IMG/VR virus record: IMGVR_UViG_3300020442_000016
Location: 1 to 64,000 of that record
Direction: 5' to 3' (one strand)
DNA: 64,000 nucleotides
From: a virus
In this document: piece by piece, positions 1 through 64,000 of the stretch
How positions within the stretch are numbered: position 1 is the first letter of the stretch
Layout of the letters: every line of letters begins with the position of its first letter
Program-made: the position numbers and the translations under genes
The notes under the pieces: model-generated
The model's input: only the letters and a program-made list of their open reading frames with translations
What the model was told of the DNA's origin: nothing
The model's database searches: none

Positions 1-92
1 TCGTCGCTAAGGCACTTGACTGGTGTCCTGAGGAGGAGTGTGGATGTCCCGATGACTGGGACGACTTGCAACCATGTTTGAGGATCGATTAA
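1..92 (+). CDS. C-terminal end of an unidentified protein (cut by window edge)
   Basis: An open frame enters from the left edge (first full codon at 3) and stops with TAA at 90-92. The visible 29 residues are acidic and Cys-rich (ALDWCPEEECGCP, then DDWDDLQPC). The next gene starts inside the stop codon (TAATG), the coupling seen throughout this region, which supports a real gene. The four cysteines might bind metal or form disulfides, but too little is visible to name a family. Confidence 0.5.
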   Translation, partial: VAKALDWCPEEECGCPDDWDDLQPCLRID

Positions 93-322
93 TGCCTACT
101 TACCCTGTAATAAATAAAAAAACTGGAGAGAAAAAGACTCTCTCCATGACCATGAAAGAATACTGTGATTGGAAGGATGAAAATCCTGATTGGGATAAAG
201 ACTGGATGGAGGGTGTCGCTGGCACTACCTATGGTCAACCCAAACAATCTGATGGATTCAAAGAGGTGATGCAAAAAATCCAAGCAAAACACCCTGGTGG
301 TAACCTTAGTCGCTATACCTGA
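92..322 (+). CDS. Small conserved cyanophage protein, FmdB-like ends
   Basis: 76 residues beginning MPTYPVINKKTGEKK. An upstream in-frame ATG at 74 exists, but I chose 92 because it forms a TAATG junction with the preceding stop and gives the MPTY start typical of FmdB-type zinc-ribbon phage proteins. The Cys pairs of a true zinc ribbon are missing; only one Cys is present. The C-terminus (residues 52-71, FKEVMQKIQAKHPGGNL) resembles the tail of that family. It lies 6 nt upstream of phoH. Function is unknown; a regulatory or DNA-binding role would be guesswork. Confidence 0.65.
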   Translation: MPTYPVINKKTGEKKTLSMTMKEYCDWKDENPDWDKDWMEGVAGTTYGQPKQSDGFKEVMQKIQAKHPGGNLSRYT

Positions 323-328
323 TAACCT

Positions 329-1075
329 ATGCCTCGTAAGAAGTCTCCCGTCCCGTTTGGTATGAGTAATAAGCAAATGAAGAGACGTAAACCGATTAAT
401 TTAGATCACCTGAAAACTATTCAGCCTCTAACTGATCATCAACAAGAAGTTTTTGATTGTTATGCTGAGGGCAAACACCTTATTCTTCATGGTGCTGCTG
501 GCACAGGTAAAACATTCATCAGTCTTTACCTAGCACTACAACAGGTGCTAGATCCACAGTCACCATACGACAAAGTTTATATGGTGAGGTCTCTTGTGCC
601 AACACGAGAGATTGGTTTCCTGCCTGGTGATCATGAGGATAAGAGTAACCTTTACCAGATTCCTTATAAGAATATGGTCAGGTTTATGTTTGAGATGCCA
701 GATGATAATTCTTTTGAGAATCTGTATGCAAATCTCAGGACTCAAGAGACTATCTCTTTCTGGTCTACATCATTCCTTCGTGGCACCACACTTGACAACT
801 GTGTTATTATTGTGGATGAGTTTAGTAACCTTAACTTCCACGAGTTGGATTCAATCATCACTCGTGTCGGACAGGATTCTAGAATCATTTTCTCAGGTGA
901 CTACGCACAGTCAGACCTAGTTAAAAAGCATGAAAAGAGTGGAGTCCTTGACTTCCTCAAGATCGCCCAAGCAATGGAGTCATTCTGTTGCATTGAGTTT
1001 GGCATCGATGACATTGTGAGGTCTGGTCTGGTCAAAGAATACCTAATTGCAAAACACAATCTTGGATATGTTTAA
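329..1075 (+). CDS. phoH: PhoH-like P-loop ATPase
   Basis: 248 residues with a Walker A motif GAAGTGKT (K61) and a Walker B motif VIIVDEF (D163-E164), the layout of the PhoH single-domain ATPase (RecD-like fold). The sensor-like segment SRIIFSGDYAQSD follows at about residue 186. PhoH is an extremely common cyanophage auxiliary gene, named after the host phosphate regulon, but its biochemical role in phage is unsettled; RNA/ATP metabolism is the usual suggestion. It ends TAATG, overlapping the downstream nuclease start, so the two are probably translated together. I saw no Pho box upstream, since the intergenic gap is only 6 nt. Confidence 0.92.
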   Translation: MPRKKSPVPFGMSNKQMKRRKPINLDHLKTIQPLTDHQQEVFDCYAEGKHLILHGAAGTGKTFISLYLALQQVLDPQSPYDKVYMVRSLVPTREIGFLPGDHEDKSNLYQIPYKNMVRFMFEMPDDNSFENLYANLRTQETISFWSTSFLRGTTLDNCVIIVDEFSNLNFHELDSIITRVGQDSRIIFSGDYAQSDLVKKHEKSGVLDFLKIAQAMESFCCIEFGIDDIVRSGLVKEYLIAKHNLGYV

Positions 1076-1749
1076 TGATGTTTACACATGTTGGTCCTGC
1101 TAAACCACTCGGTGAGTTGGAGAGCAGGACTCTACCCTATGGACGTTTCTATAAGATAGACGACGGTTGGTTGCCTAGTGTGACTACCGTCGTTTCTCAT
1201 AATACAAAGGCAGGTATCCTTGCATGGGAGAAGAGAGTAGGTTATACTGAAGCGGAGCGTGTGCGTCGTGCAGCATCTTGGCGTGGCACAAAGTATCATG
1301 GTATCGTGGAGGACTACCTTAACAATGAATTGGAAAAAGTTGAAGAAAGCGAGGGTCTTCCCGCTTACCTTTTCAGGTCTGCTCGTGAGACTCTTAATCG
1401 TATTTCTAACATACATGCTCTTGAAGCCCCTCTTTATAGTGCTAAGTTGGGGATTGCTGGTCGGGTTGATTGCATTGCTGAGTTTGATAATTCTCTAGCG
1501 ATCATTGACTTTAAGACTACAAAGAATCTCAAGAAGGAAGAGCACCTAGAGAAATTCTTTGTGCAGGAGGCAGCATATGCCTACATGTATTACGAGATGA
1601 CTGGTGTTGAAGTTGACAAACTCGTCACACTATCTGTGGCAGAGGATGGACAGGTGCAGGTCGTTGAGAAGCATGACAAGGTGCCCTACATTAATACTCT
1701 TATCGATTGGATCGAAGAGTATCGTTACTATGTGAATAATACAAAATGA
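1075..1749 (+). CDS. PD-(D/E)XK exonuclease (MGME1/RecB-like)
   Basis: 224 residues. The nuclease core is visible as an HG-V-E motif (YHGIVEDYL, near residue 80), then GRVDCIAEF with D132, then IIDFKTT with D145 and K147. This is the order expected for Cas4/RecB/MGME1-type PD-(D/E)XK nucleases. Such enzymes process single-stranded DNA ends. The position next to gp33-like, UvsY and gp32 fits a role in recombination-dependent replication or degradation of host DNA. Two adjacent ATGs (1075 and 1078) are possible starts; 1075 overlaps the phoH stop. The 3' end overlaps the next gene by 4 nt (ATGA). Confidence 0.8.
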   Translation: MMFTHVGPAKPLGELESRTLPYGRFYKIDDGWLPSVTTVVSHNTKAGILAWEKRVGYTEAERVRRAASWRGTKYHGIVEDYLNNELEKVEESEGLPAYLFRSARETLNRISNIHALEAPLYSAKLGIAGRVDCIAEFDNSLAIIDFKTTKNLKKEEHLEKFFVQEAAYAYMYYEMTGVEVDKLVTLSVAEDGQVQVVEKHDKVPYINTLIDWIEEYRYYVNNTK

Positions 1750-2375
1750 AAGATACATTCTTAGGCATTCCATTTTATAGATTCTATTTTCCTGGTGACA
1801 TCAAGGGAGTAGAAGAAGCATGTAAGACTCTTAACTATCGTCCTAATGGATCTAATATGATCTGGGATGGAGTGATCGAGAATGGTTATGGTGGTAGCGA
1901 TTTACATAGACATCCACATCCTGAGTTGATTAATCTGTTTGTATGGATTGATCAATGCTTGGATGAAGTTGCCAAAGATATGGGCATGGATAACAGACTC
2001 AAGATTAACTCAGCATGGTCTCATCTAAATAGACCAGGGCAATTCTTTTACGACCATACACATGCTAACTGTTTTGTTAGCAGTAACTACTATGTGAGTG
2101 GTCTTGAGCAAGATAAAACCAAATGGTTTTGGCCTAATCCTTACTTCGATAAGACAAACATCTGGCCTTGGGGTGAGTGGGAAGAGGATAAGTTTTTCCT
2201 CACTCATGAAGAGTCCACTGAACCAGGCAAGTATGTTGTCTTTCCTCCAATGATTAGGCATCGAGCAGCGCCAAACAGTGCTGCTTATGATAGAATTACT
2301 ATTGCAGCAAATGCATTTCCAGATGGATACATCAATTCTTCTGGCGTATCCCATCTAGACATCAAGGTTCTGTAA
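1746..2375 (+). CDS. Putative 2OG-Fe(II) oxygenase (HxH type)
   Basis: 209 residues. An iron-site motif DHTHANC followed by a strand SSNYYVSG, then a late YVVFPPMIRHRAAPN and YDRITIAANA, match phage prolyl-hydroxylase-like proteins of the 2OG-FeII_Oxy_5 type. There the first motif reads HxH rather than HxD, the distal His is in RHRA and the 2OG-binding Arg in DRIT. Substrate unknown. It is one of nine dioxygenase-like genes in this window and the only one in the recombination cluster. It starts in an ATGA overlap with the nuclease gene and abuts the next start. Confidence 0.7.
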   Translation: MKDTFLGIPFYRFYFPGDIKGVEEACKTLNYRPNGSNMIWDGVIENGYGGSDLHRHPHPELINLFVWIDQCLDEVAKDMGMDNRLKINSAWSHLNRPGQFFYDHTHANCFVSSNYYVSGLEQDKTKWFWPNPYFDKTNIWPWGEWEEDKFFLTHEESTEPGKYVVFPPMIRHRAAPNSAAYDRITIAANAFPDGYINSSGVSHLDIKVL

Positions 2376-2621
2376 ATGAAAGAAATTGAAGAGAAGTTTA
2401 TGACACAAGGCAAATTCACCTCACTGGTTGAGCACCTAGTGAAAGAAAGTGATGGTCTTATCAATTATATTGAAGCAGTTACATCCATCTGTGAAGAGTA
2501 TGAGATTGAGGTTGAAACTGTTAACAAACTAATCTCTCGACCCCTGAAAGATAAGATCAAGTGGGATGCCCAACAACTTAATTACATTAAACGCACGAGT
2601 AGAGGAGTCCTTAACCTATGA
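2376..2621 (+). CDS. 33: gp33-like late transcription co-activator
   Basis: 81 residues, acidic at the N-terminus and helical, containing TQGKFTSLVEHLVKESDGL and a basic C-terminus ending YIKRTSRGVLNL. This matches my memory of the small gp33 proteins of T4-like cyanophages. In T4, gp33 bridges RNA polymerase (flap) and the sliding clamp during late transcription, and its gene also lies near gene 32. It starts directly after the preceding stop and overlaps uvsY by 4 nt. The assignment rests on pattern recall and synteny, so moderate confidence. Confidence 0.6.
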   Translation: MKEIEEKFMTQGKFTSLVEHLVKESDGLINYIEAVTSICEEYEIEVETVNKLISRPLKDKIKWDAQQLNYIKRTSRGVLNL

Positions 2622-2989
2622 GTGAGGAATCATTTTTCAAATCAGATGTCGTAGTCGAAGAGTTACAAGACATTCAAAAAACTTATACAGATCTGTTGAA
2701 AATGTCAGCAGGTCTCGCTGAATTCTCTCCCAAGGAGAGACTGGATCACATCGAGAAGACCCTAGAGTTGATTGCGAAACAGAAAGTATTCTATGCTCGC
2801 CTCGCACTAGCGTCACATGGTATCGAACCTGGCGATGAGAGTGAGGAAGTTGGTTTCCTTAAGTCTCGCATCGACCACATGTCAGAGGTCTATAGCGGCG
2901 GTCACAGTTTGCTCACAATTCTGGATCAGATGGAGCAGAAACTACAGACATGGCGTTATAACATCAAGAAGGACCTTGACAACGACTAA
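2618..2989 (+). CDS. uvsY: UvsY recombination mediator
   Basis: 123 residues (T4 UvsY is 137). A highly charged, all-helical protein with motifs SPKERLDHIEKTLELIAKQK and KLQTWRYNIKKDL, typical of cyanophage UvsY. UvsY loads the UvsX recombinase onto gp32-coated single-stranded DNA. The order uvsY then gene 32 fits this partnership. It starts with an ATGA overlap. Its stop TAA is the first half of a TAAATA late-promoter box that probably serves gene 32. Confidence 0.85.
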   Translation: MSEESFFKSDVVVEELQDIQKTYTDLLKMSAGLAEFSPKERLDHIEKTLELIAKQKVFYARLALASHGIEPGDESEEVGFLKSRIDHMSEVYSGGHSLLTILDQMEQKLQTWRYNIKKDLDND

Positions 2990-2992
2990 ATA
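2987..2992 (+). promoter_or_regulatory. Late-promoter-like TAAATA box before gene 32
   Basis: The sequence CTAAATAATA overlaps the uvsY stop codon, 60 nt upstream of the gp32 start. It resembles the T4 late consensus TATAAATA with the first bases altered. Confidence 0.5.
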
Positions 2993-3052
2993 ATATGCCA
3001 TCATAATACGGTGGCACACACGCCAAATACAAACTACAACGGAGAAATACAA

Positions 3053-3976
3053 ATGTCCTTTTCAAGTCTTAAATCTAAGTCTGGATCGTTTTCTAAACTG
3101 ACCCAGCAGATTGAGAAGATGTCTAAACCTCAAGGTGCTGGTCCCGACGAGCGTCTTTGGAAACCAGAGGTTGACAAGTCTGGCAACGGTTATGCTGTTG
3201 TCCGTTTCCTCCCCGAGCCTGAGGGTGAAGACCTTCCTTGGGCACAAGTGTGGAGTCACGCATTCCAAGGTCCTGGTGGATGGTATATTGAAAACTCTCT
3301 CACTACTCTGGGTCAAAAAGATCCTGTTGGTGAGTTGAATCGTACGCTGTGGAATAGCGGTATTGATGCAGACAAAGAGATTGCTCGCAAACAGAAGCGT
3401 AAACTCTCTTACTACAGCAACATCTATGTTGTGAAAGATCCTCTGCATCCTGAGAATGAGGGTAAGGTTTTCCTCTATAAGTATGGTAAGAAGATCCATG
3501 ACAAGATCGTCTCTGCTATGCAACCTCAGTTTGAAGATGAAGAACCTATCAATCCTTTCGATCTGTGGAAAGGTGCAGACTTCAAGATCAAGATCCAGAC
3601 CATTGGTGGTTACTGGAATTATGACAAGTCTGAGTTTGCTTCTGCAAGCATCCTTGGATCTTATGATGATGAAAAACTTGAGGAGATCTGGAAGCAACAG
3701 TATTCTCTGAAAGAGTTTACTGATTCAAGTAACTTCAAATCTTATGAGAAACTTGAAGAGCGTCTTAACATGGTGCTCAACAAGCGCTCTCAACCAGTGC
3801 GTCAACGTGACGAGTCAGAAGAAGATCTCTTCAACTCTGATGACATTATGACACCTAACGCAGTGGTACAACCTGACCCCACACCTAGTGGATTTGGTGC
3901 TAAGATTGAAGAGTTGAATAAAGCAGACGACGGACCTGATCTAGATTACTTCGCTGCTCTAGCACAAGAAGACTAA
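3053..3976 (+). CDS. 32: gp32 single-stranded DNA-binding protein
   Basis: 307 residues (T4 gp32 is 301). The start at 3053 was chosen over an upstream GTG at 3011 because ggag lies 9 nt before it and the protein then begins MSFSSLKSKSG. The OB-fold core is clear: KRKLSYYSNIYVVKDPLHPE, GKVFLYKYGKKIHDKI and the WNYDKSEF region all align with T4 gp32. The tail is acidic (GPDLDYFAALAQED), as needed for partner binding. The whole protein contains no cysteine, so the T4 zinc site (His plus three Cys) is absent. It coats ssDNA and organises replication and recombination with UvsY. Confidence 0.92.
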   Translation: MSFSSLKSKSGSFSKLTQQIEKMSKPQGAGPDERLWKPEVDKSGNGYAVVRFLPEPEGEDLPWAQVWSHAFQGPGGWYIENSLTTLGQKDPVGELNRTLWNSGIDADKEIARKQKRKLSYYSNIYVVKDPLHPENEGKVFLYKYGKKIHDKIVSAMQPQFEDEEPINPFDLWKGADFKIKIQTIGGYWNYDKSEFASASILGSYDDEKLEEIWKQQYSLKEFTDSSNFKSYEKLEERLNMVLNKRSQPVRQRDESEEDLFNSDDIMTPNAVVQPDPTPSGFGAKIEELNKADDGPDLDYFAALAQED

Positions 3977-4332
3977 TGAAACTCCCCAACTGGCAACATA
4001 ATTCTGGCAAAGACCAGAAACGCACTTTGAAACCTCAAGCGCTGAGGCAAGCAAAGAAGCGACGCAGTGCTCTCAAAAAGAAACTGCTGTTTGGTGCTGC
4101 TGTGTTGGGGATTCTTTCTGTCCAACCTGCCAACGCACTCACTTGGAAGGAGTTTTGGGAACCATTCCAAGACGATCACCACCACTATCATTATGACTAT
4201 GGTCACCACCACTATCATCGTCCTAGACGACGTTGTGAAGTGGTAGTCCACCGTGAGATGTGGGTGCCTGGCAATTACTATAGATCAGGTTACATGAGAC
4301 GATGGTCCGAACTAGAATGGAGGCGCTGTTGA
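3976..4332 (+). CDS. Histidine-rich, probably exported or membrane-anchored protein
   Basis: 118 residues. A basic N-terminus (residues 1-36, many K/R) is followed by a hydrophobic stretch LLFGAAVLGILSV and then QPANALTW, which resembles a signal peptide with an AxA-type cleavage site near residue 55. Next is a His/Tyr cluster (residues 69-82, DDHHHYHYDYGHHHYHR), then RRRCEVVVHREMW and a second Cys at the C-terminus. This suggests metal binding in the periplasm or at a membrane. No family recognised. It begins in a TAATG overlap with gene 32 and overlaps the glutaredoxin-like gene. Confidence 0.65.
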   Translation: MKLPNWQHNSGKDQKRTLKPQALRQAKKRRSALKKKLLFGAAVLGILSVQPANALTWKEFWEPFQDDHHHYHYDYGHHHYHRPRRRCEVVVHREMWVPGNYYRSGYMRRWSELEWRRC

Positions 4333-4568
4333 CCGAAGCTATTGTCTATACGAATGGTAACCAAGAATGTGAGAGACTGCTCTCACTTCTAGAGACTACC
4401 AAAGTCAAGCGAAGAGTATACATGCTTGACAAAGATTTCACCAAGCAACAATTTCAAATGGAGTTTGGTGGTGATGCACACTATCCTCAAGTCGCTTTCG
4501 GTGTTAAACACATCGGTGGCATGAAAGATGCACTGCATTACCTCAAAGAGAAAGGACTCATCCACTGA
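4317..4568 (+). CDS. Glutaredoxin-like protein (monothiol)
   Basis: 83 residues from the ATG at 4317; an alternative ATG at 4302 adds five residues. The fold is thioredoxin/glutaredoxin: a first strand EAIVYTNGNQECERL with a single active-site Cys where classical glutaredoxins have CPYC, then HYPQVAFGVKHIGGMKDALHYL, the cis-Pro and GG motif region. Phage glutaredoxins normally serve ribonucleotide reductase; a monothiol form could instead bind Fe-S clusters. It sits at the end of the gp32 operon, followed by a probable terminator. Confidence 0.75.
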   Translation: MEALLTEAIVYTNGNQECERLLSLLETTKVKRRVYMLDKDFTKQQFQMEFGGDAHYPQVAFGVKHIGGMKDALHYLKEKGLIH

Positions 4569-4629
4569 CCCCATATATTATTTGACTTTCCGTTCACAGG
4601 AAGGTCGAAAAAAAATTCGGGGTATTTTT
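4568..4629 (+). terminator. Probable rho-independent terminator after the gp32 operon
   Basis: An outer pairing ACCCC (4568-4572) with GGGGT (4619-4623) is followed by ATTTTTT. Inside it is an 8-bp stem GACTTTCC / GGAAGGTC (4584-4591 / 4599-4606, one G-T wobble, 7-nt loop). The large inner region makes this less canonical than the terminators at 17.4 and 40.7 kb. Confidence 0.45.
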
Positions 4630-4657
4630 TGGTCCTCAGGGTTTTTGCAAATTTACT

Positions 4658-4855
4658 ATGACACACTACAAACCTTATTCGCCCGAATGGCATAGATTTA
4701 GGTATCTTAAAGAATCAATCTACAAATATCTTGATGACGGCATAGACAACGATGTTATCATGCAAGATATTCTAAATATTGTGTGTGAGCGCCAAGACGC
4801 TGCACATGCCGAGTATCATAAACTCGAAGACCTAGAATCCAAACTGCGCGTTTAA
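4658..4855 (+). CDS. Conserved cyanophage hypothetical protein
   Basis: 65 residues, beginning MTHYKPYSPEWHRFRYL. Predicted helical, with an amphipathic repeat through the second half (DILNIVCERQDAAHAEYHKL). A PYSPEW-type N-terminus occurs in small proteins of other T4-like cyanophages as I recall them. It is the first gene after the gp32-operon terminator and starts 1 nt before the next gene group. Function unknown. Confidence 0.6.
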   Translation: MTHYKPYSPEWHRFRYLKESIYKYLDDGIDNDVIMQDILNIVCERQDAAHAEYHKLEDLESKLRV

Positions 4856-4856
4856 T

Positions 4857-5174
4857 ATGCTGTCAACCGCCTACCGCCTTCGTCTTGAAGGCATTTGCCG
4901 CTGCATTGCTAATAATGAACAAGTCCCATTAGAAGATATGATCTGGGCAGAGAAATTGGCAAAACGCCATACTACTGCTCGTAACTGGTTAACAAATGCC
5001 AGACGCCTCGCCGCAAATCCAGATGTAGAGGAAGGGGGCACAGACGATTTTTTGAATAAGATGGGTTTGGGAGATCCAGATCCAACACGTCATCGCACTA
5101 CATTTGAGTCCGCTGACGATATTGAAGATTGGTTTCGACGCGATAAACCCGATGACTGGAGACAACGAGATTAG
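4857..5174 (+). CDS. Conserved cyanophage hypothetical protein
   Basis: 105 residues. A helical N-terminal half rich in Arg and Ala (RLEGICRCIANNEQ, AEKLAKRHTTARNWLTNARR) is followed by an acidic linker and a DDIEDWFRRDKPDDW tail. The Arg/Ala-rich helices could bind nucleic acid, but no helix-turn-helix is clear. It starts 1 nt after the preceding stop and overlaps the next gene by 23 nt. Confidence 0.6.
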   Translation: MLSTAYRLRLEGICRCIANNEQVPLEDMIWAEKLAKRHTTARNWLTNARRLAANPDVEEGGTDDFLNKMGLGDPDPTRHRTTFESADDIEDWFRRDKPDDWRQRD

Positions 5175-5322
5175 ACCAGTTGACTATTTGCTCCTTATTA
5201 GTGACATGGAAGGAGCTTGCACATACACAAAAAAATACGGTTGGACAGAGGATCATGAGATCCTACGAAAAATGTGCAACCGTTATTATAAGGAATATTT
5301 TAAGTTAAAGAAGAAAAGTTAA
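5152..5322 (+). CDS. Small hypothetical protein
   Basis: 56 residues from the ATG at 5152 (MTGDNEIRPVDYLLLIS). An ATG at 5104 in the same frame would overlap the previous gene more deeply. The C-terminus is basic (YYKEYFKLKKKS). Its TAA stop shares a TTAA palindrome with the stop of gene 53 on the other strand. No family recognised. Confidence 0.55.
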   Translation: MTGDNEIRPVDYLLLISDMEGACTYTKKYGWTEDHEILRKMCNRYYKEYFKLKKKS

Positions 5323-6245
5323 TATCCTCCTCCATAACCCTGACTCAGATTAGTGCCACTGGACTGACCACCACTTGACCCGTATTGGTTAGTTTCAGTG
5401 GTTGTTTCTGTTCCTGCCTGAGATGTAGTGCCTGCAACACCTGTAGTCACGGTTGTGGTGCCATCAGCAAGTGTCTGACCTTCACCAATACCGAGAGATT
5501 CGCGTGTAAACGTCCTAGACGTATATTCGCCAGTTGCAGCAAACTCGACAGATGGGATATTTCCAATATCTGTAGAATACTCGTCTTTGACTGTTTTGAA
5601 GACTTCTCTAACAGCACCTTGAGTGACTTTATCGCCATTTTCATCAACTTCGCTATTTGGAAGATATTCGCAAAGATTGAGGAATTCCTCTACAAATTCG
5701 GTTAGATATTGAGGTCTTAAAAGGTAAATATTGCGTTTATAGTCATTATCTCTAACTTCATATTCCCAGTTAGTTACTGGAAACAGTAAATCATCTTTTA
5801 GGACAGGTGTGCCGTCAGGACGATTATATGTGAAAGTCTCAGAAACAGTCATTCCTGCTTTCAGCATAACATCACCCCTAGGTGACTTAACTTCTTGAGT
5901 TTCCCAATGATGGATATCGTCGATATTTGAGTAATGAGTAGAAGCAAACTTATATAACTCATCCTCTGTCATAGGCCATTCATCGTAAACATTGATGATG
6001 TTATTACATATCAACACTACCCAGTCATACGCCATATTGCCATAAAACTTCCAAGCAGTCTGATCAGGTCTTTCATTGTTAGGGACCGTATACTGCTCAA
6101 AACCTAATACTACGTCATCTAGATTATCTCTAATCTTGATTCTACGAAAGATATTCTTCGCCAAGACATAGGGATCTACGTTATCACGTCTATAAGACGA
6201 GTTTCTAACATAGACATTAGGTAAGAATGTAAAGTAATTAGACAT
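5319..6245 (-). CDS. 53: gp53 baseplate wedge protein
   Basis: 308 residues from the start at 6245 (MSNYFTFLPNVYVRN). It overlaps the end of gene 48 by 8 nt; an upstream ATG at 6272 lies deeper in gene 48. The N-terminal half matches T4-type gp53 (DDVVLGFEQYTVPNNERPDQ, AWKFYGNMAYDWVVLICNNI, with the W-x-x-Y-G wedge motif). The C-terminal 60 residues are Thr/Gly/Ser/Gln-rich low complexity ending GYGGGY, probably flexible. gp53 joins wedges during baseplate assembly. It is on the minus strand with gene 48, whereas all neighbours are plus. Confidence 0.85.
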   Translation of the reverse strand: MSNYFTFLPNVYVRNSSYRRDNVDPYVLAKNIFRRIKIRDNLDDVVLGFEQYTVPNNERPDQTAWKFYGNMAYDWVVLICNNIINVYDEWPMTEDELYKFASTHYSNIDDIHHWETQEVKSPRGDVMLKAGMTVSETFTYNRPDGTPVLKDDLLFPVTNWEYEVRDNDYKRNIYLLRPQYLTEFVEEFLNLCEYLPNSEVDENGDKVTQGAVREVFKTVKDEYSTDIGNIPSVEFAATGEYTSRTFTRESLGIGEGQTLADGTTTVTTGVAGTTSQAGTETTTETNQYGSSGGQSSGTNLSQGYGGGY

Positions 6246-7233
6246 TAGAATCCTCGAAGAAGTCTCTGACAAGGAGACCAGTTTCTTTGAAAGTCAGTTG
6301 CATTTGATAAGCAACAGGACCAAAATCATATGTTTCGTCACCACCTGCTCTAGATTGTAGAGAAGCATAATTACCACCCTGTGCGAGATTGAGTTGCATA
6401 CCACCCAATACACACTTAACAGGGAATCTCATGATGTTTTGAAGGACTCCTCCTTTATCACCACTGTTAGGTGATACGATCTCTTCCTGCTCTCCACTTG
6501 ACTTATGTCTGACAATGCTCAAACGGAAGTAATCAGGTATAGTTAGCCACCTATTTTCACTGCCTGCTCCTGTACCATAGGCAGGTAACATTGCTTTTCT
6601 TAGTGACTGAATAATTTCATTGATAGTGACAACATCAGATGCAGTTTTAGGTGCAAGCGTAAAATTAAATGAATGTTGTCTAGGATCAACACCCTCAAAC
6701 ACCATTTCTTCGTATGGGTTGAAGATTTTCTTCTGAGTTAGTGCTGATAGACTATTAGGTGTCAGACTTGCTGATCCACCTGTAGCACTTGCAATAGTGC
6801 TGATTGCTTGAGCACCCAGAGCAAAACCTAGTTGTGGTTTCGCTGCTTTTGCCATGGATTCAACCTTTGATCCGAAGTCGTCAGAGATACCACCAGCAGC
6901 AATCATGTCTCCTGCCAAACCAACAGCACCTGATCCCACTTCTCCAAGTGCTTGCAAGTTATATCTTGCACTATAAGATTCAGCGAGTTGGTTAGGAAGA
7001 TATAGATAAATCTCTTGTTTGATAGATCCGCCAAATCCCTTATTTCTAGATCTACCGTTTCCACCTACATAATTATATGGATTATTGTCCTCACTCTGAG
7101 AATCGTATATATCGATCTTCAGATAATCGATCACCTCAGTCGGAAACTGCGCATCAGGTTTGATCGCCTGACGACTGTTTGTAGACGTAGGTCCATACGG
7201 TTTGGACTTTGGAAATACCAATATTTGGCTCAT
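6238..7233 (-). CDS. 48: gp48 baseplate tail-tube cap protein
   Basis: 331 residues (T4 gp48 is 364). N-terminal SQILVFPKSKPYGPT, a GSIKQEIYLYLPNQL segment, an Ala/Gly-rich middle and a C-terminal tube-like domain (RQHSFNFTLAPKTASDV, PDYFRLSIVRHKS, VAYQMQLTFKETGLLVRDF) are all typical of gp48. gp48 sits on the hub and starts tube polymerisation with gp54. Its start codon shares the palindrome CATG with the divergent gene 4, so there is no intergenic promoter. It is translationally linked to gene 53. Confidence 0.85.
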   Translation of the reverse strand: MSQILVFPKSKPYGPTSTNSRQAIKPDAQFPTEVIDYLKIDIYDSQSEDNNPYNYVGGNGRSRNKGFGGSIKQEIYLYLPNQLAESYSARYNLQALGEVGSGAVGLAGDMIAAGGISDDFGSKVESMAKAAKPQLGFALGAQAISTIASATGGSASLTPNSLSALTQKKIFNPYEEMVFEGVDPRQHSFNFTLAPKTASDVVTINEIIQSLRKAMLPAYGTGAGSENRWLTIPDYFRLSIVRHKSSGEQEEIVSPNSGDKGGVLQNIMRFPVKCVLGGMQLNLAQGGNYASLQSRAGGDETYDFGPVAYQMQLTFKETGLLVRDFFEDSNV

Positions 7234-7666
7234 GAGTTACTCGGGAAAGTTTAGACCTTCAAATATCTCAAAATATAAGGGTGACCCTACCAATATTATT
7301 TATAGGTCTTTGTGGGAAAGAAAATTCATGGTTTGGTGTGATAAAAATGAAAACATCCTTGAATGGGGTAGTGAAGAGATTATTATCCCCTATGTCAGCC
7401 CTGTTGATAATCGGATTCATCGCTATTATCCCGATTTCTACGTCAGAGCAAGAACCAGGCACGGAAGGATTAAGAAGTTCATTATCGAAGTTAAACCGCT
7501 CTCGCAGACTAAAATACCCAAGAAACAAAAAAGGGTAACTAAGAAATACCTCACTGAGGTTAAAACTTATGCAATAAATGATGCAAAATGGAAAGCAGCA
7601 CGAGAATATTGTGCTGATCGCCGTATGGAATTTATGATACTCACCGAAAAAGAATTAAAGGTATGA
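7232..7666 (+). CDS. 4: gp4 head completion protein
   Basis: 144 residues from the ATG at 7232; an ATG at 7202 would extend further into gene 48. Motifs TNIIYRSLWERKFMVWCD, EWGSEEIIIPYVSP and HRYYPDFYVR align with T4 gp4 (gp50/gp4). The protein has a TnsA-like endonuclease fold pattern: E in RSLWERK, D in YYPDFYV, and FIIEVKP (E-x-K). In T4 it acts in finishing the head and preparing it for tail joining. Its start is the reverse complement overlap of the gene 48 start. It overlaps the next gene by 4 nt. Confidence 0.85.
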   Translation: MSYSGKFRPSNISKYKGDPTNIIYRSLWERKFMVWCDKNENILEWGSEEIIIPYVSPVDNRIHRYYPDFYVRARTRHGRIKKFIIEVKPLSQTKIPKKQKRVTKKYLTEVKTYAINDAKWKAAREYCADRRMEFMILTEKELKV

Positions 7667-8139
7667 GCATCTTCAAAGACGTAAAAGATCTTGCTGAAGG
7701 TAAGACCCAATCAAAAGACTGGTATCGTAGTCAACTCTATTACGGTCTGGAGGACTATACTGGCGGGTTTTCGCCAGGTGATATTATCACTTTCAATTAC
7801 AATGCCGCCAACCCTAGAGGGAATTTGCCATGGTATGATAGGTTTCCACTGGTGCAAATAAGTGATTTAGATACTCCAATGGGTCAATTCAGTGGTGGCA
7901 ACGTGCACTATTTAGCACCGAGTGCCCGAAAAGGCATCTGTGAGTCATGGGCAGACGGTGGTCAAGCATATCCTGCCAGATGCCATCATAAATACTTTAT
8001 ATCCAACTGTAGTAATGTAAAAGTCGTCCCGAGGATCGAGTTACGCGATATGACTCCCCTCCCCATTGAGCAATTCGTGTTTAATGTGTTAGGACGATGG
8101 GTTGATGTCCCTTCAAATCACATATGGAGTCGCCTATAA
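7663..8139 (+). CDS. Conserved T4-like structural-cluster protein, unknown function
   Basis: 158 residues. The core reads FSPGDIITFNYNAANP, then LPWYDRFPLVQISDL and GGNVHYLAPSAR. A beta-rich PG-x-I-x-F-x-Y / YD-x-x-P-L-V pattern of this kind is present in proteins of many T4-like phages near tail genes, but I cannot name its function. Three Cys and several His residues lie between 93 and 115 (GICESW, ARCHHKYFISNC), possibly a metal site. It is coupled to gene 4 by an ATGA overlap and abuts the gp54-like gene. Confidence 0.65.
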   Translation: MSIFKDVKDLAEGKTQSKDWYRSQLYYGLEDYTGGFSPGDIITFNYNAANPRGNLPWYDRFPLVQISDLDTPMGQFSGGNVHYLAPSARKGICESWADGGQAYPARCHHKYFISNCSNVKVVPRIELRDMTPLPIEQFVFNVLGRWVDVPSNHIWSRL

Positions 8140-8865
8140 ATGGCATATTCAGAGCCTAATGGTTTTAGGAGGTTTTATGATCTTGTAGCATCTGGTGCCA
8201 AGGAGCCATCGAGGTCTAACCTATTTTCCGTGTTTATCGGGATACCTCCTGTGCTGCGTGCTAACGAAAACTTTGATTTCAAAGAATACCAAGAAACTAT
8301 CAACTATTTCGCGGATTCTGTAACTGTTCCTGGTAGGAGAATTACTACAGGTCAAGTTAGAGACGTTGGTGCAATGCGTCGTTTTGCTACTGACACCGCT
8401 TTTGGAGATGCAGCATTCTCATTCATCCTTACAAAGGACATGTATGCACGCACATTCTTTGAAAGATGGATGAATTACACTGCATCAGACGCAGAAAATC
8501 GTGTTACACTGTATGATCAATATACAACTAACATTATTATAAGTAAGTGGGAGTCTGGGTCAGGTGTTAAATATAAGGACGCTTTGACTGATGCAGAGCT
8601 TCGCTTAAATAGAGTCACTGGTGTATGGCAGATGTATGGGGCATTCCCTTATGACATGTCTGCTATGAATTTGACTAACGGACCCACAGATCTCATCAAG
8701 GTAGATGTTAAATTCTACTATGAGAGATATAGATTTGACACTGTATCAGAGAATATCTCCTTTGATGCAAACAAAGCTGATCGTGTTGTTAACCAATTCT
8801 CCGATGTCGCTAGGACATTGGGTATTCCTATGGCACAGGCAGATGTCGCCAGATATGGCATCTAA
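8140..8865 (+). CDS. 54: Tail tube-like protein, probably gp54 tube initiator
   Basis: 241 residues with a tail-tube fold pattern: SRSNLFSVFIGIPP, FADSVTVPGRRITTGQV, TAFGDAAFSFILTKDM, FFERWMNYTAS, GAFPYDMSAMNLTN and KVDVKFYYERYRF. This is shared by T4 gp19 and gp54. Because it lies beside genes 48, 26 and the hub genes rather than beside a sheath gene, gp54 (which caps the hub with gp48) is the better guess. A TAAATA box overlaps its stop. Confidence 0.65.
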   Translation: MAYSEPNGFRRFYDLVASGAKEPSRSNLFSVFIGIPPVLRANENFDFKEYQETINYFADSVTVPGRRITTGQVRDVGAMRRFATDTAFGDAAFSFILTKDMYARTFFERWMNYTASDAENRVTLYDQYTTNIIISKWESGSGVKYKDALTDAELRLNRVTGVWQMYGAFPYDMSAMNLTNGPTDLIKVDVKFYYERYRFDTVSENISFDANKADRVVNQFSDVARTLGIPMAQADVARYGI

Positions 8866-8868
8866 ATA
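8863..8868 (+). promoter_or_regulatory. Late-promoter-like TAAATA box before gene 26
   Basis: TCTAAATAGA overlaps the stop codon of the gp54-like gene and lies 22 nt upstream of the gp26 start. Confidence 0.45.
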
Positions 8869-8889
8869 GATTTAATAGTATGGAGTATT

Positions 8890-9594
8890 ATGCCTTTACC
8901 TAAGCTTGCAATTCCTGAATATGAATTGACACTTCCGATTACTGGTCAAAAGGTTAATTATAGACCTTTCCTTGTAAAAGAAGAGAAACTACTATATCTT
9001 GCAATGGAATCGCAAGATGAGAAACAGATGGTTAAAGCAGTTAAGACTATCATCAAAAACTGCACAAACCTGAAACAAAAAATTGAGTCACTTGCCACTT
9101 TTGAGATTGAGTATATCTTCCTTCGCATTCGCTCTAAAGCGGTTGCTGAAGTGAGTGAATTCAAAGTCACTTGCCCTGACGATGACACAACAATGGTCGA
9201 AGTTTCTGTGCCTCTAGAGGAAGTTGAGCTCAACATCCCTGAAGGACACAAGCAGAAGATCATGCTCAATGATGATATTGGTATCAAGATGAAGTATCCT
9301 TCACTGGATCTCTTTATCAACCAAAACATGAAAGATGAAGCAGATCTAGATGATATCTTTGATCTTGCTGCGCAGTGTATTGAGGCAGTATATGACACCG
9401 AAGAAATTCACACTGATTTCACGAAAGCAGAAGCAATCGAGTTTCTTGAGAATCTGAATTCTGATCAATTTGCTAAGATTCAGACATTCTTTGAAACTAT
9501 GCCCAAACTGTCTTATACCTTGAATGTCAAGAATCCTAAGACAGGTGTAGATAATGAAATTAAACTTGAGGGACTAGCGGCTTTTTTCGCCTAA
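8890..9594 (+). CDS. 26: gp26-like baseplate hub assembly protein / tail chaperone
   Basis: 234 residues. It matches the T4 baseplate gp26-type family: N-terminal LTLPITGQKVNYRPFLVKEEK, AMESQDEKQMVKAVKTIIKN and a central acidic region, ending LEGLAAFFA. In T4 it acts in hub assembly and is not clearly part of the finished particle. The last codons read GCT TTT TTC GCC TAA, which places a perfect T-TTT-TTC slippery heptamer two codons before the stop. A -1 slip would continue into the next ORF, as in tail-chaperone G/GT genes. Confidence 0.8.
   Translation: MPLPKLAIPEYELTLPITGQKVNYRPFLVKEEKLLYLAMESQDEKQMVKAVKTIIKNCTNLKQKIESLATFEIEYIFLRIRSKAVAEVSEFKVTCPDDDTTMVEVSVPLEEVELNIPEGHKQKIMLNDDIGIKMKYPSLDLFINQNMKDEADLDDIFDLAAQCIEAVYDTEEIHTDFTKAEAIEFLENLNSDQFAKIQTFFETMPKLSYTLNVKNPKTGVDNEIKLEGLAAFFA
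9582..9588 (+). promoter_or_regulatory. Probable -1 ribosomal frameshift site (T TTT TTC)
   Basis: In the gp26 frame the bases are read as T TTT TTC at codons 231-233. After a -1 shift the frame reads CGC CTA AGC CTA ATG and enters the 61-residue ORF at 9600 without a stop, giving a fused product of about 298 residues ending at 9785. Confidence 0.6.
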
Positions 9595-9599
9595 GCCTA

Positions 9600-9785
9600 A
9601 TGCATAATAGTCTTGAAAATTACTACAAGACTAACTTTGCATTAGTGCAGCATCACAAATACAGTCTCACTGAGATTGAAAATTTGATGCCTTGGGAAAG
9701 AGATGTATATGTGAATCTTTTATTGGCTCACCTCGCTGAAGAGGAAAGACGCCAGAAACAAGATCAATCACGAATGTCACTTTAA
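9600..9785 (+). CDS. Small ORF, probable frameshift extension of gp26
   Basis: 61 residues (MHNSLENYYKTNFALVQHHK, then EIENLMPWERDVYVNLLLAH). It lies in the -1 frame relative to gene 26, 5 nt after its stop, and is connected by the slippery heptamer at 9582-9588. A MPWERDVY pattern resembles the C-terminal T domains of tail assembly chaperones. The codons between the slip site and this ATG are open, so the ATG may not be used as an independent start. It ends TAATGG, overlapping the first tape-measure-like gene. In T4 a gene for gp51 follows gene 26, but gp51 is much longer. Confidence 0.7.
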   Translation: MHNSLENYYKTNFALVQHHKYSLTEIENLMPWERDVYVNLLLAHLAEEERRQKQDQSRMSL

Positions 9786-12751
9786 TGGCAGAAGCAACTA
9801 TTAGAAAGTTTGTAAAGATCAAACCAATGACGGGTAAAACCAACTTTGGTCAGTCTTTTAATGCCTTGCGTTTATCTTTCAATAGAATTGGTGGTGGTGT
9901 AGAAGGAATCGGACATAACTTAAAAGAGACTACAACTCTATTAGAATTTCAGACAAAATTCTTTTCTGATAAAGGTAGGGAAGATGTAAAAGAGATTCAG
10001 GATGATGTCAAGAAAGAAGTCTCTTTGTGGTCTAGGGTTAAAACATTTCTCAAGAAGAAGAGAGCAACAAAGAAGAGAAAGGTAGCAGAGCAAGCCTCCG
10101 AGGAAATGGCGAAGGAGGTGCCGAAAGAGGTAGATAAAGGTAAGAAGAAAATGAAGAAACCGATGGGTTTCTTCAGTAAGTTGATGGGATTCTTAGGGAC
10201 CATCTTCAAATACTTTATTGTATTTGGTGCCTTAGACTGGTTAAGTAAGAATGGCGATAAGATCGTAAAGGTTGCCAGACTATTTTGGACGATAGGTAAA
10301 TTCGTCTTCAAATTGACGAGCCTTGCAATAGGCTCAATCATGGATGGACTGACCAATATCTTTGGTCGTGGATTCAATGAGTCAGGTATTAAGAGAGGAT
10401 TCCGCTTTGTTGGTGGAATACTTCAACTCGCTGGAGGCTTGATGGGTCTCCGCTATTTGATGAGACCATGGAAACTTGTCACTGACGCAAGAATGGTCAT
10501 GGGCATGTTCCAGAATTTGGGCAAACAGAATGCCGCCACAGAGCAGCGTCAGCAGGCATTCAAAAACGGGTATATTGATAAAGAAACGGGCAGACCTTAT
10601 ACTAAGCAAGAGTATGAGGCGATGCGTAAAGCCGCCAAGCGTAAAGGTAAGCTTGGTGAGTTTGAAGGTAGATTTAAGAGCACACGCGGTCCACTAGGTA
10701 GAGCTAAGGACAATATAGGTCGTAGAGCTGGCAATATCTACAAAGGTGCCAAGGGCAGAGCGGGTGGTGCCTTTAATAGATTCAAAGGCTCCAAGATGGG
10801 TATGCGCTCTAGTGGAGCGCTGAAGAGAATTGGTGGTGGTAGTGTTAAAGGTGGACTAGCAACTGGTGCATTCGCTGCTGTGGGTGGTATCACTCGCACA
10901 ATGTCAGGTCTTGCATCTGGTGAAGCAGAAGGTAGAGCAGTTGGTGCTGGTGTAGGTCAGGCAGCTGGATCTATTGCTGGTGCAGCAGCAGTCACTGCTA
11001 TCGCACCTTTCCTAGGTCCTTTGGCACCTATGATTGGTAGTGCCATTGGTGGTTTCTTAGGTGAGAAACTTGGTGCCTTTATTGGTGACACTATGCAAGG
11101 CATAGTTGAGCCACTTAAGCAGCTCTTCAGTATTAGTATGGAGGTGATAGGTGCTGCATTCAAACCTCTCTTGGATGAAGCGATGGGCTTCCTCAGTGTA
11201 TTCTTTGAGGTTATTGGTGGTTTAGTTGGATTCTTGCTTGGTGGTGCATTCAAAATTATTGGTGCATTTGTCAAGTTTGTATTTGGCACGGGATTTAAGA
11301 TTATTGGTGAGACAGTTTCTCTTGTTGTAAGGAATGTCAAGAGATTGATGAATCCTGGCAGTGTTGCTGCTGGTATCTTTGACTTCTTTACCTTTAACGC
11401 ATTTGATGTAGATAAAGGTGGTAAAGCTGCAGGTGGTAAGGTTGATGCACCTAAGATGGCTGAGGGTGGGTATGTAAACCTACCTCAAATCACACTCGCA
11501 AAGTTTATTGGCACAGGTATTCTAAAGACCATTAAAACGGTCATGCAGTTGCTTGGACCTTTGGGTGAAGTAATTAGAGCAAATATTTCTGGAGAGCTTG
11601 CTAAGTTAGACGGCATCTTTAATCAATTCTCAGAGGGTGGACCATTTGATGGATCCATAGAGATGCGTGCAAGAGGTGGTGCTGTTAGGAAGAAGCGTCC
11701 TAAACAAGGTACTACCTCCGAAGACAGAATGGCAGGGGGTGAAAAATTTAAGAAACCCAAACCATATGCTAAGGGTGGAAAGATCTTCCTTCACTGGACA
11801 GGTGGCGGATATAACTTCAAATCTAAAGGTCACTACCACAGCATCATTCAGGGTGATGGTAGTGTTTATAAGGCACACCCATATGATCAGAGATCTGGTG
11901 TTGCACATACCTACCTAAGAAACAGTAGTGGTATTGGTATGAGTATCGCTGCTATGGGTGGTAATCCAGATTACTGGAGTGTCCCTGTAAAGGATGTGCA
12001 GGTCGATGCATTGGCAAAAGAAATTGCCAACGTTGGTAAAGCATGGGGATGGAGTCCTAATGATATCAACGTTAAGAATGTGATGACTCATGCTGAGGCA
12101 GCATCTGGTAAAGATGGTCTGTTGCCTAAGAATGATAACTATGGTCCTACAATGTGGGGTGGTGATGGCACACGTTGGGACCTCTTACGTCTGAAGAAAG
12201 GTGGTAAAGACGGTGAGGGTGGTAATATCATCCGTGCTAAGGCACGCGGTTATATGGGTGGTGATTCCACTGTTAGAGAAATTGATGGTACATCCACTTC
12301 CCCTAAAACTGCAGCGACACCTGGTGCAGCAGCTCCGAGTGATAGTTCTGGGACAGATTTACCTGAGACGGAGCAGAAAGAAGAGAAGAAAGACACCATT
12401 GCTACTAGAGTTGAGTCAATCAAAGAAGCAATTAACAAGCTCAAGGAAGCATTTGGTGGTGGATTCTCTGAGTCATTGAATCCTGCTCCACCAGCTCCTG
12501 CTCCTACTAGCACTGCATCTTCTGGTGCTGGTGTCAGTATGAGTGCAACAGACACTGCAGTGAATCAACAGATCACAGCTATGAATGTATTGAAAGAGAA
12601 AGCTCACCAGGTTGAGAAGGAAGAGCTGGAAGAATCTCTTCCAATACCTGTAATGGTCAAAGTACCTGTGGAAATCCCGATAAATAATGGGGGCGGCGTG
12701 TCAAATAGAATCGTCGAAGTTAACACTACAAATGGAATGCTAACTAGGTAA
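9785..12751 (+). CDS. Tape-measure-like tail protein with amidase-type domain
   Basis: 988 residues. The N-terminal third is basic and helical (residues 90-135 rich in K/R), followed by hydrophobic helices around residues 135-240 and 370-530 (Gly/Ala-rich AVGAGVGQAAGSIAGAAAV). A cell-wall module follows at about 660-810: LHWTGGG (H670), AHTYLRN (H708), MTHAEA (H769) and RWDLLRL. This resembles Amidase_2/PGRP zinc amidases that cut N-acetylmuramoyl-L-alanine bonds. The C-terminus is Pro/Ala/Ser-rich, then coiled coil. Long hydrophobic-helix proteins just after a tail chaperone usually set tail length. It is paralogous to the next gene over much of its length. Confidence 0.7.
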   Translation: MAEATIRKFVKIKPMTGKTNFGQSFNALRLSFNRIGGGVEGIGHNLKETTTLLEFQTKFFSDKGREDVKEIQDDVKKEVSLWSRVKTFLKKKRATKKRKVAEQASEEMAKEVPKEVDKGKKKMKKPMGFFSKLMGFLGTIFKYFIVFGALDWLSKNGDKIVKVARLFWTIGKFVFKLTSLAIGSIMDGLTNIFGRGFNESGIKRGFRFVGGILQLAGGLMGLRYLMRPWKLVTDARMVMGMFQNLGKQNAATEQRQQAFKNGYIDKETGRPYTKQEYEAMRKAAKRKGKLGEFEGRFKSTRGPLGRAKDNIGRRAGNIYKGAKGRAGGAFNRFKGSKMGMRSSGALKRIGGGSVKGGLATGAFAAVGGITRTMSGLASGEAEGRAVGAGVGQAAGSIAGAAAVTAIAPFLGPLAPMIGSAIGGFLGEKLGAFIGDTMQGIVEPLKQLFSISMEVIGAAFKPLLDEAMGFLSVFFEVIGGLVGFLLGGAFKIIGAFVKFVFGTGFKIIGETVSLVVRNVKRLMNPGSVAAGIFDFFTFNAFDVDKGGKAAGGKVDAPKMAEGGYVNLPQITLAKFIGTGILKTIKTVMQLLGPLGEVIRANISGELAKLDGIFNQFSEGGPFDGSIEMRARGGAVRKKRPKQGTTSEDRMAGGEKFKKPKPYAKGGKIFLHWTGGGYNFKSKGHYHSIIQGDGSVYKAHPYDQRSGVAHTYLRNSSGIGMSIAAMGGNPDYWSVPVKDVQVDALAKEIANVGKAWGWSPNDINVKNVMTHAEAASGKDGLLPKNDNYGPTMWGGDGTRWDLLRLKKGGKDGEGGNIIRAKARGYMGGDSTVREIDGTSTSPKTAATPGAAAPSDSSGTDLPETEQKEEKKDTIATRVESIKEAINKLKEAFGGGFSESLNPAPPAPAPTSTASSGAGVSMSATDTAVNQQITAMNVLKEKAHQVEKEELEESLPIPVMVKVPVEIPINNGGGVSNRIVEVNTTNGMLTR

Positions 12752-15672
12752 TGGCAGATATCCAGCAACCACAAGTAAAAATACAGAGAGCTCGGCTCTA
12801 TAAGTATGTTTCCTTCAAAGGGAAGTTGACTGGTGCTGCCAAGAAATACACTCCACTCACTGCAGCCAAGAGACTGACAGATGTAGAGAGTGATATGAGT
12901 TTGGGGATGAAGAATCTCCTAGGTGGTGTTAATAGTATTGGTGCAACACTGAATAGTGTAGCTATGACATGCGAGAATATGAATCTCGCTATCAAAGAGA
13001 GTGTTGCAGCTCAAGTAGCGTCAGCTAACAGTATTACAAGAAGCAAAAAGAAAGCTGACACTGATAAGAAAAGATTGCAGCGTAGGAAAGCTGCTGCAGA
13101 TAAGAAGAAAGAGCAGGAGGCAGGCAGAGACAGCGCTGAAGATGAAGTTGAAATGACCTCTAAGGCTCATTTCCTGAATGCCATGGAGAATTTCAAGGCT
13201 GCAGGAAAGAGTGCTCTGAGTGGCATCCTAGGGACTCTAGGTAAGTTGTTTATGTGGATAATGGGTGGATTTATCAAATTCGCCATATTTAATTGGATCA
13301 TTGAAAATCCAGATAAAGTCCAGAAGTTAGCTAAAGGACTGTTTGCGATAGGTAAAACTATCTACAAAGTCACCAGCTTTCTGGTTGGTATGTCATTTGA
13401 TGGCATTACAAAATTCCTTGAGAATCCAATCAGTCTGAAAGGTCTCTTAGGATTTGGGCAATTCCTTATAGGGTTTGTACCTCTGTTAGGTGCATACGCA
13501 TTCCTTAAGAATCCCAAGGCGATGATCTCTGGTCTCGCCAATGTGCTCAAGGGATTGATTACAGGTCTGGGTAACTTGATGAAGGGTGGTAAACTCTTCA
13601 GTAAGATGAAGACCTTTGGTCAGAAGTTTAGACCAGGCACGAGAGCTGGAGCTATCTTGGGCTCTGTTGCAGCTGGCACAGCTGCGGCTTCACTGGTTGC
13701 AGCAGGTGGTGGTAGCACCTCTGAGGTAGTTGGTGCAGGTGTTGGTGCAGGTGCTGGTCAAGCAATCGGTGCTTCTCTGGGTGCAGCAACAGGCATACCT
13801 GGCATGGGTATGGTTGCTGGTGCTGCTGGTGGTTTCCTAGGTGGAAAGATAGGACAGTCTATCGGTGGCATGATGGAGCCACTGGTCACTCCTATTAAAG
13901 AATTCTTTACAATGATGAAGGAGGTGTTTGATGCTGCTATCGCACCTATTAAGGATGGTCTGACTGAATTCTTTGATACTCTGGGAGCAGTGATGGGAGG
14001 ATTCATCGAATTCCTCAAGCCCCATATGCCTATGATCAAGAAGATCGTTGGCACAAGCGTTAAAGTTATATTTGCACCACTGCTATTACTGCTGAAAGGA
14101 TTGACGGCAGTCCTTAAATTCTTTGCACCTAGTGGTAAAGCTGAGAAAGATAAAGAAGTCAAAGGTAAGGCTGCTGGTGGTAAGATAGTCACACCTTCAA
14201 TCAGTCCACCGCCTGGTTTACCTGAGGCGGAAGAAGGTGGCACAATGACCATACCTGGTCAGATTACAGGGTGGTTTAGCCACCAAATGGAAGAAGTCAA
14301 GAAGTTACTGAGTGGATTCGGTGAGCTTCTTATGCTTCCATTCAAAGCAATCGCCAATGGTTTAGCTGGTGCAGTTGGTGATATGGTCGGCAATATTCCT
14401 ATTGTTGGTGGTTTAATCAAAGGCGCTGGTAATTTACTAGGCAACGTATTCGGTTGGAATAAGGGAAGGGCAGCAGGTGGATGGATCCAAGGTCCGAAGT
14501 CAGGTTATCCTGTGTCCCTTGATGGTGGTAGATCTGTATCTTTCATTGGTCATGGCACAGAATGGGTGGGGTATAAAAAGGCGGCTGCTGGTGGTGCCTT
14601 TGTTGTCCCATTTGATACTCCTGCAACTGACAGAAATCATGGACTCACCTCCCTAAGATGGAGAGAGGCCGCGGCGGGTGGTTATCAACTACCACAATTC
14701 TCTGGTGGTGGTGAGTTTGATGCAGTCTTAGATCTCATCGCTAAGTATGAGTCGGGCTCAGGTGGATATGAGGCAATGAATCCAAACACTGTGCTCAAGG
14801 GTGCCACTAAGATGACTATCTCAGAGGTTGCTCGTAAGGCAACTGGTGCAGTGGGTATGTATCAAAACATGCCTGAATTCTTGGTAAGCAGAGCTCGCGC
14901 AGTTGGGCTGAATCCTGCTAGAGCAAAGTATAATAAGGCAAACCAGAGAAAGATCGCTAAGTATCTCATCGGTAAGGGTCAAGCAGGTGTGACTCCTCAG
15001 ATGATGAAGGATGATCCTGATGAGGCAATGATCAGACTGTCTAGAGTCTGGGCTGCAATCCCTGTCCCTAAGGATATGCAGGGGCATACAAAGATGCTCA
15101 AGAAAGGTGAGTCATACTATGCAGGTGTAGGTAGCAATAAAGCACACATCACCCCTGAGATGATGTATAAGGCGATGGCAGCATCTGGTAGTGTCACTGC
15201 AACAGATGCATCCACTGGTGATACGACACCAGCCTATGAGAAGAATCGTCAAAGGAATAATGAGAGTAAGAGCGGCAGCTCAGACAGCTCAGGAGAAGAC
15301 AAGAAAACAGAAGGTAAGTCACCTATTGATAGACTGAAAGAGTCCTTCAATATGCTGAAGGAAGCATTCAGCCCAGACATGGTGAGCTCACTTAAACCTA
15401 GTGCTACTGCTGGATCTACTATTGATAGTAAAGAGCAGGACCGTAAGGAAAATAAGGCAAACGCTATTAAACAGAGAGCTGAAGAAATTCAGGCATATCA
15501 ACAGGCAAGCAGTCAAGCAATCGGTGCAGTGCAGAAACAAGGTGCAGCTGCAGGTGACACAGAGGTCCTGAGTTTCCTACCTGGTAAGGATAAATATGAC
15601 GTAGATGATTTCTTCCAGCCTAAGTTTGGGTTGGTTGCTGATTCCAATACGGAAGCCTTTAACTTGATGTAA
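12751..15672 (+). CDS. Tape-measure-like tail protein with lysozyme-like domain
   Basis: 973 residues, starting in a TAATGG overlap with its paralogue. Shared features with the upstream gene: a charged coiled-coil N-terminus, a helix block with NPDKVQKLAKGLFAIGKTIY-like spacing (residues 150-280), an Ala/Gly block (VVGAGVGAGAGQAIGASLG) and a C-terminal DRLKESFNMLKEAF segment. The cell-wall module differs: residues 655-800 (DLIAKYESGSGGYEAMN with E667, then AVGMYQNMPEF and MIRLSRVWAAIP) look like a lysozyme or transglycosylase fold with a catalytic Glu. It likely cuts glycan strands during DNA entry. Confidence 0.7.
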   Translation: MADIQQPQVKIQRARLYKYVSFKGKLTGAAKKYTPLTAAKRLTDVESDMSLGMKNLLGGVNSIGATLNSVAMTCENMNLAIKESVAAQVASANSITRSKKKADTDKKRLQRRKAAADKKKEQEAGRDSAEDEVEMTSKAHFLNAMENFKAAGKSALSGILGTLGKLFMWIMGGFIKFAIFNWIIENPDKVQKLAKGLFAIGKTIYKVTSFLVGMSFDGITKFLENPISLKGLLGFGQFLIGFVPLLGAYAFLKNPKAMISGLANVLKGLITGLGNLMKGGKLFSKMKTFGQKFRPGTRAGAILGSVAAGTAAASLVAAGGGSTSEVVGAGVGAGAGQAIGASLGAATGIPGMGMVAGAAGGFLGGKIGQSIGGMMEPLVTPIKEFFTMMKEVFDAAIAPIKDGLTEFFDTLGAVMGGFIEFLKPHMPMIKKIVGTSVKVIFAPLLLLLKGLTAVLKFFAPSGKAEKDKEVKGKAAGGKIVTPSISPPPGLPEAEEGGTMTIPGQITGWFSHQMEEVKKLLSGFGELLMLPFKAIANGLAGAVGDMVGNIPIVGGLIKGAGNLLGNVFGWNKGRAAGGWIQGPKSGYPVSLDGGRSVSFIGHGTEWVGYKKAAAGGAFVVPFDTPATDRNHGLTSLRWREAAAGGYQLPQFSGGGEFDAVLDLIAKYESGSGGYEAMNPNTVLKGATKMTISEVARKATGAVGMYQNMPEFLVSRARAVGLNPARAKYNKANQRKIAKYLIGKGQAGVTPQMMKDDPDEAMIRLSRVWAAIPVPKDMQGHTKMLKKGESYYAGVGSNKAHITPEMMYKAMAASGSVTATDASTGDTTPAYEKNRQRNNESKSGSSDSSGEDKKTEGKSPIDRLKESFNMLKEAFSPDMVSSLKPSATAGSTIDSKEQDRKENKANAIKQRAEEIQAYQQASSQAIGAVQKQGAAAGDTEVLSFLPGKDKYDVDDFFQPKFGLVADSNTEAFNLM

Positions 15673-15673
15673 T

Positions 15674-17077
15674 ATGGCAGAGAGAAAGTCAAAACAGTAT
15701 AAACTCAACGAGCTAAGCATCGAGATTCAGCCCGAGATCGATCCTAACGAAAAGATTGATGCCAAGTCACGCCAAAAGGGTGAGAGAGTCTTTGATATGG
15801 CAGCTATTGTAGCGTCATTTAAGTATGTTGAATCTATTGAATCACCTTTCCTAAGATGTGATATCACTGTTGTGGATGCTACTGACTTCAACAAAATGTT
15901 GAGAGGTGGTGAGACTGTTAGTATTAACTTGGTAACAGATTCATCTAAGGATTCTCCACTAAACATTAAGCTCAGAGTGTATAAGATTGGCTCAGTGATC
16001 AAGCGTGAGAGAGCTCAGATGTTTGTTTTGCACTGTGTGTCACCTGAGGCATATAACAACGAGTTAAACAAGGTATTCAATGCATTTGGTCCTGGTGAAG
16101 GATCTAAGAATGTAGACAATATCCCTAGACATATTGTCAAGAAGTATCTCAAAGCAGATAACAAGAAGGCTCGGGAGAAAAACTTCGAGGCACATAGTAA
16201 GCTGAGCTTTATCAGCCCAAACTGGAGACCTACTGACTGTATCGCATACATCGGTGACAAAGTAACCAGACAGAATGGTAAAGGTAATGTATCCACAGCT
16301 CAGTCTGGATATATGTTTTTTGAAAATAAAGATGGATTCCAATTTAGATCCATCGATGGTATGTGTGAAGGTGCTCTGATGGAAGACAGAGATAAGTTTA
16401 AGTATACTTACACACAGCAAGGTGTAGAGGGGACAAGCGGTTTCTATAACATTGAGACAGTGCAATTCCCTGATAAGGCAAACCATATCGAGAAGATGAG
16501 GTATGGTGCATACAAATCTCTAGCGATTGGTATCTCCATTCCTAAGCCCACAGACAGCTCAATGACACAGACAGGTGCTACTTCCGATAAGAAGAGCTCA
16601 CCTGCTGGGACAATCTCTGGACCTAGAGAAATGAAATTTGGTGATCTATTCAAGAGAGCTAGCACCCTTGAAAAAGAGCCACCATATAAAGTTGGTAAGA
16701 TGATGGAAGCATCACCAACCAGAAATAAGATCAGAATTGTGCCTGCATTTAAGAATCAAGCAGGGTTAGGAGATGCTAACAACGGCACCACCACCCATAT
16801 AGATACATTAAACGTTGCAGAATATGCAGCGGCTCGCTACAATTTACTTAAAGCAATCAAATTGGAGGTTGAAGTACCTGGCAATACTGGACTAGGGGCG
16901 GGGCATATTATACAGGTCGCAATCCCTGCCGCTAAGCAAGAAGGTAAGACCGTTAAAGAGGACCTGATCTACAGTGGTCATTATCTAATTGCATCATTAC
17001 AACATATCTACCGAAAGGAAGGTATTACAACTAAGATGACCTTACTAAGGGATTCTATCAAAAAACAAAACTACTAA
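15674..17077 (+). CDS. 27: gp27-like baseplate hub protein
   Basis: 467 residues (T4 gp27 is 391). The start QYKLNELSIEIQPEIDP, AAIVASFKYVESIESPFLRC, the FNKMLRGGETVSINL segment and ERAQMFVLHCVSPEAYNNE are the pattern of gp27/gpD-type hub proteins, which form the trimeric ring holding the spike. The C-terminus (GHIIQVAIPAAKQEG, YLIASLQHIYRKEG) completes the tube-like fold. It sits between the tape-measure-like genes and gp5, its expected partner. Its start is 2 nt after the preceding stop. Confidence 0.7.
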   Translation: MAERKSKQYKLNELSIEIQPEIDPNEKIDAKSRQKGERVFDMAAIVASFKYVESIESPFLRCDITVVDATDFNKMLRGGETVSINLVTDSSKDSPLNIKLRVYKIGSVIKRERAQMFVLHCVSPEAYNNELNKVFNAFGPGEGSKNVDNIPRHIVKKYLKADNKKAREKNFEAHSKLSFISPNWRPTDCIAYIGDKVTRQNGKGNVSTAQSGYMFFENKDGFQFRSIDGMCEGALMEDRDKFKYTYTQQGVEGTSGFYNIETVQFPDKANHIEKMRYGAYKSLAIGISIPKPTDSSMTQTGATSDKKSSPAGTISGPREMKFGDLFKRASTLEKEPPYKVGKMMEASPTRNKIRIVPAFKNQAGLGDANNGTTTHIDTLNVAEYAAARYNLLKAIKLEVEVPGNTGLGAGHIIQVAIPAAKQEGKTVKEDLIYSGHYLIASLQHIYRKEGITTKMTLLRDSIKKQNY

Positions 17078-17098
17078 TCCTATACGCTTCTAACAACA

Positions 17099-17326
17099 AT
17101 GGAAAATATCGAAGCACATATCCAGAAGGATAAAGAAATTCTGGATAATCCTAACACAAATCCTCAAATGCGTCGTCACATCGAAGGCGAATTGCATGAT
17201 CTAGAGGAATACAAAGAGCATCACAAGAAAGAGATCGAAGCAGGAGATCATCACGATCCCACATATCTCGAGCTTTATTGCGATCAATTCCCATCAGAAC
17301 CAGAGTGTCTAGTATATGAAGACTAA
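17099..17326 (+). CDS. cp12: CP12-type Calvin cycle inhibitor
   Basis: 75 residues. The C-terminal ELYCDQFPSEPECLVYED has the CP12 Cys pair (C61, C70) and the acidic tail that inserts into the GAPDH active site. In cyanobacteria CP12 locks GAPDH and PRK into an inactive complex. Cyanophages carry cp12 to turn carbon flow away from the Calvin cycle toward the pentose phosphate pathway. The N-terminal Cys pair of host CP12 is absent, as in other phage versions I recall, so PRK binding may be altered. It overlaps a 44-residue ORF and is followed by a terminator. Confidence 0.88.
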   Translation: MENIEAHIQKDKEILDNPNTNPQMRRHIEGELHDLEEYKEHHKKEIEAGDHHDPTYLELYCDQFPSEPECLVYED

Positions 17327-17450
17327 TAGACAACCTGTAAGGACTAAAAAGCAGATTGAATGGGAAGAGAATCTGATCAAGAATGGACCAAAGTCCTTTA
17401 TGCAAGCGCTTGCTCTTAACGCGATTAAAAATAGATACAAGAAAAAGTGA
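17316..17450 (+). CDS. Small basic protein downstream of cp12
   Basis: 44 residues, MKTNRQPVRTKKQIEWEE to NAIKNRYKKK. Strongly basic with a central amphipathic helix. It starts inside the last codons of cp12 (11-nt overlap) and ends 6 nt before a terminator, so it looks like the last gene of that transcript. No family recognised. Confidence 0.5.
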   Translation: MKTNRQPVRTKKQIEWEENLIKNGPKSFMQALALNAIKNRYKKK

Positions 17451-17456
17451 TACATA

Positions 17457-17482
17457 AAGGGGGTTGACAAACCTCCTTTTTT
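17457..17482 (+). terminator. Rho-independent terminator after cp12
   Basis: Stem AAGGGGGTT / AACCTCCTT (9 bp with one G-T pair, loop GACA) runs into TTTTTT. The loop and stem also contain the TTGACA of the next promoter. Confidence 0.75.
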
Positions 17483-17493
17483 ATTATTATAAT
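17464..17493 (+). promoter_or_regulatory. Sigma70-type promoter before cpeT
   Basis: TTGACA (17464-17469), 18-nt spacer, TATAAT (17488-17493): both hexamers are perfect consensus. The cpeT start is 16 nt after the -10. The -35 lies in the terminator hairpin. Confidence 0.75.
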
Positions 17494-17509
17494 TAACCAT
17501 GAAAGGGTT

Positions 17510-17977
17510 ATGAGGAACTTTGAAGAGCTTATATTGGGGCATTGGTTAAATAAACATCAAGCATTCAGTAACCCGAGGACTTGGCCAATGATTCACCTTA
17601 GATACACTAAGGTAGAAGATGGCGTCCTAGAATTCAAATCATGGTATAATTATTTGAATGATTCACAACCATATCGTCATAACTATTTCTTCTGGAGATA
17701 TGAGACTGATGGTTTGGTAAGAGTAGAATCAGTAAACCTATTAGATCCTGAAAAGAAATATGGTTGTCCCTACTGTATTGTATGGGATGGCGAATACTGG
17801 ACAGGAAAACCTGACGGTCCTTGTGTCTCTAGAGGACTTGAAGTAGAAAGCACAATGAAATTCAATGATTACGAGTATTTTGCCCGTGATGCTGGTAGAA
17901 AAGTTGACACTGGCGAATTAGTTTGGGGTAAGGAAGGAGATAAAGGAGAATTTCATTTCAAGAGAGTGACTAAATAA
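17510..17977 (+). CDS. cpeT: CpeT-type phycobiliprotein chromophore lyase
   Basis: 155 residues. The pattern is that of cyanophage CpeT: N-terminal ILGHWLNKHQAFSNPRTWP, then HLRYTKVEDGVLEFKSWYNY, DSQPYRHNYFFW, the YWTGKPDGPCVSRG turn and FARDAGRKVDTGELVWG. CpeT/CpcT proteins attach bilins to specific Cys residues of phycoerythrin or phycocyanin beta chains. It has its own strong promoter and no other pigment gene beside it, within an otherwise structural region. The last codon and stop form a TAAATA box serving gene 5. Confidence 0.85.
   Translation: MRNFEELILGHWLNKHQAFSNPRTWPMIHLRYTKVEDGVLEFKSWYNYLNDSQPYRHNYFFWRYETDGLVRVESVNLLDPEKKYGCPYCIVWDGEYWTGKPDGPCVSRGLEVESTMKFNDYEYFARDAGRKVDTGELVWGKEGDKGEFHFKRVTK
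17971..17976 (+). promoter_or_regulatory. Late-promoter-like TAAATA box before gene 5
   Basis: ACTAAATAAAAG overlaps the cpeT stop and lies 18 nt upstream of the gp5 start. Confidence 0.5.
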
Positions 17978-17994
17978 AAGAAACCCTTTATAAG

Positions 17995-20673
17995 ATGCAA
18001 CAACGCTCAGATTTTGCTGGCAAGGACGGTTACACTTGGTGGGTAGGAGAGGTCGAGAATGTCGATGATCCTGCTGGGTTGGGTCGTGTCAAGGTAAGAA
18101 TCCTTGGATGGTATACTGGTCACCAAACTAAGGAAGACTATACTAAGACTGTCCCTACATCTACATTGCCATGGGCAACTGTACTGCTCCCTACAGACAA
18201 AGCACAAGTAAAAAACGCAGGTACTGGCACTGAATTGCAGTCTGGTGCATGGGTCCTTGGTTTCTTCCTTGATGGTGAAGAAGCACAACTCCCTTGTGTC
18301 ATGGGTGCACTTCGTGGTTTCCAAACCAAGGCAGATGATAAGCGGACAACTGTTGCAGATGGTACACAGGCAGAGAAGCGTGCTGTCAACCCTAACCAGG
18401 CAGCAATGGATGGCACAGAGATTAACTCTGGATCTCCACTGGTTAAGATTCAGTCTGAGCAACCTTCTGATGTAAACGGTGGACAGGAAGAATCCCGTGG
18501 CACGGGTATCTCCACTGCTGAGCAAACTACTGAGGGTAACGCAGTTAGTAACCCAATCAAACCTCCTACACAAGCACAGAGTATTGCTGATGGTGCGGTT
18601 GGTCCTGCTGGTGATGGTTTTGAAAAAGATATGACTCGTATGCTCACTGAGTTGGGCACGATGGCATCATCTTTGGCAACTAATCCTGCTGGCACATTTG
18701 TGTCAATGATCACAGGTAAATCTGTGTCTGGTGATAAGATGCTGGAGCACCTAGGTAAGATCTTTAACTTTATCTCAGGTGGTCTGTCTGGTATCCTTGC
18801 ACCACTAAAAGAATTCTTGGCAGAAGTTATTGCTAAGGTTGTCAATCAGATCGTGAAGATCGTCTCCAAGTTTATCCCACTGGCAGTGCTGATGGGTATC
18901 ATGGATCTGCTACAGACAATCCTAGATCTCTTCTGTATTACTCCACCTGGTTGGTTAGGACTGGTGCAAAGTGCGCTAGGGGATGTGAGTGGGTTTGCCA
19001 ATAGTATGGCAAATATGATTGTTGACAAGGTTGTGCAGTCCAGCATCGGTCAACTCATTCAAAACAAAGTCCAAGGTATTACTGATCGTATCCTTGGTGG
19101 TATTAAATCAGCAACTGAAAAGGTAGGACAGATTGCATCCACTGTCGTAAAAGGTATTAATACTGCAAAAGCACTAGCATCTAAAGCAAGGCAGATCGGT
19201 GAGACTTTGCAGCAGATCTTCTCCATTGATTTTACTTCACTTGACTGGGGTGATCTTATTGGTTTCATTAAGATGCTGCTGGGTCTATTTGTTAAGAAAG
19301 ACTGCGGGAGGAAAATTAAACGACCGAAGTCGAAACAGTGGTTCCCATTGTTGGGGTCCACTGATTGCGATAACCTAAGCACATTCATCCAGTCTACACC
19401 TTATGCTAGTGTGGCGGATTACTCTGGTGATACCAGTGGTAAATCATATATTAATAGTCTATTTGAAGGAATTGATCCTACACTAATGGCAGTGCAGGGT
19501 TGGTTGAATGGCACCAAGCACATCGAAGATGCAACGCCTGGTAAATTCAAATCAATCGTGCAAGGTCCTGGTGGTGTTACTAAATTCCAAGACTCATATG
19601 GTAATGAGCACACCAATGTCCCTAACAATGAAACAAAGATCATTGCAAGAGACCAGTGCACAGATGTTAAAGGTAATAAGTGTGTCACCATTGAAGGTGA
19701 CTATAACTTGAAAGTCATGGGTAACTTCAACCTTGAGGTTATCGGTGCATTCAATGAAAACATGAGTAATGGTCCTCAAGCAGAGGCATCTGGATCATCT
19801 AAGAAACCACCTAATAATAAAGAGAAGACCAGTGGTGGTGGCGTTAGCACTGGACAACCTGATAAGGATGCTCAAGCAAACGAGGATGCAATCCTTAAGG
19901 GTGTTAAGAAAGAAGAGCGTAAACTTGACAAACTAGAGAAAGACCAAGACAAGAAAGCAGACTTCTCTTATGCAAGGCAAGTGCCTTGGGATGGTTATGA
20001 CTATCCTCGTGTGCCTGGTGCTGACAAATATGGTCGTCACCCCAATGGTGCTCAACTGAAAGGTCAGGTGCAGGACAAGAAAGAGCAGAAATCTGCAGAG
20101 GTTATCGCTGGTGATCACAACGTTGCATACACTGGTGATGTTTCCATCCAAGGTAACAAGGTCAAACTGACTGCTATTTCCAACTTCAACATCAACGGAT
20201 CTACAATCAGACTGGAAGGTAATACCATTCAGAATGTTGCTGATGGTGAGATTACTAATGAAGCAAACTGGATTTCATCCTTCTTGAATGCTGGTAGGTT
20301 TGAATTCGTTGGTCTGTTTAACGTATTTCCTGGTCTGATTGGTCAATTCAGTGTTGTTAAAGGATCCATTGTAGATATCACATGTGACGTGCCATTTCCT
20401 GGCACTACACCTCCTGTGCATATGAGAATTGGTGTGGGTAACACACTTCCCACTGCTATGGCAGATATTATTCTCGGCACATCTGGTGCACACTTTACAT
20501 TCGTTACCTCAGCAACTGGTGCTATTGGTGAGATTGTATCCTCACCTGGTGGTGCTATCGTCAACCAAGTGACAACTGGTCTTGCATCCTATGGTGTGGG
20601 CACTGGTTTCATGGCAACTGGTTGTGCTGTTGGTCCCCACCAAGTCTATGGCTTGCCATTGCTGCTGAATTGA
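17995..20673 (+). CDS. 5: gp5 baseplate hub / spike protein
   Basis: 892 residues (T4 gp5 is 575). The N-terminal OB-fold is clear: YTWWVGEVENVDDPAGLGRV, KVRILGWYTG, LPWATVLLPTD and GAWVLGFFLDGEEAQLPCVMG. A long helical insert spans about 195-450 in the region where T4 has its lysozyme; I see no lysozyme motif. From about 510 on, beta repeats (VTIEGDYNLKVMGNFNLEVI, YTGDVSIQGNKVKLTAISNF) fit a spike beta-helix. So the membrane-puncturing role is kept while wall cutting has probably moved to the tape-measure-like proteins. Confidence 0.85.
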   Translation: MQQRSDFAGKDGYTWWVGEVENVDDPAGLGRVKVRILGWYTGHQTKEDYTKTVPTSTLPWATVLLPTDKAQVKNAGTGTELQSGAWVLGFFLDGEEAQLPCVMGALRGFQTKADDKRTTVADGTQAEKRAVNPNQAAMDGTEINSGSPLVKIQSEQPSDVNGGQEESRGTGISTAEQTTEGNAVSNPIKPPTQAQSIADGAVGPAGDGFEKDMTRMLTELGTMASSLATNPAGTFVSMITGKSVSGDKMLEHLGKIFNFISGGLSGILAPLKEFLAEVIAKVVNQIVKIVSKFIPLAVLMGIMDLLQTILDLFCITPPGWLGLVQSALGDVSGFANSMANMIVDKVVQSSIGQLIQNKVQGITDRILGGIKSATEKVGQIASTVVKGINTAKALASKARQIGETLQQIFSIDFTSLDWGDLIGFIKMLLGLFVKKDCGRKIKRPKSKQWFPLLGSTDCDNLSTFIQSTPYASVADYSGDTSGKSYINSLFEGIDPTLMAVQGWLNGTKHIEDATPGKFKSIVQGPGGVTKFQDSYGNEHTNVPNNETKIIARDQCTDVKGNKCVTIEGDYNLKVMGNFNLEVIGAFNENMSNGPQAEASGSSKKPPNNKEKTSGGGVSTGQPDKDAQANEDAILKGVKKEERKLDKLEKDQDKKADFSYARQVPWDGYDYPRVPGADKYGRHPNGAQLKGQVQDKKEQKSAEVIAGDHNVAYTGDVSIQGNKVKLTAISNFNINGSTIRLEGNTIQNVADGEITNEANWISSFLNAGRFEFVGLFNVFPGLIGQFSVVKGSIVDITCDVPFPGTTPPVHMRIGVGNTLPTAMADIILGTSGAHFTFVTSATGAIGEIVSSPGGAIVNQVTTGLASYGVGTGFMATGCAVGPHQVYGLPLLLN

Positions 20674-20704
20674 TGTAGTATGGAAGGGTCTAAGATCCCT
20701 TTCA

Positions 20705-20899
20705 ATGGAAAACGAAACCTACCTGGAACATATTTTTGTTAATTTTACTCAGAGAAAGATCACTATCGTAGACGATGAGGGTTACGATGAAGTGATTCAG
20801 TATCGATTTGATGACGAAGGTGCTGAGGGATTCCATGAAACTATCACATCTTTCAAGAAAAACGTCCCTGACGAACTTATTACTTATTCCGCTCCATGA
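20705..20899 (+). CDS. Conserved cyanophage hypothetical protein
   Basis: 64 residues, acidic, alternating hydrophobic strands (EHIFVNFTQRKITIVDDEGY) and a helix near the C-terminus. It may be a small alpha/beta protein. It begins 31 nt after gene 5 and overlaps the next gene by 4 nt (ATGA). Function unknown. Confidence 0.6.
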   Translation: MENETYLEHIFVNFTQRKITIVDDEGYDEVIQYRFDDEGAEGFHETITSFKKNVPDELITYSAP

Positions 20900-21150
20900 A
20901 TATTATTCAATTAACCCAAGAAGAATTTGAGGAGAATGTTGACTTTGCTCTCAAACTGGTAGAGAAAGGACATACTGTAAAGATGAAGACTAAACGTGAT
21001 CGCTCTGTGATGATTGCACCTATTGCAGGATTCGTTGAGCACGATCCTCGTCTTAACATCCCCACTCCAGAAGAAGCAGAAGTAGATTCCCCAGAAGATA
21101 TTGCTGCCTATGTGCAGGAATCTCTCGCTGATATGACGAGGGACTTCTAA
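20896..21150 (+). CDS. Phd-antitoxin-like N-terminus, hypothetical
   Basis: 84 residues. The first 45 (MNIIQLTQEEFEENVDFALK, then EKGHTVKMKTKRDRSVMIAP) have the layout of the Phd/YefM fold: a strand, a helix after a F-x-x-N motif, then a beta hairpin ending in a basic strand. The rest is acidic. No toxin gene is adjacent, since the flanking genes are an unknown protein and an oxygenase. Antitoxin function is only a possibility. Coupled to both neighbours by ATGA and TAATG overlaps. Confidence 0.5.
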   Translation: MNIIQLTQEEFEENVDFALKLVEKGHTVKMKTKRDRSVMIAPIAGFVEHDPRLNIPTPEEAEVDSPEDIAAYVQESLADMTRDF

Positions 21151-21701
21151 TGAAACTCCCAGTATTTGAGATACCAATCTATAAGTATGAAATTGAAAAC
21201 TGGGAAGAGAATAAAAAGAGTCTGATAAAAATTCTCCCAGATTTTTTACAGAAGGGAGATTTCACAGATTACTATGATAATCAAATGGCATCATTCATGC
21301 CTCTGTATGCAAACACGGTGTTTAACCTAATACAGAAGTCAATGGAGGATTTTGCACAGTATTATCCATGTCCTGCCCAGATTGTAAATATGTGGTGTGA
21401 GAGATCACGAGCGGGTGATAGACACGAACCACATAATCATGGTGCTACTGGATTCTCTGCTGTATTATATGTGCAGTTTGAAGAGGGTAAACATAAACCA
21501 ACTAGATTCTTCTCACCATTCGGAGATCCCGCTAATGGTGATCTCATGCAATACGAACCTGATGTGAAAGAGGGTGATCTCATCATTTTTCCATCATTCC
21601 TAATCCATGAAAGTCAAATGTGTGACACGGATTATGAAAGAATCATAATCTCATTTAATATCATGGGACAGGACCAATATAATATCCTACATAGTGTATA
21701 A
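21150..21701 (+). CDS. Putative 2OG-Fe(II) oxygenase (HxH type)
   Basis: 183 residues. N-terminal LPVFEIPIYKYEIEN, then QIVNMWCERSRAGDRHEPHN and HGATGFSAVLYVQFEEG (first motif HNH), late strand GDLIIFPSFLIHESQM with the distal His, and YERIIISFNIMG with the 2OG-binding Arg. This is the 2OG-FeII_Oxy_5-like pattern. Substrate unknown. Confidence 0.72.
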   Translation: MKLPVFEIPIYKYEIENWEENKKSLIKILPDFLQKGDFTDYYDNQMASFMPLYANTVFNLIQKSMEDFAQYYPCPAQIVNMWCERSRAGDRHEPHNHGATGFSAVLYVQFEEGKHKPTRFFSPFGDPANGDLMQYEPDVKEGDLIIFPSFLIHESQMCDTDYERIIISFNIMGQDQYNILHSV

Positions 21702-21715
21702 CCTGTCAGTTTCGG

Positions 21716-22000
21716 ATGAAGAAAATCAAGATTCTCTCTCATTACGCACATCTTGATGGTTTGGATGGACCAATCGGTATTGTCCAGATTTGGACTTTTT
21801 CGGGAGTGCCCTTCACATTTGATGAATTGCCACTTCCTGTCCAACAAATGGAAGACGTAGCACTTGACGCAGATACAAGAGAACGCTATCATATCGAAGA
21901 TCTCTACCGATGGTCCGAATATCTGATTGCTGAAGAAGCACATCCACTCCTATTCGATCTGGAGTATATGATCGAGAATTTTGAAGAATTGCCAAACTAG
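21716..22000 (+). CDS. Hypothetical protein overlapping the tRNA gene
   Basis: 94 residues (MKKIKILSHYAHLDGLDGPI, then VQIWTFSGVPFTFDELPLPV). The second half is acidic and helical. Its last three codons and TAG stop fall within the first 10 nt of the tRNA-Thr gene, so transcript processing at the tRNA 5' end would cut the mRNA at the stop codon. No family recognised. Confidence 0.6.
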   Translation: MKKIKILSHYAHLDGLDGPIGIVQIWTFSGVPFTFDELPLPVQQMEDVALDADTRERYHIEDLYRWSEYLIAEEAHPLLFDLEYMIENFEELPN

Positions 22001-22064
22001 CTCAGCTGGATAGAGCAACTGTTTTGTAAACAGTAGGTCAACGGTTCAAGTCCGTTGTTTGGCT
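21991..22064 (+). tRNA. tRNA-Thr (anticodon TGT)
   Basis: A complete cloverleaf: acceptor GCCAAAC / GTTTGGC (21991-21997 / 22057-22063), a D arm, anticodon stem ACTGT / ACAGT (22018-22022 / 22030-22034) around loop TTTGTAA with TGT at 22025-22027, and T arm AACGG / CCGTT around TTCAAGT. The discriminator is T and CCA is not encoded. It reads ACA codons, which AT-rich cyanophages use more than their hosts. Confidence 0.93.
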
Positions 22065-22080
22065 TCCGTGTGAAGGAAGT

Positions 22081-22566
22081 ATGATCACTGTAATCGACAA
22101 CTACTTACCACCTGAAGTATATGAGCATCTATATGACCATATGGTCAATGATGATCATTTTATGTGGGTATGGTCTAATGGAGTTAATGCTTATAAAGAT
22201 GGGCACAAGCAATTTGTGCACACCATTTATAATGAATACAAACCACAGTCGTGGTTTTTTGATCACTTGACTCCAATCTTTGAAAAGTTGCAAGCAACAT
22301 CTATTATTAGAGTTAAACTCAATCTACAACCACGAGATGTAGAGAATACTGAGCAGGGTCTACATATTGATAATGAATCTCCTACCGCAAAAACTGCTAT
22401 AATCTATTTCGGCACTAATAATGGTTACACCAAATTTGCTGATGGTCAAACTATCGAGACTGTCGCTAATCGTGCAGTTATCTTTCCTAGCAGTTATCAA
22501 CATTCTGGTGCTACATGCACAGATGCGTCGGAAAGGATCGTGCTAAATATCAATTATCATGAGTGA
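22081..22566 (+). CDS. Putative 2OG-Fe(II) oxygenase (HxD, P4H-like)
   Basis: 161 residues, starting MITVIDNYLPPEVYEHLYDH. Iron ligands: LHIDNE (HxD) and YQHSGATC (distal His); the 2OG Arg is in SERIVLNINYH. The middle TAKTAIIYFGTNNGYTKFAD is the jelly-roll core seen in prolyl-4-hydroxylase-like phage proteins. Substrate unknown. It starts 16 nt after the tRNA and overlaps another oxygenase gene by 8 nt. Confidence 0.78.
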   Translation: MITVIDNYLPPEVYEHLYDHMVNDDHFMWVWSNGVNAYKDGHKQFVHTIYNEYKPQSWFFDHLTPIFEKLQATSIIRVKLNLQPRDVENTEQGLHIDNESPTAKTAIIYFGTNNGYTKFADGQTIETVANRAVIFPSSYQHSGATCTDASERIVLNINYHE

Positions 22567-23155
22567 TATTATTATTGTTGATGATTTTCTTTGTCCTGCC
22601 TATCAACATCTGATCGAGAATTATTTCTTTGGTCCTGCTGTTGAGTGGACAGAGATTGATGACATTGCTATGGGTGACAGTGGTGGACTTGAGCATCTAG
22701 GTAATAAACGTAGAGGGTGGCACCACATTATGTGTGGTCCTAATAAACCATTCCCCGATGGATCCACTCCTGCATTTAACTTAATTGTGCCCATGGTGCT
22801 AGAAGCATTTGATATGTGTGGGTATAGAGTTGATGATATACATGTATCAAGAGCATTCAAAACAGATCCTCACGAGGATCGTCTTGAATTTATTCATGTA
22901 GATTTACATTCACCACACCATGTTTGTCTATATTATCCACATGATATTGATGGGGACACTATATTTTATGAGGAGAAGTGGCCTGATGTAACTATGGAAA
23001 CTCAACCAACAACTGAGTTTCATGAGTTTAGAAGGGTATCTCCAAAGAAAGGCAGAGCAGTGATCTTCGATGGCACACGATTTCACTCGGCATTTAGGTC
23101 CGCTGTCAAAGATCGCGTTGTGATAAATACCAACGCTTTTGTGTCTTATAAATAA
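22559..23155 (+). CDS. Putative 2OG-Fe(II) oxygenase (HxD, P4H-like)
   Basis: 198 residues, starting MSDIIIVDDFLCPAYQHLI. Iron ligands: FIHVDLH (HxD) and TRFHSAFRSA (distal His); the 2OG Arg is in KDRVVINTNAF. A strand VCLYYPHDIDGDTIFYEEKW lies between, a common arrangement in phage P4H-like proteins. Its stop overlaps a perfect TATAAATA late-promoter box. The two overlapping oxygenases probably act in one pathway. Confidence 0.78.
   Translation: MSDIIIVDDFLCPAYQHLIENYFFGPAVEWTEIDDIAMGDSGGLEHLGNKRRGWHHIMCGPNKPFPDGSTPAFNLIVPMVLEAFDMCGYRVDDIHVSRAFKTDPHEDRLEFIHVDLHSPHHVCLYYPHDIDGDTIFYEEKWPDVTMETQPTTEFHEFRRVSPKKGRAVIFDGTRFHSAFRSAVKDRVVINTNAFVSYK
23147..23154 (+). promoter_or_regulatory. Perfect T4-type late promoter TATAAATA
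   Basis: Exact match to the T4 late consensus, spanning the stop codon of the oxygenase gene and 25 nt upstream of the first fibre-cluster gene. It is the best late promoter in the window. Confidence 0.7.
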
Positions 23156-23179
23156 AACTGTATGAAACGCTAGGATAAC

Positions 23180-24529
23180 GTGGCAACTAAAAGGATCTCC
23201 CAATTAGATACTATTGCTGACGCATTGGTCACGGGCGAAGCTGTTCTTCCTATCGTTATCTCTGATCCTTTGATCCCTAACCGTAAGGCAAAGATCAATC
23301 AACTGTTTAGAAGTCTGTCTGCAGGTTCTGCGACAGCTCCTGGTATGGCTTTTGATTTGGACCGAGATACGGGAATCTACCAATCTGCGGTCAACGAGAT
23401 TGGTTTGACATTTGGATCTGCTTCTCTGTACAACAGTCGCACAGCAAATACTGACGGATCATCGACGCTTGTTATCAGAGCGATTGATTCCGCATCTGCA
23501 AATACCAACGTGCAGATATCTCCACAAGGTAGTGGATTTTTTACAGTGCAAGGACAAACCGTCCTCACTGACGTGCAATTCTATCTCCAAGGTGATCAAA
23601 ACACCGCGAAGAGAGCACACTTTAACGTTGATACTATTTCGTCTCAGTCTGGCACACGTCGCTTTGATTTGCCCGATGTAGGCAGCAGCACGAGCACAAC
23701 TCTGGTTGCTAATGACACCTTCCAGACGCTGACTAATAAGACTGTTCTTATTACTGACGCAAACCTTTCGATCATTGGATCTACGACCACATCGAAAGTT
23801 GCTAAGTTTGAGGTTGATAACTGGGAGTCACCTGGCACTCATACATATAAACTTCCCGACTTTGGTGCTGCTAATACACAATCTACTATTCTGGATGATA
23901 TCACAGAGCAGAATGTGTTTAACAAGAATCTGGTTAACCCCACATTCTCTAACACACCATCAACCGACGAAGAAAATAATCCCACGAAATATGTCATCTT
24001 TGATTCTTCACAGTTGACACTTGATCGCACAGTTACATTCCCTGACCTTAACGTCAAGGTAGTTGGTGAGGCATCGTCTCAAACACTGACTGCAAAGGTT
24101 TATAAGGGTGCAGTATTCGCGGATACTGATACTGAATTGGGTGATGGAAGAAAGATTCAGTTTGATCTATCCAACATTGAGGATAATCAAACATACAACT
24201 TTGCTTTCCCAAACAACGCTATTACAGCGCCGCTAAATAATCCTCAGGGCGAACCTAATATCCTCGTTTCTGAGAGAAAGACTCAAACACTTTACAACAA
24301 GACGGTAGAGAATTTTAGTCTTAACAACCCCAACGAGGTCAATGGTATTATTAACATTGACACCTCAAACATCACCGAGGGTGTTACAATTCAATTCCCT
24401 AACGCTGATGCTACGTTGTTGTCCACCAACAACATTTCTAACCTTGCAATTAGTTTCGGTGGTCCTATCTCAGCACCTACACTTGGTGGTCAACTGAGAC
24501 TCCAATCACATTTCCAGTCAGGATGGTAA
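23180..24529 (+). CDS. Virion structural / fibre protein
   Basis: 449 residues from a GTG start (MATKRISQLDTIADALVTGE). The N-terminus KRISQLDTI-x-x-A resembles attachment regions of tail-fibre proteins. The rest is beta-rich with repeated strands of the form TLTNKTVLITDANLSIIG, TLTAKVYKGAVFADTD and TLYNKTVENFSLNN: three copies of a Q-TLT/Y-NK-T-V repeat about 90-110 residues apart, common in fibre shafts. It opens the fibre cluster after a perfect late promoter. Confidence 0.75.
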   Translation: MATKRISQLDTIADALVTGEAVLPIVISDPLIPNRKAKINQLFRSLSAGSATAPGMAFDLDRDTGIYQSAVNEIGLTFGSASLYNSRTANTDGSSTLVIRAIDSASANTNVQISPQGSGFFTVQGQTVLTDVQFYLQGDQNTAKRAHFNVDTISSQSGTRRFDLPDVGSSTSTTLVANDTFQTLTNKTVLITDANLSIIGSTTTSKVAKFEVDNWESPGTHTYKLPDFGAANTQSTILDDITEQNVFNKNLVNPTFSNTPSTDEENNPTKYVIFDSSQLTLDRTVTFPDLNVKVVGEASSQTLTAKVYKGAVFADTDTELGDGRKIQFDLSNIEDNQTYNFAFPNNAITAPLNNPQGEPNILVSERKTQTLYNKTVENFSLNNPNEVNGIINIDTSNITEGVTIQFPNADATLLSTNNISNLAISFGGPISAPTLGGQLRLQSHFQSGW

Positions 24530-24536
24530 TTAAAAA

Positions 24537-26810
24537 ATGACAGCAGGAAGACTCGCAGCTAGTAACCCAAGCGCAACAACAAATACGGTGCTGTATCAAG
24601 CACCCATCACTGCTACTGCCAGCACAGTTGTCAACGTGACAAACTGGGACAGTGGAGCAGGCACCTATAGAATGGCACTGAGAGATTACGATCAGGTGTT
24701 GCACCTTGATGGACAAGAATCTCAAAATGGTGGCACAAAAACCACCTATCAGTATCAAAAAGGTAACCCTATTAGTGCATATCAACTGGAAATTTCTCCA
24801 GGATATAACTATGCTGATGCCTTGCCAGGATCTAATATTGACTCTACAAACGGTGCAAAAGCAAAACTTTTAGACATCTTCAAAGAGATTACTGATGTCA
24901 CCTATTACACACAGGTGCAGTCTATCAGCGAACTTTCCTACGGGGGTGTTGTTTCAGGTACATTCCAAGCAGGTGAAACTCTGACTGGTGCAACCTCTGG
25001 ACTTACCGCTACATTCCGTGGTCAAGGTGTCGCTAACAGTGTTTGGAATTTTATTCCCAACGTATCTAACAGTGCAACCTCTCTGCAAATCTCCAGAAAT
25101 ACTGGTCTTGCAGATGGTATGTATCTTACATTGACAAATGCTGGTGATACTTCTCTGACTGAGATTATTTCCATTGATGCATCTGGTATTAACACAACCA
25201 CCAACGAACTAACAATTACTCGTAGTGCACTTGGCACAACTGCTGGTGAGATTCCACCTGGTCGTCTTGCAACTGCATGGTCTGCATCTGGCACCGTGAC
25301 TGCAATCGACGAGGGTGGCACATTCGCTGCTGCTGATACAACTTTGACTGTTGTTAACTCTACTGGTTTTGTGACTGGTAGTTTTATTCTGATTGATAAC
25401 GAGATCCTTGAAGTTACTGGTGTTGCTGGTAATGACTTGACTGTTACTCGTGGTATGGTCGGCACAACTGATGCAAACCATAATAACGCAGTTAACGTTA
25501 CTCTCCTCACCAACAACGGTGACTATCTTGTTAACTACTTCACTGAAGGCGAAGACGTTACAGGTAATACATCTTCTGCATCTATTACTCTTAACTTCAC
25601 TTCAACTGCATCTGTTGCAAACCAAAACCGTTTCGTATTGTCTACGACTGGTTTGAATGCAACTGATCACGTCTTTGCTGATACTTACACTCTTGATGTT
25701 GATAGGACATATATCTTCGATCAAGAGCACGCAAGTAACACAAACTATCCTATGAAATTCTCCTCTGATAACGCAGAGGGCACCAACGGCACACCTACAC
25801 CAGGTACTGAGTATACTCAGAATATTACTAAGGCAGGTACTGCTGGATCTTCTGGTGCATTTACAAAAATTGATGTTGCTGATAGTTTGACACCATCACT
25901 CTTTGCATATGCTGATGGTCTGACTGGATCCCCTCCAGTGGCAGGCGGCACAACTGGTGTTGGATTTACAGCAAACCTTGACTTTAACCCAACATACACT
26001 AGAATCTATGTGTATGATGTTTCAGGCGAACCTTTTGCCGCTGCTGATACGTTTACTATCGGTGGTACAACTCAAACTATTCAGGCAAATGGAGTTTACG
26101 CTGGTCCCTATGGATATGTGCATGACTTTAATGATGTAACTAATCATCTGAAAGTGTCACTGTCTCCTGGTTCTCCAGCATTCACAGCGGGGACTGTTTT
26201 CTATGACACACCTACACTCACAAACGCCGACCGTCGCAGGACGGAGGTTGTTGACGGCAAAATCCTTACGATCAACAACATCGGCGCTGCAGACGGTTCT
26301 CGTGCTGCAGGCACTTATGCTAACCTTACACCATCCTCAACTACTGGTAGCGGTGATCTCACTACTACAAGAGTAACAGTTGTTGTTGATGGATCTGGCG
26401 CTGCTACAATCACACTTGTTAATGGTGGTAAAGCACATGCTGGATCTGATACTATCACTATTAATGATGGACTTCTCGGATCTGGTGGTGGTGCTGCATT
26501 GACATTTGATGTGGCAACTATTTCAACGGGAGTCCACACGGGCACAACTGGTGTCTACTCCGCAGAGGATTACATTTTCTATGACAAGGCGATTGGATCC
26601 AAGGTAACTGATAAGAATACAAGTATTGTTGTTGGTCCTGGTCAAAACCTTTTGATCTATGGATCAAGTGCAAGTCAGTCATTCGTTGTGAATGGTTTTG
26701 AAACTGAGTCTTCTGATTATGTCGAGGTCCCACTCAATAAGGACGCCAATGCTGGTGGTGCTGCTGGTGGCGCACCTGGCGGTGGTGGAGCACCAGGTGG
26801 TGGCAACTAA
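24537..26810 (+). CDS. Virion structural / fibre protein with Gly-rich tail
   Basis: 757 residues, Thr/Gly/Ala/Asn-rich beta protein. The N-terminal TVLYQAPITATASTVVNVTN and AYQLEISPGYNYADA fit attachment domains of cyanophage fibre proteins. A repeated module (ADTTLTVVNSTGFVTGSFIL, NEILEVTGVAGNDLTVTRGM) appears near residues 180-330. The last 20 residues are almost only Gly, Ala, Pro and Asn. Starts 7 nt after the previous gene; a TAAATA box follows. Confidence 0.72.
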   Translation: MTAGRLAASNPSATTNTVLYQAPITATASTVVNVTNWDSGAGTYRMALRDYDQVLHLDGQESQNGGTKTTYQYQKGNPISAYQLEISPGYNYADALPGSNIDSTNGAKAKLLDIFKEITDVTYYTQVQSISELSYGGVVSGTFQAGETLTGATSGLTATFRGQGVANSVWNFIPNVSNSATSLQISRNTGLADGMYLTLTNAGDTSLTEIISIDASGINTTTNELTITRSALGTTAGEIPPGRLATAWSASGTVTAIDEGGTFAAADTTLTVVNSTGFVTGSFILIDNEILEVTGVAGNDLTVTRGMVGTTDANHNNAVNVTLLTNNGDYLVNYFTEGEDVTGNTSSASITLNFTSTASVANQNRFVLSTTGLNATDHVFADTYTLDVDRTYIFDQEHASNTNYPMKFSSDNAEGTNGTPTPGTEYTQNITKAGTAGSSGAFTKIDVADSLTPSLFAYADGLTGSPPVAGGTTGVGFTANLDFNPTYTRIYVYDVSGEPFAAADTFTIGGTTQTIQANGVYAGPYGYVHDFNDVTNHLKVSLSPGSPAFTAGTVFYDTPTLTNADRRRTEVVDGKILTINNIGAADGSRAAGTYANLTPSSTTGSGDLTTTRVTVVVDGSGAATITLVNGGKAHAGSDTITINDGLLGSGGGAALTFDVATISTGVHTGTTGVYSAEDYIFYDKAIGSKVTDKNTSIVVGPGQNLLIYGSSASQSFVVNGFETESSDYVEVPLNKDANAGGAAGGAPGGGGAPGGGN

Positions 26811-26816
26811 TAAATA
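26811..26816 (+). promoter_or_regulatory. Late-promoter-like TAAATA box
   Basis: AATAAATAAC begins at the stop codon of the 757-aa gene and lies 25 nt upstream of the 1190-aa gene. Confidence 0.5.
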
Positions 26817-26840
26817 ACCATATCAGGACGCAAAAAGTAA

Positions 26841-29800
26841 ATGGCACTAACCCGTCTTAAAAATATCATCACGTCTAGGACTGGACGTATTATCTACGTC
26901 AACCCTGACGATTTCGATGCGTCTGACGCATACGACAATAGAGGTAACTCCGCGCTGCGTCCTTTTAAGACATTGCAACGTGCATTCCTTGAGGTAGCAC
27001 GTTTCTCATATAGAGTGGGTCTATCTAACGACGAATTTGACGCATTCTCAATCTATCTGTATCCATCTGAATATGTTATTGACAACCGTCCTGGCACGGC
27101 AGACTTCAATAGCATTCAACCATTCAACGAAAACACAAACTTCGATCTAACGTCACCCTCTAACGAGTTGTATAAATTCAACTCTGCTCAGGGTGGCATT
27201 GTCGTACCTAGAGGTTGTAGTGTTATTGGATCAGACCTTCGTCGTACTAAAATTGTGCCGAAGTATGTACCCTATCCTACAGTTAGTGGTGCGCTCGGTA
27301 TTACAGCATCTAACGAACCACTACCAACTGCTATCTTCAAACTAACTGGTGGTTGTTATTTCTGGCAGATGTCATTCTTTGATGGTGACACCACTGGTGT
27401 TTACTATCGTGATGATCTTGCTACTATTGCCCCTAACTTCTCTCACCACAAACTCACTTGTTTTGAGTTTGCTAACGTAGCAGATCTGGAGCTTTACTAT
27501 CAGAAGATCTCGAAAGCATACGCTACAATTCCTGATACCTCTGGTATTGTATCTCAGGACCAGATTCAGGCAAGAATCGAAGAAAACAGAATCGTTGGTC
27601 CTATTTCGGACGAATTTGCAGTATCGCAGATTATTAGAAATGGACAAACAGCAACAGCATTCACCGTGGATGAATTGGGTAACCCCAAAAACCACGGATT
27701 CTCTGTGGGTGTGGCAGTTAATATTTCTGGTGTCACTGGTCCTACTGATCAGGATGCTCTACTTTATAACGGGTCATTCCTAGTTACGTCTGCACAAGGT
27801 AACCAGTTTACCTATCAGATGTCAGCAGAGCCCACGGGTAACGCACTTGGCAGTAATGTTCTTGTTAAGGTTGAGATTGATACTGTTGACTCTGCATCAC
27901 CATATGTCTTTAACTGCTCGCTAAGATCAGTTTGGGGTATTGGTGGTATGCACGCAGATGGATCTCGTGCAACTGGTTTCAAATCAATGGTTGTTGCCCA
28001 GTTTACTGGTATTTCTCTACAGAAAGACGATCGTGCATTTGTGGTGTATAATCCAACAAACGGAGCGTATGAAGCGCAAGCGAGTGGATCTGGTGCACAC
28101 ATTAATGGATTGGCAAAATACCGTAAAGGATGGCGTCACTGCCATATTAAGGCATCCAATGACGCATTCATTCAGGTTGTGTCTGTGTTCGCTGTGGGAT
28201 TTGGTGATCATTTCTTCTCTGACAGTGGTGGTGACCTTTCTATTACCAACAGTAATAGTAACTTCGGAAATACGTCTCTTAGATCCAAGGGATTTAAGGC
28301 AGCAGCATTTACAAAGGATAAGGCAGGACAGATTACGCATGTAATCCCACCGAAAGCAATTACTGATATTGAAGAATTATCTGTTAACTGGGTGTCCTTC
28401 GATATTACTAAGACAAAATCAGTTGCTGACCCAACAAAACTTTACTTGTATGGATATACCACAGAGGCGGGAAGACCTCCCTCAAAAATACAAGGTTATA
28501 CTGTTGGTGCGCGACGTGATGATGTTAACACACCTGATCGTATCTATGTACTCCTAAGAGCATCAGGATCTACAGACCCAACAACACACTACGCTGATAT
28601 CAACCCCGCTGGTAAATCTGTTACTGGCACAAGAGCAGGTGATGATGATTCTCCTATTAAATGGGATGAATCTAACTCTGGATGGTATCTGCAAGTTGAT
28701 GGATCAGTTAACACCATTTACACGACACTACAGGCAAACCCACTGTATCAAAACTTAGGTTATACACCTAACTCTTTTGTTAGAAGAATTCCTGACTCAA
28801 GAAACCTTGTCGATAGAATCTATCGTTATCGTTATGTCCTTGATAAGGATGCATTCCCTGTGCCCAGAGTGCCCATTACTGGTTTCGTGTTACAACCTAG
28901 ATCCAGTGAAACTAACTCTCCTGCATATACAAAGACATATTACATCTACTCAGTAGAAACACATCAAGTATTTGAAAGAGGTGTTACGGATGGTATTTAC
29001 TATCTGACACTGTTGAATGCTTCGGTGTCACCATCTACATCTAACTTCAACGATTTCTTCTTCTCACAGCAGACAGTTGATCTGTATCCTGCATTTGACA
29101 GAGATAACCCTGTCGGTGATCCACAGGCAGCAGTATCTGTTGCAGATAATGAAACGTTGGGTCTGGTGTATACAACTGATGGTGCATCACCTGTTGCTAA
29201 CATTGATACTGAGAGATCTATCACGAAAGAAACTTCACAGTATTACTTGCTTGAATCTGAAAATAACATCGGATACAACACTACATCTAACCTGTTGAAT
29301 GGTATTAGTGTTACAGCAAGACTTGGTGATGAAGAAGAGCGTAAGATTCCATTGAAACTTAACGCTGACAATAGTGTGCAACCTATTCTCGTAGAATTGA
29401 GAAGATACTCTATTCTTAGAGCATCTGGTCACACGTTTGAGTATCTTGGATTTGGTCCAGGTAACTATTCAACTGCATTCCCATCCACACAGGTTGAGGT
29501 GCTAACACCCGAGCAAGTTAGACTGTCACAGTCTCTCAAAGAAGCATCAGGTGTTGCATACTACTCTGGTGTTAACAGTGATGGTGAGTTGTTTGTTGGT
29601 AACCAGGTTATCAACCCAGTTACAGGTCAGATCACAAACGAAGATATTGCACAACTGAATGTGTTGGGTGAAGAAGACACAACTATCGAGACATTCTCCG
29701 AGTTGGTGTTGACTGATAAACTAACCGTTATCGGTGGTGCATCTAACCAGTTGGAATCTGTATTCTCTGGTCCTGTTACCTTCCAGAAGAAAGTAACATC

Positions 29801-30413
29801 ACAGGAGAATGTGCAGTCACTGGTATTTACATTCTCCAATGATGATGGCACCACATTGAAGCAACAATTCCTCGCTGAGGAATTAGGCACTGGTTTGCCT
29901 GATGTTGACGCTGGTGGTGCATATGCAGACGGTGATATCTGTTACAACGTGGATTGGGAACCAGGACAAGCACTTGGTTGGATCTATGACGCTGGTGACT
30001 GGTATAAGTTTGGATTGAGTGATACTACACCAATTACATCCCAGAGATATAATGGCGTCACTCATTATGGTATCGGTGAAGCACCTGACGCTAACAATAG
30101 ATTCAGGATTACTGGTAACGTAGCAGTTACTGGTGACATTGATGTGACTGGTAAATATGGTTGTGCTGATAAGTATGCACTTGCAACTGGCATAACTAAT
30201 AGTAATAATGGTGTTGTTTACAATGGAGATGCAACAACAACAAGTTTCGCTGTGTCCGCAGGACACACAGCATACTCTCTGCTGGTATTCTTGAATGGTG
30301 TTTGTCAGGTGCCTGGTGTTGACTACACCGTGACATCTAACAGTGTTGACTTTAGTATTTCTTCACCACCTGGTAACGGTGATGTGATTCAAATTCGTGA
30401 ATTGGTTATCTAA
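26841..30413 (+). CDS. Large tail-fibre-like structural protein
   Basis: 1190 residues. N-terminal TRLKNIITSRTGRIIYVNPD, DNRGNSALRPFKTLQRAFLE and DAFSIYLYPSEYVIDNRPG: the SALRPF/TLQRAF and GG-x-VVPRG-SVIGSD-RRT pattern is typical of phage proteins with a pectate-lyase-like right-handed beta-helix. The C-terminus (ITGNVAVTGDIDVTGKYG, then FLNGVCQVPGVDYTVTSN) has the VTGDI-type repeat and the N-G-V-x-Q-x-P-G-x-D-Y-T end found in many fibres. Probably a long-tail-fibre or baseplate-associated fibre. Confidence 0.75.
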   Translation: MALTRLKNIITSRTGRIIYVNPDDFDASDAYDNRGNSALRPFKTLQRAFLEVARFSYRVGLSNDEFDAFSIYLYPSEYVIDNRPGTADFNSIQPFNENTNFDLTSPSNELYKFNSAQGGIVVPRGCSVIGSDLRRTKIVPKYVPYPTVSGALGITASNEPLPTAIFKLTGGCYFWQMSFFDGDTTGVYYRDDLATIAPNFSHHKLTCFEFANVADLELYYQKISKAYATIPDTSGIVSQDQIQARIEENRIVGPISDEFAVSQIIRNGQTATAFTVDELGNPKNHGFSVGVAVNISGVTGPTDQDALLYNGSFLVTSAQGNQFTYQMSAEPTGNALGSNVLVKVEIDTVDSASPYVFNCSLRSVWGIGGMHADGSRATGFKSMVVAQFTGISLQKDDRAFVVYNPTNGAYEAQASGSGAHINGLAKYRKGWRHCHIKASNDAFIQVVSVFAVGFGDHFFSDSGGDLSITNSNSNFGNTSLRSKGFKAAAFTKDKAGQITHVIPPKAITDIEELSVNWVSFDITKTKSVADPTKLYLYGYTTEAGRPPSKIQGYTVGARRDDVNTPDRIYVLLRASGSTDPTTHYADINPAGKSVTGTRAGDDDSPIKWDESNSGWYLQVDGSVNTIYTTLQANPLYQNLGYTPNSFVRRIPDSRNLVDRIYRYRYVLDKDAFPVPRVPITGFVLQPRSSETNSPAYTKTYYIYSVETHQVFERGVTDGIYYLTLLNASVSPSTSNFNDFFFSQQTVDLYPAFDRDNPVGDPQAAVSVADNETLGLVYTTDGASPVANIDTERSITKETSQYYLLESENNIGYNTTSNLLNGISVTARLGDEEERKIPLKLNADNSVQPILVELRRYSILRASGHTFEYLGFGPGNYSTAFPSTQVEVLTPEQVRLSQSLKEASGVAYYSGVNSDGELFVGNQVINPVTGQITNEDIAQLNVLGEEDTTIETFSELVLTDKLTVIGGASNQLESVFSGPVTFQKKVTSQENVQSLVFTFSNDDGTTLKQQFLAEELGTGLPDVDAGGAYADGDICYNVDWEPGQALGWIYDAGDWYKFGLSDTTPITSQRYNGVTHYGIGEAPDANNRFRITGNVAVTGDIDVTGKYGCADKYALATGITNSNNGVVYNGDATTTSFAVSAGHTAYSLLVFLNGVCQVPGVDYTVTSNSVDFSISSPPGNGDVIQIRELVI

Positions 30414-30417
30414 AAAA

Positions 30418-30423
30418 TAAATA
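30418..30423 (+). promoter_or_regulatory. Late-promoter-like TAAATA box
   Basis: AATAAATAAC lies 5 nt after the stop of the 1190-aa gene and 20 nt before the next start. Confidence 0.5.
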
Positions 30424-30442
30424 ACAGTAAACGAGGGTTCAC

Positions 30443-31366
30443 ATGGCAACTCAGATTATTGGCAATCAGATTAATCAGGTTACTCGTGCCATCATGGAGG
30501 CACTTCAGGTAACTGAGCAGATCAACCTGCCTAATCTTAATCAGACACAGATTGATGCCCTAGGCACACCTGCATACGGCACAGTGGTGTATAACAGCAC
30601 CGAAGATATGGCACAGATATATCTTCAAGATGCTGCACAAGGTGTACCTGGTTGGGATGATGTTGGTGGCGGTGGTCCCTCTGTTGGTGAAGAGTCAATT
30701 ATTAGGACTAATGGTCCTCAAATTCAACAAAACATTACTGTTGGTCCTGTTGCTAACGGTGGTGCAGAATTTACTAACGGATTCTCTGCAGGTCCGATTC
30801 AGATTGATAACGGATATACTGTAACAGTTGAAAATGGAGCACGATGGACTATCATCGGTGGTGAGGAAAACGACCTCTCTGAAGGTACTCCAGTCCAAGT
30901 GAAGTATGCTCAGACAGAACCACTGAGATATACTATTAGATCCCAAAATGTTAGTGATGGCGCTATTCCTGGTTTAGAAATTAATATCCAACCTACACAC
31001 ACTGACTCTAAGATTTTGTTGATTGCTAATATTATGTCAACTGGTCAACACGTCTCCAGTTTTGGATTCATGAGACAAATTGCTGGTGGTGGTCAAACAA
31101 CTCTCGAACCATCGGGACATCCTGGTAACAATAGTAATACTGGCAATGGTCGTATTGCTACTTGGTATCGTGGTGATGACACGCCAGGTCATATCTATGC
31201 ACATACTGTGATGTATATGGATATGCCATCAACTCAAAATATGTGCTCATATGTTGTGGGTGGTACAGCATCTTGGGGTGGAAGTATCAGAGACCTCTAT
31301 ATTAATGATAGAGATAGTAATGATATGAGAGGTATTTCTTCGTTTATTGCCATGGAGGTAAGATGA
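30443..31366 (+). CDS. Tail-fibre-like structural protein
   Basis: 307 residues. The N-terminus ATQIIGNQINQVTRAIMEAL has the form of a fibre attachment helix, followed by TPAYGTVVYNSTEDMAQIYL, a common fibre segment (G-T-x-V-Y-N-T). The C-terminal half (KILLIANIMSTGQH, RIATWYRGDDTPGHIYAHTV) resembles beta-sandwich receptor-binding heads. Overlaps the next gene by 4 nt. Confidence 0.68.
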   Translation: MATQIIGNQINQVTRAIMEALQVTEQINLPNLNQTQIDALGTPAYGTVVYNSTEDMAQIYLQDAAQGVPGWDDVGGGGPSVGEESIIRTNGPQIQQNITVGPVANGGAEFTNGFSAGPIQIDNGYTVTVENGARWTIIGGEENDLSEGTPVQVKYAQTEPLRYTIRSQNVSDGAIPGLEINIQPTHTDSKILLIANIMSTGQHVSSFGFMRQIAGGGQTTLEPSGHPGNNSNTGNGRIATWYRGDDTPGHIYAHTVMYMDMPSTQNMCSYVVGGTASWGGSIRDLYINDRDSNDMRGISSFIAMEVR

Positions 31367-31674
31367 GATTGGATTTTAGTGATGAGATTAAAACACAAGC
31401 GATTGTACGTGTGTGTGGAGATCACTCTTTTACAATGACAGAAGGTGATTTGACTACGATTAAATTTGCAGATCCACATATCCGCGTCCCATCTGCATCA
31501 CGTCTTGAAGCAATGTGTGAGGTCATTGCTCGTGAAAAACGACTTGAGAAGAAACTACCACCTCCTCCTGTAACAATGGATCTCCTAGAAATGATCTGGG
31601 AAGATATTCATGCAGGGAAACTAAATAAGGAAGGTAGTTTTTACAATGTCCTTAAACCTTACATTGATAAATAA
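31363..31674 (+). CDS. Hypothetical protein in the fibre cluster
   Basis: 103 residues. A beta N-terminal half (FTMTEGDLTTIKFADPHIRV) and helical C-terminal half (MDLLEMIWEDIHAGKLNKEG). The WEDIHAGKLN segment resembles short C-terminal regions of tail-fibre assembly proteins, but no family is certain. Its last two codons and stop form a TAAATAA box. Confidence 0.55.
   Translation: MRLDFSDEIKTQAIVRVCGDHSFTMTEGDLTTIKFADPHIRVPSASRLEAMCEVIAREKRLEKKLPPPPVTMDLLEMIWEDIHAGKLNKEGSFYNVLKPYIDK
31668..31673 (+). promoter_or_regulatory. Late-promoter-like TAAATA box before adhesin copy 1
   Basis: GATAAATAATC is read as the last codons Asp-Lys-stop of the preceding gene, 22 nt upstream of the next start. 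Confidence 0.5.
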
Positions 31675-31694
31675 TCGGGAGAGAAAACTAAAAA

Positions 31695-32510
31695 ATGGCA
31701 CAACTAAAACTTGGAGCGATTAAAGATCTAAGCGGCGTGAGTGGTTTTACATTCACTGCTGGAGGTGTGTCTGCTAACGGTGCTTTGGTCGTAACAGACC
31801 TTGTTATTGATGGAAGTGTTTCTGGTTCTGCCGTGGGCACATATGTGGTGCCAAGTGTAAGCGGACAGGCAAATAGATTTCTGACTAACGACGGCAGCAG
31901 CATGAGTTGGGCAGAAGTTGCAACCTCTGCTGGTGTTAGATCCATGTCGGTCTATACTGGCAACAATACATGGAATAAACCTTCAGGTACTAGATCTATT
32001 CTAGTGACTGTAACTGGTGCTGGAGGTGGTGGATCAGGATTCCATGAAGGTGGTGGTGCTGGTGGCACATCACAAAGACATATTGATGTGACTAACATTA
32101 ACTCAGTTAGTGTTACAGTCGGATCACCTGGTGGCGGTGCTTACTACAACGGATGTGGTGGTAATGGTAACGCTTCTTCTTTTGGTAGTTACTTGTCTGC
32201 TAACGGTGGTGTTGGTGGTAACTGCTCACAGCAACACGCTGGAGGATTGGGTGGTCATGGATCAGGTGGCACACTAAATATCCATGGTGGTGGTAACGGA
32301 GGTCACGGATCTCACCACTCTTATGGTTGTGGTGTTTCTGCATCTAGTTACTGGGGTGGTGGACAACCTTCCTGTCATCATAGAAATCATCACTACGCTC
32401 ATTCCCATGAATCATATGCTGCATGGGGTGCAGGTGGTGGCGGCGCTGAATTCGGTTATCGTGGAGCACGCGGTAGAGAAGGAGTCGTTGTTGTCCTTGA
32501 GTATTATTGA
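31695..32510 (+). CDS. Gly/His-rich adhesin-like fibre protein, copy 1
   Basis: 271 residues. N-terminal attachment region (QLKLGAIKDLSGVSGFTFTA), a SMSVYTGNNTWNKPSGTRSI strand pair, then a Gly-rich domain from about residue 110 (GAGGGGSGFHEGGGAGG). Next come GSPGGGAYYNGCGGNG, a His cluster PSCHHRNHHYAHSHESYAAW and a conserved end RGAREGVVVVLEYY-like. Gly-rich arrays of this kind resemble polyglycine-II adhesins such as gp38 of S16-like phages; the HSH motif recalls the metal-binding HxH of T4 gp37. Probably receptor-binding. Confidence 0.68.
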   Translation: MAQLKLGAIKDLSGVSGFTFTAGGVSANGALVVTDLVIDGSVSGSAVGTYVVPSVSGQANRFLTNDGSSMSWAEVATSAGVRSMSVYTGNNTWNKPSGTRSILVTVTGAGGGGSGFHEGGGAGGTSQRHIDVTNINSVSVTVGSPGGGAYYNGCGGNGNASSFGSYLSANGGVGGNCSQQHAGGLGGHGSGGTLNIHGGGNGGHGSHHSYGCGVSASSYWGGGQPSCHHRNHHYAHSHESYAAWGAGGGGAEFGYRGARGREGVVVVLEYY

Positions 32511-32516
32511 TAAATA
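32511..32516 (+). promoter_or_regulatory. Late-promoter-like TAAATA box before adhesin copy 2
   Basis: GATAAATAAC starts directly after the TGA of adhesin copy 1, 18 nt before copy 2. Confidence 0.5.
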
Positions 32517-32533
32517 ACTAAAAAGTAAGTCTC

Positions 32534-33349
32534 ATGAGTATTCTTAAAACCAGTAATATCTATGATCTTACGGGCGTCTCGGGTTTCTCCTTCTCTGGAG
32601 GCGGCGTCACGGTGGAGGGTACTCTTACGGTCTCTACTTTGACGGTTAATGGTGCTATTGTTGGACAATCTTCTTACGTTTTGCCCTCACAGTCAGGTAG
32701 CAATGGTAAGTTTCTATCCAATGATGGTACTAAGTTACAATGGAAGGACTTAAGTGTTGAGTCTGGCATTAGATCAATGTCAGTCTATACTGGTGGTAAC
32801 ACATGGAATAAACCCAACGGTGTTGGCACTATTCACGTTTTGGTTACTGGTGCTGGCGGCGGTGGATCTGGATTCGGTGAATCTGGTGGTGCTGGTGGTC
32901 ACTCAGAGAAAGTAATTAACGTAGCAAATATTAACTCTGTAGGTATTACAGTTGGATCACCTGGCGGTGGTGCATACTATAATGGTTGCGGTGGTAATGG
33001 TAACGCATCAAGTTTTGGATCGTATCTATCAGCAAACGGCGGTGTTGGTGGCAACTGCTCACAACAGCACGCTGGTGGACTCGGTGGACATGGATCTGGC
33101 GGTGAATTAAACATCCACGGTGGTGGAGGATCTGGACACGGATCTTATCACTCCTATGGTCGTCACTATCCTGGTCCCTCATTCTGGGGTGGCGGACAAC
33201 CTGGTTGTCATCACAGAAATCATCACTATGCACACTCTCATGAATCGTATGCTGCATGGGGCGCTGGCGGTGGTGGTGCTGAGTTTGGTTATAGAGGTGC
33301 CCGAGGTCGTGAGGGTATTGTTGTTGTATACGAGTATTACGGCGATTAA
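32534..33349 (+). CDS. Gly/His-rich adhesin-like fibre protein, copy 2
   Basis: 271 residues, the closest relative of copy 1. It has the same order: N-terminal SILKTSNIYDLTGVSGFSFS, SMSVYTGGNTWNKPNGVGTI, the Gly domain with GSPGGGAYYNGCGGNG, then PGCHHRNHHYAHSHESYAAW and a VVVYEYYGD end. It differs from copy 1 mainly in the N-terminal 100 residues and in a short segment before the His cluster (RHYPGPSFWGG instead of CGVSASSYWGG). DNA identity is lower than protein identity in the conserved parts. Confidence 0.68.
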   Translation: MSILKTSNIYDLTGVSGFSFSGGGVTVEGTLTVSTLTVNGAIVGQSSYVLPSQSGSNGKFLSNDGTKLQWKDLSVESGIRSMSVYTGGNTWNKPNGVGTIHVLVTGAGGGGSGFGESGGAGGHSEKVINVANINSVGITVGSPGGGAYYNGCGGNGNASSFGSYLSANGGVGGNCSQQHAGGLGGHGSGGELNIHGGGGSGHGSYHSYGRHYPGPSFWGGGQPGCHHRNHHYAHSHESYAAWGAGGGGAEFGYRGARGREGIVVVYEYYGD

Positions 33350-33352
33350 TCA

Positions 33353-34159
33353 ATGAGTATCCTTAAAATTAACCACGTTAAAGACCTTAGCGGTATTGGT
33401 GGTTTCCAACTAGAAGCGGCAAACATTACCACAAATGGTACACTGAGAGTTACTGATCTCGCTATCAACGGTCAGGTCAATGGTACGGCGTCTAGTATTA
33501 TTCCAGCGCTGCCTGGTAGTAATTACTATCTAACTACAAATGGTAGTAGTTTGAGTTGGCAGGAAGTTTCTTCATCTGGTGGATTCAAATCCATGCAGGT
33601 ATGGACAGGTAATGGCACATGGAGCAAACCTCAAGGAATTAGATCTATCCTTGTTAAAGTTGTTGGTGCTGGTGGCGGGGGATCAGGATATACTGAAGCA
33701 GGTGGTGCTGGTGGACATGGTGAAGTTATCGTTGATGTTAATAATGTAAATAGTGTTGGCGTTACTGTTGGATCACCAGGTGGTGGCGCATATTATAATG
33801 GTTGTGGTGGTAATGGTAATGCATCATCATTTGGTGGATATGTATCTGCTAATGGTGGTACAGGTGCTAATTGTCATAACCAATATGCTGGTGGATTTGG
33901 TGGACATGGATCTGGTGGTAACCTCAACTCACATGGTGGAGGTGGCACAGGTCACGGATCTCACTATTCTTATGGTAATATGATGGGTGGTGCATCCTAT
34001 ATGGGTGGATCTCAACCTGGTTGTCACCATAGAAATCATCATTATGCACACTCTCACGAGAGTTATGCTGCATGGGGTGCTGGTGGTAACGGAGCAGAAT
34101 TCGGTTATCGCGGTGCACGCGGTAGAGAGGGTGTGGTAGTTGTCTATGAATATGCTTGA
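33353..34159 (+). CDS. Gly/His-rich adhesin-like fibre protein, copy 3
   Basis: 268 residues, third tandem paralogue. It starts only 3 nt after copy 2 and, unlike the others, has no TAAATA box of its own. The segment before the His cluster is again different (NMMGGASYMGGSQPG), the N-terminal region has diverged most (LKINHVKDLSGIGGFQLEAA) and the Gly domain and GCHHRNHHYAHSHESYAAW are kept. Confidence 0.68.
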   Translation: MSILKINHVKDLSGIGGFQLEAANITTNGTLRVTDLAINGQVNGTASSIIPALPGSNYYLTTNGSSLSWQEVSSSGGFKSMQVWTGNGTWSKPQGIRSILVKVVGAGGGGSGYTEAGGAGGHGEVIVDVNNVNSVGVTVGSPGGGAYYNGCGGNGNASSFGGYVSANGGTGANCHNQYAGGFGGHGSGGNLNSHGGGGTGHGSHYSYGNMMGGASYMGGSQPGCHHRNHHYAHSHESYAAWGAGGNGAEFGYRGARGREGVVVVYEYA

Positions 34160-34165
34160 TAAATA
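34160..34165 (+). promoter_or_regulatory. Late-promoter-like TAAATA box
   Basis: GATAAATAACTAAAGG follows the stop of adhesin copy 3. The downstream agga may be the ribosome-binding site of the next gene, which starts 22 nt after the box. Confidence 0.5.
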
Positions 34166-34187
34166 ACTAAAGGAAACTTTTACGACA

Positions 34188-34685
34188 ATGACTAAAAGAG
34201 CAATCGTTAACGGCGAAACTGGGGCACTGAGTGATATCTGTGATCCTGGGGACGAGTTTGATATCTATGCAGGACCTGATGCCACTCAGAAGTGGTGTGA
34301 TGTGCCTGATGATGCCACTTATGAGCACCAAATGATCAACGGTAAGATCTGGCACCGTAGAGATCTAGAGGATAAGCAATTCACTGCTACAACTGAGCGT
34401 GTACTTGCCTATGGTCCTATGGGTGAGCAGATGGACATGATGTATAAAGATCAACTAGACGGTGGTACCCGTTGGAAAGATCATATTGCTAAGGTTAAAG
34501 CAAACCTTGTTGCACCATCATCTGTTGATGCATATGATAATGACCCCAAAAAGGTCCAACAGTATGGTAGGATGGCATGGGAAGCATATGACGAAGCATA
34601 TGAAATGCCTGGCGATCGTATGAGAGAAGCACAGGTGAGAATGATCCGTAACTTCGCAGCACAACCAGAAGCAAACAAAGAGTAA
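34188..34685 (+). CDS. Hypothetical protein after the adhesin array
   Basis: 165 residues. Beta N-terminal half with two Cys (LSDICDPGDEFDIYAGPDAT, QKWCDVPDDATYEHQMINGK) and helical C-terminal half (MGEQMDMMYKDQLDGGTRWK, then RMREAQVRMIRNFAAQ). The MMYKDQLDGG segment is similar in spirit to phage tail proteins in which a short helix after the fibre gene acts as a chaperone. It stands between adhesins and the halogenase cassette. Function unknown. Confidence 0.55.
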   Translation: MTKRAIVNGETGALSDICDPGDEFDIYAGPDATQKWCDVPDDATYEHQMINGKIWHRRDLEDKQFTATTERVLAYGPMGEQMDMMYKDQLDGGTRWKDHIAKVKANLVAPSSVDAYDNDPKKVQQYGRMAWEAYDEAYEMPGDRMREAQVRMIRNFAAQPEANKE

Positions 34686-34701
34686 TTAGTATTATTTCGT
34701 T

Positions 34702-36303
34702 ATGAAGGTAGAGTCAATTTGTATCGTTGGCGGTGGATCTGCTGGTTGGATGTCAGCAGCACTACTCGCAAAGCAGTTTCCTGATATTGAAATTGCTCTA
34801 GTTGAATCTGATAAAAAACCCACTATTGGTGTGGGTGAAAGTACGTTGGGGCATTTCAATCGTTACCTCCTCCACATGGAGTTAGAGGATGAAGATTGGA
34901 TGCCCTATTGTAATGCAACGTATAAAACATCCATTGCATTTAGAAACTTTAAGCACGGTAAGGGTGAGAGATTCCAGTATCCGTTTGGTGGACTAGCATA
35001 TCAAGAACCATATAGGACTGACATTCAGAGATTCTATGAGTTGCAGATCCTGCATCCTGAATTATATCCTGATGATGAGTTTGCTCGCTTTTGGAATCCA
35101 TCAACATTGCTGACTGAGCAACAGAAGATTGCTAAAACAGGCATCGATGGTATGATGTGGGACCATAATAACGACAGCGCATATCATTTTGACGCTGAGT
35201 TGTTTGGTATCTATTTGAAAGAGCATCATTGTCAACGTGTCCAGCATGTGGTTGGTCATGTGGATCATGTTGTTAAGACTGAAGATGGATATATTAAAGC
35301 GATTGTAACTGCTGAGGGTAGTTACATCGAAGCGGACATGTATATTGACTGCACAGGATTTAAGTCACTACTCCTTGAAGGATTCATGGGTAGTGAGTGG
35401 GAATCATTCAAAGATGTGCTATTCAATGATAGAGCAGTAGCAACACAGATTCCATACAAGAATCGTGAAACTGAAATGGATACCTATACTGATTGTGATG
35501 CACAGTCAGCAGGGTGGGTATGGAATATCCCGTTGTGGAATCGTGTTGGCACGGGATATGTTTACTCATCTGATTACATCAATGAGTGTGAAGCAGAGCA
35601 AGAATTTAGAGAGTATTTGAGTGAGCGATATTCGCCCGAGATTGCCCAAAATGCTGAAATGCGTCACATTAAGATCAAGCATGGTAAGCATAAAGAGGCA
35701 TGGGTTAAGAATGTTGTGGGTATTGGATTGTCCTATGGTTTCCTAGAACCATTGGAATCTACTGGTCTCATGACTACACATGAGAATATTCTATTCTTTG
35801 CTAATGCACTGGGACGCCGTAATGGTCTACTGACTGATGTTGATCGTAAGTCTTTCAACTTCACAGTGGATAAGGTGCTGGAGAATATGAAACTATTCGT
35901 TGCTCAGCATTATTATCTGACACAACGTCAGGATAATAAGTATTGGCGTGATGTTACCAACATTGAGTTGGGACATGGTGAGTGGAGATTGGGCACAGAA
36001 TATTCTACGCTTCAGTCTAAGCAGGAATACTATAACCTACTTGACAGAGCAACAAATAAATTCTATGATGGTGACACCTTTGGTGGTTTGCTGTATATCT
36101 CAGCAGGTCAAGGTTACCGACCTATATCTCAGTGGGACTTCAAAGTAAGATGTAAGAATGTCCCAATGCATTATGGTCAAGTAACTAGCACTCATGAGTG
36201 GTATCAGAAGGAAAAGCAAAGACTGTTGGATATCATTGATGATATGCCTACACATTATGAATATCTAAAGGATCGTATTTATGGCGAAGAAACCGTGGAT
36301 TAG
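34702..36303 (+). CDS. Flavin-dependent halogenase (tryptophan-halogenase family, VirX1-like)
   Basis: 533 residues. FAD motif IVGGGSAGWMSA (residues 8-19), the IGVGEST loop, the WMPYCNATYKTSIAF segment with K75 equivalent to the catalytic lysine (K79) of PrnA, the halogenase signature WVWNIP (W272-P277) and the FLEPLESTGLMTT segment carrying the active-site Glu. All diagnostic residues are present, so it should be active. Needs reduced FAD, O2 and halide. Cyanophage Syn10 has a characterised member, VirX1, that iodinates varied substrates. It overlaps the next gene by 23 nt. Confidence 0.88.
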   Translation: MKVESICIVGGGSAGWMSAALLAKQFPDIEIALVESDKKPTIGVGESTLGHFNRYLLHMELEDEDWMPYCNATYKTSIAFRNFKHGKGERFQYPFGGLAYQEPYRTDIQRFYELQILHPELYPDDEFARFWNPSTLLTEQQKIAKTGIDGMMWDHNNDSAYHFDAELFGIYLKEHHCQRVQHVVGHVDHVVKTEDGYIKAIVTAEGSYIEADMYIDCTGFKSLLLEGFMGSEWESFKDVLFNDRAVATQIPYKNRETEMDTYTDCDAQSAGWVWNIPLWNRVGTGYVYSSDYINECEAEQEFREYLSERYSPEIAQNAEMRHIKIKHGKHKEAWVKNVVGIGLSYGFLEPLESTGLMTTHENILFFANALGRRNGLLTDVDRKSFNFTVDKVLENMKLFVAQHYYLTQRQDNKYWRDVTNIELGHGEWRLGTEYSTLQSKQEYYNLLDRATNKFYDGDTFGGLLYISAGQGYRPISQWDFKVRCKNVPMHYGQVTSTHEWYQKEKQRLLDIIDDMPTHYEYLKDRIYGEETVD

Positions 36304-37102
36304 ATTCTACTCAATCGAGAAGGGTTTATCACAAAGATTCCCGTGGATTGCATCGCGTAAGTTGTCGCGACCATGGAGAGTTAAAGCACAGAAAGAGTTA
36401 TCTAAGGATCCAGTTACCCGTTGTCCAGCATTAAAACTGCAACGCATGGTGCAGATGTCTAAGGTAACTAATCAACCCACTATCTTTCCAATGCATGCTG
36501 CAACTTGCCCAGCATTGACAGGTGTAATGGATAGTGGTTTTGTGATGACTGCTGCATATGATTTCGTTATCTCCATGGAAAATGGAGAAATGTTTTTCAT
36601 GTCTAAAGGTGAAAGAATTCATTTACATTCACCTGAGCAGACTGATGGTATGCGTGAGTATATTAGTGCCAAACCTATTCACCCTGTTGTAATTAAGTTA
36701 CAACAACCATGGAGAGTCCATGCACATAAAGATGTATGCTTCTTGCAGTTGCCAGTAACATATCACAAAGAGGAGCGATTCTCTGTTGCTACTGGTATTG
36801 CAGATCCTACATATTCATATGAGATCAATTTACAACTCTTTTGGCATATGCTAGAGGATGGACAATATCTCATTGAAGCGGGCACACCACTCGCACAGTG
36901 GATACCTATCCACAGAGATTATCTCAATCCGAGTAACTTCAACGTTGAGATAGAAGATGCAAATGATGACGATTATGTTGCTGAGGATTATTGGCAATAT
37001 CATATGAGAAACACGTTTGCAGAATTACAACCACTACAAGTGAGAAAGAAAATACACCAATTCATTGTCTCACTAAATAAAAACAGCAAGAGGTTTGAGT
37101 AA
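36281..37102 (+). CDS. Conserved protein of halogenase cassette, cupin-like core
   Basis: 273 residues. Beta-rich with FVISMENGEMFFMSKGERIH, PVVIKLQQPWRVHAHKDVCF, NLQLFWHMLEDGQYLIEAGT and PLAQWIPIHRDYLNP. Strands alternate in a way that suggests a double-stranded beta-helix, with His residues in HLHS and RVHAHK. I cannot name the family. Start overlap with the halogenase gene suggests common expression. Could be a further oxygenase or a structural partner. Confidence 0.58.
   Translation: MAKKPWIRFYSIEKGLSQRFPWIASRKLSRPWRVKAQKELSKDPVTRCPALKLQRMVQMSKVTNQPTIFPMHAATCPALTGVMDSGFVMTAAYDFVISMENGEMFFMSKGERIHLHSPEQTDGMREYISAKPIHPVVIKLQQPWRVHAHKDVCFLQLPVTYHKEERFSVATGIADPTYSYEINLQLFWHMLEDGQYLIEAGTPLAQWIPIHRDYLNPSNFNVEIEDANDDDYVAEDYWQYHMRNTFAELQPLQVRKKIHQFIVSLNKNSKRFE
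37074..37079 (+). promoter_or_regulatory. Late-promoter-like TAAATA box inside a gene end
   Basis: ACTAAATAAAAAC lies within the last codons of the preceding gene, 25 nt before the next start. Confidence 0.35.
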
Positions 37103-37104
37103 TC

Positions 37105-37554
37105 ATGTCTGACAACACTTTGGGTAACCTTGAATCGACATCGCGTAATGTCAAGGAAATCACAGAATATGACATCGACAAGGTGGCAGGAGTTGAGACC
37201 ACCGAAGAAGTCAGGGAAAAACTTGAAGCAACTAAAATTGAACCAGGAGTGCTAATCTCCTATGATCAACTGGTTGTTAATTTCCTACAACAATATGAAG
37301 ATGCTAAAGAGGATCTTCTCAAGATGCAGTCTGCACTTGATAACCTGCACTACACATCTACAGTGACTAAGATTTCACTGAAAGAGATGCAGGATAAGAA
37401 AGATTTTATGCATCAACTCCACGGTGCTATTGAAGCGCTGTATCTTTATCAGAAGCATGTTGATCCCAACGTGACTGATAAACCATGGACATTTGAAGAC
37501 CCTGAATATGATGAAACCACAATCACTGCCGACCCCACCACACAGGAAGGTTGA
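37105..37554 (+). CDS. Helical hypothetical protein
   Basis: 149 residues, acidic, mainly helical with a coiled-coil stretch (FLQQYEDAKEDLLKMQSALD, then KEMQDKKDFMHQLHGAIEAL). The C-terminus is disordered and Thr/Pro/Asp-rich (TTITADPTTQEG). It overlaps the start of the following oxygenase by about 60 nt in a different frame. Could be a virion-associated chaperone, but no family recognised. Confidence 0.58.
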   Translation: MSDNTLGNLESTSRNVKEITEYDIDKVAGVETTEEVREKLEATKIEPGVLISYDQLVVNFLQQYEDAKEDLLKMQSALDNLHYTSTVTKISLKEMQDKKDFMHQLHGAIEALYLYQKHVDPNVTDKPWTFEDPEYDETTITADPTTQEG

Positions 37555-38164
37555 TCTACTATTTCCCACACCATTATGGACATTTGATGGGTGTGGGTTA
37601 GATACAAAAGAAATTACAGATTTCTGTTATGTAATTAAGGACGAAGGTCCTGGTAGAAAGGTAAGTAATATCGGTGACAATGCATATCAGTCACTAGATT
37701 TTATGCCCTCCATCCTACCCCGTACGCCCCTGTATGCCCTCTATAATAAGATTATGGAGTGTGCATACTCTGCTGCCGATGAATGGGGTTTCCAAGGGTA
37801 TAAACTAGACATGGGTAATCTCTGGATTAATATCAATGGGAGAGCAGCATCTAACATGGTGCACACTCATCCTGGTTGTATATTGTCTGGAGTTTATTAT
37901 GCTAAACTACCAGCATGTTGTGAGGGTAGTCTCGTGTTGTGTGATACCTATGAGAGACAACACATGAAACAGTATTGGGCGGATAAAGGTAATATCAATA
38001 AGTATGATGATCTGAATAAGGATGAGCACACTGTTTATCCTAAGGAAGATAGTATGCATATCTTTCCTGCATGGGTGCCACATTATGTGGATCCAAATAT
38101 GAATCCTGATGGTGATGATCGTATTAGTCTCAGTTTCAACCTCAGAGTGAGGCAGTTTCGATGA
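37493..38164 (+). CDS. Putative 2OG-Fe(II) oxygenase (HxH type)
   Basis: 223 residues at most; starts at 37508 or 37511 are equally possible, because the true first strand is VDLLFPTPLWTFDG. Iron motif NMVHTHPGCILSGVYYAK (HTH), distal His in FPAWVPHYVDPN and 2OG Arg in DDRISLSFNLRV: a clear 2OG-FeII_Oxy_5 pattern. Overlaps the next oxygenase by 4 nt. Confidence 0.75.
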   Translation: MKTLNMMKPQSLPTPPHRKVDLLFPTPLWTFDGCGLDTKEITDFCYVIKDEGPGRKVSNIGDNAYQSLDFMPSILPRTPLYALYNKIMECAYSAADEWGFQGYKLDMGNLWININGRAASNMVHTHPGCILSGVYYAKLPACCEGSLVLCDTYERQHMKQYWADKGNINKYDDLNKDEHTVYPKEDSMHIFPAWVPHYVDPNMNPDGDDRISLSFNLRVRQFR

Positions 38165-38832
38165 ATTATATCCAGTTGGATGATGTTGTAGCACCGACAT
38201 CTTACTCACGACTCCATGCACTTGTTACAGGTGTAGAATTTCCATGGTTTTTTCATGCTAAGGATGTAACTTATCAGACTAATGGTGAATTTACATTTGG
38301 TGGACAAGATCTATTCGAACCTCCCAAAGAGTATAGATTGCCTGGTTTTTTTCATGCTGTTATTAAGACTGATCAAGGTCCAGTTTCGCCCTACTTTGCC
38401 CTAATTGAAACAGCAGTGCTCAATTCTATTCAAGATAGATTGGGTGTTGAATGTCAATTCTTCCGTGCAATTTGGAGATTGACATTAAATGCTGGTGACA
38501 GAGATGGACACACCACAGCACATGTTGATCATGATGATGATCACTACACTGCAATATATTATTTGAATGATTGCTCAGGTGATACTGTATTGTTTGATCA
38601 ATACGATGACCCTAAAGACTTCGATGGTAATGTAAGTGAGCGATGGTTAAAAGGTAGGAAACAACCTTATACTATTAACAGGAGACAGACACCTAAAGCA
38701 AATAGTGCTATTATATTTGATGGTCATCAATATCATGCTGGCACACCTCCACAGGGTGACGATGCATGGAGAATAGTGTTAAACATAAACTTTAAGACAC
38801 ATGAGCATATCTTTCCTGCCACATCAACTTAG
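38161..38832 (+). CDS. Putative 2OG-Fe(II) oxygenase (HxD, P4H-like)
   Basis: 223 residues. Iron motif TAHVDHDDDHYTAIYYLN (HxD), distal His in FDGHQYHAGTPP and 2OG Arg in AWRIVLNINF. The strand FRAIWRLTLNAGDRDGH before the iron site is typical of phage P4H-like enzymes. Its 3' end overlaps the JmjC-like gene by 32 nt. Confidence 0.78.
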   Translation: MNYIQLDDVVAPTSYSRLHALVTGVEFPWFFHAKDVTYQTNGEFTFGGQDLFEPPKEYRLPGFFHAVIKTDQGPVSPYFALIETAVLNSIQDRLGVECQFFRAIWRLTLNAGDRDGHTTAHVDHDDDHYTAIYYLNDCSGDTVLFDQYDDPKDFDGNVSERWLKGRKQPYTINRRQTPKANSAIIFDGHQYHAGTPPQGDDAWRIVLNINFKTHEHIFPATST

Positions 38833-39499
38833 AGACACTAAAGAGTGGGATGTCGATGACAAACCACACATGTGGGAGGGCATCGCTAAAGATATTAGTG
38901 ATGTTTTATCATGGGATAAAGTAGAGTATTGTCTCAACAATCCTCAATTCTTCCGTGTCAATCTACCTCATAATAATATCCCTCATTATTATAGAAACTG
39001 GGGAGACAAAGAAGTACCTGATCCCAAAGATATATTTGAAGCAGTTAACAATGGTAGGACATTTATCATTGAAAACTATTCATGGTGTGATAAGACTAGC
39101 AGACAATTAATGGATGCATTTGAATCAGTGTTTCCATCATGTCAGGGTGAAATGCATGTGTATGGTGGCACATCAACTCATCAAAGTTTCCCTATTCATC
39201 AAGACTTAGCGAATAACTTTATTATTCAGTGTGAAGGTGAAACTCACTGGACTGTATATAATGATAGGGCAAGCAATCTACTCTCACATCGTGAGACTAT
39301 GGATGCAAAACTCAGTGAAAATTTGCTCAACGTTGCCATCGATTGCACTCTTAAAAAAGGTGATGTGCTCTACATCCCTGCTAGATGTTATCATCGAGCA
39401 CAACCAGACTCGCGTCGTCTCTCACTCAGTGTCCCGATGATGCATTTATGTCAATCAAAACCATACGATAGAAAGTATTATGAATTACGAAAGACTTAA
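38801..39499 (+). CDS. JmjC/cupin-type hydroxylase
   Basis: 232 residues. STHQSFPIHQDLANNFIIQC has the HxD iron motif (HQD), CEGETHWTVYND is the strand after it, and KGDVLYIPARCYHRAQPDSR has the distal His in the GDVLYIP-x-x-x-H pattern that is diagnostic of JmjC-type ribosomal oxygenases and FIH-like hydroxylases. These usually hydroxylate protein side chains (His, Arg, Asn). The start could be 5-10 residues further in. A protein substrate from the virion would fit its place beside the adhesins. Confidence 0.78.
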   Translation: MSISFLPHQLRDTKEWDVDDKPHMWEGIAKDISDVLSWDKVEYCLNNPQFFRVNLPHNNIPHYYRNWGDKEVPDPKDIFEAVNNGRTFIIENYSWCDKTSRQLMDAFESVFPSCQGEMHVYGGTSTHQSFPIHQDLANNFIIQCEGETHWTVYNDRASNLLSHRETMDAKLSENLLNVAIDCTLKKGDVLYIPARCYHRAQPDSRRLSLSVPMMHLCQSKPYDRKYYELRKT

Positions 39500-40124
39500 T
39501 CCCTATGCATATGTGTTTAAGTCTAAAAGTACGATCGACTTTGAGACTGTTAAACCTAGAGTATTAGCATACCTAGATTATGCAAACACACAGCATCAAA
39601 CATCACTAGAGAAAGATGGCGGTCGATCTTCAGTGCACTTGAGTGTGACTGACCCTCCACATGCTTGGGATGAATTCACACCTTTTAGAGAAAAGATGTT
39701 TGAAGTGTGTGATGAAGTATGGAAGGAATGGAAGTTACAACCGTGTATCAAACAAGTAAAGGGATCATGGATTAATGAGCATCCACAGGGTGCATGGACT
39801 GATTCACATCATCACCACGGATGTCATTTAGTGGTGTCATGGTATATGAAACAACCTAAAAATAGTGGTCGGTTAATGATACAAAACCCACTCACACCAT
39901 ACAAGATGAGCGAACCTACTGATGTTTTGTATGATGCTATGGGTATGGATTGGATCCCCATTGATACTGAAGAAGGTGACTTCTTAGTATTTCCAGGTTG
40001 GTTAAAGCATAAAACAGAAACCAACAATTCCTCAGAAATGCGTTATATTATGAGTGTCAACATAAGTGCATATCGCTTTTATGGTGAAAATGAAATGCCA
40101 TTTCAACACAATAGAGTGACATAA
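39480..40124 (+). CDS. Putative 2OG-Fe(II) oxygenase (HxH type)
   Basis: 214 residues. Motif WINEHPQGAWTDSHHHHGCH then VVSWYMKQP; EGDFLVFPGWLKHKTETN has the distal His and SEMRYIMSVNISAY the 2OG Arg. It belongs with the HTH-type enzymes by layout; the exact iron ligands within SHHHHGCH cannot be fixed by eye. It closes the cassette, and a TAAATA box follows. Confidence 0.72.
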   Translation: MNYERLNPYAYVFKSKSTIDFETVKPRVLAYLDYANTQHQTSLEKDGGRSSVHLSVTDPPHAWDEFTPFREKMFEVCDEVWKEWKLQPCIKQVKGSWINEHPQGAWTDSHHHHGCHLVVSWYMKQPKNSGRLMIQNPLTPYKMSEPTDVLYDAMGMDWIPIDTEEGDFLVFPGWLKHKTETNNSSEMRYIMSVNISAYRFYGENEMPFQHNRVT

Positions 40125-40150
40125 CGTTGACGATACCACCAAAACCCGCT

Positions 40151-40156
40151 TAAATA
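40151..40156 (+). promoter_or_regulatory. Late-promoter-like TAAATA box
   Basis: GCTTAAATAGTAATG in the gap after the last cassette gene, 27 nt before the next likely start at 40184. Confidence 0.4.
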
Positions 40157-40183
40157 GTAATGCCACGTTGCAAAGAGGGAGGC

Positions 40184-40348
40184 ATGTCCATTTGGAAAAC
40201 TCAGATCCTCGCTAATAGCGAGAAATCTCTCGTTAAACATGCATTGTTTTTATATCAAAAGCAAATGTATGACAAAATCGGAGAGTTATCACCTGCACAG
40301 AGGGTAACACTCCAATCTATCGTCGAAAAGTTATCCTTAACCACATGA
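40184..40348 (+). CDS. Small conserved hypothetical protein
   Basis: 54 residues from the ATG at 40184, preceded by gagggaggc, a strong Shine-Dalgarno; an in-frame ATG at 40160 is less well placed. Helical (MSIWKTQILANSEKSLVKHA, then LYQKQMYDKIGELSPAQRVT). Overlaps the next gene by 4 nt. Function unknown. Confidence 0.6.
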   Translation: MSIWKTQILANSEKSLVKHALFLYQKQMYDKIGELSPAQRVTLQSIVEKLSLTT

Positions 40349-40674
40349 CCACACCATTACTGATAGGGGAATCAGTCCCCAAAGAAGTAAAAAACATCCT
40401 CAAATCTCTTGAGGTAGGACAAAGAGCACGGATTGGATCTGTTGAAGGTTTTATTGAATTCGTCAGTGATGAATACATTACTGTATGTGTTTCAACTAAA
40501 CCCAATCCCGAAGGATCTAGACAACCAATGAATAAATGTTGTGTTTGTGTTTATCCATATCAATGGGACGATCTAGAAATAGAAGACGAGCACTTCTATG
40601 ACCACAAAGCATTCAGGGGCAAAACTAATGACCATCCTGGAAATGAAATGCTACCTGACATAGACGATAGGTAA
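40345..40674 (+). CDS. Conserved cyanophage hypothetical protein
   Basis: 109 residues. A beta-rich core (GQRARIGSVEGFIEFVSDEY, ITVCVSTKPNPEGSRQ) followed by CCVCVYPYQWDDLEIEDEHF. Two or three Cys in the KCCVCVYP segment. It is the last gene before a strong terminator. The IGSVEGFIEFVSDEYITVCV strand pattern suggests an SH3-like barrel, but this is tentative. Confidence 0.6.
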   Translation: MTTPLLIGESVPKEVKNILKSLEVGQRARIGSVEGFIEFVSDEYITVCVSTKPNPEGSRQPMNKCCVCVYPYQWDDLEIEDEHFYDHKAFRGKTNDHPGNEMLPDIDDR

Positions 40675-40682
40675 ACTGTCAC

Positions 40683-40708
40683 AGGGGGTTGAGACACCCC
40701 CTTTTTTT
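40683..40708 (+). terminator. Rho-independent terminator upstream of uvsW
   Basis: Perfect 7-bp stem AGGGGGT / ACCCCCT with loop TGAGAC, followed by seven T. Confidence 0.8.
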
Positions 40709-40717
40709 GTGTATAAT
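40689..40717 (+). promoter_or_regulatory. Sigma70-type promoter of uvsW inside the terminator
   Basis: TTGAGA (40689-40694) in the terminator loop, 17-nt spacer, TATAAT (40712-40717). This is five of six and six of six consensus matches at the ideal spacing. Confidence 0.7.
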
Positions 40718-40739
40718 AGGTGCAACGACACGAAAAGCA

Positions 40740-41978
40740 TTGATCACTCTCCGTCCCCACCAGTCACGAGCACTCGACGCTATGAGTGCCACTGGTCACG
40801 GTCAGGTGATCGTCCCGACTGGTGGTGGTAAAACCATCATCATGATCGAGCACGCTAAGCACCTGCTCAACGAAGGTCCTAAGACCATTGTTGTGGTTGC
40901 ACCTCGCATTCTTCTTGCTAATCAACTTAGCGAAGAATTCATGCAGTTTATCCCTGCAACATGGACACACGTTGCACACTGCCACAGTGGTGAAACTCAT
41001 CATTTCTCTACAACTAAGAGCGACAAACTTGCTCTCTTCAATAATACTGCACGAGCAGCAAATGAGTCTTGCATTATCTTCACGACGTATCATTCTTTGC
41101 GTCGTGTTGTAGATAGTGGCATCGATGTAGATGCTATTTACTTCGATGAAGCACACAATGCTTGCACTAAGCACTTCTTCGTAAGTGTTGCTGCTATGTC
41201 ATTCAGTGCAGATAAGAAGTATTTCTTCACTGCTACACCTCGTGTCAGCAATAAGCATGACCGTGGTATGAATAACCGTGAGATCTTCGGTCCAGTGATT
41301 GAGAATGTCCCTGCACCCGAGTTGATCAAAGGCGGTCACATTCTTCGTCCTACTATTGTCCCTTTCGAGACTGATTACACAGTAGACAAGAAACAACCCC
41401 ATCTGGTCCACTCTACTACAGTGCAGGATATCATCGACAACCTCGATGAATCACATGCTGCTAAAGTGTTGGTTGCCGTGCCATCTTCTCGTGTGCTTGG
41501 CAACATCCTCGGACATACTGATCTACTCTTTCAACTGAAAGATCGTGGTTATGATGTCCTCCACGTTACCTCTAAATTTGGAGCATATGTCAACGACCAA
41601 AAAGTCAACCGTGAAAAGTTTTTTGAAACCCTCAATGCGTGGGGTAAAGAAGATGACAGAAAATTCGTCATCTTTCATTACAGCATCCTTTCGGAAGGTA
41701 TCAACGTTGCTGGTCTCACTCACACGATTCTCTTGCGAAATCTTAACGTCGTCGAGATGGCACAAACTATCGGAAGGGTTATCCGACTTGATAAGCGCGA
41801 TGCCGCTGGTATTGCGAGCGGTGATATTTCTCCTTGCTCTTGGAGTTGCTATCACAAACCCACTGGTTACGTTAGTGTGCCTGTCCATAGCAATCATGGT
41901 GCCGCAGTTATCAAAAGACTGCAAAGGGTGACTGATGAGATCTTTGTGAAGGGCGTCCCTGCTACTGCCCTCGTGTGA
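40740..41978 (+). CDS. uvsW: UvsW-type DEAH helicase
   Basis: 412 residues from a TTG at 40740 (MITLRPHQSRALDAM). The frame is open further upstream to 40689, but that lies in the terminator and before the promoter -10, so a start there is unlikely. Walker A PTGGGKT (K31), DEAH (D136-H139), TATPR (motif III-like) and GRVIRL (motif VI) are present. T4 UvsW (587 aa) unwinds R-loops and branched DNA and helps switch from origin- to recombination-driven replication. It is shorter than the T4 protein, lacking its N-terminal extension. Confidence 0.85.
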   Translation: MITLRPHQSRALDAMSATGHGQVIVPTGGGKTIIMIEHAKHLLNEGPKTIVVVAPRILLANQLSEEFMQFIPATWTHVAHCHSGETHHFSTTKSDKLALFNNTARAANESCIIFTTYHSLRRVVDSGIDVDAIYFDEAHNACTKHFFVSVAAMSFSADKKYFFTATPRVSNKHDRGMNNREIFGPVIENVPAPELIKGGHILRPTIVPFETDYTVDKKQPHLVHSTTVQDIIDNLDESHAAKVLVAVPSSRVLGNILGHTDLLFQLKDRGYDVLHVTSKFGAYVNDQKVNREKFFETLNAWGKEDDRKFVIFHYSILSEGINVAGLTHTILLRNLNVVEMAQTIGRVIRLDKRDAAGIASGDISPCSWSCYHKPTGYVSVPVHSNHGAAVIKRLQRVTDEIFVKGVPATALV

Positions 41979-41987
41979 CAATCTACA

Positions 41988-42019
41988 AGGTGCACACTAA
42001 TTGTTGTGCACCTATTTTT
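41988..42019 (+). terminator. Rho-independent terminator after uvsW
   Basis: Perfect 9-bp stem AGGTGCACA / TGTGCACCT (41988-41996 / 42005-42013) with an 8-nt loop, followed by ATTTTTC. Confidence 0.75.
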
Positions 42020-42026
42020 CTTGGGT

Positions 42027-42032
42027 TATATT
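42027..42032 (+). promoter_or_regulatory. -10-like element before the restriction-modification pair
   Basis: TATATT, directly after the uvsW terminator, with an A/C-rich 22-nt leader (acataacacacaaggcac) to the start at 42055. No clear -35. Confidence 0.4.
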
Positions 42033-42054
42033 ATATACATAACACACAAGGCAC

Positions 42055-42657
42055 ATGACTAACACACAACTCTCCGACGCTCTCTTCAGAATCATCCCTA
42101 AAGCAGTCAACCTTACCACACAGCGTGTTTCTAAAATGCTTGCTATTGGTAGTGGTGGCACAAAACCTGACCTTGATTCATTCTTCGGTGAAGATAACAC
42201 AGTTGACAAGACTAAGTTTCTTGCTAACATCTTCAATCCTGCACTTGAGAATGCAGCACAAGAGTTAGGTGTTGATTACATTACTGAGGAAACTGTTGGA
42301 TATGATGCTATACTATTAGGAGAGGAGATTGAGAATAAGATGTCTCTAGGATCTAGCACATCTTCATTCGCTACTGGTAACAACCACAGCAAGACTAAAG
42401 TTGATAAGATCTTTTGTGTGAAACTCACACAGGATGGTAACAACTTCCCTCAGATCTTCGCTTGCATTGTTGACCTATCTCTCGCACAAAATCCTAAGAC
42501 AGGATGGACAGATTCAGTTACTAAGACTGGTAAGAATAACAATGGATTCTCAACTCTCAGAGTCCACAATGAGGATCTAATCTGCATCACTCCGATCTAT
42601 GGTAAAGTAAGAAGGACTCAGAAATTCATTCACACTGTATATGAAACTATCTCTTGA
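42055..42657 (+). CDS. Candidate type II restriction endonuclease (PD-(D/E)XK)
   Basis: 200 residues. The segment VGYDAILLGEEIENKMSLG holds D84 and E93-N94-K95, which fits the D...E-x-K active site of PD-(D/E)XK endonucleases. It is followed by SSFATGNNHSKTKVDKIFCV, similar in style to type II enzymes. The gene overlaps a DNA methyltransferase gene by 17 nt, a typical restriction-modification arrangement. I do not recognise a specific enzyme or target. It could instead be a nuclease against host DNA. Confidence 0.5.
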   Translation: MTNTQLSDALFRIIPKAVNLTTQRVSKMLAIGSGGTKPDLDSFFGEDNTVDKTKFLANIFNPALENAAQELGVDYITEETVGYDAILLGEEIENKMSLGSSTSSFATGNNHSKTKVDKIFCVKLTQDGNNFPQIFACIVDLSLAQNPKTGWTDSVTKTGKNNNGFSTLRVHNEDLICITPIYGKVRRTQKFIHTVYETIS

Positions 42658-43480
42658 TGATACATATCTCATGAGTTGTATCGATGGGATGCAACTTATG
42701 GATGAGGAGAGTGTTGACTTAGTTGTCACCTCTCCTCCTTATGATGACTTGAGGACATACAATGATTCCAGTAAGTGGGATCACAATGTGTTTATGCAGG
42801 TTGCTGATAACCTCACCCGCGTATTGAAGCAGGGTGGGGTTATTATGTGGAATGTGAATGACGCTACGATTAAAGGTAGTGAGTCTGGATCTAGTTTCCG
42901 TCAGTGTCTATATTTCATGGATAAGTGTGGTCTACGACTACACGATACTATGATATATGAGAAGACTGGCACAGCATTCGCGTCAGGTCCTAAGAGTGTA
43001 AGATATACTCAAATCTTTGAGTATTGTTTTATACTATCCAAGGGTAAACCCAAGACTATTAATCTTATTCAAGATAAGAAGAATGCATGGGCAGGTTACA
43101 CCAGTTTTGGCAATGCTAAGACTCGAAAGAAGGATGGCACAATGCACGATCCTAATCGAAAGAGTAATGTCATCCGTGAGTATGGTGTAAGGACTAACAT
43201 TTGGAAGATTAAAAACTCAGGTGGTTTTGGTCAATCATCCAAAGCAAGTTACAAACATCCTGCCACAATGCCTGAGGAATTGGCAAGGGGTCACATTCAA
43301 ACATGGTCAAATCCAAACGATCTAGTTTTGGATCCTTTTATGGGTGCTGGCACCACTGCACAGGTTGCACTTGAAGAGAATAGACATTTTATTGGATTTG
43401 AGATTGATGAAATGTATCATGGCATGTGTGTTGAGCGTGTGCTACCATTTAAGGATAATCTAATCACTCGTCTATCATGA
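42641..43480 (+). CDS. DNA methyltransferase (SPPY type, N4-cytosine or N6-adenine)
   Basis: 279 residues. Catalytic motif IV TSPPYDDLRTY (S31-Y34) near the N-terminus and the AdoMet motif DPFMGAGTTAQVA (from D231) near the C-terminus, an order giving the beta class. Before it, PEELARGHIQTWSNPNDLVL is the typical lead-in. SPPY is most common in N4-cytosine enzymes but also occurs in N6-adenine ones. Coupled to the candidate endonuclease upstream and, by ATGA, to a small gene downstream. Confidence 0.9.
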   Translation: MKLSLDDTYLMSCIDGMQLMDEESVDLVVTSPPYDDLRTYNDSSKWDHNVFMQVADNLTRVLKQGGVIMWNVNDATIKGSESGSSFRQCLYFMDKCGLRLHDTMIYEKTGTAFASGPKSVRYTQIFEYCFILSKGKPKTINLIQDKKNAWAGYTSFGNAKTRKKDGTMHDPNRKSNVIREYGVRTNIWKIKNSGGFGQSSKASYKHPATMPEELARGHIQTWSNPNDLVLDPFMGAGTTAQVALEENRHFIGFEIDEMYHGMCVERVLPFKDNLITRLS

Positions 43481-43758
43481 TTCACGAAGTGCCCGAAGGT
43501 TACTCACATTATAGTTGTGAGGAATTTAACAAAACATATGATCGTGTGTGGTTACACCACTCGCGAGAATACATATATGCAGAGGGTGCAGAGGTCAAAA
43601 CAGTTTGGGGATTTATCAAGCGTAAAACTGGTGCAATTCATTCACCAATAAATGCAAAGAAGGTCGGTAAGATCATCGATCCCGATCAAACTACGCCCTA
43701 CACTGCTATGCCACGCCCTAAAGTCAGTCCACTCATGCTATTGTGTGATTATGATTAA
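43477..43758 (+). CDS. Hypothetical protein after the methyltransferase
   Basis: 93 residues, beta-rich (YSHYSCEEFNKTYDRVWLHH, SREYIYAEGAEVKTVWGFIK) with a proline-rich C-terminus (TPYTAMPRPKVSPLMLL). The AEGAEVKTVWGFI pattern suggests a small barrel. Overlaps both neighbours. No family recognised. Confidence 0.6.
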   Translation: MIHEVPEGYSHYSCEEFNKTYDRVWLHHSREYIYAEGAEVKTVWGFIKRKTGAIHSPINAKKVGKIIDPDQTTPYTAMPRPKVSPLMLLCDYD

Positions 43759-44008
43759 AGATCGTGCGATCGTGACCCCCAAGACCCCTAAGGCAAGGGA
43801 AATTCTAACAAATCACTTAAATAATAAGAGTGAGGTTAGACTTGAGGCATATAAGATGCGATCAGGCATTAAAAGGTGCTTTGTCAGTGCTATCGACAAC
43901 CCAGACTTTTGGTTTTGGGTAGATAAGGACTGGGATGAAGACTGGGACATTTACATTATTAACGATGACAATACCAAGTTTCACACAGACATCGGACGCC
44001 CCATATGA
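43751..44008 (+). CDS. Hypothetical protein, Trp/Asp-rich C-terminus
   Basis: 85 residues from the ATG at 43751, which overlaps the previous stop; the open frame upstream lies in the preceding gene. N-terminal half basic (KDRAIVTPKTPKAREILTNH), then WFWVDKDWDEDWDIYIINDD, a striking aromatic and acidic run. No family recognised. Confidence 0.55.
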   Translation: MIKDRAIVTPKTPKAREILTNHLNNKSEVRLEAYKMRSGIKRCFVSAIDNPDFWFWVDKDWDEDWDIYIINDDNTKFHTDIGRPI

Positions 44009-44168
44009 CCGTCACTGGTATAAAGTATGGTGCACTGATAACTCAGTTAAAATACTACACTCCTATCAAGAAGTGCAAGAAGTGTGGTGGAATTTTAAGC
44101 ACTTCTTATCACATGTAGAGGTCATCGATGCCAAACGAAACAAACAATCAGGATCAGGATTCGGGTGA
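43965..44168 (+). CDS. Hypothetical protein, Trp-rich
   Basis: 67 residues from the ATG at 43965; an ATG at 43935 is also in frame. DRHWYKVWCTDNSVKILHSY then QEVQEVWWNFKHFLSHVEVI gives a beta-hairpin and helix that look like a real small domain. The first 40 nt overlap the preceding gene, and the C-terminus overlaps the next. A different frame here encodes a short CxxC peptide, which I judged less likely. Confidence 0.5.
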   Translation: MTIPSFTQTSDAPYDRHWYKVWCTDNSVKILHSYQEVQEVWWNFKHFLSHVEVIDAKRNKQSGSGFG

Positions 44169-44340
44169 TGGGTTGGACATCACTGTTGACGATAATGGCA
44201 ATGTTAGTATAGAATGGGATCACAATGACCCTAGATGGTCAATGTTTAATGGATGGAAGTCAGAAGACTTTCTTCAATTAATTAGTGACGGAATTACCAA
44301 ATACGATTTAAGACACGAATTGAATCATGATGACATCTAA
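44128..44340 (+). CDS. Conserved cyanophage hypothetical protein
   Basis: 70 residues. Acidic N-terminus (QDQDSGDGLDITVDDNGNVS) then IEWDHNDPRWSMFNGW, a W-D-x-N-D-P-x-W signature I recall from many cyanophage small proteins, and a helix LQLISDGITKYDLRHEL. Function unknown. Overlaps both neighbours. Confidence 0.62.
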   Translation: MPNETNNQDQDSGDGLDITVDDNGNVSIEWDHNDPRWSMFNGWKSEDFLQLISDGITKYDLRHELNHDDI

Positions 44341-44599
44341 CGCTATTAGCGATTTTAATATCAATAATGACCAAACTGGCACTATTGAGAAACACCACGA
44401 AAATTTGAAAACATGCAAATCTGCATTTTGTGATATTCTTTATGAATTCCTTGATGAAGGTGTGCTAACTCCTGGAGAAACTGTTTCATGCTTCCGTGAT
44501 GCATTGCAAATGATTGTGGATAATCATCAACAGTCATTGAATAACAGTAAAGCAGCACTGGAATTGATCTCTCAAATTAGTAAGAATGAAGATCAATGA
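44327..44599 (+). CDS. Hypothetical helical protein
   Basis: 90 residues (ATG at 44327 or 44330). Helical throughout with two Cys pairs (TCKSAFCDIL and SCFRD). Contains LYEFLDEGVLTPGETVSCFR, which looks like a helix-turn-helix but is not a proven DNA-binding motif. Overlaps both neighbouring genes by 14 nt. Confidence 0.55.
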   Translation: MMTSNAISDFNINNDQTGTIEKHHENLKTCKSAFCDILYEFLDEGVLTPGETVSCFRDALQMIVDNHQQSLNNSKAALELISQISKNEDQ

Positions 44600-44822
44600 T
44601 GGTGATGAAGGGAAGAAGGCATCTAAAGAATTGAATGATGCAATGTGGTCAATAAGAAAATTATATGACCCAGAGAATATCAATTCACTCGAAGATTCAC
44701 TAGATGACACACTCTCAAAATTCAACAAACTATCAGAAACCCTGCGAAGATCCGCTGAAGTGTCAGGATTGGCAAAACGCAAACTTAAAAATCCTAGACA
44801 AAGTGATGGCAAATTATTCTAA
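44586..44822 (+). CDS. Hypothetical coiled-coil protein
   Basis: 78 residues, highly charged, helical: EGKKASKELNDAMWSIRKLY and LEDSLDDTLSKFNKLSETLR, with leucines at heptad spacing. Basic tail AKRKLKNPRQSDGKLF. It ends the group that began with the methyltransferase. No family recognised. Confidence 0.58.
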   Translation: MKINDGDEGKKASKELNDAMWSIRKLYDPENINSLEDSLDDTLSKFNKLSETLRRSAEVSGLAKRKLKNPRQSDGKLF

Positions 44823-44878
44823 TGATATGCCAGTGGCAGAAGTGCACACTGAGGAGAGCGGATCTGCCCCTTAGTGCC

Positions 44879-44884
44879 TATTAT
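44879..44884 (+). promoter_or_regulatory. -10-like TATTAT in GTGCC context
   Basis: GTGCCTATTATAGGTGC followed by a leader with CAAACAAACCC. It sits in the 84-nt gap after the coiled-coil gene. No clear -35. Confidence 0.5.
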
Positions 44885-44906
44885 AGGTGCATAGCAAACA
44901 AACCCA

Positions 44907-45098
44907 GTGACTTTTCCAATTCTCTCTCGAATGATTCACTCAAAGAAAACTATCGTTGACATCATGAAAACATGTGATGGCGCTGATACTCTCTCACGAG
45001 AGGAGAAGTTTGAAGTATTCTGCAAAGTATGTGATAACATGCTAAACGAAGGTAGAATCACTAAAGTAAATCACACTCGCTGGACTACTATTTTTTGA
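44907..45098 (+). CDS. Small hypothetical protein (GTG start likely)
   Basis: 63 residues from the GTG at 44907; a start at ATG 44931 (55 residues, MIHSKKTIVDIMKTCDGAD) is also possible. The GTG puts the start 22 nt after the -10, like neighbouring early genes. Helical with SREEKFEVFCKVCDNMLNEG, a helix ending RITKVNHTRWTTIF resembling a small winged domain. Unknown function. Confidence 0.5.
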   Translation: MTFPILSRMIHSKKTIVDIMKTCDGADTLSREEKFEVFCKVCDNMLNEGRITKVNHTRWTTIF

Positions 45099-45100
45099 TT

Positions 45101-45229
45101 ATGAGCACACTACACCACGAATCTATTCTTGAAACCATCTATGATGAAATTTGTGAAGAATTTCCCGAATTGAATGATGATGCCAAATTTGAATTAACAC
45201 GTCAACGTTTTGAGGATCAGTGTCAATGA
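45101..45229 (+). CDS. Very small acidic protein
   Basis: 42 residues (MSTLHHESILETIYDEICEE, then FPELNDDAKFELTRQRFEDQ). Entirely helical and acidic. Starts 2 nt after the previous stop and overlaps the next start by 4 nt (ATGA), the spacing of the surrounding operon, which supports its being real despite its size. Confidence 0.5.
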   Translation: MSTLHHESILETIYDEICEEFPELNDDAKFELTRQRFEDQCQ

Positions 45230-45366
45230 GGATCGCATTACTTGCAATTATCGTGCTAGTAGGTGCCAATCTCGGTCTTACTATCATCGATAAAATGACT
45301 GAGATCCAAGACGCTAAAATGGAGCGTCTTTGTAACATTGATGAATCTTACTGCACACCACAATGA
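45226..45366 (+). CDS. Very small single-span membrane protein
   Basis: 46 residues: a hydrophobic N-terminal segment (IALLAIIVLVGANLGLTII) that is a transmembrane helix or uncleaved signal anchor, then a charged helix (DKMTEIQDAKMERLCNIDES). Linked to both neighbours by ATGA overlaps. The function is unknown; a role at the host membrane is an inference from the helix only. Confidence 0.5.
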   Translation: MRIALLAIIVLVGANLGLTIIDKMTEIQDAKMERLCNIDESYCTPQ

Positions 45367-45602
45367 CATACGAAGAAAATCGTAGACAATCACTCGATGA
45401 AGTAATTCAAGAGTATATTGAAGACGAAAAATGTGGTCCAGATCTTTTAGTTAAAGATCTATTGGACACACTAACAACAATCCGTGAGTATCATGAAACA
45501 CAGGCACGAAAGTGTGATGTAGTTTATATGAAACTTAATGGTATCCTGAGAGGGTTTGGGACAGTCGCGGAAGTGCCCACTAATGCCCCTAAAGCACCCT
45601 GA
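45363..45602 (+). CDS. Hypothetical helical protein
   Basis: 79 residues, MTYEENRRQSLDEVIQEYIE then GPDLLVKDLLDTLTTIREYH, helical and acidic, ending in a Pro/Ala-rich tail (EVPTNAPKAP). Starts with an ATGA overlap. No family recognised. Confidence 0.55.
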   Translation: MTYEENRRQSLDEVIQEYIEDEKCGPDLLVKDLLDTLTTIREYHETQARKCDVVYMKLNGILRGFGTVAEVPTNAPKAP

Positions 45603-45611
45603 TCGATGCCA

Positions 45612-45617
45612 TACTAT
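45612..45617 (+). promoter_or_regulatory. -10-like TACTAT in ATGCC context
   Basis: ATGCCATACTATAAAAG, then a leader containing AAAACAAACGAGG; the start at 45644 is 26 nt after the hexamer. Confidence 0.45.
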
Positions 45618-45643
45618 AAAAGTCAAAACAAACGAGGCATTTC

Positions 45644-45895
45644 ATGCAACTCACAGCAAAAGGCGGCAACATGGTTGTTGATTTCTATCCCCTTAAGTTC
45701 GCTACTGGCGAAGTCCATAACCGTCTTATGCTGAAAATTGTAACTTTCTCTGGTTGCACTCAATCCAAGCGATATATCAACAAAAAAGATATGAATCGCG
45801 AAGTATACGAGCGCGTCGAGAATTATGGTTACGATGTTACTGATCTGCATGTTATCCCACAACTGTTTAATTCTGCTCTCGCCCCCGCTTGCTGA
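45644..45895 (+). CDS. Hypothetical protein
   Basis: 83 residues. Beta-rich start (LTAKGGNMVVDFYPLKFATG, EVHNRLMLKIVTFSGC), then a helix with KDMNREVYERVENYGYDVTD, ending at Cys. First gene of a new transcript by position. No family recognised. Confidence 0.55.
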   Translation: MQLTAKGGNMVVDFYPLKFATGEVHNRLMLKIVTFSGCTQSKRYINKKDMNREVYERVENYGYDVTDLHVIPQLFNSALAPAC

Positions 45896-45978
45896 TGTCA
45901 GTCGAATTTAGTCTTGCAATTACTGGTATTTTATCAGTCGCTGGTATTATTCTATTTTTCAAAGCAGTTTATCGATGA
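45895..45978 (+). CDS. Tiny membrane peptide
   Basis: 27 residues, one transmembrane helix (LAITGILSVAGIILFF) with a short basic end (KAVYR). It overlaps the preceding stop (TGATG) and the next start (ATGA), so translation is coupled. Peptides of this type could act as holin-like or membrane-regulator peptides, but there is no direct evidence. Confidence 0.45.
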   Translation: MSVEFSLAITGILSVAGIILFFKAVYR

Positions 45979-46103
45979 CCCCTGACACTTTCAACTTCAC
46001 TGGTGATGCAATCACGGTTATTGGATTTATTGGTGTTGCATCAACTGGAATTATTCTATTCACAGCATTCACACGTTATTTCAATTCACCATTGAGGAAG
46101 TAA
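45975..46103 (+). CDS. Small membrane protein
   Basis: 42 residues with a transmembrane helix (ITVIGFIGVASTGIILFTAF), similar in pattern to the 27-residue peptide just upstream (both have a G-I-I-L-F run), followed by TRYFNSPLRK. The pair may be a duplicated membrane peptide. Starts in an ATGA overlap. Confidence 0.45.
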   Translation: MTPDTFNFTGDAITVIGFIGVASTGIILFTAFTRYFNSPLRK

Positions 46104-46105
46104 AA

Positions 46106-46399
46106 ATGTCATTTTCTCAGGAAGATTCAAAGAAAATCGCAAATGCATATTGCGATTATCAAATAGAGCACATGGATTACGACCAATTATCCCATCTTGC
46201 TAAAGACTTATTAATGCAAACTTATTCACATTTAGACTACGAAGAAATTACAGCAGAGATATCAGATCTCTACGATGATGAAGTGTTAGAAACTGTAGTC
46301 GAGAATGCGAAGATCTCACGGTCTCCAGTGAAAGATTTTTATGAAGAAGTGCTAGACTTTTATCGTAATCCACTTAATCACACTTTCGCCCAAAACTAA
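46106..46399 (+). CDS. Acidic hypothetical protein
   Basis: 97 residues, strongly acidic and helical: SKKIANAYCDYQIEHMDYDQ, then HLDYEEITAEISDLYDDEVL. The shape and charge would suit a DNA mimic or an inhibitor of a host protein, which is only a guess. Starts 2 nt after the previous stop and ends TAATG. Confidence 0.55.
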   Translation: MSFSQEDSKKIANAYCDYQIEHMDYDQLSHLAKDLLMQTYSHLDYEEITAEISDLYDDEVLETVVENAKISRSPVKDFYEEVLDFYRNPLNHTFAQN

Positions 46400-46596
46400 T
46401 GCCTAACTACGAAACATCCGATCAACAACACTCGATTGACAACATGAGTGACACATTGATGATCGCATTGCAACGGAATGCTGATAACAGTAATTTCCAG
46501 GAAATGAAAGCAATTTATGAAGAGTGGGTTGTTGATGGTCGTGATCCCGAAGATGGCAGTTACCAATTTATTTTTGTCCCTAATCTGACCTTATAA
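46399..46596 (+). CDS. Hypothetical protein
   Basis: 65 residues, MPNYETSDQQHSIDNMSDTL, then a helix NFQEMKAIYEEWVVDGRDPE and a beta C-terminus (GSYQFIFVPNLTL). Acidic. Coupled to the gene before it (TAATG); the next gene starts 1 nt after its stop. No family recognised. Confidence 0.55.
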   Translation: MPNYETSDQQHSIDNMSDTLMIALQRNADNSNFQEMKAIYEEWVVDGRDPEDGSYQFIFVPNLTL

Positions 46597-46597
46597 A

Positions 46598-46792
46598 ATG
46601 AAAGGAATGTCCAAACAAGATCGAATTCTACTTGCTATTAAACAAGTTGAAAATGTGACCAAATTGTGTGAAAGTTTGGACTATACCCATTACTTAACTA
46701 AAAGTTGCTCATTGAAGCAACTTCCTTATGAATTGCAGAGACAATTAAGTCTTCTACAATCACATGAAGATGACACCATATTTGATCGCTAA
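46598..46792 (+). CDS. Hypothetical helical protein
   Basis: 64 residues, MKGMSKQDRILLAIKQVENV, then CESLDYTHYLTKSCSLKQLP, ending ELQRQLSLLQSHEDDTIFDR. Helical with two Cys. Starts 1 nt after the preceding stop; a possible alternative start is the ATG at 46607 (MSKQDR). Last gene before a promoter-like gap. Confidence 0.55.
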   Translation: MKGMSKQDRILLAIKQVENVTKLCESLDYTHYLTKSCSLKQLPYELQRQLSLLQSHEDDTIFDR

Positions 46793-46858
46793 AGTAAAGA
46801 GAATATATGACAGTATACAAACCGCCACACGACAGGTCGCCAAGGACCCGCTGTGCCC

Positions 46859-46864
46859 TACAAT
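46859..46864 (+). promoter_or_regulatory. -10-like TACAAT in GTGCCC context
   Basis: GTGCCCTACAATGGTTG, then a leader containing CAAACGAAACC; the ATG at 46892 is 27 nt after the hexamer. Confidence 0.45.
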
Positions 46865-46891
46865 GGTTGTATGACAAACGAAACCAACAAC

Positions 46892-47077
46892 ATGATTCAC
46901 AAAAACGAAGCATTCCTGAATGCAATCCAAGGACTTCAATCATTCGTCCTTGATACCAACGCAGACATCGATATGGCATACGATTGGGTGTCTGATCAGT
47001 CAGGAATTGCATCCTTTGTGCATCAAAATGAAGCATGGGATATGTTTTACGATGCATGGGAGAGTGCAAATGTTTGA
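46892..47077 (+). CDS. Hypothetical acidic protein
   Basis: 61 residues from the ATG at 46892. In-frame ATGs at 46853 and 46871 lie in or very close to the promoter -10, so 46892 was chosen; that also gives a 27-nt leader like its neighbours. Helical (NEAFLNAIQGLQSFVLDTNA, DIDMAYDWVSDQSG). Overlaps the next gene by 8 nt. Confidence 0.5.
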   Translation: MIHKNEAFLNAIQGLQSFVLDTNADIDMAYDWVSDQSGIASFVHQNEAWDMFYDAWESANV

Positions 47078-47306
47078 TATTTTTGAAGACATCAACAATC
47101 AACTAAACTCCCTGACTATCTACAAACCAAACATGACAAATCCATATGTTGAAAATCTCGTTGAAATGGGTTACGATCGTGCAGATTGTGAAACCGTAGC
47201 AACAGCGGGAATTGATAAGAAATTCCCCTTAAACATTCACGGTCGTGTTTATAATACTCAAGAAGAGTATAACGAAGCACTTCACGATTTCATCAACGGA
47301 CTTTAA
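47070..47306 (+). CDS. Hypothetical protein
   Basis: 78 residues from the ATG at 47070 (MFDIFEDINNQLNSLTIYKP). The frame is open further upstream but only inside the previous gene. Contains FPLNIHGRVYNTQEEYNEAL, a strand-helix unit. Acidic. No family recognised. Confidence 0.52.
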   Translation: MFDIFEDINNQLNSLTIYKPNMTNPYVENLVEMGYDRADCETVATAGIDKKFPLNIHGRVYNTQEEYNEALHDFINGL

Positions 47307-47310
47307 TCAA

Positions 47311-47637
47311 ATGACTATTTTCATTGAGCGCGGTATCCGCCACAACGACAAATCTATCTACGTTGAAGACATTTTTGTGGAGCAAGATTCTGTTTGGAAG
47401 GATGACCGCAGACTCGCCGCGTTTACTATTACTGAAGATGTAAGTGGTCCGCACATTGGTGACTTTAATGCGCGTCGGTATCGTGTTAATCAGCGCACAC
47501 AATTAGACAACGGCGTCTACATCTATCCTAAGATCTATGGCGCGGAAACTGTTAGCGAGTGCAAGGAATTTATCGAGGGTTATATCAACGAAGATATCAC
47601 CCAGAGAATCATGAAAACGGATCAAGCAACCAGTTGA
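47311..47637 (+). CDS. Hypothetical beta-rich protein
   Basis: 108 residues from the ATG at 47311, four nt after the preceding stop (an earlier in-frame ATG at 47245 lies in that gene). Alternating strands (MTIFIERGIRHNDKSIYVED, RLAAFTITEDVSGPHIGDF) and a helix near the end (SECKEFIEGYINEDI). Single domain of unknown family. Confidence 0.55.
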   Translation: MTIFIERGIRHNDKSIYVEDIFVEQDSVWKDDRRLAAFTITEDVSGPHIGDFNARRYRVNQRTQLDNGVYIYPKIYGAETVSECKEFIEGYINEDITQRIMKTDQATS

Positions 47638-47678
47638 TTAAGTGTCACACAGGTTGTAGGCACCGCTCTTCTATGCCC

Positions 47679-47684
47679 TATAAT
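47679..47684 (+). promoter_or_regulatory. -10-like TATAAT in ATGCCC context
   Basis: ATGCCCTATAATAAAG. A TTGTAG 19 nt upstream is a weak -35. The leader is longer than usual (48 nt) and contains a hairpin. Confidence 0.55.
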
Positions 47685-47694
47685 AAAGACATCA

Positions 47695-47712
47695 GGGGGA
47701 GAGAGGTCCCCC
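47695..47712 (+). promoter_or_regulatory. GC-rich hairpin in the 5' leader
   Basis: Stem GGGGGA / TCCCCC (6 bp) with loop gagagg, about 10 nt after the -10, so near the transcript 5' end. It may protect the RNA or control initiation. No T-run follows, so it is not a terminator. Confidence 0.5.
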
Positions 47713-47732
47713 ACAATCACTAAATTCCAAAC

Positions 47733-48044
47733 ATGCGTAAAATCGAGCGTCTCATGAATCAAGCAATCCGCCAGCGTCGTAACTGGTCAAATGCTAACAC
47801 TTCCGTTGTAGTTGATGATAACAACAACGCCGAAGTTTATCTTCATGGCAATCACATCGCAACGATTGGTGATGAGATTCAACTTTTTGATGGTGGTTGG
47901 CAGTCTAACACCACTAAGTCACGTTTGAATGCTATTTGTTACGAATTCGCTTACGGTTGTGGTGTTTTTCAAAAGCAATTTGAGTGGTTTGTTAACACTG
48001 ACAACGGCACAGTAGATTTCGTTAACGGCATCACAGTATCATGA
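47733..48044 (+). CDS. Conserved phage hypothetical protein
   Basis: 103 residues. Basic start MRKIERLMNQAIRQRRNWSN, then AEVYLHGNHIATIGDEIQLF, DGGWQSNTTKSRLNAICYEF and GVFQKQFEWFVNT. This DGGWQ-T-TTKSRLNA signature occurs in many unrelated phages as I recall it. The function is unknown. Overlaps the next gene by 4 nt. Confidence 0.65.
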   Translation: MRKIERLMNQAIRQRRNWSNANTSVVVDDNNNAEVYLHGNHIATIGDEIQLFDGGWQSNTTKSRLNAICYEFAYGCGVFQKQFEWFVNTDNGTVDFVNGITVS

Positions 48045-48223
48045 GTTGCCAATTAGATTTTCTCACCGATGTATACACTGAATGGTGTAACAAAGAAGGT
48101 CTAGAATTGATCTCCGCCGATGATCAACTCTATTGCGCTGATGGTCCTGATCTTACACTACGTCAGCGCGTTTGGTTATCCAACTTCATTGAAGTTTGGG
48201 ACGTAATTAACCAAAACACATAA
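48041..48223 (+). CDS. Small hypothetical protein
   Basis: 60 residues, acidic and helical: MSCQLDFLTDVYTEWCNKEG, then ADGPDLTLRQRVWLSNFIEV. Starts ATGA-coupled to the preceding gene. No family recognised. Confidence 0.55.
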   Translation: MSCQLDFLTDVYTEWCNKEGLELISADDQLYCADGPDLTLRQRVWLSNFIEVWDVINQNT

Positions 48224-48235
48224 AAAGCGGGTTTA

Positions 48236-48241
48236 TATAAT
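48236..48241 (+). promoter_or_regulatory. -10-like TATAAT
   Basis: GTTTATATAATTG after an AGCGGG that can pair with CCCGCT near 48270. The start at 48287 is 45 nt away. No clear -35. Confidence 0.35.
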
Positions 48242-48286
48242 TGTATCTCCAACCGCGAGATCTCCCCGCTCTCACTATCACAAACA

Positions 48287-48421
48287 ATGCGCATTTTTCT
48301 TCTTGCTCTTCTCGCGATTCTTTGCTATAATAGCAACGACGCGAGATTTTTCATTTCAGATCAATTACACAATGCCGCTGAGATTGTCCGCCCTGATCCA
48401 CAACTTCGCATCAACTATTAA
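48287..48421 (+). CDS. Small protein with signal-like N-terminus
   Basis: 44 residues. MRIFLLALLAILCYNSNDAR is a hydrophobic leader ending at a Cys, reminiscent of a lipoprotein signal, though the residue before Cys is Leu rather than Gly or Ala. Then DQLHNAAEIVRPDPQLRINY. The gene contains a TTGCTC-17-TATAAT element (48303-48331), so it may itself carry a promoter for the oxygenase downstream. Its leader ends in CACAAACA. Confidence 0.48.
   Translation: MRIFLLALLAILCYNSNDARFFISDQLHNAAEIVRPDPQLRINY
48303..48331 (+). promoter_or_regulatory. Possible promoter within the small ORF
   Basis: TTGCTC, 17-nt spacer, TATAAT (48326-48331) flanked by GCTATAATAGC, a near palindrome. It would serve the oxygenase gene at 48451. 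Confidence 0.45.
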
Positions 48422-48450
48422 TATAGATACTTTACAATTTCCCCATTAAC

Positions 48451-49083
48451 ATGACTGACAAATTAAGTGACAAACTAGAGAAGAAAATCACCCAAGAAAC
48501 TTATGGGTTGTTTCCTACTGGTGTCACTCGTTATCAACTTGATAATAGTGAAGAATTAAAGAAAAAAGTCTTATTGTGGATGAAAGACCAGGAAATCGTT
48601 GATGATCATGGTCGCCGTATGTTATGCCACAATATTACACAAGTTGGAGAGAAAAATAAGATCCTCGATGATATCCCAGAGTTAGAGCAGGCACTCATGA
48701 AAGCGGTGGGATTTCACAATCAAAATACTTTCAACTATAGTTGCAATTTAGCAATTAATGAAGCATACGTTGAATTAGCAACAGAGGGAGCACTTTACGC
48801 CCCTCATGAGCATTCAAATTGCCTTTATTCTCTCACTTACTTTATTAACTACAATCATGAAAATCATGGATTTTTGAAATTTAGGCGTAATGTATTGTCT
48901 TCAATGTATCCTGTTATGCAGGTGAATTCTAATCAACTCACCCCATACAATATGCCTGAAGCAACTTTCACAATGCGCGAAGGTGATGTTATCATTTATC
49001 CCTCAAATGTTACTCACGGTTATGACTCTAACAGTGCTGACGAGCGTATCACATTAACCGCAAATATCATACCAGTTGAGTGA
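48451..49083 (+). CDS. Putative 2OG-Fe(II) oxygenase (HxH type)
   Basis: 210 residues. ALYAPHEHSNCLYSLTYFIN has the HEH motif and REGDVIIYPSNVTHGYDSNS the distal His; DERITLTANII has the 2OG Arg. It is the only oxygenase in the early-gene region and has its own transcript start by position, so its substrate may be a host or metabolic target rather than a virion protein. A terminator-like element follows. Confidence 0.72.
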   Translation: MTDKLSDKLEKKITQETYGLFPTGVTRYQLDNSEELKKKVLLWMKDQEIVDDHGRRMLCHNITQVGEKNKILDDIPELEQALMKAVGFHNQNTFNYSCNLAINEAYVELATEGALYAPHEHSNCLYSLTYFINYNHENHGFLKFRRNVLSSMYPVMQVNSNQLTPYNMPEATFTMREGDVIIYPSNVTHGYDSNSADERITLTANIIPVE

Positions 49084-49098
49084 CACTTTTATTACTGT

Positions 49099-49127
49099 CA
49101 CCTAAGTATGTGCTACGGTGTTTTTTT
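49099..49127 (+). terminator. Probable terminator after the oxygenase gene
   Basis: CACC / GGTG stem (with inner AG / CT pairing and a two-base mismatch) followed by seven T. Weak stem, strong T-run. Confidence 0.45.
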
Positions 49128-49131
49128 CCAC

Positions 49132-49137
49132 TATAAT
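49132..49137 (+). promoter_or_regulatory. -10-like TATAAT, leader with CAAACAAAC
   Basis: CCACTATAATAAGTG right after the terminator T-run; the leader AGAAACAAACAAACAA leads to the ATG at 49163, 25 nt from the hexamer. No -35 match. Confidence 0.5.
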
Positions 49138-49162
49138 AAGTGTATAAGAAACAAACAAACAA

Positions 49163-49603
49163 ATGACTCTTTCAAATCCAACAGTTGAAGCAAACGTCCC
49201 AACATGGGCACAAAAGTATTGTGACGCTCTAGAAGCAAATTACAAGAATTATCACATTGATTCAATGAAGAGAATGGCATCCCGCCCAGACTCATCAACT
49301 TACGCAAATGAGCAACTTGAAAAGATCGAATCAGGTGAAGCAAAGTTAATGAAATTCAGAGCAAATCCTGGAAAGAAGTATTTCAAGATTATTCAACAGG
49401 AAGCAAGAAACGAAGCGGGTGAATATCGCGATCAGTCAGTTGTTGCTTTCATCGATAAAAAGACTGGTGAAATATACAAACCAGCAGGTTGGAAGGGACC
49501 AGCAAAGCATGTAAGATTTGACATGAGAATCATCAAAGATCGCGAATTTGTCCATAACGCTAACAACGTAGATTGGGCAGGTGGTCATCTCTACATGATC
49601 TAA
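49163..49603 (+). CDS. Conserved phage hypothetical protein
   Basis: 146 residues. Helical N-terminus (TWAQKYCDALEANYKNYHID), central KFRANPGKKYFKIIQQEARN and then VVAFIDKKTGEIYKPAGWKG. The KYFKI ... S-V-x-AFIDKKTG-x-YKPA-WK pattern is shared by proteins of diverse phages as far as I recall, function unknown. Single-gene transcript by layout, with a hairpin after it. Confidence 0.62.
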   Translation: MTLSNPTVEANVPTWAQKYCDALEANYKNYHIDSMKRMASRPDSSTYANEQLEKIESGEAKLMKFRANPGKKYFKIIQQEARNEAGEYRDQSVVAFIDKKTGEIYKPAGWKGPAKHVRFDMRIIKDREFVHNANNVDWAGGHLYMI

Positions 49604-49616
49604 ACCAATACAATAA

Positions 49617-49641
49617 GTGGCACATACTAACACTGTGCCAC
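49617..49641 (+). terminator. Hairpin, possible weak terminator
   Basis: Perfect 8-bp stem GTGGCACA / TGTGCCAC (49617-49624 / 49634-49641), 9-nt loop, followed by acaatttt, a short T-run. Confidence 0.5.
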
Positions 49642-49653
49642 ACAATTTTCCCT

Positions 49654-49659
49654 TATAAT
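49654..49659 (+). promoter_or_regulatory. -10-like TATAAT, A/C-rich leader
   Basis: TTCCCTTATAATAGT; the leader is ATTAACAACAACAAAGAAAC-like, with the ATG 26 nt after the hexamer. No -35 match. Confidence 0.5.
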
Positions 49660-49685
49660 AGTATTAACAACAACAAAGAAACACA

Positions 49686-49952
49686 ATGGCAAACTTCTCT
49701 GAATTCCTTGATTATTGCGAATCATTCTATAACCCTAAGCACCCTGATGCATTATATCCAATAGAAGGATTAACTAGGGGAGAATTAGCACTTGCTACAC
49801 TTGAATACCTAGATTCATGTAACGATGAAATTACATGGGGTGGAGGTGATAGTCTAGACAGAGAAAGAGTAAGGGATACGGTATTAGAAATTAGGGAATT
49901 AAATGACCTAGTAAATGATGCTACCGAAGCATTAATGAATGAAGTCAGGTAA
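49686..49952 (+). CDS. Acidic hypothetical protein
   Basis: 88 residues, MANFSEFLDYCESFYNPKHP, then RGELALATLEYLDSCNDEIT and a long acidic helix to the end (RVRDTVLEIRELNDLVNDAT). No family recognised. Followed by a 257-nt region without a gene that carries inverted repeats. Confidence 0.57.
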   Translation: MANFSEFLDYCESFYNPKHPDALYPIEGLTRGELALATLEYLDSCNDEITWGGGDSLDRERVRDTVLEIRELNDLVNDATEALMNEVR

Positions 49953-49965
49953 CACATCACCATAC

Positions 49966-50001
49966 AGTTTTCCACAGATTTTTGATATTTTGTGGAAAAC
50001 T
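49966..50001 (+). repeat. Inverted pair of DnaA-box-like sites
   Basis: AGTTTTCCACA (49966-49976) and its exact reverse complement TGTGGAAAACT (49991-50001), separated by 14 nt of AT-rich sequence. Each arm contains TTTTCCACA, which I recall as the cyanobacterial DnaA box. Confidence 0.6.
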
Positions 50002-50021
50002 AAAAATGGTTAAAAAAATAT

Positions 50022-50045
50022 ACTAGAGAGAAATATATCTCTAGT
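50022..50045 (+). repeat. Inverted repeat in an AT-rich non-coding segment
   Basis: ACTAGAGA / TCTCTAGT, perfect 8 bp with an 8-nt AT-rich loop, just after a run of A (taaaaaaata). Together with the upstream repeat it fills part of the 257-nt gap 49953-50209. Confidence 0.6.
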
Positions 50046-50139
50046 TAAATGTCTCTAGGTGTAGTCATCTAAGAGCGTAACGCAACGAGATTTTTTTGTC
50101 AAGTATGCACAGGACACTTCACAAACCCACACAGATCCC

Positions 50140-50168
50140 TTGACATTACTATCATTTTCCTACATAAT
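50140..50168 (+). promoter_or_regulatory. Sigma70-type promoter
   Basis: TTGACA (50140-50145), 17-nt spacer, CATAAT (50163-50168). The leader contains CCCAAACAAATCAC. It serves the gene chain beginning at 50210. Confidence 0.7.
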
Positions 50169-50209
50169 GTAATCGTCCCAAACAAATCACTTTCCTTTGC
50201 TAATCGATC

Positions 50210-50395
50210 ATGGGTAGGACATACAAACGAAACGACCCCTATAGAAGCAACAGACCCAAATCTCTAAAAGAAAAAAGAAACCAATCACAATCCAATCGTC
50301 GCGGGTATGCTGATGACAACTCCGCAGACTTTTCCACAGGTAAACACAAACGACGCAACCCTGATGACTACACTACGCGAGACGATTGGCAATGA
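50210..50395 (+). CDS. Very basic hypothetical protein
   Basis: 61 residues, Arg/Lys/Asn/Asp-rich with no hydrophobic core: MGRTYKRNDPYRSNRPKSLK, then HKRRNPDDYTTRDDWQ. Likely disordered and nucleic-acid binding. A further TTTTCCACA lies inside it (50330-50338). Overlaps the next start by 4 nt (ATGA). Confidence 0.5.
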   Translation: MGRTYKRNDPYRSNRPKSLKEKRNQSQSNRRGYADDNSADFSTGKHKRRNPDDYTTRDDWQ

Positions 50396-50514
50396 ATGAG
50401 TATACACTACCCGATTGGATCGATGAGTTCCTGGAGGACGAAAATGCCCCTAGTTGCCCATCTTTGACCGATGAAGATTTTTCCCTGATTAACTACACCG
50501 AGGACCAGCAATGA
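50392..50514 (+). CDS. Very small acidic protein
   Basis: 40 residues: MNEYTLPDWIDEFLEDENAP then SLTDEDFSLINYTEDQQ. Strongly acidic. ATGA-coupled at both ends to its neighbours, which supports translation. No family recognised. Confidence 0.48.
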   Translation: MNEYTLPDWIDEFLEDENAPSCPSLTDEDFSLINYTEDQQ

Positions 50515-50678
50515 GTTTGAATCATCAACTAGCAACTTCTCCCCCTGTTAATATCAAGATCTGGGAGAAAGGTCGGAAATACTTTTGGGCGTATGATTAC
50601 CCCGATTGTCCTAAGAACGGACCTTTCAAGAATGAGCAACAAGCACTCAACGACGCAAGGCACTATTCAACACGATGA
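50511..50678 (+). CDS. Small hypothetical protein
   Basis: 55 residues, with a beta hairpin NIKIWEKGRKYFWAYDYPDC and a helix KNEQQALNDARHYS. The hairpin pattern looks like a small well-folded domain. ATGA-coupled at both ends. Confidence 0.5.
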   Translation: MSLNHQLATSPPVNIKIWEKGRKYFWAYDYPDCPKNGPFKNEQQALNDARHYSTR

Positions 50679-50896
50679 GACACACCTACGGCAGCAAAAT
50701 AGCATCCATTCCTAACAGTTTGGAGCGTCTCCTAGATCTATACGACGAGGGACAATTACCACCCGATGATATCATTGAAATGTGTCAGCAGATGATTGAC
50801 ATGGACCTCGATGACTATCTCCTACAGTATCAACAACTATGCGACTATTGCATTGCGGAAGGCATGTGTTATGATGTAGAAGTAGGGGACAGTTAG
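50675..50896 (+). CDS. Conserved cyanophage hypothetical protein
   Basis: 73 residues, acidic and helical: SKIASIPNSLERLLDLYDEG, then EMCQQMIDMDLDDYLLQYQQ. Three Cys residues. It is the last gene of the chain begun at 50210, and a promoter follows its stop. Function unknown. Confidence 0.57.
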   Translation: MRHTYGSKIASIPNSLERLLDLYDEGQLPPDDIIEMCQQMIDMDLDDYLLQYQQLCDYCIAEGMCYDVEVGDS

Positions 50897-50898
50897 AG

Positions 50899-50927
50899 TT
50901 GACAATCGACAGTTAATTTGTTATCAT
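50899..50927 (+). promoter_or_regulatory. Sigma70-type promoter
   Basis: TTGACA (50899-50904), 17-nt spacer, TATCAT (50922-50927). The next start (51000) is 72 nt downstream, longer than in neighbouring units. Confidence 0.65.
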
Positions 50928-50999
50928 ATTGTTGTATATTAAAAACCGATACTTCCCTAACCTACAAAAGTATCCCAGCGCCCTCGCTATATTATTCAA

Positions 51000-51167
51000 A
51001 TGAAACTTCGGGTCCCCCCAGACAAAAAATTTTCCCAGTATAAAATTTCCACCCAGACCCCTCTGAGAGAGCAAGTGGTGTATATTTGGGAATCTCTCTC
51101 AGAGACCGCTAGGATCGCCGCTAAGGCGCTCAGAAACAAACTTAGGAGGAATGATGCCCAAGAGTAG
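51000..51167 (+). CDS. Small basic hypothetical protein
   Basis: 55 residues: MKLRVPPDKKFSQYKISTQT, then a helix REQVVYIWESLSETARIAAK and a basic end (ALRNKLRRNDAQE). The helix and basic tail suggest a small nucleic-acid-binding or membrane-associated protein. Its stop lies inside the following gene, overlapping it by 17 nt. Moderate evidence only. Confidence 0.45.
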   Translation: MKLRVPPDKKFSQYKISTQTPLREQVVYIWESLSETARIAAKALRNKLRRNDAQE

Positions 51168-51636
51168 GGATAAGCAGTATGAAGCACTGCGTGAAGAATA
51201 CAAAGACTTACTAGACATCCCATGGGAAGGCAAAAGACTCTATGGGTGTTATGAGATCATTCGTAAGTATTGGGAGAAAGTGCACGACGAAAAACTGATT
51301 GATTTCAATAGTCGTGGAGTCATTCGCTTTCAGGAAGATGCTATTGCAGAGCAAGGAGCAGCTTGGAAGTTTCATAAGGAGTGGGGGGAAGAGTTAGACT
51401 TCTCACTCCTAGAGAAGGAGGATGTCCTATTATTCCGATTGTTTACCACACCCCTCGGCGGCAACTACTCCGTGCCTAGGGGAGAAGCACCGAATCATGG
51501 TGGTATATACCTCGGAGATGGGTGGATGCTTCATCATCCCTACGATGATGTTTCTCAGATTGCAGATCTCACTGATAAGTATAACAAGATATATTGCAGC
51601 AGTTGTATGGGTGCAATTTATAAAAAGGATAGATAA
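51151..51636 (+). CDS. NlpC/P60-type peptidoglycan peptidase
   Basis: 161 residues preceded by a perfect aggagga ribosome-binding site. YGCYEIIRKYWEKV with C33 is the nucleophile motif; NHGGIYLGDGWMLHHP holds H116 and a second His pair (H128-H129), the expected catalytic order for NlpC/P60 hydrolases such as phage tail tip proteins (lambda K type). EDVLLFRLFTTPLGGNYSVP lies between. It likely cuts peptide cross-links of the wall, adding a third wall enzyme to the amidase and lysozyme-like modules. Sits directly upstream of baseplate genes. Confidence 0.75.
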   Translation: MMPKSRDKQYEALREEYKDLLDIPWEGKRLYGCYEIIRKYWEKVHDEKLIDFNSRGVIRFQEDAIAEQGAAWKFHKEWGEELDFSLLEKEDVLLFRLFTTPLGGNYSVPRGEAPNHGGIYLGDGWMLHHPYDDVSQIADLTDKYNKIYCSSCMGAIYKKDR

Positions 51637-51659
51637 TGCTTAGAGTGGAGAATAACTCT

Positions 51660-51836
51660 ATGAGCAAAAGATTCATAGTCCCTGTACAAGTAGATGATGA
51701 GGGGGAATACTTCTTCAATCTTCCCGATGAGATCATGGAGGACCTTGACTGGAGGGAAGGTGATGAGTTACACTATGAAGAGGATATCAATGGTGATTTG
51801 ATCCTTCGTAAGGTAGACCCTGAAAAAAATCCGTAA
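51660..51836 (+). CDS. AbrB/MazE-like small protein
   Basis: 58 residues from the ATG at 51660 (MSKRFIVPVQVDDEGEYFFN), with gtggag just upstream; an ATG at 51636 is also in frame. The LPDEIMEDLDWREGDELHYE segment followed by DLILRKV is the swapped-hairpin AbrB/SpoVT fold, as used by MazE-type antitoxins and transition regulators. Many phages carry such a protein without a toxin, as here. May regulate transcription. Confidence 0.65.
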   Translation: MSKRFIVPVQVDDEGEYFFNLPDEIMEDLDWREGDELHYEEDINGDLILRKVDPEKNP

Positions 51837-51854
51837 AAAACCGCGTGGTGACTA

Positions 51855-52112
51855 ATGAGTGAAAAAAACGGCGTCCCCGAGTTTGAAAGTGACGCAGAGT
51901 ATATTGCATGGGCATTTAACCAGATCAGTGAAGGGATGAAGAATCTAGGCAGTCGTATTGCTAACCTAGAGATTGCCTTGTCCCGTCTTCCTGAGCCTGG
52001 ACCTAACATGATTCAATACAAGATCCCTGAGGATGATAAGTATTCAAATCTGAAAGAAGTATTGGACGATCTGTATGTTAAACTAAATAGCAGAAAGTCT
52101 GATGATGCGTAA
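51855..52112 (+). CDS. Hypothetical coiled-coil protein
   Basis: 85 residues, acidic and helical: ESDAEYIAWAFNQISEGMKN and RIANLEIALSRLPEPG, ending LKEVLDDLYVKLNSRKSDDA. Heptad leucines suggest oligomerisation. It ends TAATG into the large virion gene, so it may be a small partner of that protein. No family recognised. Confidence 0.55.
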   Translation: MSEKNGVPEFESDAEYIAWAFNQISEGMKNLGSRIANLEIALSRLPEPGPNMIQYKIPEDDKYSNLKEVLDDLYVKLNSRKSDDA

Positions 52113-55100
52113 TGCCCGCATATATTGAATCAACAGGTCGATCCTTTCCCAATCCTATTAAGAGCGAAGATTACGCAAAACCTTTCGAGCGTCCCTCTTC
52201 TAGTAAGTATCGTAGTAGGTCTGGGTATCAACAAGGCACTGGCACACAATACTACATCGAGTTTGAAGGAATGGGTCCTGGCAGTATGCCACTGGGTAAG
52301 GACCAGATACACTATCTCGGTGAAGAGGATGAGCAGTGCGTAAACGCCTGCGGGTATGAGCGTCAACCCATCTACCGTTGGTATAGAGGTAGTAAAGACG
52401 ATCACAAGTATTCAACAGGTCCCAAGCTACAAAAGCGGGACATGATTGGTGAGAATGAGAGCAAGGACAAAGCAGCGTCGGGATATAACCCTGAGCCTCG
52501 CTCTGGCACACCAGTCTTCTTTACAATGATGACACAGGTCAGTGGATCTGTGCCACTGTATATCTGGTATAATCATTGGCCTGATGATACTCAGTTGTCA
52601 CTGAGTAGTAGTGCACCACCTGATAGTAGTGGTCCTGGTCAGTATAGATTAGTAGGTAAGGCAGGTTATGTGTTTCCAAATGCGGCTGCAGCACAAGCTT
52701 ATGCTGGCAGCGGAGGTGAGCAGCCTGCTGCTCTATATGAATATCTACATCCTGACCCTGATCATTTCTATACTACTGATCCAGCAAACGAAGTCAACCT
52801 AGCAGATAACTCTCCCATCCCTCCTAAGAAGAGATATAAGGGGGAATACTCCTATCAGGGTATACTTTGCTATGTGTTTAGGAATGACACCCCTGACGGT
52901 CCTGAGAGACGCCTTGAGGACATCGGTAAGATTGGTGCTAGTGGACAGTGTGTTGACCGATCTGGTTGGTATCAGTATACAGGGACTTGGACATATAGCA
53001 GATATCGTCGTAATCAAGACGCTAATGGCAATAGAATGGAGGGCACACCTGGCGTTAATGGTTGGGGTGACTCGAATAATGCTGCGCTGATCGATACTGA
53101 CGGTGCGTTTGAATGGTTTTATGGTGCGAATGGTCCAATCAAAGCAGCAGTGCCGAGATACCTAGGGTTTGAAACATCATATGATTCACAATTCTACTAC
53201 TATCTTTATGATACTTCATACCCATGGAATGGTCCTATCTTTGGAATCCAGTATGAATTGAATGATGCGCCATGTTGTCCCAATACAACGTGTCCTGATG
53301 GCGAAAGCTCTGTACCATGTTGTATCCCAGTCATCTCATATCACTCCCACTTCTATGAAATCCGTGAAGATTCATGGGAAACTACAGAAAGTGAGATCAC
53401 TTTGACGGATGTTTCGACTCGTGGAGTCAATGAATCCTTCTGGACTGTTGATACAAAGAGTAGAAGAGTCTTTTTCCGCTATCAAACTAGCGTTGGTAAG
53501 GTCAGTCAAGGTGAATCTATCAATGGTTGGGAGGTAAATAGTGTTAGATACTTTGGTGATGAGTTAAAATGCGGTGTAATTGAGTTTGGTGGAGGCGATG
53601 GAAACGCATTTCAGCGTGGAGTTACCTACACTGCGGAGGATGGTGCGCAATTTGAAGTGCTTGCAGGGTTTGGTATACCCAATAAAGCGGCATATTGCGG
53701 TGTATATGAGTTTAATAAGAGGATTGGTTACTACAAAGTAGAGATTGACCCCGCAGCTTTGATCCCAAAACGCACTTTGGACGTTGCACAACTGGAAGCT
53801 AAGGTCAATAAGAAGGGTGAGATCGTCGAAGTTGAGGTTATTAACGGCGGAAGAGGGTATATTAACCCTCAAGTGTCCGTTTCTACGCCTGGTGTGCTCG
53901 AAGATTTCAGTGCAGGTGACCTTGCATCGTCTCAAACTGCCTCATTTACTAAGGAAACTAGCCGTCAAGCATTCCCAGCACCCGAATCTACGAGTAATTT
54001 TGACGTAGCAGGTAAGAATATCTTCAAAAAAGTCCGTAACAAGACAAATAAACTCCAAGCAGAGAATGATTTTGGCGAAAGAGAGGACATTAGACAGGCG
54101 GAGATCCGTATTGGAGAGATAGATGAGCTTGGTGTTATCAAAAGTATCGTTGTTGAAGACCGTGGTAAGGGGTATAACCCTGCTGAGCCACCCGCAGTCT
54201 TCGTTGTTGACCCTAAACTAGAGACTATTAACTCCCCAGATCTTGATAAAGTTGATTTTGGTGGTGTTGGTAAGGACTTTGCTAGTGCATTTGAGAATTT
54301 AGAGCTCCCTCAAGGCGACGATGGTGACTATATTTCACCAGCAGACATGTTTGAAGAGGGTCAGACGACCACTAAAGGTGGTTTCCAAGCAAATATTCCC
54401 ACCTCTTACCTTAAGATGGCGGAAATTGACGACTCAATGATGACATTGTGCCAAGATTTGCCCGCAAATTGCATCAATATTGAGTTTCCGAAGAATTTGA
54501 GTAAGGCAATGCCTACTGATGGAGCATTTGATAGCCTCGGACAACTAGGAGATGAGGGTTTTGACGAATTTAGGAGCGCAGTTTACCCCGAAGTGCTCAA
54601 AAACGTCGCTCAAGCGGATGAAGAAGGCGAAGGATTGAGTCATCTTTACGGATTTAACCAGAAAAACCGCTGTATCAAGGTCGCACAACCCAAGGTATAC
54701 AACATTCAGCGTTGGTTTGACGTGCCTTGTGCGTATTTGGACGCTAATGAGGACGGAGATACGGTTGCATATGGATTTTTGATCTATAAATACTGTGCAC
54801 CTAAGGATGATAATGCGTCATTCAAGGTAAATCTGAAATTTAACGGTAAAACTACGGGTAGTCAGGGTCAAGATTTCCTTGATTGGTTGATGAGTATGCC
54901 AAAACCGAAGCTTACTGACGCAAGAGACTATACAGATCCAAATACAGGCAATAAAAAGAAGGTTTGGAATTGCGCTCGTGCTGATGTTGCGGGTAGATGC
55001 TATGAAGATGGCGGAAATATTGTCTTCCTTGCGGTTGGTGGTGATGAAAATACGTTTGACTACAACCAATCTTCCTATAGTGAAGGTCAGCAACTAGAAT

Positions 55101-55705
55101 TGTGGTTGGGTGACAACCTAGTTTCACACGCTCCTGGCTCTATAAGGAATTGGCAATGGTCAACATCGTCTACTGACCCTGAAACTGGGCAGACTACGAC
55201 TACAAGCAATAATGGATCCTTCCAATACACTGCATTGGAAGTTGATTGCAACAACGTTGTATCAAATCAGATGGCAAATCACCCATGCTGGGACAATTTT
55301 GTTAGATCGAGTACTAATCCTGACGGACCTTTAGACGTTTACTGTGGATGGGATGCAGATGGAAACACAATCGCGGGGACTACCTGGTGGAATACTTCTG
55401 CTAGGGGTATATCTAATATCTTCTGCTCCACTTGCACTAATACATATTGGGCTGGCACTGCTTCTGCGGCAGGTTTGGCATATGTCTACGACGCATCCAT
55501 CGCAATCGATCCAAGCAGAATCACAGCAGGAAACTATGAAATCCTGATGGGTCCATACTCTGGTGTGATGTCTATCAAGAATTATCTAACAGGTGGCATC
55601 AATGCCCTTAGTAGCGCTATAGATAATCTAGGGAATCCATTCTTCTCAGAGTGTGAGGTGGATGTCCCATGGACTGCAGGAAGGGAAATTAACGACGACG
55701 TTTAA
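52112..55705 (+). CDS. Large virion structural protein with DUF5648-like repeats
   Basis: 1197 residues. The first third has several aromatic repeats of the type PIYRWYRGSKDDHKYST, PLYIWYNHW, and ALYEYLHPDPDHFYTTDPAN followed by YSYQGILCYVF, which resemble the beta-hairpin repeats of DUF5648 and may bind sugars. Residues 550-720 hold two Gly-Tyr repeats (VEVINGGRGYINPQVSVS and VVEDRGKGYNPAEPPAVFV) of the same kind as in the gp7-position protein. Cys-rich, with CCPNTTC and CCIP motifs. Likely baseplate or fibre related. Overlaps the PAAR gene stop to start. Confidence 0.68.
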   Translation: MPAYIESTGRSFPNPIKSEDYAKPFERPSSSKYRSRSGYQQGTGTQYYIEFEGMGPGSMPLGKDQIHYLGEEDEQCVNACGYERQPIYRWYRGSKDDHKYSTGPKLQKRDMIGENESKDKAASGYNPEPRSGTPVFFTMMTQVSGSVPLYIWYNHWPDDTQLSLSSSAPPDSSGPGQYRLVGKAGYVFPNAAAAQAYAGSGGEQPAALYEYLHPDPDHFYTTDPANEVNLADNSPIPPKKRYKGEYSYQGILCYVFRNDTPDGPERRLEDIGKIGASGQCVDRSGWYQYTGTWTYSRYRRNQDANGNRMEGTPGVNGWGDSNNAALIDTDGAFEWFYGANGPIKAAVPRYLGFETSYDSQFYYYLYDTSYPWNGPIFGIQYELNDAPCCPNTTCPDGESSVPCCIPVISYHSHFYEIREDSWETTESEITLTDVSTRGVNESFWTVDTKSRRVFFRYQTSVGKVSQGESINGWEVNSVRYFGDELKCGVIEFGGGDGNAFQRGVTYTAEDGAQFEVLAGFGIPNKAAYCGVYEFNKRIGYYKVEIDPAALIPKRTLDVAQLEAKVNKKGEIVEVEVINGGRGYINPQVSVSTPGVLEDFSAGDLASSQTASFTKETSRQAFPAPESTSNFDVAGKNIFKKVRNKTNKLQAENDFGEREDIRQAEIRIGEIDELGVIKSIVVEDRGKGYNPAEPPAVFVVDPKLETINSPDLDKVDFGGVGKDFASAFENLELPQGDDGDYISPADMFEEGQTTTKGGFQANIPTSYLKMAEIDDSMMTLCQDLPANCINIEFPKNLSKAMPTDGAFDSLGQLGDEGFDEFRSAVYPEVLKNVAQADEEGEGLSHLYGFNQKNRCIKVAQPKVYNIQRWFDVPCAYLDANEDGDTVAYGFLIYKYCAPKDDNASFKVNLKFNGKTTGSQGQDFLDWLMSMPKPKLTDARDYTDPNTGNKKKVWNCARADVAGRCYEDGGNIVFLAVGGDENTFDYNQSSYSEGQQLELWLGDNLVSHAPGSIRNWQWSTSSTDPETGQTTTTSNNGSFQYTALEVDCNNVVSNQMANHPCWDNFVRSSTNPDGPLDVYCGWDADGNTIAGTTWWNTSARGISNIFCSTCTNTYWAGTASAAGLAYVYDASIAIDPSRITAGNYEILMGPYSGVMSIKNYLTGGINALSSAIDNLGNPFFSECEVDVPWTAGREINDDV

Positions 55706-56238
55706 TGGCATACGGATTTCTAAAACCACTAGCATCCCTAAATGGTCTGCCTTGCTCAGGTCATGGTCTCTGTCTGCCATCTACTGTGCACTCAATTCAA
55801 GCGTGTGGCACCCCTCCAGTGCCCTACTCTATTGTTATTAAGAATTTTACATGTTGGTGGCCACCCTTCCCCCTAATTCCCCTAGAGGCGGTTAATCCAC
55901 TCAGGGCAACATTGCTGGTGAATTTCATTCCAGTGATGTTGGAAGCAGATATGTTTGTTACACATGTGTCACCATGCACTAACATTGTGATATACTTGTG
56001 TCCATGCGGAAAGTCTATCTGCGCTATCCCAACTCCGATTATTTGTAGTATACTTACTGCAGAGGACATGGGTGGTGTTGGACACGTCCGTACCCTCTTT
56101 GCAACAACGTTTACAGTCTTTGGATTGAAACGTAGAGTTGCAAGAGTCCTCGACCCCTTGGGTGCAGGTTTTCCTGGTTTCTCTCTTCCATGCTCATCTG
56201 TTGTTGCTTGGGGTCATCCTACTGTTTTAGCATCTTAA
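55705..56238 (+). CDS. PAAR-like spike tip protein
   Basis: 177 residues, Pro/Gly/Cys-rich and beta, with LASLNGLPCSGHGLCLPST near the start and ARVLDPLGAGFPGFSLPCSS then VVAWGHPTVLAS at the end, the A-R-V-x-D-P and S-x-V-x-x-G-x-P-T-V pattern of PAAR proteins. In T4 the PAAR protein gp5.4 caps the gp5 spike and its gene also lies before gene 6. Numerous Cys suggest a metal-bound, disulfide-rich cone. Confidence 0.72.
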   Translation: MAYGFLKPLASLNGLPCSGHGLCLPSTVHSIQACGTPPVPYSIVIKNFTCWWPPFPLIPLEAVNPLRATLLVNFIPVMLEADMFVTHVSPCTNIVIYLCPCGKSICAIPTPIICSILTAEDMGGVGHVRTLFATTFTVFGLKRRVARVLDPLGAGFPGFSLPCSSVVAWGHPTVLAS

Positions 56239-56244
56239 AAAATT

Positions 56245-56394
56245 ATGGCAATGCGATCTAAAGTTGGTCTGTCTGGTGGCACGTTTATCCCCAGTCGTCC
56301 AAAACAAACTCGTCAGGGCAGTTCTAAGAATACTAAGTATTCTGCCACTTCTCGTAACAATGCGAAGAAGCGTTATCGTGGGCAGGGTCGATGA
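56245..56394 (+). CDS. Small basic protein
   Basis: 49 residues, extremely basic and Ser/Asn-rich: MAMRSKVGLSGGTFIPSRPK, then KYSATSRNNAKKRYRGQGR. Similar small basic proteins sit near baseplate genes in other cyanophages as I recall. Likely disordered and nucleic-acid binding or packaged. Ends in an ATGA overlap. Confidence 0.55.
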   Translation: MAMRSKVGLSGGTFIPSRPKQTRQGSSKNTKYSATSRNNAKKRYRGQGR

Positions 56395-56594
56395 GACCTG
56401 AGACCAGAGAAGCAATGGAAATGCTGTGGTCTGCTAAATGGAATCTTCCAACAGCAGCACAGCATTGTAACCTTACTAATAAGGAGATGAAAATCACATT
56501 TAACGAATATTGTGCTTTTCATCCTCCTACTTTTCAGATAGAAGCAGACTCAAGTCTGAAATCTATATACAGTGATCATGATCACATCCAGTAA
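56391..56594 (+). CDS. Small helical protein, HTH-like
   Basis: 67 residues. WNLPTAAQHCNLTNKEMKIT is arranged like a helix-turn-helix (helix, turn with A-x-x-C, helix), followed by FNEYCAFHPPTFQIEAD. A DNA-binding role is possible but unproven. Coupled to the basic gene upstream. Confidence 0.5.
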   Translation: MRPETREAMEMLWSAKWNLPTAAQHCNLTNKEMKITFNEYCAFHPPTFQIEADSSLKSIYSDHDHIQ

Positions 56595-56600
56595 ACTTGA

Positions 56601-56606
56601 TAAATA
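56601..56606 (+). promoter_or_regulatory. Late-promoter-like TAAATA box before gp25 region
   Basis: CTTGATAAATAAATATATC in the 39-nt gap upstream of the 42-residue gene and gp25. Confidence 0.5.
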
Positions 56607-56633
56607 AATATATCGCACCAGCGGGAGACTGAA

Positions 56634-56762
56634 ATGGCTGTAAAACCGATTCCTGATCAGAGCAAGGAATTTATCAAGTCGGGGATGGTGCTAATAACCG
56701 ACCCACGGAGTGATAAATACCTCAATAAGCATCAAAGCAAAGAAAAACCAAAGAAGCAGTAA
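56634..56762 (+). CDS. Very small basic protein
   Basis: 42 residues: MAVKPIPDQSKEFIKSGMVL then ITDPRSDKYLNKHQSKEKPK. A ggga ribosome-binding element lies 8-12 nt before the start. It abuts gp25 with no gap. No family recognised. Confidence 0.5.
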   Translation: MAVKPIPDQSKEFIKSGMVLITDPRSDKYLNKHQSKEKPKKQ

Positions 56763-57176
56763 ATGGCATCGTACAGATTTAGATCTGAAAAATATGTTTC
56801 TAGGGGGTTTAAGGATTTCGCCATATCTTTCATGGCAAATCCTAACACCAACGACTTTGGTGTGGTTAAAAATGAAAATGCCATTAAGCAAGCGGTCAAA
56901 AATCTTATTTTGACCTCTTTTTTGGAAAGACCCTTCCAACCTGACACTGGATCTAGAATTAAAGATTTAATGTTTGAGCCTTATGACCCATTTGTGGGTG
57001 AGGCAATGAGAAATGAGCTTAGAAACGTATTAGAACGTCTCGAACCTCGTGTTGAAGTGACCAGAGTGTATATCAGAGAAGAAATTGACATTAATTCTCT
57101 ACACTTTGAGCTGGATTATAAGATTGTCGGTGAAAACGTCGTTAAAACCGTAGACTTTCTTTTAGAGAAGACTTAA
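56763..57176 (+). CDS. 25: gp25 baseplate wedge protein
   Basis: 137 residues (T4 gp25 is 132). ANPNTNDFGVVKNENAIKQA, then TSFLERPFQPDTGSRI (the ERPF-x-P-x-x-GS signature of gp25-like proteins) and FELDYKIVGEN. This EPR-like core with the FLERPFQPDTGS motif is shared with type VI secretion TssE. It links the wedge to the sheath initiation complex. It directly precedes gene 6. Confidence 0.92.
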   Translation: MASYRFRSEKYVSRGFKDFAISFMANPNTNDFGVVKNENAIKQAVKNLILTSFLERPFQPDTGSRIKDLMFEPYDPFVGEAMRNELRNVLERLEPRVEVTRVYIREEIDINSLHFELDYKIVGENVVKTVDFLLEKT

Positions 57177-57177
57177 A

Positions 57178-59295
57178 ATGTCAGCAATCCCTTCACAATT
57201 AACTTCCCTTGACTTTTTCGAGATCAAGGAATCAATCAGATCATACTTAAGGACTCGCAAAGAGTTTTCCGACTATGATTTTGAGGGATCTGCTGCGTCA
57301 TACCTGATTGATACCCTCGCTTACAATACTTACTACACAGCATTCAACGCCAACATGGCAATGAATGAGGCATTCCTTGAAACTGCCACTGTAAGAGATA
57401 ATATTGTCCGTATTGCTAAGCAACTTAACTATACACCCCGCTCTGTTAAGGCATCCAGAGCATGTGTGGAATTGCATGTACAAACAAATCAATCCACTAA
57501 CGGTGTTACCTATCCAGAATTCGTAACATTGGGTGCTGGTGACGTTTTTGTCGCTAGAAACGAAGCAGACGCTTATACGTTTGCAATGCCACAAGATATT
57601 CAAGTGCCCGTCAACCAGCAAAATGGTATGGCGATGTTTAACAGCGTATTAATCTACCAAGGCAACCTTTTGAAGGCAGATTACGTTGTTGACTACACTA
57701 AGAAGCAAGATTATATCGTCCCATCCGAAGATGTGGACACAGAAACACTAATTGTCCAAATTTCACCAAGTGTGCAGTCATCCGAGACTGATACTTACAA
57801 TAAAGTGACCAATGCGGTTGCAATTATCAGCACTTCCCGTATTTACTACTTGGAAGAGACTGATGATCTTAGATATCGTCTTATTTTCGGTGATGGAGTC
57901 CTAGGACGTAAGTTGATTGACGGTGAGCACATCAAATTAACCTATATTCGCACAGATGGTCCTCTTGCTAACGGTTGTAAGGACTTTTCGTTTGTTGGTG
58001 TTGCTAGAGACTCTGATGGCAGAGCGATTGCACCTCAAAACATTACTGTAAAGACAAAACTCGCCGCGGCCGATGGTGAAGAGATGGAAACACCTCTTTC
58101 TATCAAGTTTAGAGCACCTAGAGCATTTGCAACACAGAATAGAGCAGTTACTGAGTCTGACTATGAGCACATTGTGTCTGAGATCTATCCTCAGGCAGCA
58201 TCTGTGACTGCATATGGTGGTGAGAAGTTGGTGCCACCTGTTTACGGTAAAGTTTACATTGCTATCCGTCCTAAAACAGGCACTAAGCTCAATGAGTCAA
58301 CAAAAGTTGGCATTAAGCAAGATTTATTGAGATATTCAGTTGCATCGATTGAGCCAGTCATCATCGATCCTACAACTTACTACATTATTCCAAAATCCTA
58401 CGTTTACTACAACGGAAACCAAACATCTTCTGCTGGTAGTGACATTTCAAGTAAAGTCCTCAAGTCTATTGACAACTTTAACCGTAATGGTGTTACAAAC
58501 CGCTTTGGAAACCGTTTAGAAGCATCTCGCTTCGGTGCGATGGTTGACTCTGCTGATAACTCGATCTCTGGTAACGTTACTCAAACCACATTGGGTCAAA
58601 ACCTTGATCAATTCGCTTTTGGTAACGTTTTCACCCAATGTCTTGATTTTGGCAATCCTCTATATGATCCTAACAACTTTGCTGGCACGGATCCTGATGG
58701 TGGTGCTAATGCTGGCAATGGTGATGATGGGACTGGTGGTGGAAAGTGCACACCTTCCTTCTCAACGGTTAAATCAGGCACATTCTATGCAACTGGATAC
58801 ACTGAGGATTTGGTTGCCCTTGCAGCGGCAGATGGGACCGTTACAGCGTCCTTTGGCAGTGCTGTAGTATCAACAAGTGAAGAGAATCAAGTCCTAGTCC
58901 CCGTCAATCTAAGAGATGACGGAAAAGGCGGAATCATGCTTGTGACTAAGCGTGATGAAACAGAATTAATCCTTAACCCTGCAGCAGGTACTGTGGACTA
59001 CGGCACTGGTAAAGTTTGTGTCGGTCCTATCGCAATCTCAGGTACACCAGATGGCACAACTAGAGTGCCATTGCAGGTTCTTCCATACGGTGGTGCAATC
59101 AACATTCCACCTGGCGTTGATCCTGTTATCTTTAACCCAGAAGTTTTCGCAATCGATTATACAGTGAATGACACCCCTGTCCCCATCTTCGATCCTAATA
59201 ATTTCAGTGGATTTAACTTCGGAGATTTGAATATAAATATTCTTGATTATCCTTCGGATACGTTTGTATATCCTGAAATCGATAACTGCTTCTGA
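57178..59295 (+). CDS. 6: gp6 baseplate wedge protein
   Basis: 705 residues (T4 gp6 is 660). Starts SAIPSQLTSLDFFEIKESIR, then FEGSAASYLIDTLAYNTYYT and NMAMNEAFLETATVRDNIVR, the typical gp6/TssF-like core; the middle has RLIFGDGVLGRKLIDGEHIK and the RAVTESDYEHIVSEIYPQAA segment found in all gp6-type (J-type baseplate) proteins. The C-terminus is beta and Asp/Gly-rich. Forms the iris ring of the baseplate. Confidence 0.92.
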   Translation: MSAIPSQLTSLDFFEIKESIRSYLRTRKEFSDYDFEGSAASYLIDTLAYNTYYTAFNANMAMNEAFLETATVRDNIVRIAKQLNYTPRSVKASRACVELHVQTNQSTNGVTYPEFVTLGAGDVFVARNEADAYTFAMPQDIQVPVNQQNGMAMFNSVLIYQGNLLKADYVVDYTKKQDYIVPSEDVDTETLIVQISPSVQSSETDTYNKVTNAVAIISTSRIYYLEETDDLRYRLIFGDGVLGRKLIDGEHIKLTYIRTDGPLANGCKDFSFVGVARDSDGRAIAPQNITVKTKLAAADGEEMETPLSIKFRAPRAFATQNRAVTESDYEHIVSEIYPQAASVTAYGGEKLVPPVYGKVYIAIRPKTGTKLNESTKVGIKQDLLRYSVASIEPVIIDPTTYYIIPKSYVYYNGNQTSSAGSDISSKVLKSIDNFNRNGVTNRFGNRLEASRFGAMVDSADNSISGNVTQTTLGQNLDQFAFGNVFTQCLDFGNPLYDPNNFAGTDPDGGANAGNGDDGTGGGKCTPSFSTVKSGTFYATGYTEDLVALAAADGTVTASFGSAVVSTSEENQVLVPVNLRDDGKGGIMLVTKRDETELILNPAAGTVDYGTGKVCVGPIAISGTPDGTTRVPLQVLPYGGAINIPPGVDPVIFNPEVFAIDYTVNDTPVPIFDPNNFSGFNFGDLNINILDYPSDTFVYPEIDNCF

Positions 59296-59306
59296 CCTAG
59301 AGAGAT

Positions 59307-62300
59307 ATGTCTTCACAACTGGCAAAAAGAGTCAACGTATCCGATAGAGTTGAATATCAGCTTCCTGAGTTTATTAGAGAGGACGATAGACAATTCGTTA
59401 ACCTTCTTCTTGAATACTACAGATCTCAAGAGAAAACAGGGCGTCCTTACGATGTTCTAAACAACATCATCAATTATCTTGATCTTGACAACTATGGATC
59501 TGAAGGGTTGTCAGCAGAAACTCTTTTGCTTCGTGATATTGGTATAACTGACCAATCGATTGAAGTTGAGACCATTGATGGTTTCACAGAGAAAAATGGA
59601 TCGATTCTGATCGATAATGAAATCATTTATTATGAATCTGTATCTAGAGGTCCTGACGCTATCCTGACGCCAGGTATTTCCTACGAGCAGTTTAAGAAAA
59701 AGGAGCAGCAACTAGAGAATCCCTTTTCCCTCTTTGACGGCACTCGCAGAAGGTTTGATTTAAGCAACCTAGGCACCCCTGTAGCGCCTCCTACTGCCAA
59801 TCACCTCCTAGTTACCACATATAACAACTTCCTCATCCCTAACGTTGATTATACCGTTGATGGTGATGAAATTGTGTTTACCACAGCACCTCGTTTGAGG
59901 ACTGGTGTTGATGATTCAGAATTTACTCAACTCGTTTACCTTGTAGGTTATGCTGATCAGGGCGTCCTTGAAATGGACGACATCAACTATGAAGTCTATC
60001 AAGGTAAGTCAGAATATCCTCTAAAACTGAATGGGTCTAACTATTATCCCACTTCAGAGATCGGTCTGATTGTTAATAAGAATGGCAACCTTCTTGTGCC
60101 ATTCCAAGACTACGTTATTTTCCAAACCAACGATGGAAGCTCTTTTGTTTCCTTTAATGCTGGTGCTTTGGGTGCTGCTGATGTAATTCATATTAGATCT
60201 GTCGAATATAACGCACCTCAGTATGGATCTGGTGCAAAACTAATTTGTGAAGTTAACGAAGCCTCTAAAGCACTCTCTGGATTGCAAGTTAAGAGTGGTG
60301 GTAGTGGATATCGTCTAGATTTTGCTCCTAAGGTCGCTATTGTCTCCACAACTGGTGAAGGTGCTGCAGCAAGATCACTTGTTGGTGGTATTAAAGATAT
60401 TCAACTTATTAGTGGTGGTCAAGGTTACACATCTTTCAACCCACCCATTCCTTTTGTATCTGCACCAACAAATCCTAATGGATCTAGAGCAGAAATCGAA
60501 ATTGAGGTAGATGATACATCTGGACAAGTCTCTTCTATCAGAATTACTAACTCTGGTAGTGGATATGACTTTATTCCTGCAATTTCTTTCATCAATCCTG
60601 CTGGTGCAAAGATTAGTGATCCAACAATCGACTCTGAAGGTCGTGTCAACGTTGATAGCATTCAGGTTACTAAAACTGGTGTAGGATATAAGAATGCTCC
60701 TGTTGTTTACATTGATCCAGCACCTGAAGGTGGTATCAATGCTCAAGCAACTTCTAGAATCAACTCTGATGGTCAAGTTATTGAGATTCAAGTCAATAAC
60801 AGAGGTAGAGGATATGCAACTCCTCCTAGAGCAAGAATTATCGATCCAGTTGGTGCTCAAGTCCTTGATGTAACTGTTGCATCAGGTGCTGTCACTGAAA
60901 TTGAAATGTTGACTGGTGGTATGGGTTATACTGATCCACCATCTGTGTATATTGTTGATGATCGCAAAGATGCTTACGGCAATCCCGTTGGTGGACAAGG
61001 TGCTAAGGCAGTTGCGACTATTTTTAACGGTGAGATCACTGATATCAACATTACTGACTTTGGTAGTGGATATTCTGATCAATTCCCTCCAAAAATCTAT
61101 ATTGCTGAGCCTGCCGCTGCTAAAGCATCTGTAAATATCGGATATGATGAAGTTACTGGTTTTGAAATCATTAGAGGCGGTAAAGAGTATTCTCCATCAG
61201 CACTTTTAGGTTGTGCTCGTGGTGTTTCTAACGTTATTGGTTTTGATGACCTTGGAAACCAAATTTATGCAAGAGAAGAGCAACTTGCTAACACTAACCA
61301 TAATGCAGGGACCAGAATTGTTAATCTGGACTCTATTTTCGTTAAAGAGGTCTTTGATCGTTTCAGAAGGCAGTATCTGCCAACTCTAGAGATCAACTAT
61401 GACAGAATTAACCCTGTCCAAGTAATTAAGACCATTAGAGACTTCTATGCCTCTAAAGGCACCAAGATGTCTACTCAATACCTCTTCAAAATTCTGTTTG
61501 GAGAGAATGTTGATGTTTTCTATCCAAAAGACGAAATTATCAGTCCTTCCCATGCAACTTGGGTTGTTGACACGATTCTTCGTGCAGAATTGATTTCTGG
61601 TGATCCTAGAAACCTAATTGACGGTCAACTTAACCAATATAGAGATGAAGTTGACACAAACATTCGATCAGCATCTGCTTTGATCGAAAACGTCATTTCT
61701 ATCATTCAAGGCACCGATACAATCTACGAATTGGCGATTTCTGAGGAAACGCTCATTGGTCAGTTTATAATTCCTTATAAGACTCGTCTTGTCGAGCCTT
61801 TGAATACAACTGGTCAAATTATCACGGTTGACTCGACGATTGGATGGCCTGAGAGAAATGGCACCATCCTAATCAATGATGAAGAGCAAGTCCAGTATAA
61901 AGAGAAGTCTCTTAACCAATTCATCGAATGTACTCGCTCTAAAAACGGTATTGTAGAAGATTGGGATCCTGGCACTATTGTCCAGTCCGATATCTTCGTT
62001 TATGTCAATAAAGACACTTCTACAGAGTGTAAGTTGAGAATTCTTGGTATTGCTGAAGCAGGCACCACTGTTTTGGATGATACTGGATCTTACTACCTTC
62101 CTAGCGATAAACTGAAGGTTGCATCTCTGGGATCTTCTGCAGAAGATGAAAGACTGTCTTCTTGGCTTTATAATGTTAAAAAACTAATCCAGGTCTCCAG
62201 TGTTACGCCTGGTGGTGATAATAATCAAACTGCAACTGTTGTTTGCGATAACCCTCATGGTTTGTTGGTTTCTGACCAAGTTACGATTTATGGTGCAAAC

Positions 62301-64000
62301 CCTGTTATCTACAACGGCACATTTGCTGTTACTTCTCGTATTGACGAATATCAATTCTCATACCGTCTAGCACAGCCTACAGACATTATTCCACAGGGTA
62401 ACATTCTACTTTCGGTGGACCTCAACCGAGGAAAATCTGATGTTACTTCAATCAACAAGGTTGTTTCTGAGTTTACAACTAATATCCAAAACTCCTTCTT
62501 TAACGATGATTATGTCTATGTTGCTGCTAGTGGCTTACCTAATTACAAGATTGGCCCTTTCACAGGATCCGCGTTAATTCCTGGCAACCAGCGTAAGTTG
62601 ATGCGTTTCCCAAGAAACGTATTGACTGTTTCTGAAAGACAAGACATTCAACCCAATACCTCAATCGGATCATGGGTTAATGGTGTTTCTATCTGGTCTT
62701 ACAAGTCTTCTGAGTATGTCCAGTTTGGTCCTCTTACCAATATCACTGTAGATGGTGGTGGTGAAGGATATGATGCTGGCGCTAAACCCAACCTTGAAAT
62801 TATTGGTGGTGGCGGCACAGGAGCATCAGGTAGCGTTGTTGTTAACGGTAGTCTCACATCTTTCGATGTTACTGAAGGTGGTAGTGGATATACCGATTCA
62901 CCTCTAATCTCCATCGTTGGCGGTGGTGGTAGTGGAGGCACAGCAAGAGCCGTCGTTACTGGTGGTCGCGTCACCAGAATTCTGGTTGATTCACCAGGTA
63001 CAGGATATACATCACAACCTGACGTTGCTATTACAGGTGGTGGTGGATCTGGCGCTACAGCGACTGCAAACGTCCGTGGTCCAATCTCATCTGTGATGAT
63101 TGGCAGTTTTGGTAGTGGATATACTTCACTGCCTCAAATCAGAGTTAACTCTGGTGAAAATGCTTTGGCACAACCTATTGTTATTAATGGTCGTATTGTT
63201 TCAATCGCTATTATTAACTCTGGTAACTCTTACACCACAGCACCTAACGTCATTATTAATGGTGATGGTTTCGGTGCTATTGCTCAAGCAACCATTGGCA
63301 CATTTGGTGAAGATAAGGGTAAAGTGCTTAGTATTCAAATCCTTAACAGAGGTATTGGATATACTCAAGGAAACACTACTGTTAGACTGGAAGCAGTTGG
63401 TCAGAATGCAACATTCACACCTACTGTTTACAGATGGTATAGAAACAATCAGTATGACCTTGGTAGTAACTATGACTTTGCTAGAGGTTATGTCTTTACT
63501 GGTCTTAATAACGCATTCGGTGGTGAGTATGCTCACCTAAGTGATCCTAAGGAATTGCGTTATGTGGTTGGTGATAACGTATTCTTGAATCCTGTTACCC
63601 AACAATTCCAAGAGCTTTCTTCCAATTTTAGCCATTCTCCTATTCTTGGATGGGCATTTGATGGTAACCCCATCTATGGTCCTTATGCATATTCAGATCC
63701 AACTGATCAAAACAGTGGCATCCGTCGTATGCGCACTTCATACAAACTGAAGACAAATGTCGTATTTGACGCTGCAACTAATCCTAATCCTTCAAGGACA
63801 GATGGTCCTCCGCTGGCATCCTATCCTGCGGGACAATTTGTTGCTGATTACTACTATGATTTCCAATCTGGTGACCTAGACAACTATAACGGTCGTTTCT
63901 GTAAGACACCTGAGTATCCTGATGGTGTATATGCATATTTCATCACTGTTGATGCTTCTGAAGCTGGTGTTGCAGAATTCCCTTATATTCTTGGTCCTCA
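59307..64000 (+). CDS. Very long baseplate/virion protein at gp7 position, C-terminus beyond window
   Basis: At least 1564 residues, open to the right edge. Starts MSSQLAKRVNVSDRVEYQLP. By synteny with T4 (6 then 7) it is the gp7-position wedge protein, although T4 gp7 is only 1032 residues. It contains two clusters of Gly-Tyr repeats (60.3-61.2 and 62.7-63.4 kb), a central region RRQYLPTLEINYDRINPVQV followed by FYASKGTKMSTQYLF, and a YHYH domain near the right edge (GWAFDGNPIYGPYAY then PEYPDGVYAYF). The repeats suggest an elongated protein. The gp7 identity is inferred only. Confidence 0.68.
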   Translation, partial: MSSQLAKRVNVSDRVEYQLPEFIREDDRQFVNLLLEYYRSQEKTGRPYDVLNNIINYLDLDNYGSEGLSAETLLLRDIGITDQSIEVETIDGFTEKNGSILIDNEIIYYESVSRGPDAILTPGISYEQFKKKEQQLENPFSLFDGTRRRFDLSNLGTPVAPPTANHLLVTTYNNFLIPNVDYTVDGDEIVFTTAPRLRTGVDDSEFTQLVYLVGYADQGVLEMDDINYEVYQGKSEYPLKLNGSNYYPTSEIGLIVNKNGNLLVPFQDYVIFQTNDGSSFVSFNAGALGAADVIHIRSVEYNAPQYGSGAKLICEVNEASKALSGLQVKSGGSGYRLDFAPKVAIVSTTGEGAAARSLVGGIKDIQLISGGQGYTSFNPPIPFVSAPTNPNGSRAEIEIEVDDTSGQVSSIRITNSGSGYDFIPAISFINPAGAKISDPTIDSEGRVNVDSIQVTKTGVGYKNAPVVYIDPAPEGGINAQATSRINSDGQVIEIQVNNRGRGYATPPRARIIDPVGAQVLDVTVASGAVTEIEMLTGGMGYTDPPSVYIVDDRKDAYGNPVGGQGAKAVATIFNGEITDINITDFGSGYSDQFPPKIYIAEPAAAKASVNIGYDEVTGFEIIRGGKEYSPSALLGCARGVSNVIGFDDLGNQIYAREEQLANTNHNAGTRIVNLDSIFVKEVFDRFRRQYLPTLEINYDRINPVQVIKTIRDFYASKGTKMSTQYLFKILFGENVDVFYPKDEIISPSHATWVVDTILRAELISGDPRNLIDGQLNQYRDEVDTNIRSASALIENVISIIQGTDTIYELAISEETLIGQFIIPYKTRLVEPLNTTGQIITVDSTIGWPERNGTILINDEEQVQYKEKSLNQFIECTRSKNGIVEDWDPGTIVQSDIFVYVNKDTSTECKLRILGIAEAGTTVLDDTGSYYLPSDKLKVASLGSSAEDERLSSWLYNVKKLIQVSSVTPGGDNNQTATVVCDNPHGLLVSDQVTIYGANPVIYNGTFAVTSRIDEYQFSYRLAQPTDIIPQGNILLSVDLNRGKSDVTSINKVVSEFTTNIQNSFFNDDYVYVAASGLPNYKIGPFTGSALIPGNQRKLMRFPRNVLTVSERQDIQPNTSIGSWVNGVSIWSYKSSEYVQFGPLTNITVDGGGEGYDAGAKPNLEIIGGGGTGASGSVVVNGSLTSFDVTEGGSGYTDSPLISIVGGGGSGGTARAVVTGGRVTRILVDSPGTGYTSQPDVAITGGGGSGATATANVRGPISSVMIGSFGSGYTSLPQIRVNSGENALAQPIVINGRIVSIAIINSGNSYTTAPNVIINGDGFGAIAQATIGTFGEDKGKVLSIQILNRGIGYTQGNTTVRLEAVGQNATFTPTVYRWYRNNQYDLGSNYDFARGYVFTGLNNAFGGEYAHLSDPKELRYVVGDNVFLNPVTQQFQELSSNFSHSPILGWAFDGNPIYGPYAYSDPTDQNSGIRRMRTSYKLKTNVVFDAATNPNPSRTDGPPLASYPAGQFVADYYYDFQSGDLDNYNGRFCKTPEYPDGVYAYFITVDASEAGVAEFPYILGP
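60278..61200 (+). repeat. First cluster of Gly-Tyr repeats in the gp7-position protein
   Basis: About seven protein repeats of roughly 35-45 residues with core V-x-x-x-G-x-GY-x-x-x-P-x-x-x-I, for example VKSGGSGYRLDF, ITNSGSGYDFIPA, VNNRGRGYATPP, LTGGMGYTDPP, ITDFGSGYSDQFPP. They are degenerate at DNA level. Confidence 0.7.
62740..63420 (+). repeat. Second cluster of Gly-Tyr repeats in the gp7-position protein
   Basis: About six repeats of 26-40 residues, closer to each other than the first cluster: VDGGGEGYDAG, VTEGGSGYTDSP, VDSPGTGYTSQP, IGSFGSGYTSLP, INSGNSYTTAP, LNRGIGYTQG, mostly followed by strands and GGGGSGA-type turns. Confidence 0.72.

Follow-up and report, generated by a model that had tools for sequence, protein, structure and literature searches.

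Our analysis indicates that gp26 of a T4-like cyanophage probably serves as the short form of a tail assembly chaperone and that a -1 slip on the heptamer T TTT TTC near the end of its gene very probably yields a longer gp26-gp51 fusion. The gene lies in the first 64,000 nucleotides of the uncultivated virus record IMGVR_UViG_3300020442_000016 (98,768 bases), a stretch called the window below, and the nearest named relative at the gp26 locus is cyanophage P-TIM40 (DNA identity 73%). In the mechanism that we propose, the majority of ribosomes would read gp26 through to the TAA at 9592-9594 and release a 234-residue short form, and a minority, with T TTT TTC paired to Phe-tRNAs in the P and A sites, would re-pair on TTT TTT one base upstream and read on in the -1 frame to produce a 298-residue gp26-gp51 fusion (TAC-NC). 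Slippage itself, its efficiency, the stimulatory role of the neighbouring RNA signals and the chaperone activity of the products are what we infer from the pattern of the sequences. The features concerned are the following:

8140-8865, plus strand: tail tube gene, the upstream neighbour (PF23849, 8e-7; phrog_45, 2.8e-41)
8890-9594, plus strand: gp26-like gene, the putative short form (TAC-N), 234 amino acids with an ATG start (PF12322 T4_baseplate, E 6e-69; phrog_150, E 1.8e-74)
9568-9573, plus strand: Shine-Dalgarno-like GAGGGA, with 9 nt from GAGGG to the heptamer
9582-9588, plus strand: slippery heptamer T TTT TTC in X XXY YYZ register, conserved as T TTT TT[C/T/A] in 129/129 junctions
9588-9785, plus strand: predicted -1 frame extension (TAC-C, gp51-like), 65 amino acids encoded by 9588-9782, aligned with its relatives (phrog_634, E 1.1e-30)
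9592-9594, plus strand: zero-frame stop codon TAA of gp26, straight after the heptamer
9595-9648, plus strand: predicted RNA hairpin starting 6 nt past the heptamer, with an outer stem (9595-9604/9638-9648) and an inner stem (9608-9615/9626-9633)
9785-12751, plus strand: very large ORF of 988 amino acids, a tape-measure candidate by position and size (PF01510 Amidase_2; phrog_2588 and others)
12751-15672, plus strand: second very large ORF, 973 amino acids (phrog_1200, phrog_2588 and phrog_5867, common to both large ORFs)

The 3' end of gp26 reads GCG GCT TTT TTC GCC TAA. The initial annotation had placed the heptamer at 9582-9588 at the end of gp26, with the -1 frame open from there into an ORF that runs from an ATG at 9600 to 9785, and all of these coordinates hold; its expectation that RLSLM would follow the Phe-Phe pair also agrees with the -1 frame, which translates as RLSLMHNS... 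from that point. The gp26 product matches the PF12322 profile over the full domain (232.5 bits against a curated cut-off of 24.5). The 61-residue ORF that starts at the ATG is nested inside the -1 frame extension, and the predicted fusion of gp26 with this extension comprises 233 + 65 = 298 residues. The family matched by the -1 product, phrog_634, bears the name 'baseplate hub assembly catalyst' (gp51). The same product also matches the C-terminal part of phrog_150, which is an early hint that the two halves are parts of a single protein, and the name of phrog_634 probably covers only part of a protein here. No joined coding sequence is marked at the gp26/small-ORF junction in the related annotated records that we inspected, which are a sample rather than a full survey, so that the long chaperone is missing from these annotations.

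The case for frameshifting comes from the conservation of the junction rather than from the heptamer alone. TTTTTTC is not enriched in the window (9 occurrences seen against 14.3 expected), and its frequency is uninformative as evidence. Among the 56 ORFs of at least 100 amino acids left after overlap filtering, the site at 9582-9588 is the only in-frame T TTT TTN or A AAA AAN with a stop less than 40 codons away. We collected relatives from IMG/VR by two retrievals, one queried with gp26 and the other with just the small ORF, and removed duplicate junctions; the sequences that came from the second query were not selected for the heptamer. Both the -1 relation and a heptamer of the form T TTT TT[C/T/A] are present in 129 of 129 non-redundant junctions, with gp26 identities down to ~36%, which places the heptamer beyond chance. 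Together with the conservation of the extension, this bears out the -1 frameshift that had been proposed to join gp26 to the downstream ORF; neither loss of the heptamer nor a change of the frame relation, either of which had been named as counting against that proposal, was seen in these 129 relatives. Across the same junctions the zero-frame stop codon ends 3-27 nt past the heptamer, and 6 nt past it in most relatives. At the junctions L128, L135, L141, L148 and L158 it ends 27 nt past the heptamer, compared with 3-9 elsewhere, and the short form would there carry a tail of several extra residues. The L110 and L111 junctions carry T TTT TTA, on which HIV-1 also frameshifts.

The choice of synonymous codons points the same way. 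In all 75 representatives, defined by a gp26 identity below 75%, the codon preceding TTT ends in T (AGT, GCT, TCT, AAT, GAT, ACT or GGT) while the amino acid that it encodes varies, and the first Phe is always written TTT. Relative to codon usage in these genes, the constant third-base T has a log10 p of -19.9 and the TTT a further log10 p of -11.4, values that assume independent representatives, an assumption that holds only in part for related sequences. Elsewhere in these genes an in-frame T TTT TTN occurs 6 times per 17,339 codons. The heptamer is also kept in Vibrio schizotequatroviruses and in the phages Caulobacter Cr30, Stenotrophomonas Mendera, Agrobacterium OLIVR5, Acidovorax ACP17, Ochrobactrum OC, Methylophilales Melnitz-1 and Aeromonas AS-yj. 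In the Vibrio phages SD25 and K364, GTTTTT or CTTTTT stands at the gp26-like end and the -1 frame is still open to a gp51-like extension; these variants recall the GTTTTT signal reported for Vandenendeviridae (PMC12846349).

As regards the function of the two products, the initial annotation had located the junction just before tape-measure-like genes, and we find it between the tail tube gene and the two very large ORFs. Profile searches gave no tape-measure family match to either of these ORFs. In Cr30, the second gene downstream of the gp51-like gene is annotated as tape measure. The two adjacent ORFs at 9785-12751 and 12751-15672 are of near equal size and have PHROG families in common, with Amidase_2 in the first. 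The AlphaFold2 model of gp26 is confident (pLDDT 89) and the model of the extension is helical and of modest confidence (pLDDT 75), the two having been modelled apart and not as the fusion. Foldseek placed the HK97 chaperone 2OB9 among the top matches of the gp26 model (E 0.6, probability 0.47) and also returned 3FGX (TMt 0.55, E 5.8), both of them weak; the Foldseek search against the PDB gave no significant match, and a profile search of solved structures no meaningful one. Both 2OB9 and 3FGX are chaperones (PMC9603447). It is conceivable that the frameshift is real and that the fusion is a component of the baseplate hub instead of a transient tail assembly chaperone, as the traditional names of T4 gp26 and gp51 (hub subunit and hub assembly catalyst) and the weakness of the fold match to known chaperones would allow. 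We consider this unlikely, because the genes sit between the tail tube and the very large tape-measure-like ORFs, because a short and a long form made by a -1 slip are the hallmark of tail assembly chaperones, and because the T4-like genes are identified as chaperones in the title of Vladimirov, Gautam and Davidson (2022).

We therefore favour the chaperone reading, for which the gpG/gpGT system of phage lambda is the natural comparison: it likewise consists of a short chaperone and a -1 frameshifted long form, and it is encoded between the tail tube and tape-measure genes, a location that the cyanophage pair would share. Lambda differs in its slippery sequence, which is G GGA AAG, and the cyanophage site has a Shine-Dalgarno-like element and a hairpin beside it. 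In lambda the slip occurs at a low level; the segment shared by the two proteins attaches to the tape measure, and tail tube subunits are brought in by the T segment (PMC5009743). Atkins et al. (2016, PMC5009743) describe this system as conserved widely, with T4 as the exception. By analogy, many short and few long copies of the cyanophage chaperone would cover the tape-measure protein and bring in tail tube subunits.

The simplest reading of the aligned junctions is that translation would reach the small ORF through the junction, since the ATG is often absent and the residues around it are conserved. A separate origin by termination and reinitiation at the ATG at 9600, 5 nt past the gp26 stop codon, with the heptamer being incidental, would make the small ORF an independent protein. 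Such an ATG shortly past the stop is indeed present in the window and a separate small gene is annotated in public records, but through codon 14 of the open -1 frame 45 of the 75 relatives have no ATG and 25 of 75 have none of ATG, GTG and TTG. Moreover, the position of the ATG (residue 5) is variable, yet Leu at position 4 is found in 60/75 and His at position 6 in 69/75, and reinitiation gives no purpose to the invariant T before TTT TTY, so that we regard it as highly improbable. The earlier assignment of gp26 and the small ORF as counterparts of G and T is thus retained in that TAC-N would be joined to TAC-C by a -1 slip, and is given up in that the T part had been taken as a protein of its own from the ATG at 9600, a start that is not conserved whereas the residues preceding it are.

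The RNA signals around the heptamer look unusually well conserved. Upstream, pairing with the anti-Shine-Dalgarno sequence peaks 15-16 nt before the heptamer in the 75 representatives because of a GAG GGN element, in which GAG accounts for 40 of 57 Glu codons (27% elsewhere, p 2e-11) and GGA or GGG for 46 of 74 Gly codons (32% elsewhere, p 1e-7). In a synonymous-shuffle test this element is significant in aggregate and individually at p<0.05 in only 11% of sequences, because the conserved Glu-Gly itself accounts for part of the signal. Downstream, the predicted hairpin at 9595-9648 has a folding energy of -21.6 kcal/mol. Its z relative to shuffled sequences is -5.3, and of 2000 synonymous recodings of the window sequence not one folds as well. 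When the downstream RNA of the 75 representatives was compared with synonymous recodings of the same peptide, the mean z was -2.17 (s.e. 0.21) and 53% of the representatives fell individually below 0.05, compared with values of -0.1 to -0.7 for control stretches. The hairpin varies between lineages, and the complete form seen in the window is in part lineage-specific. The close clade has an inner stem with pairs changed on both sides and keeps the outer stem in only 70% of cells; RNAalifold on the 21 sequences of this clade recovered the inner stem only, plus a two-pair helix, with modest covariation.

Pairing of GAGGG with the 16S anti-Shine-Dalgarno and the hairpin 6 nt downstream would be probable stimulators of the slip. 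An upstream Shine-Dalgarno-like element, an X XXY YYZ heptamer and a closely spaced downstream stem-loop are likewise combined in E. coli dnaX, which differs in being another gene and in its heptamer, A AAA AAG instead of T TTT TTC. The dnaX slip yields the shorter of the two products (PMC5009743). That the long form should arise from transcriptional slippage, with RNA polymerase adding or dropping a base in the T run, is hardly credible, since, although the site is a T run and 18 of 75 relatives have runs of 7-8, 57 of 75 runs hold only 6 T, such slippage in bacteria has been described for runs of 9 (PMC5009743), and a Shine-Dalgarno-like element and a hairpin placed as ribosomal stimulators would be superfluous.

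The initial annotation did not know of a described system of this kind in T4-type phages. Frameshifting was reportedly found to be conserved in several T4-like groups by Vladimirov, Gautam and Davidson in 2022, with T4 itself said to use genes 26 and 51. The supposed novelty does not stand, as the chaperone genes of T4-like phages are named in that work (Vladimirov, Gautam and Davidson, 2022, Virology 566:9-15), which is credited in one citing passage with the poly-T -1 frameshift signals of the TAC-N genes of T4-like phages (PMC12846349) and is cited in another for T4-like phages with one short and one long gene (PMC10885494). As far as these passages describe them, the T4-like TAC-N/TAC-NC genes resemble the present ones in belonging to families 26/51 and in their poly-T frameshift signals, the present case being an uncultivated contig, and the cyanophage junction would be a further case of this already described frameshift. 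A literature search on frameshifting in cyanophage tail genes found nothing direct. The Shine-Dalgarno-like element and the hairpin may be new additions to the described system.

T4 itself can be compared as a natural control. Its gp26 is homologous to the short form, and its gp51, which matches phrog_634 (E 1.2e-23), consists of a gp26-like domain (PF12322) followed by the same C-terminal extension, so that T4 encodes both forms in two genes. Unlike in the cyanophage, genes 26 and 51 of T4 are separate and divergently transcribed and there is no heptamer; it is absent from all eight phages with separate 26 and 51 genes (T4 and seven others). In T4, L174, L175 and L176 the Phe-Phe pair is kept at the gp26 end and is written TTC TTT, a spelling that silently destroys the slippery site. 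A broader proposal, to which we give about even chances, is that T4-like cyanophages use a three-part, dnaX-like cassette of a Shine-Dalgarno-like element, T TTT TTY and a close, lineage-variable hairpin to fix how much short chaperone is made relative to the long form, and that T4-type phages lost this cassette, partly through silent changes, after the long form had a gene of its own. The phages that have separate genes and no heptamer thus offer a natural experiment on why the slippery site is retained, and the conserved cassette lends itself to reporter assays of how cyanobacterial ribosomes frameshift. Finally, at 1501-2795 of the Klebsiella phage phiKp_23 (Slopekvirus), a gene 51-like ORF with a gp26 domain and the extension adjoins a second ORF that ends in the gp26-like GLQQFLKVV; the two ORFs are co-directional, whereas their T4 counterparts are divergent.
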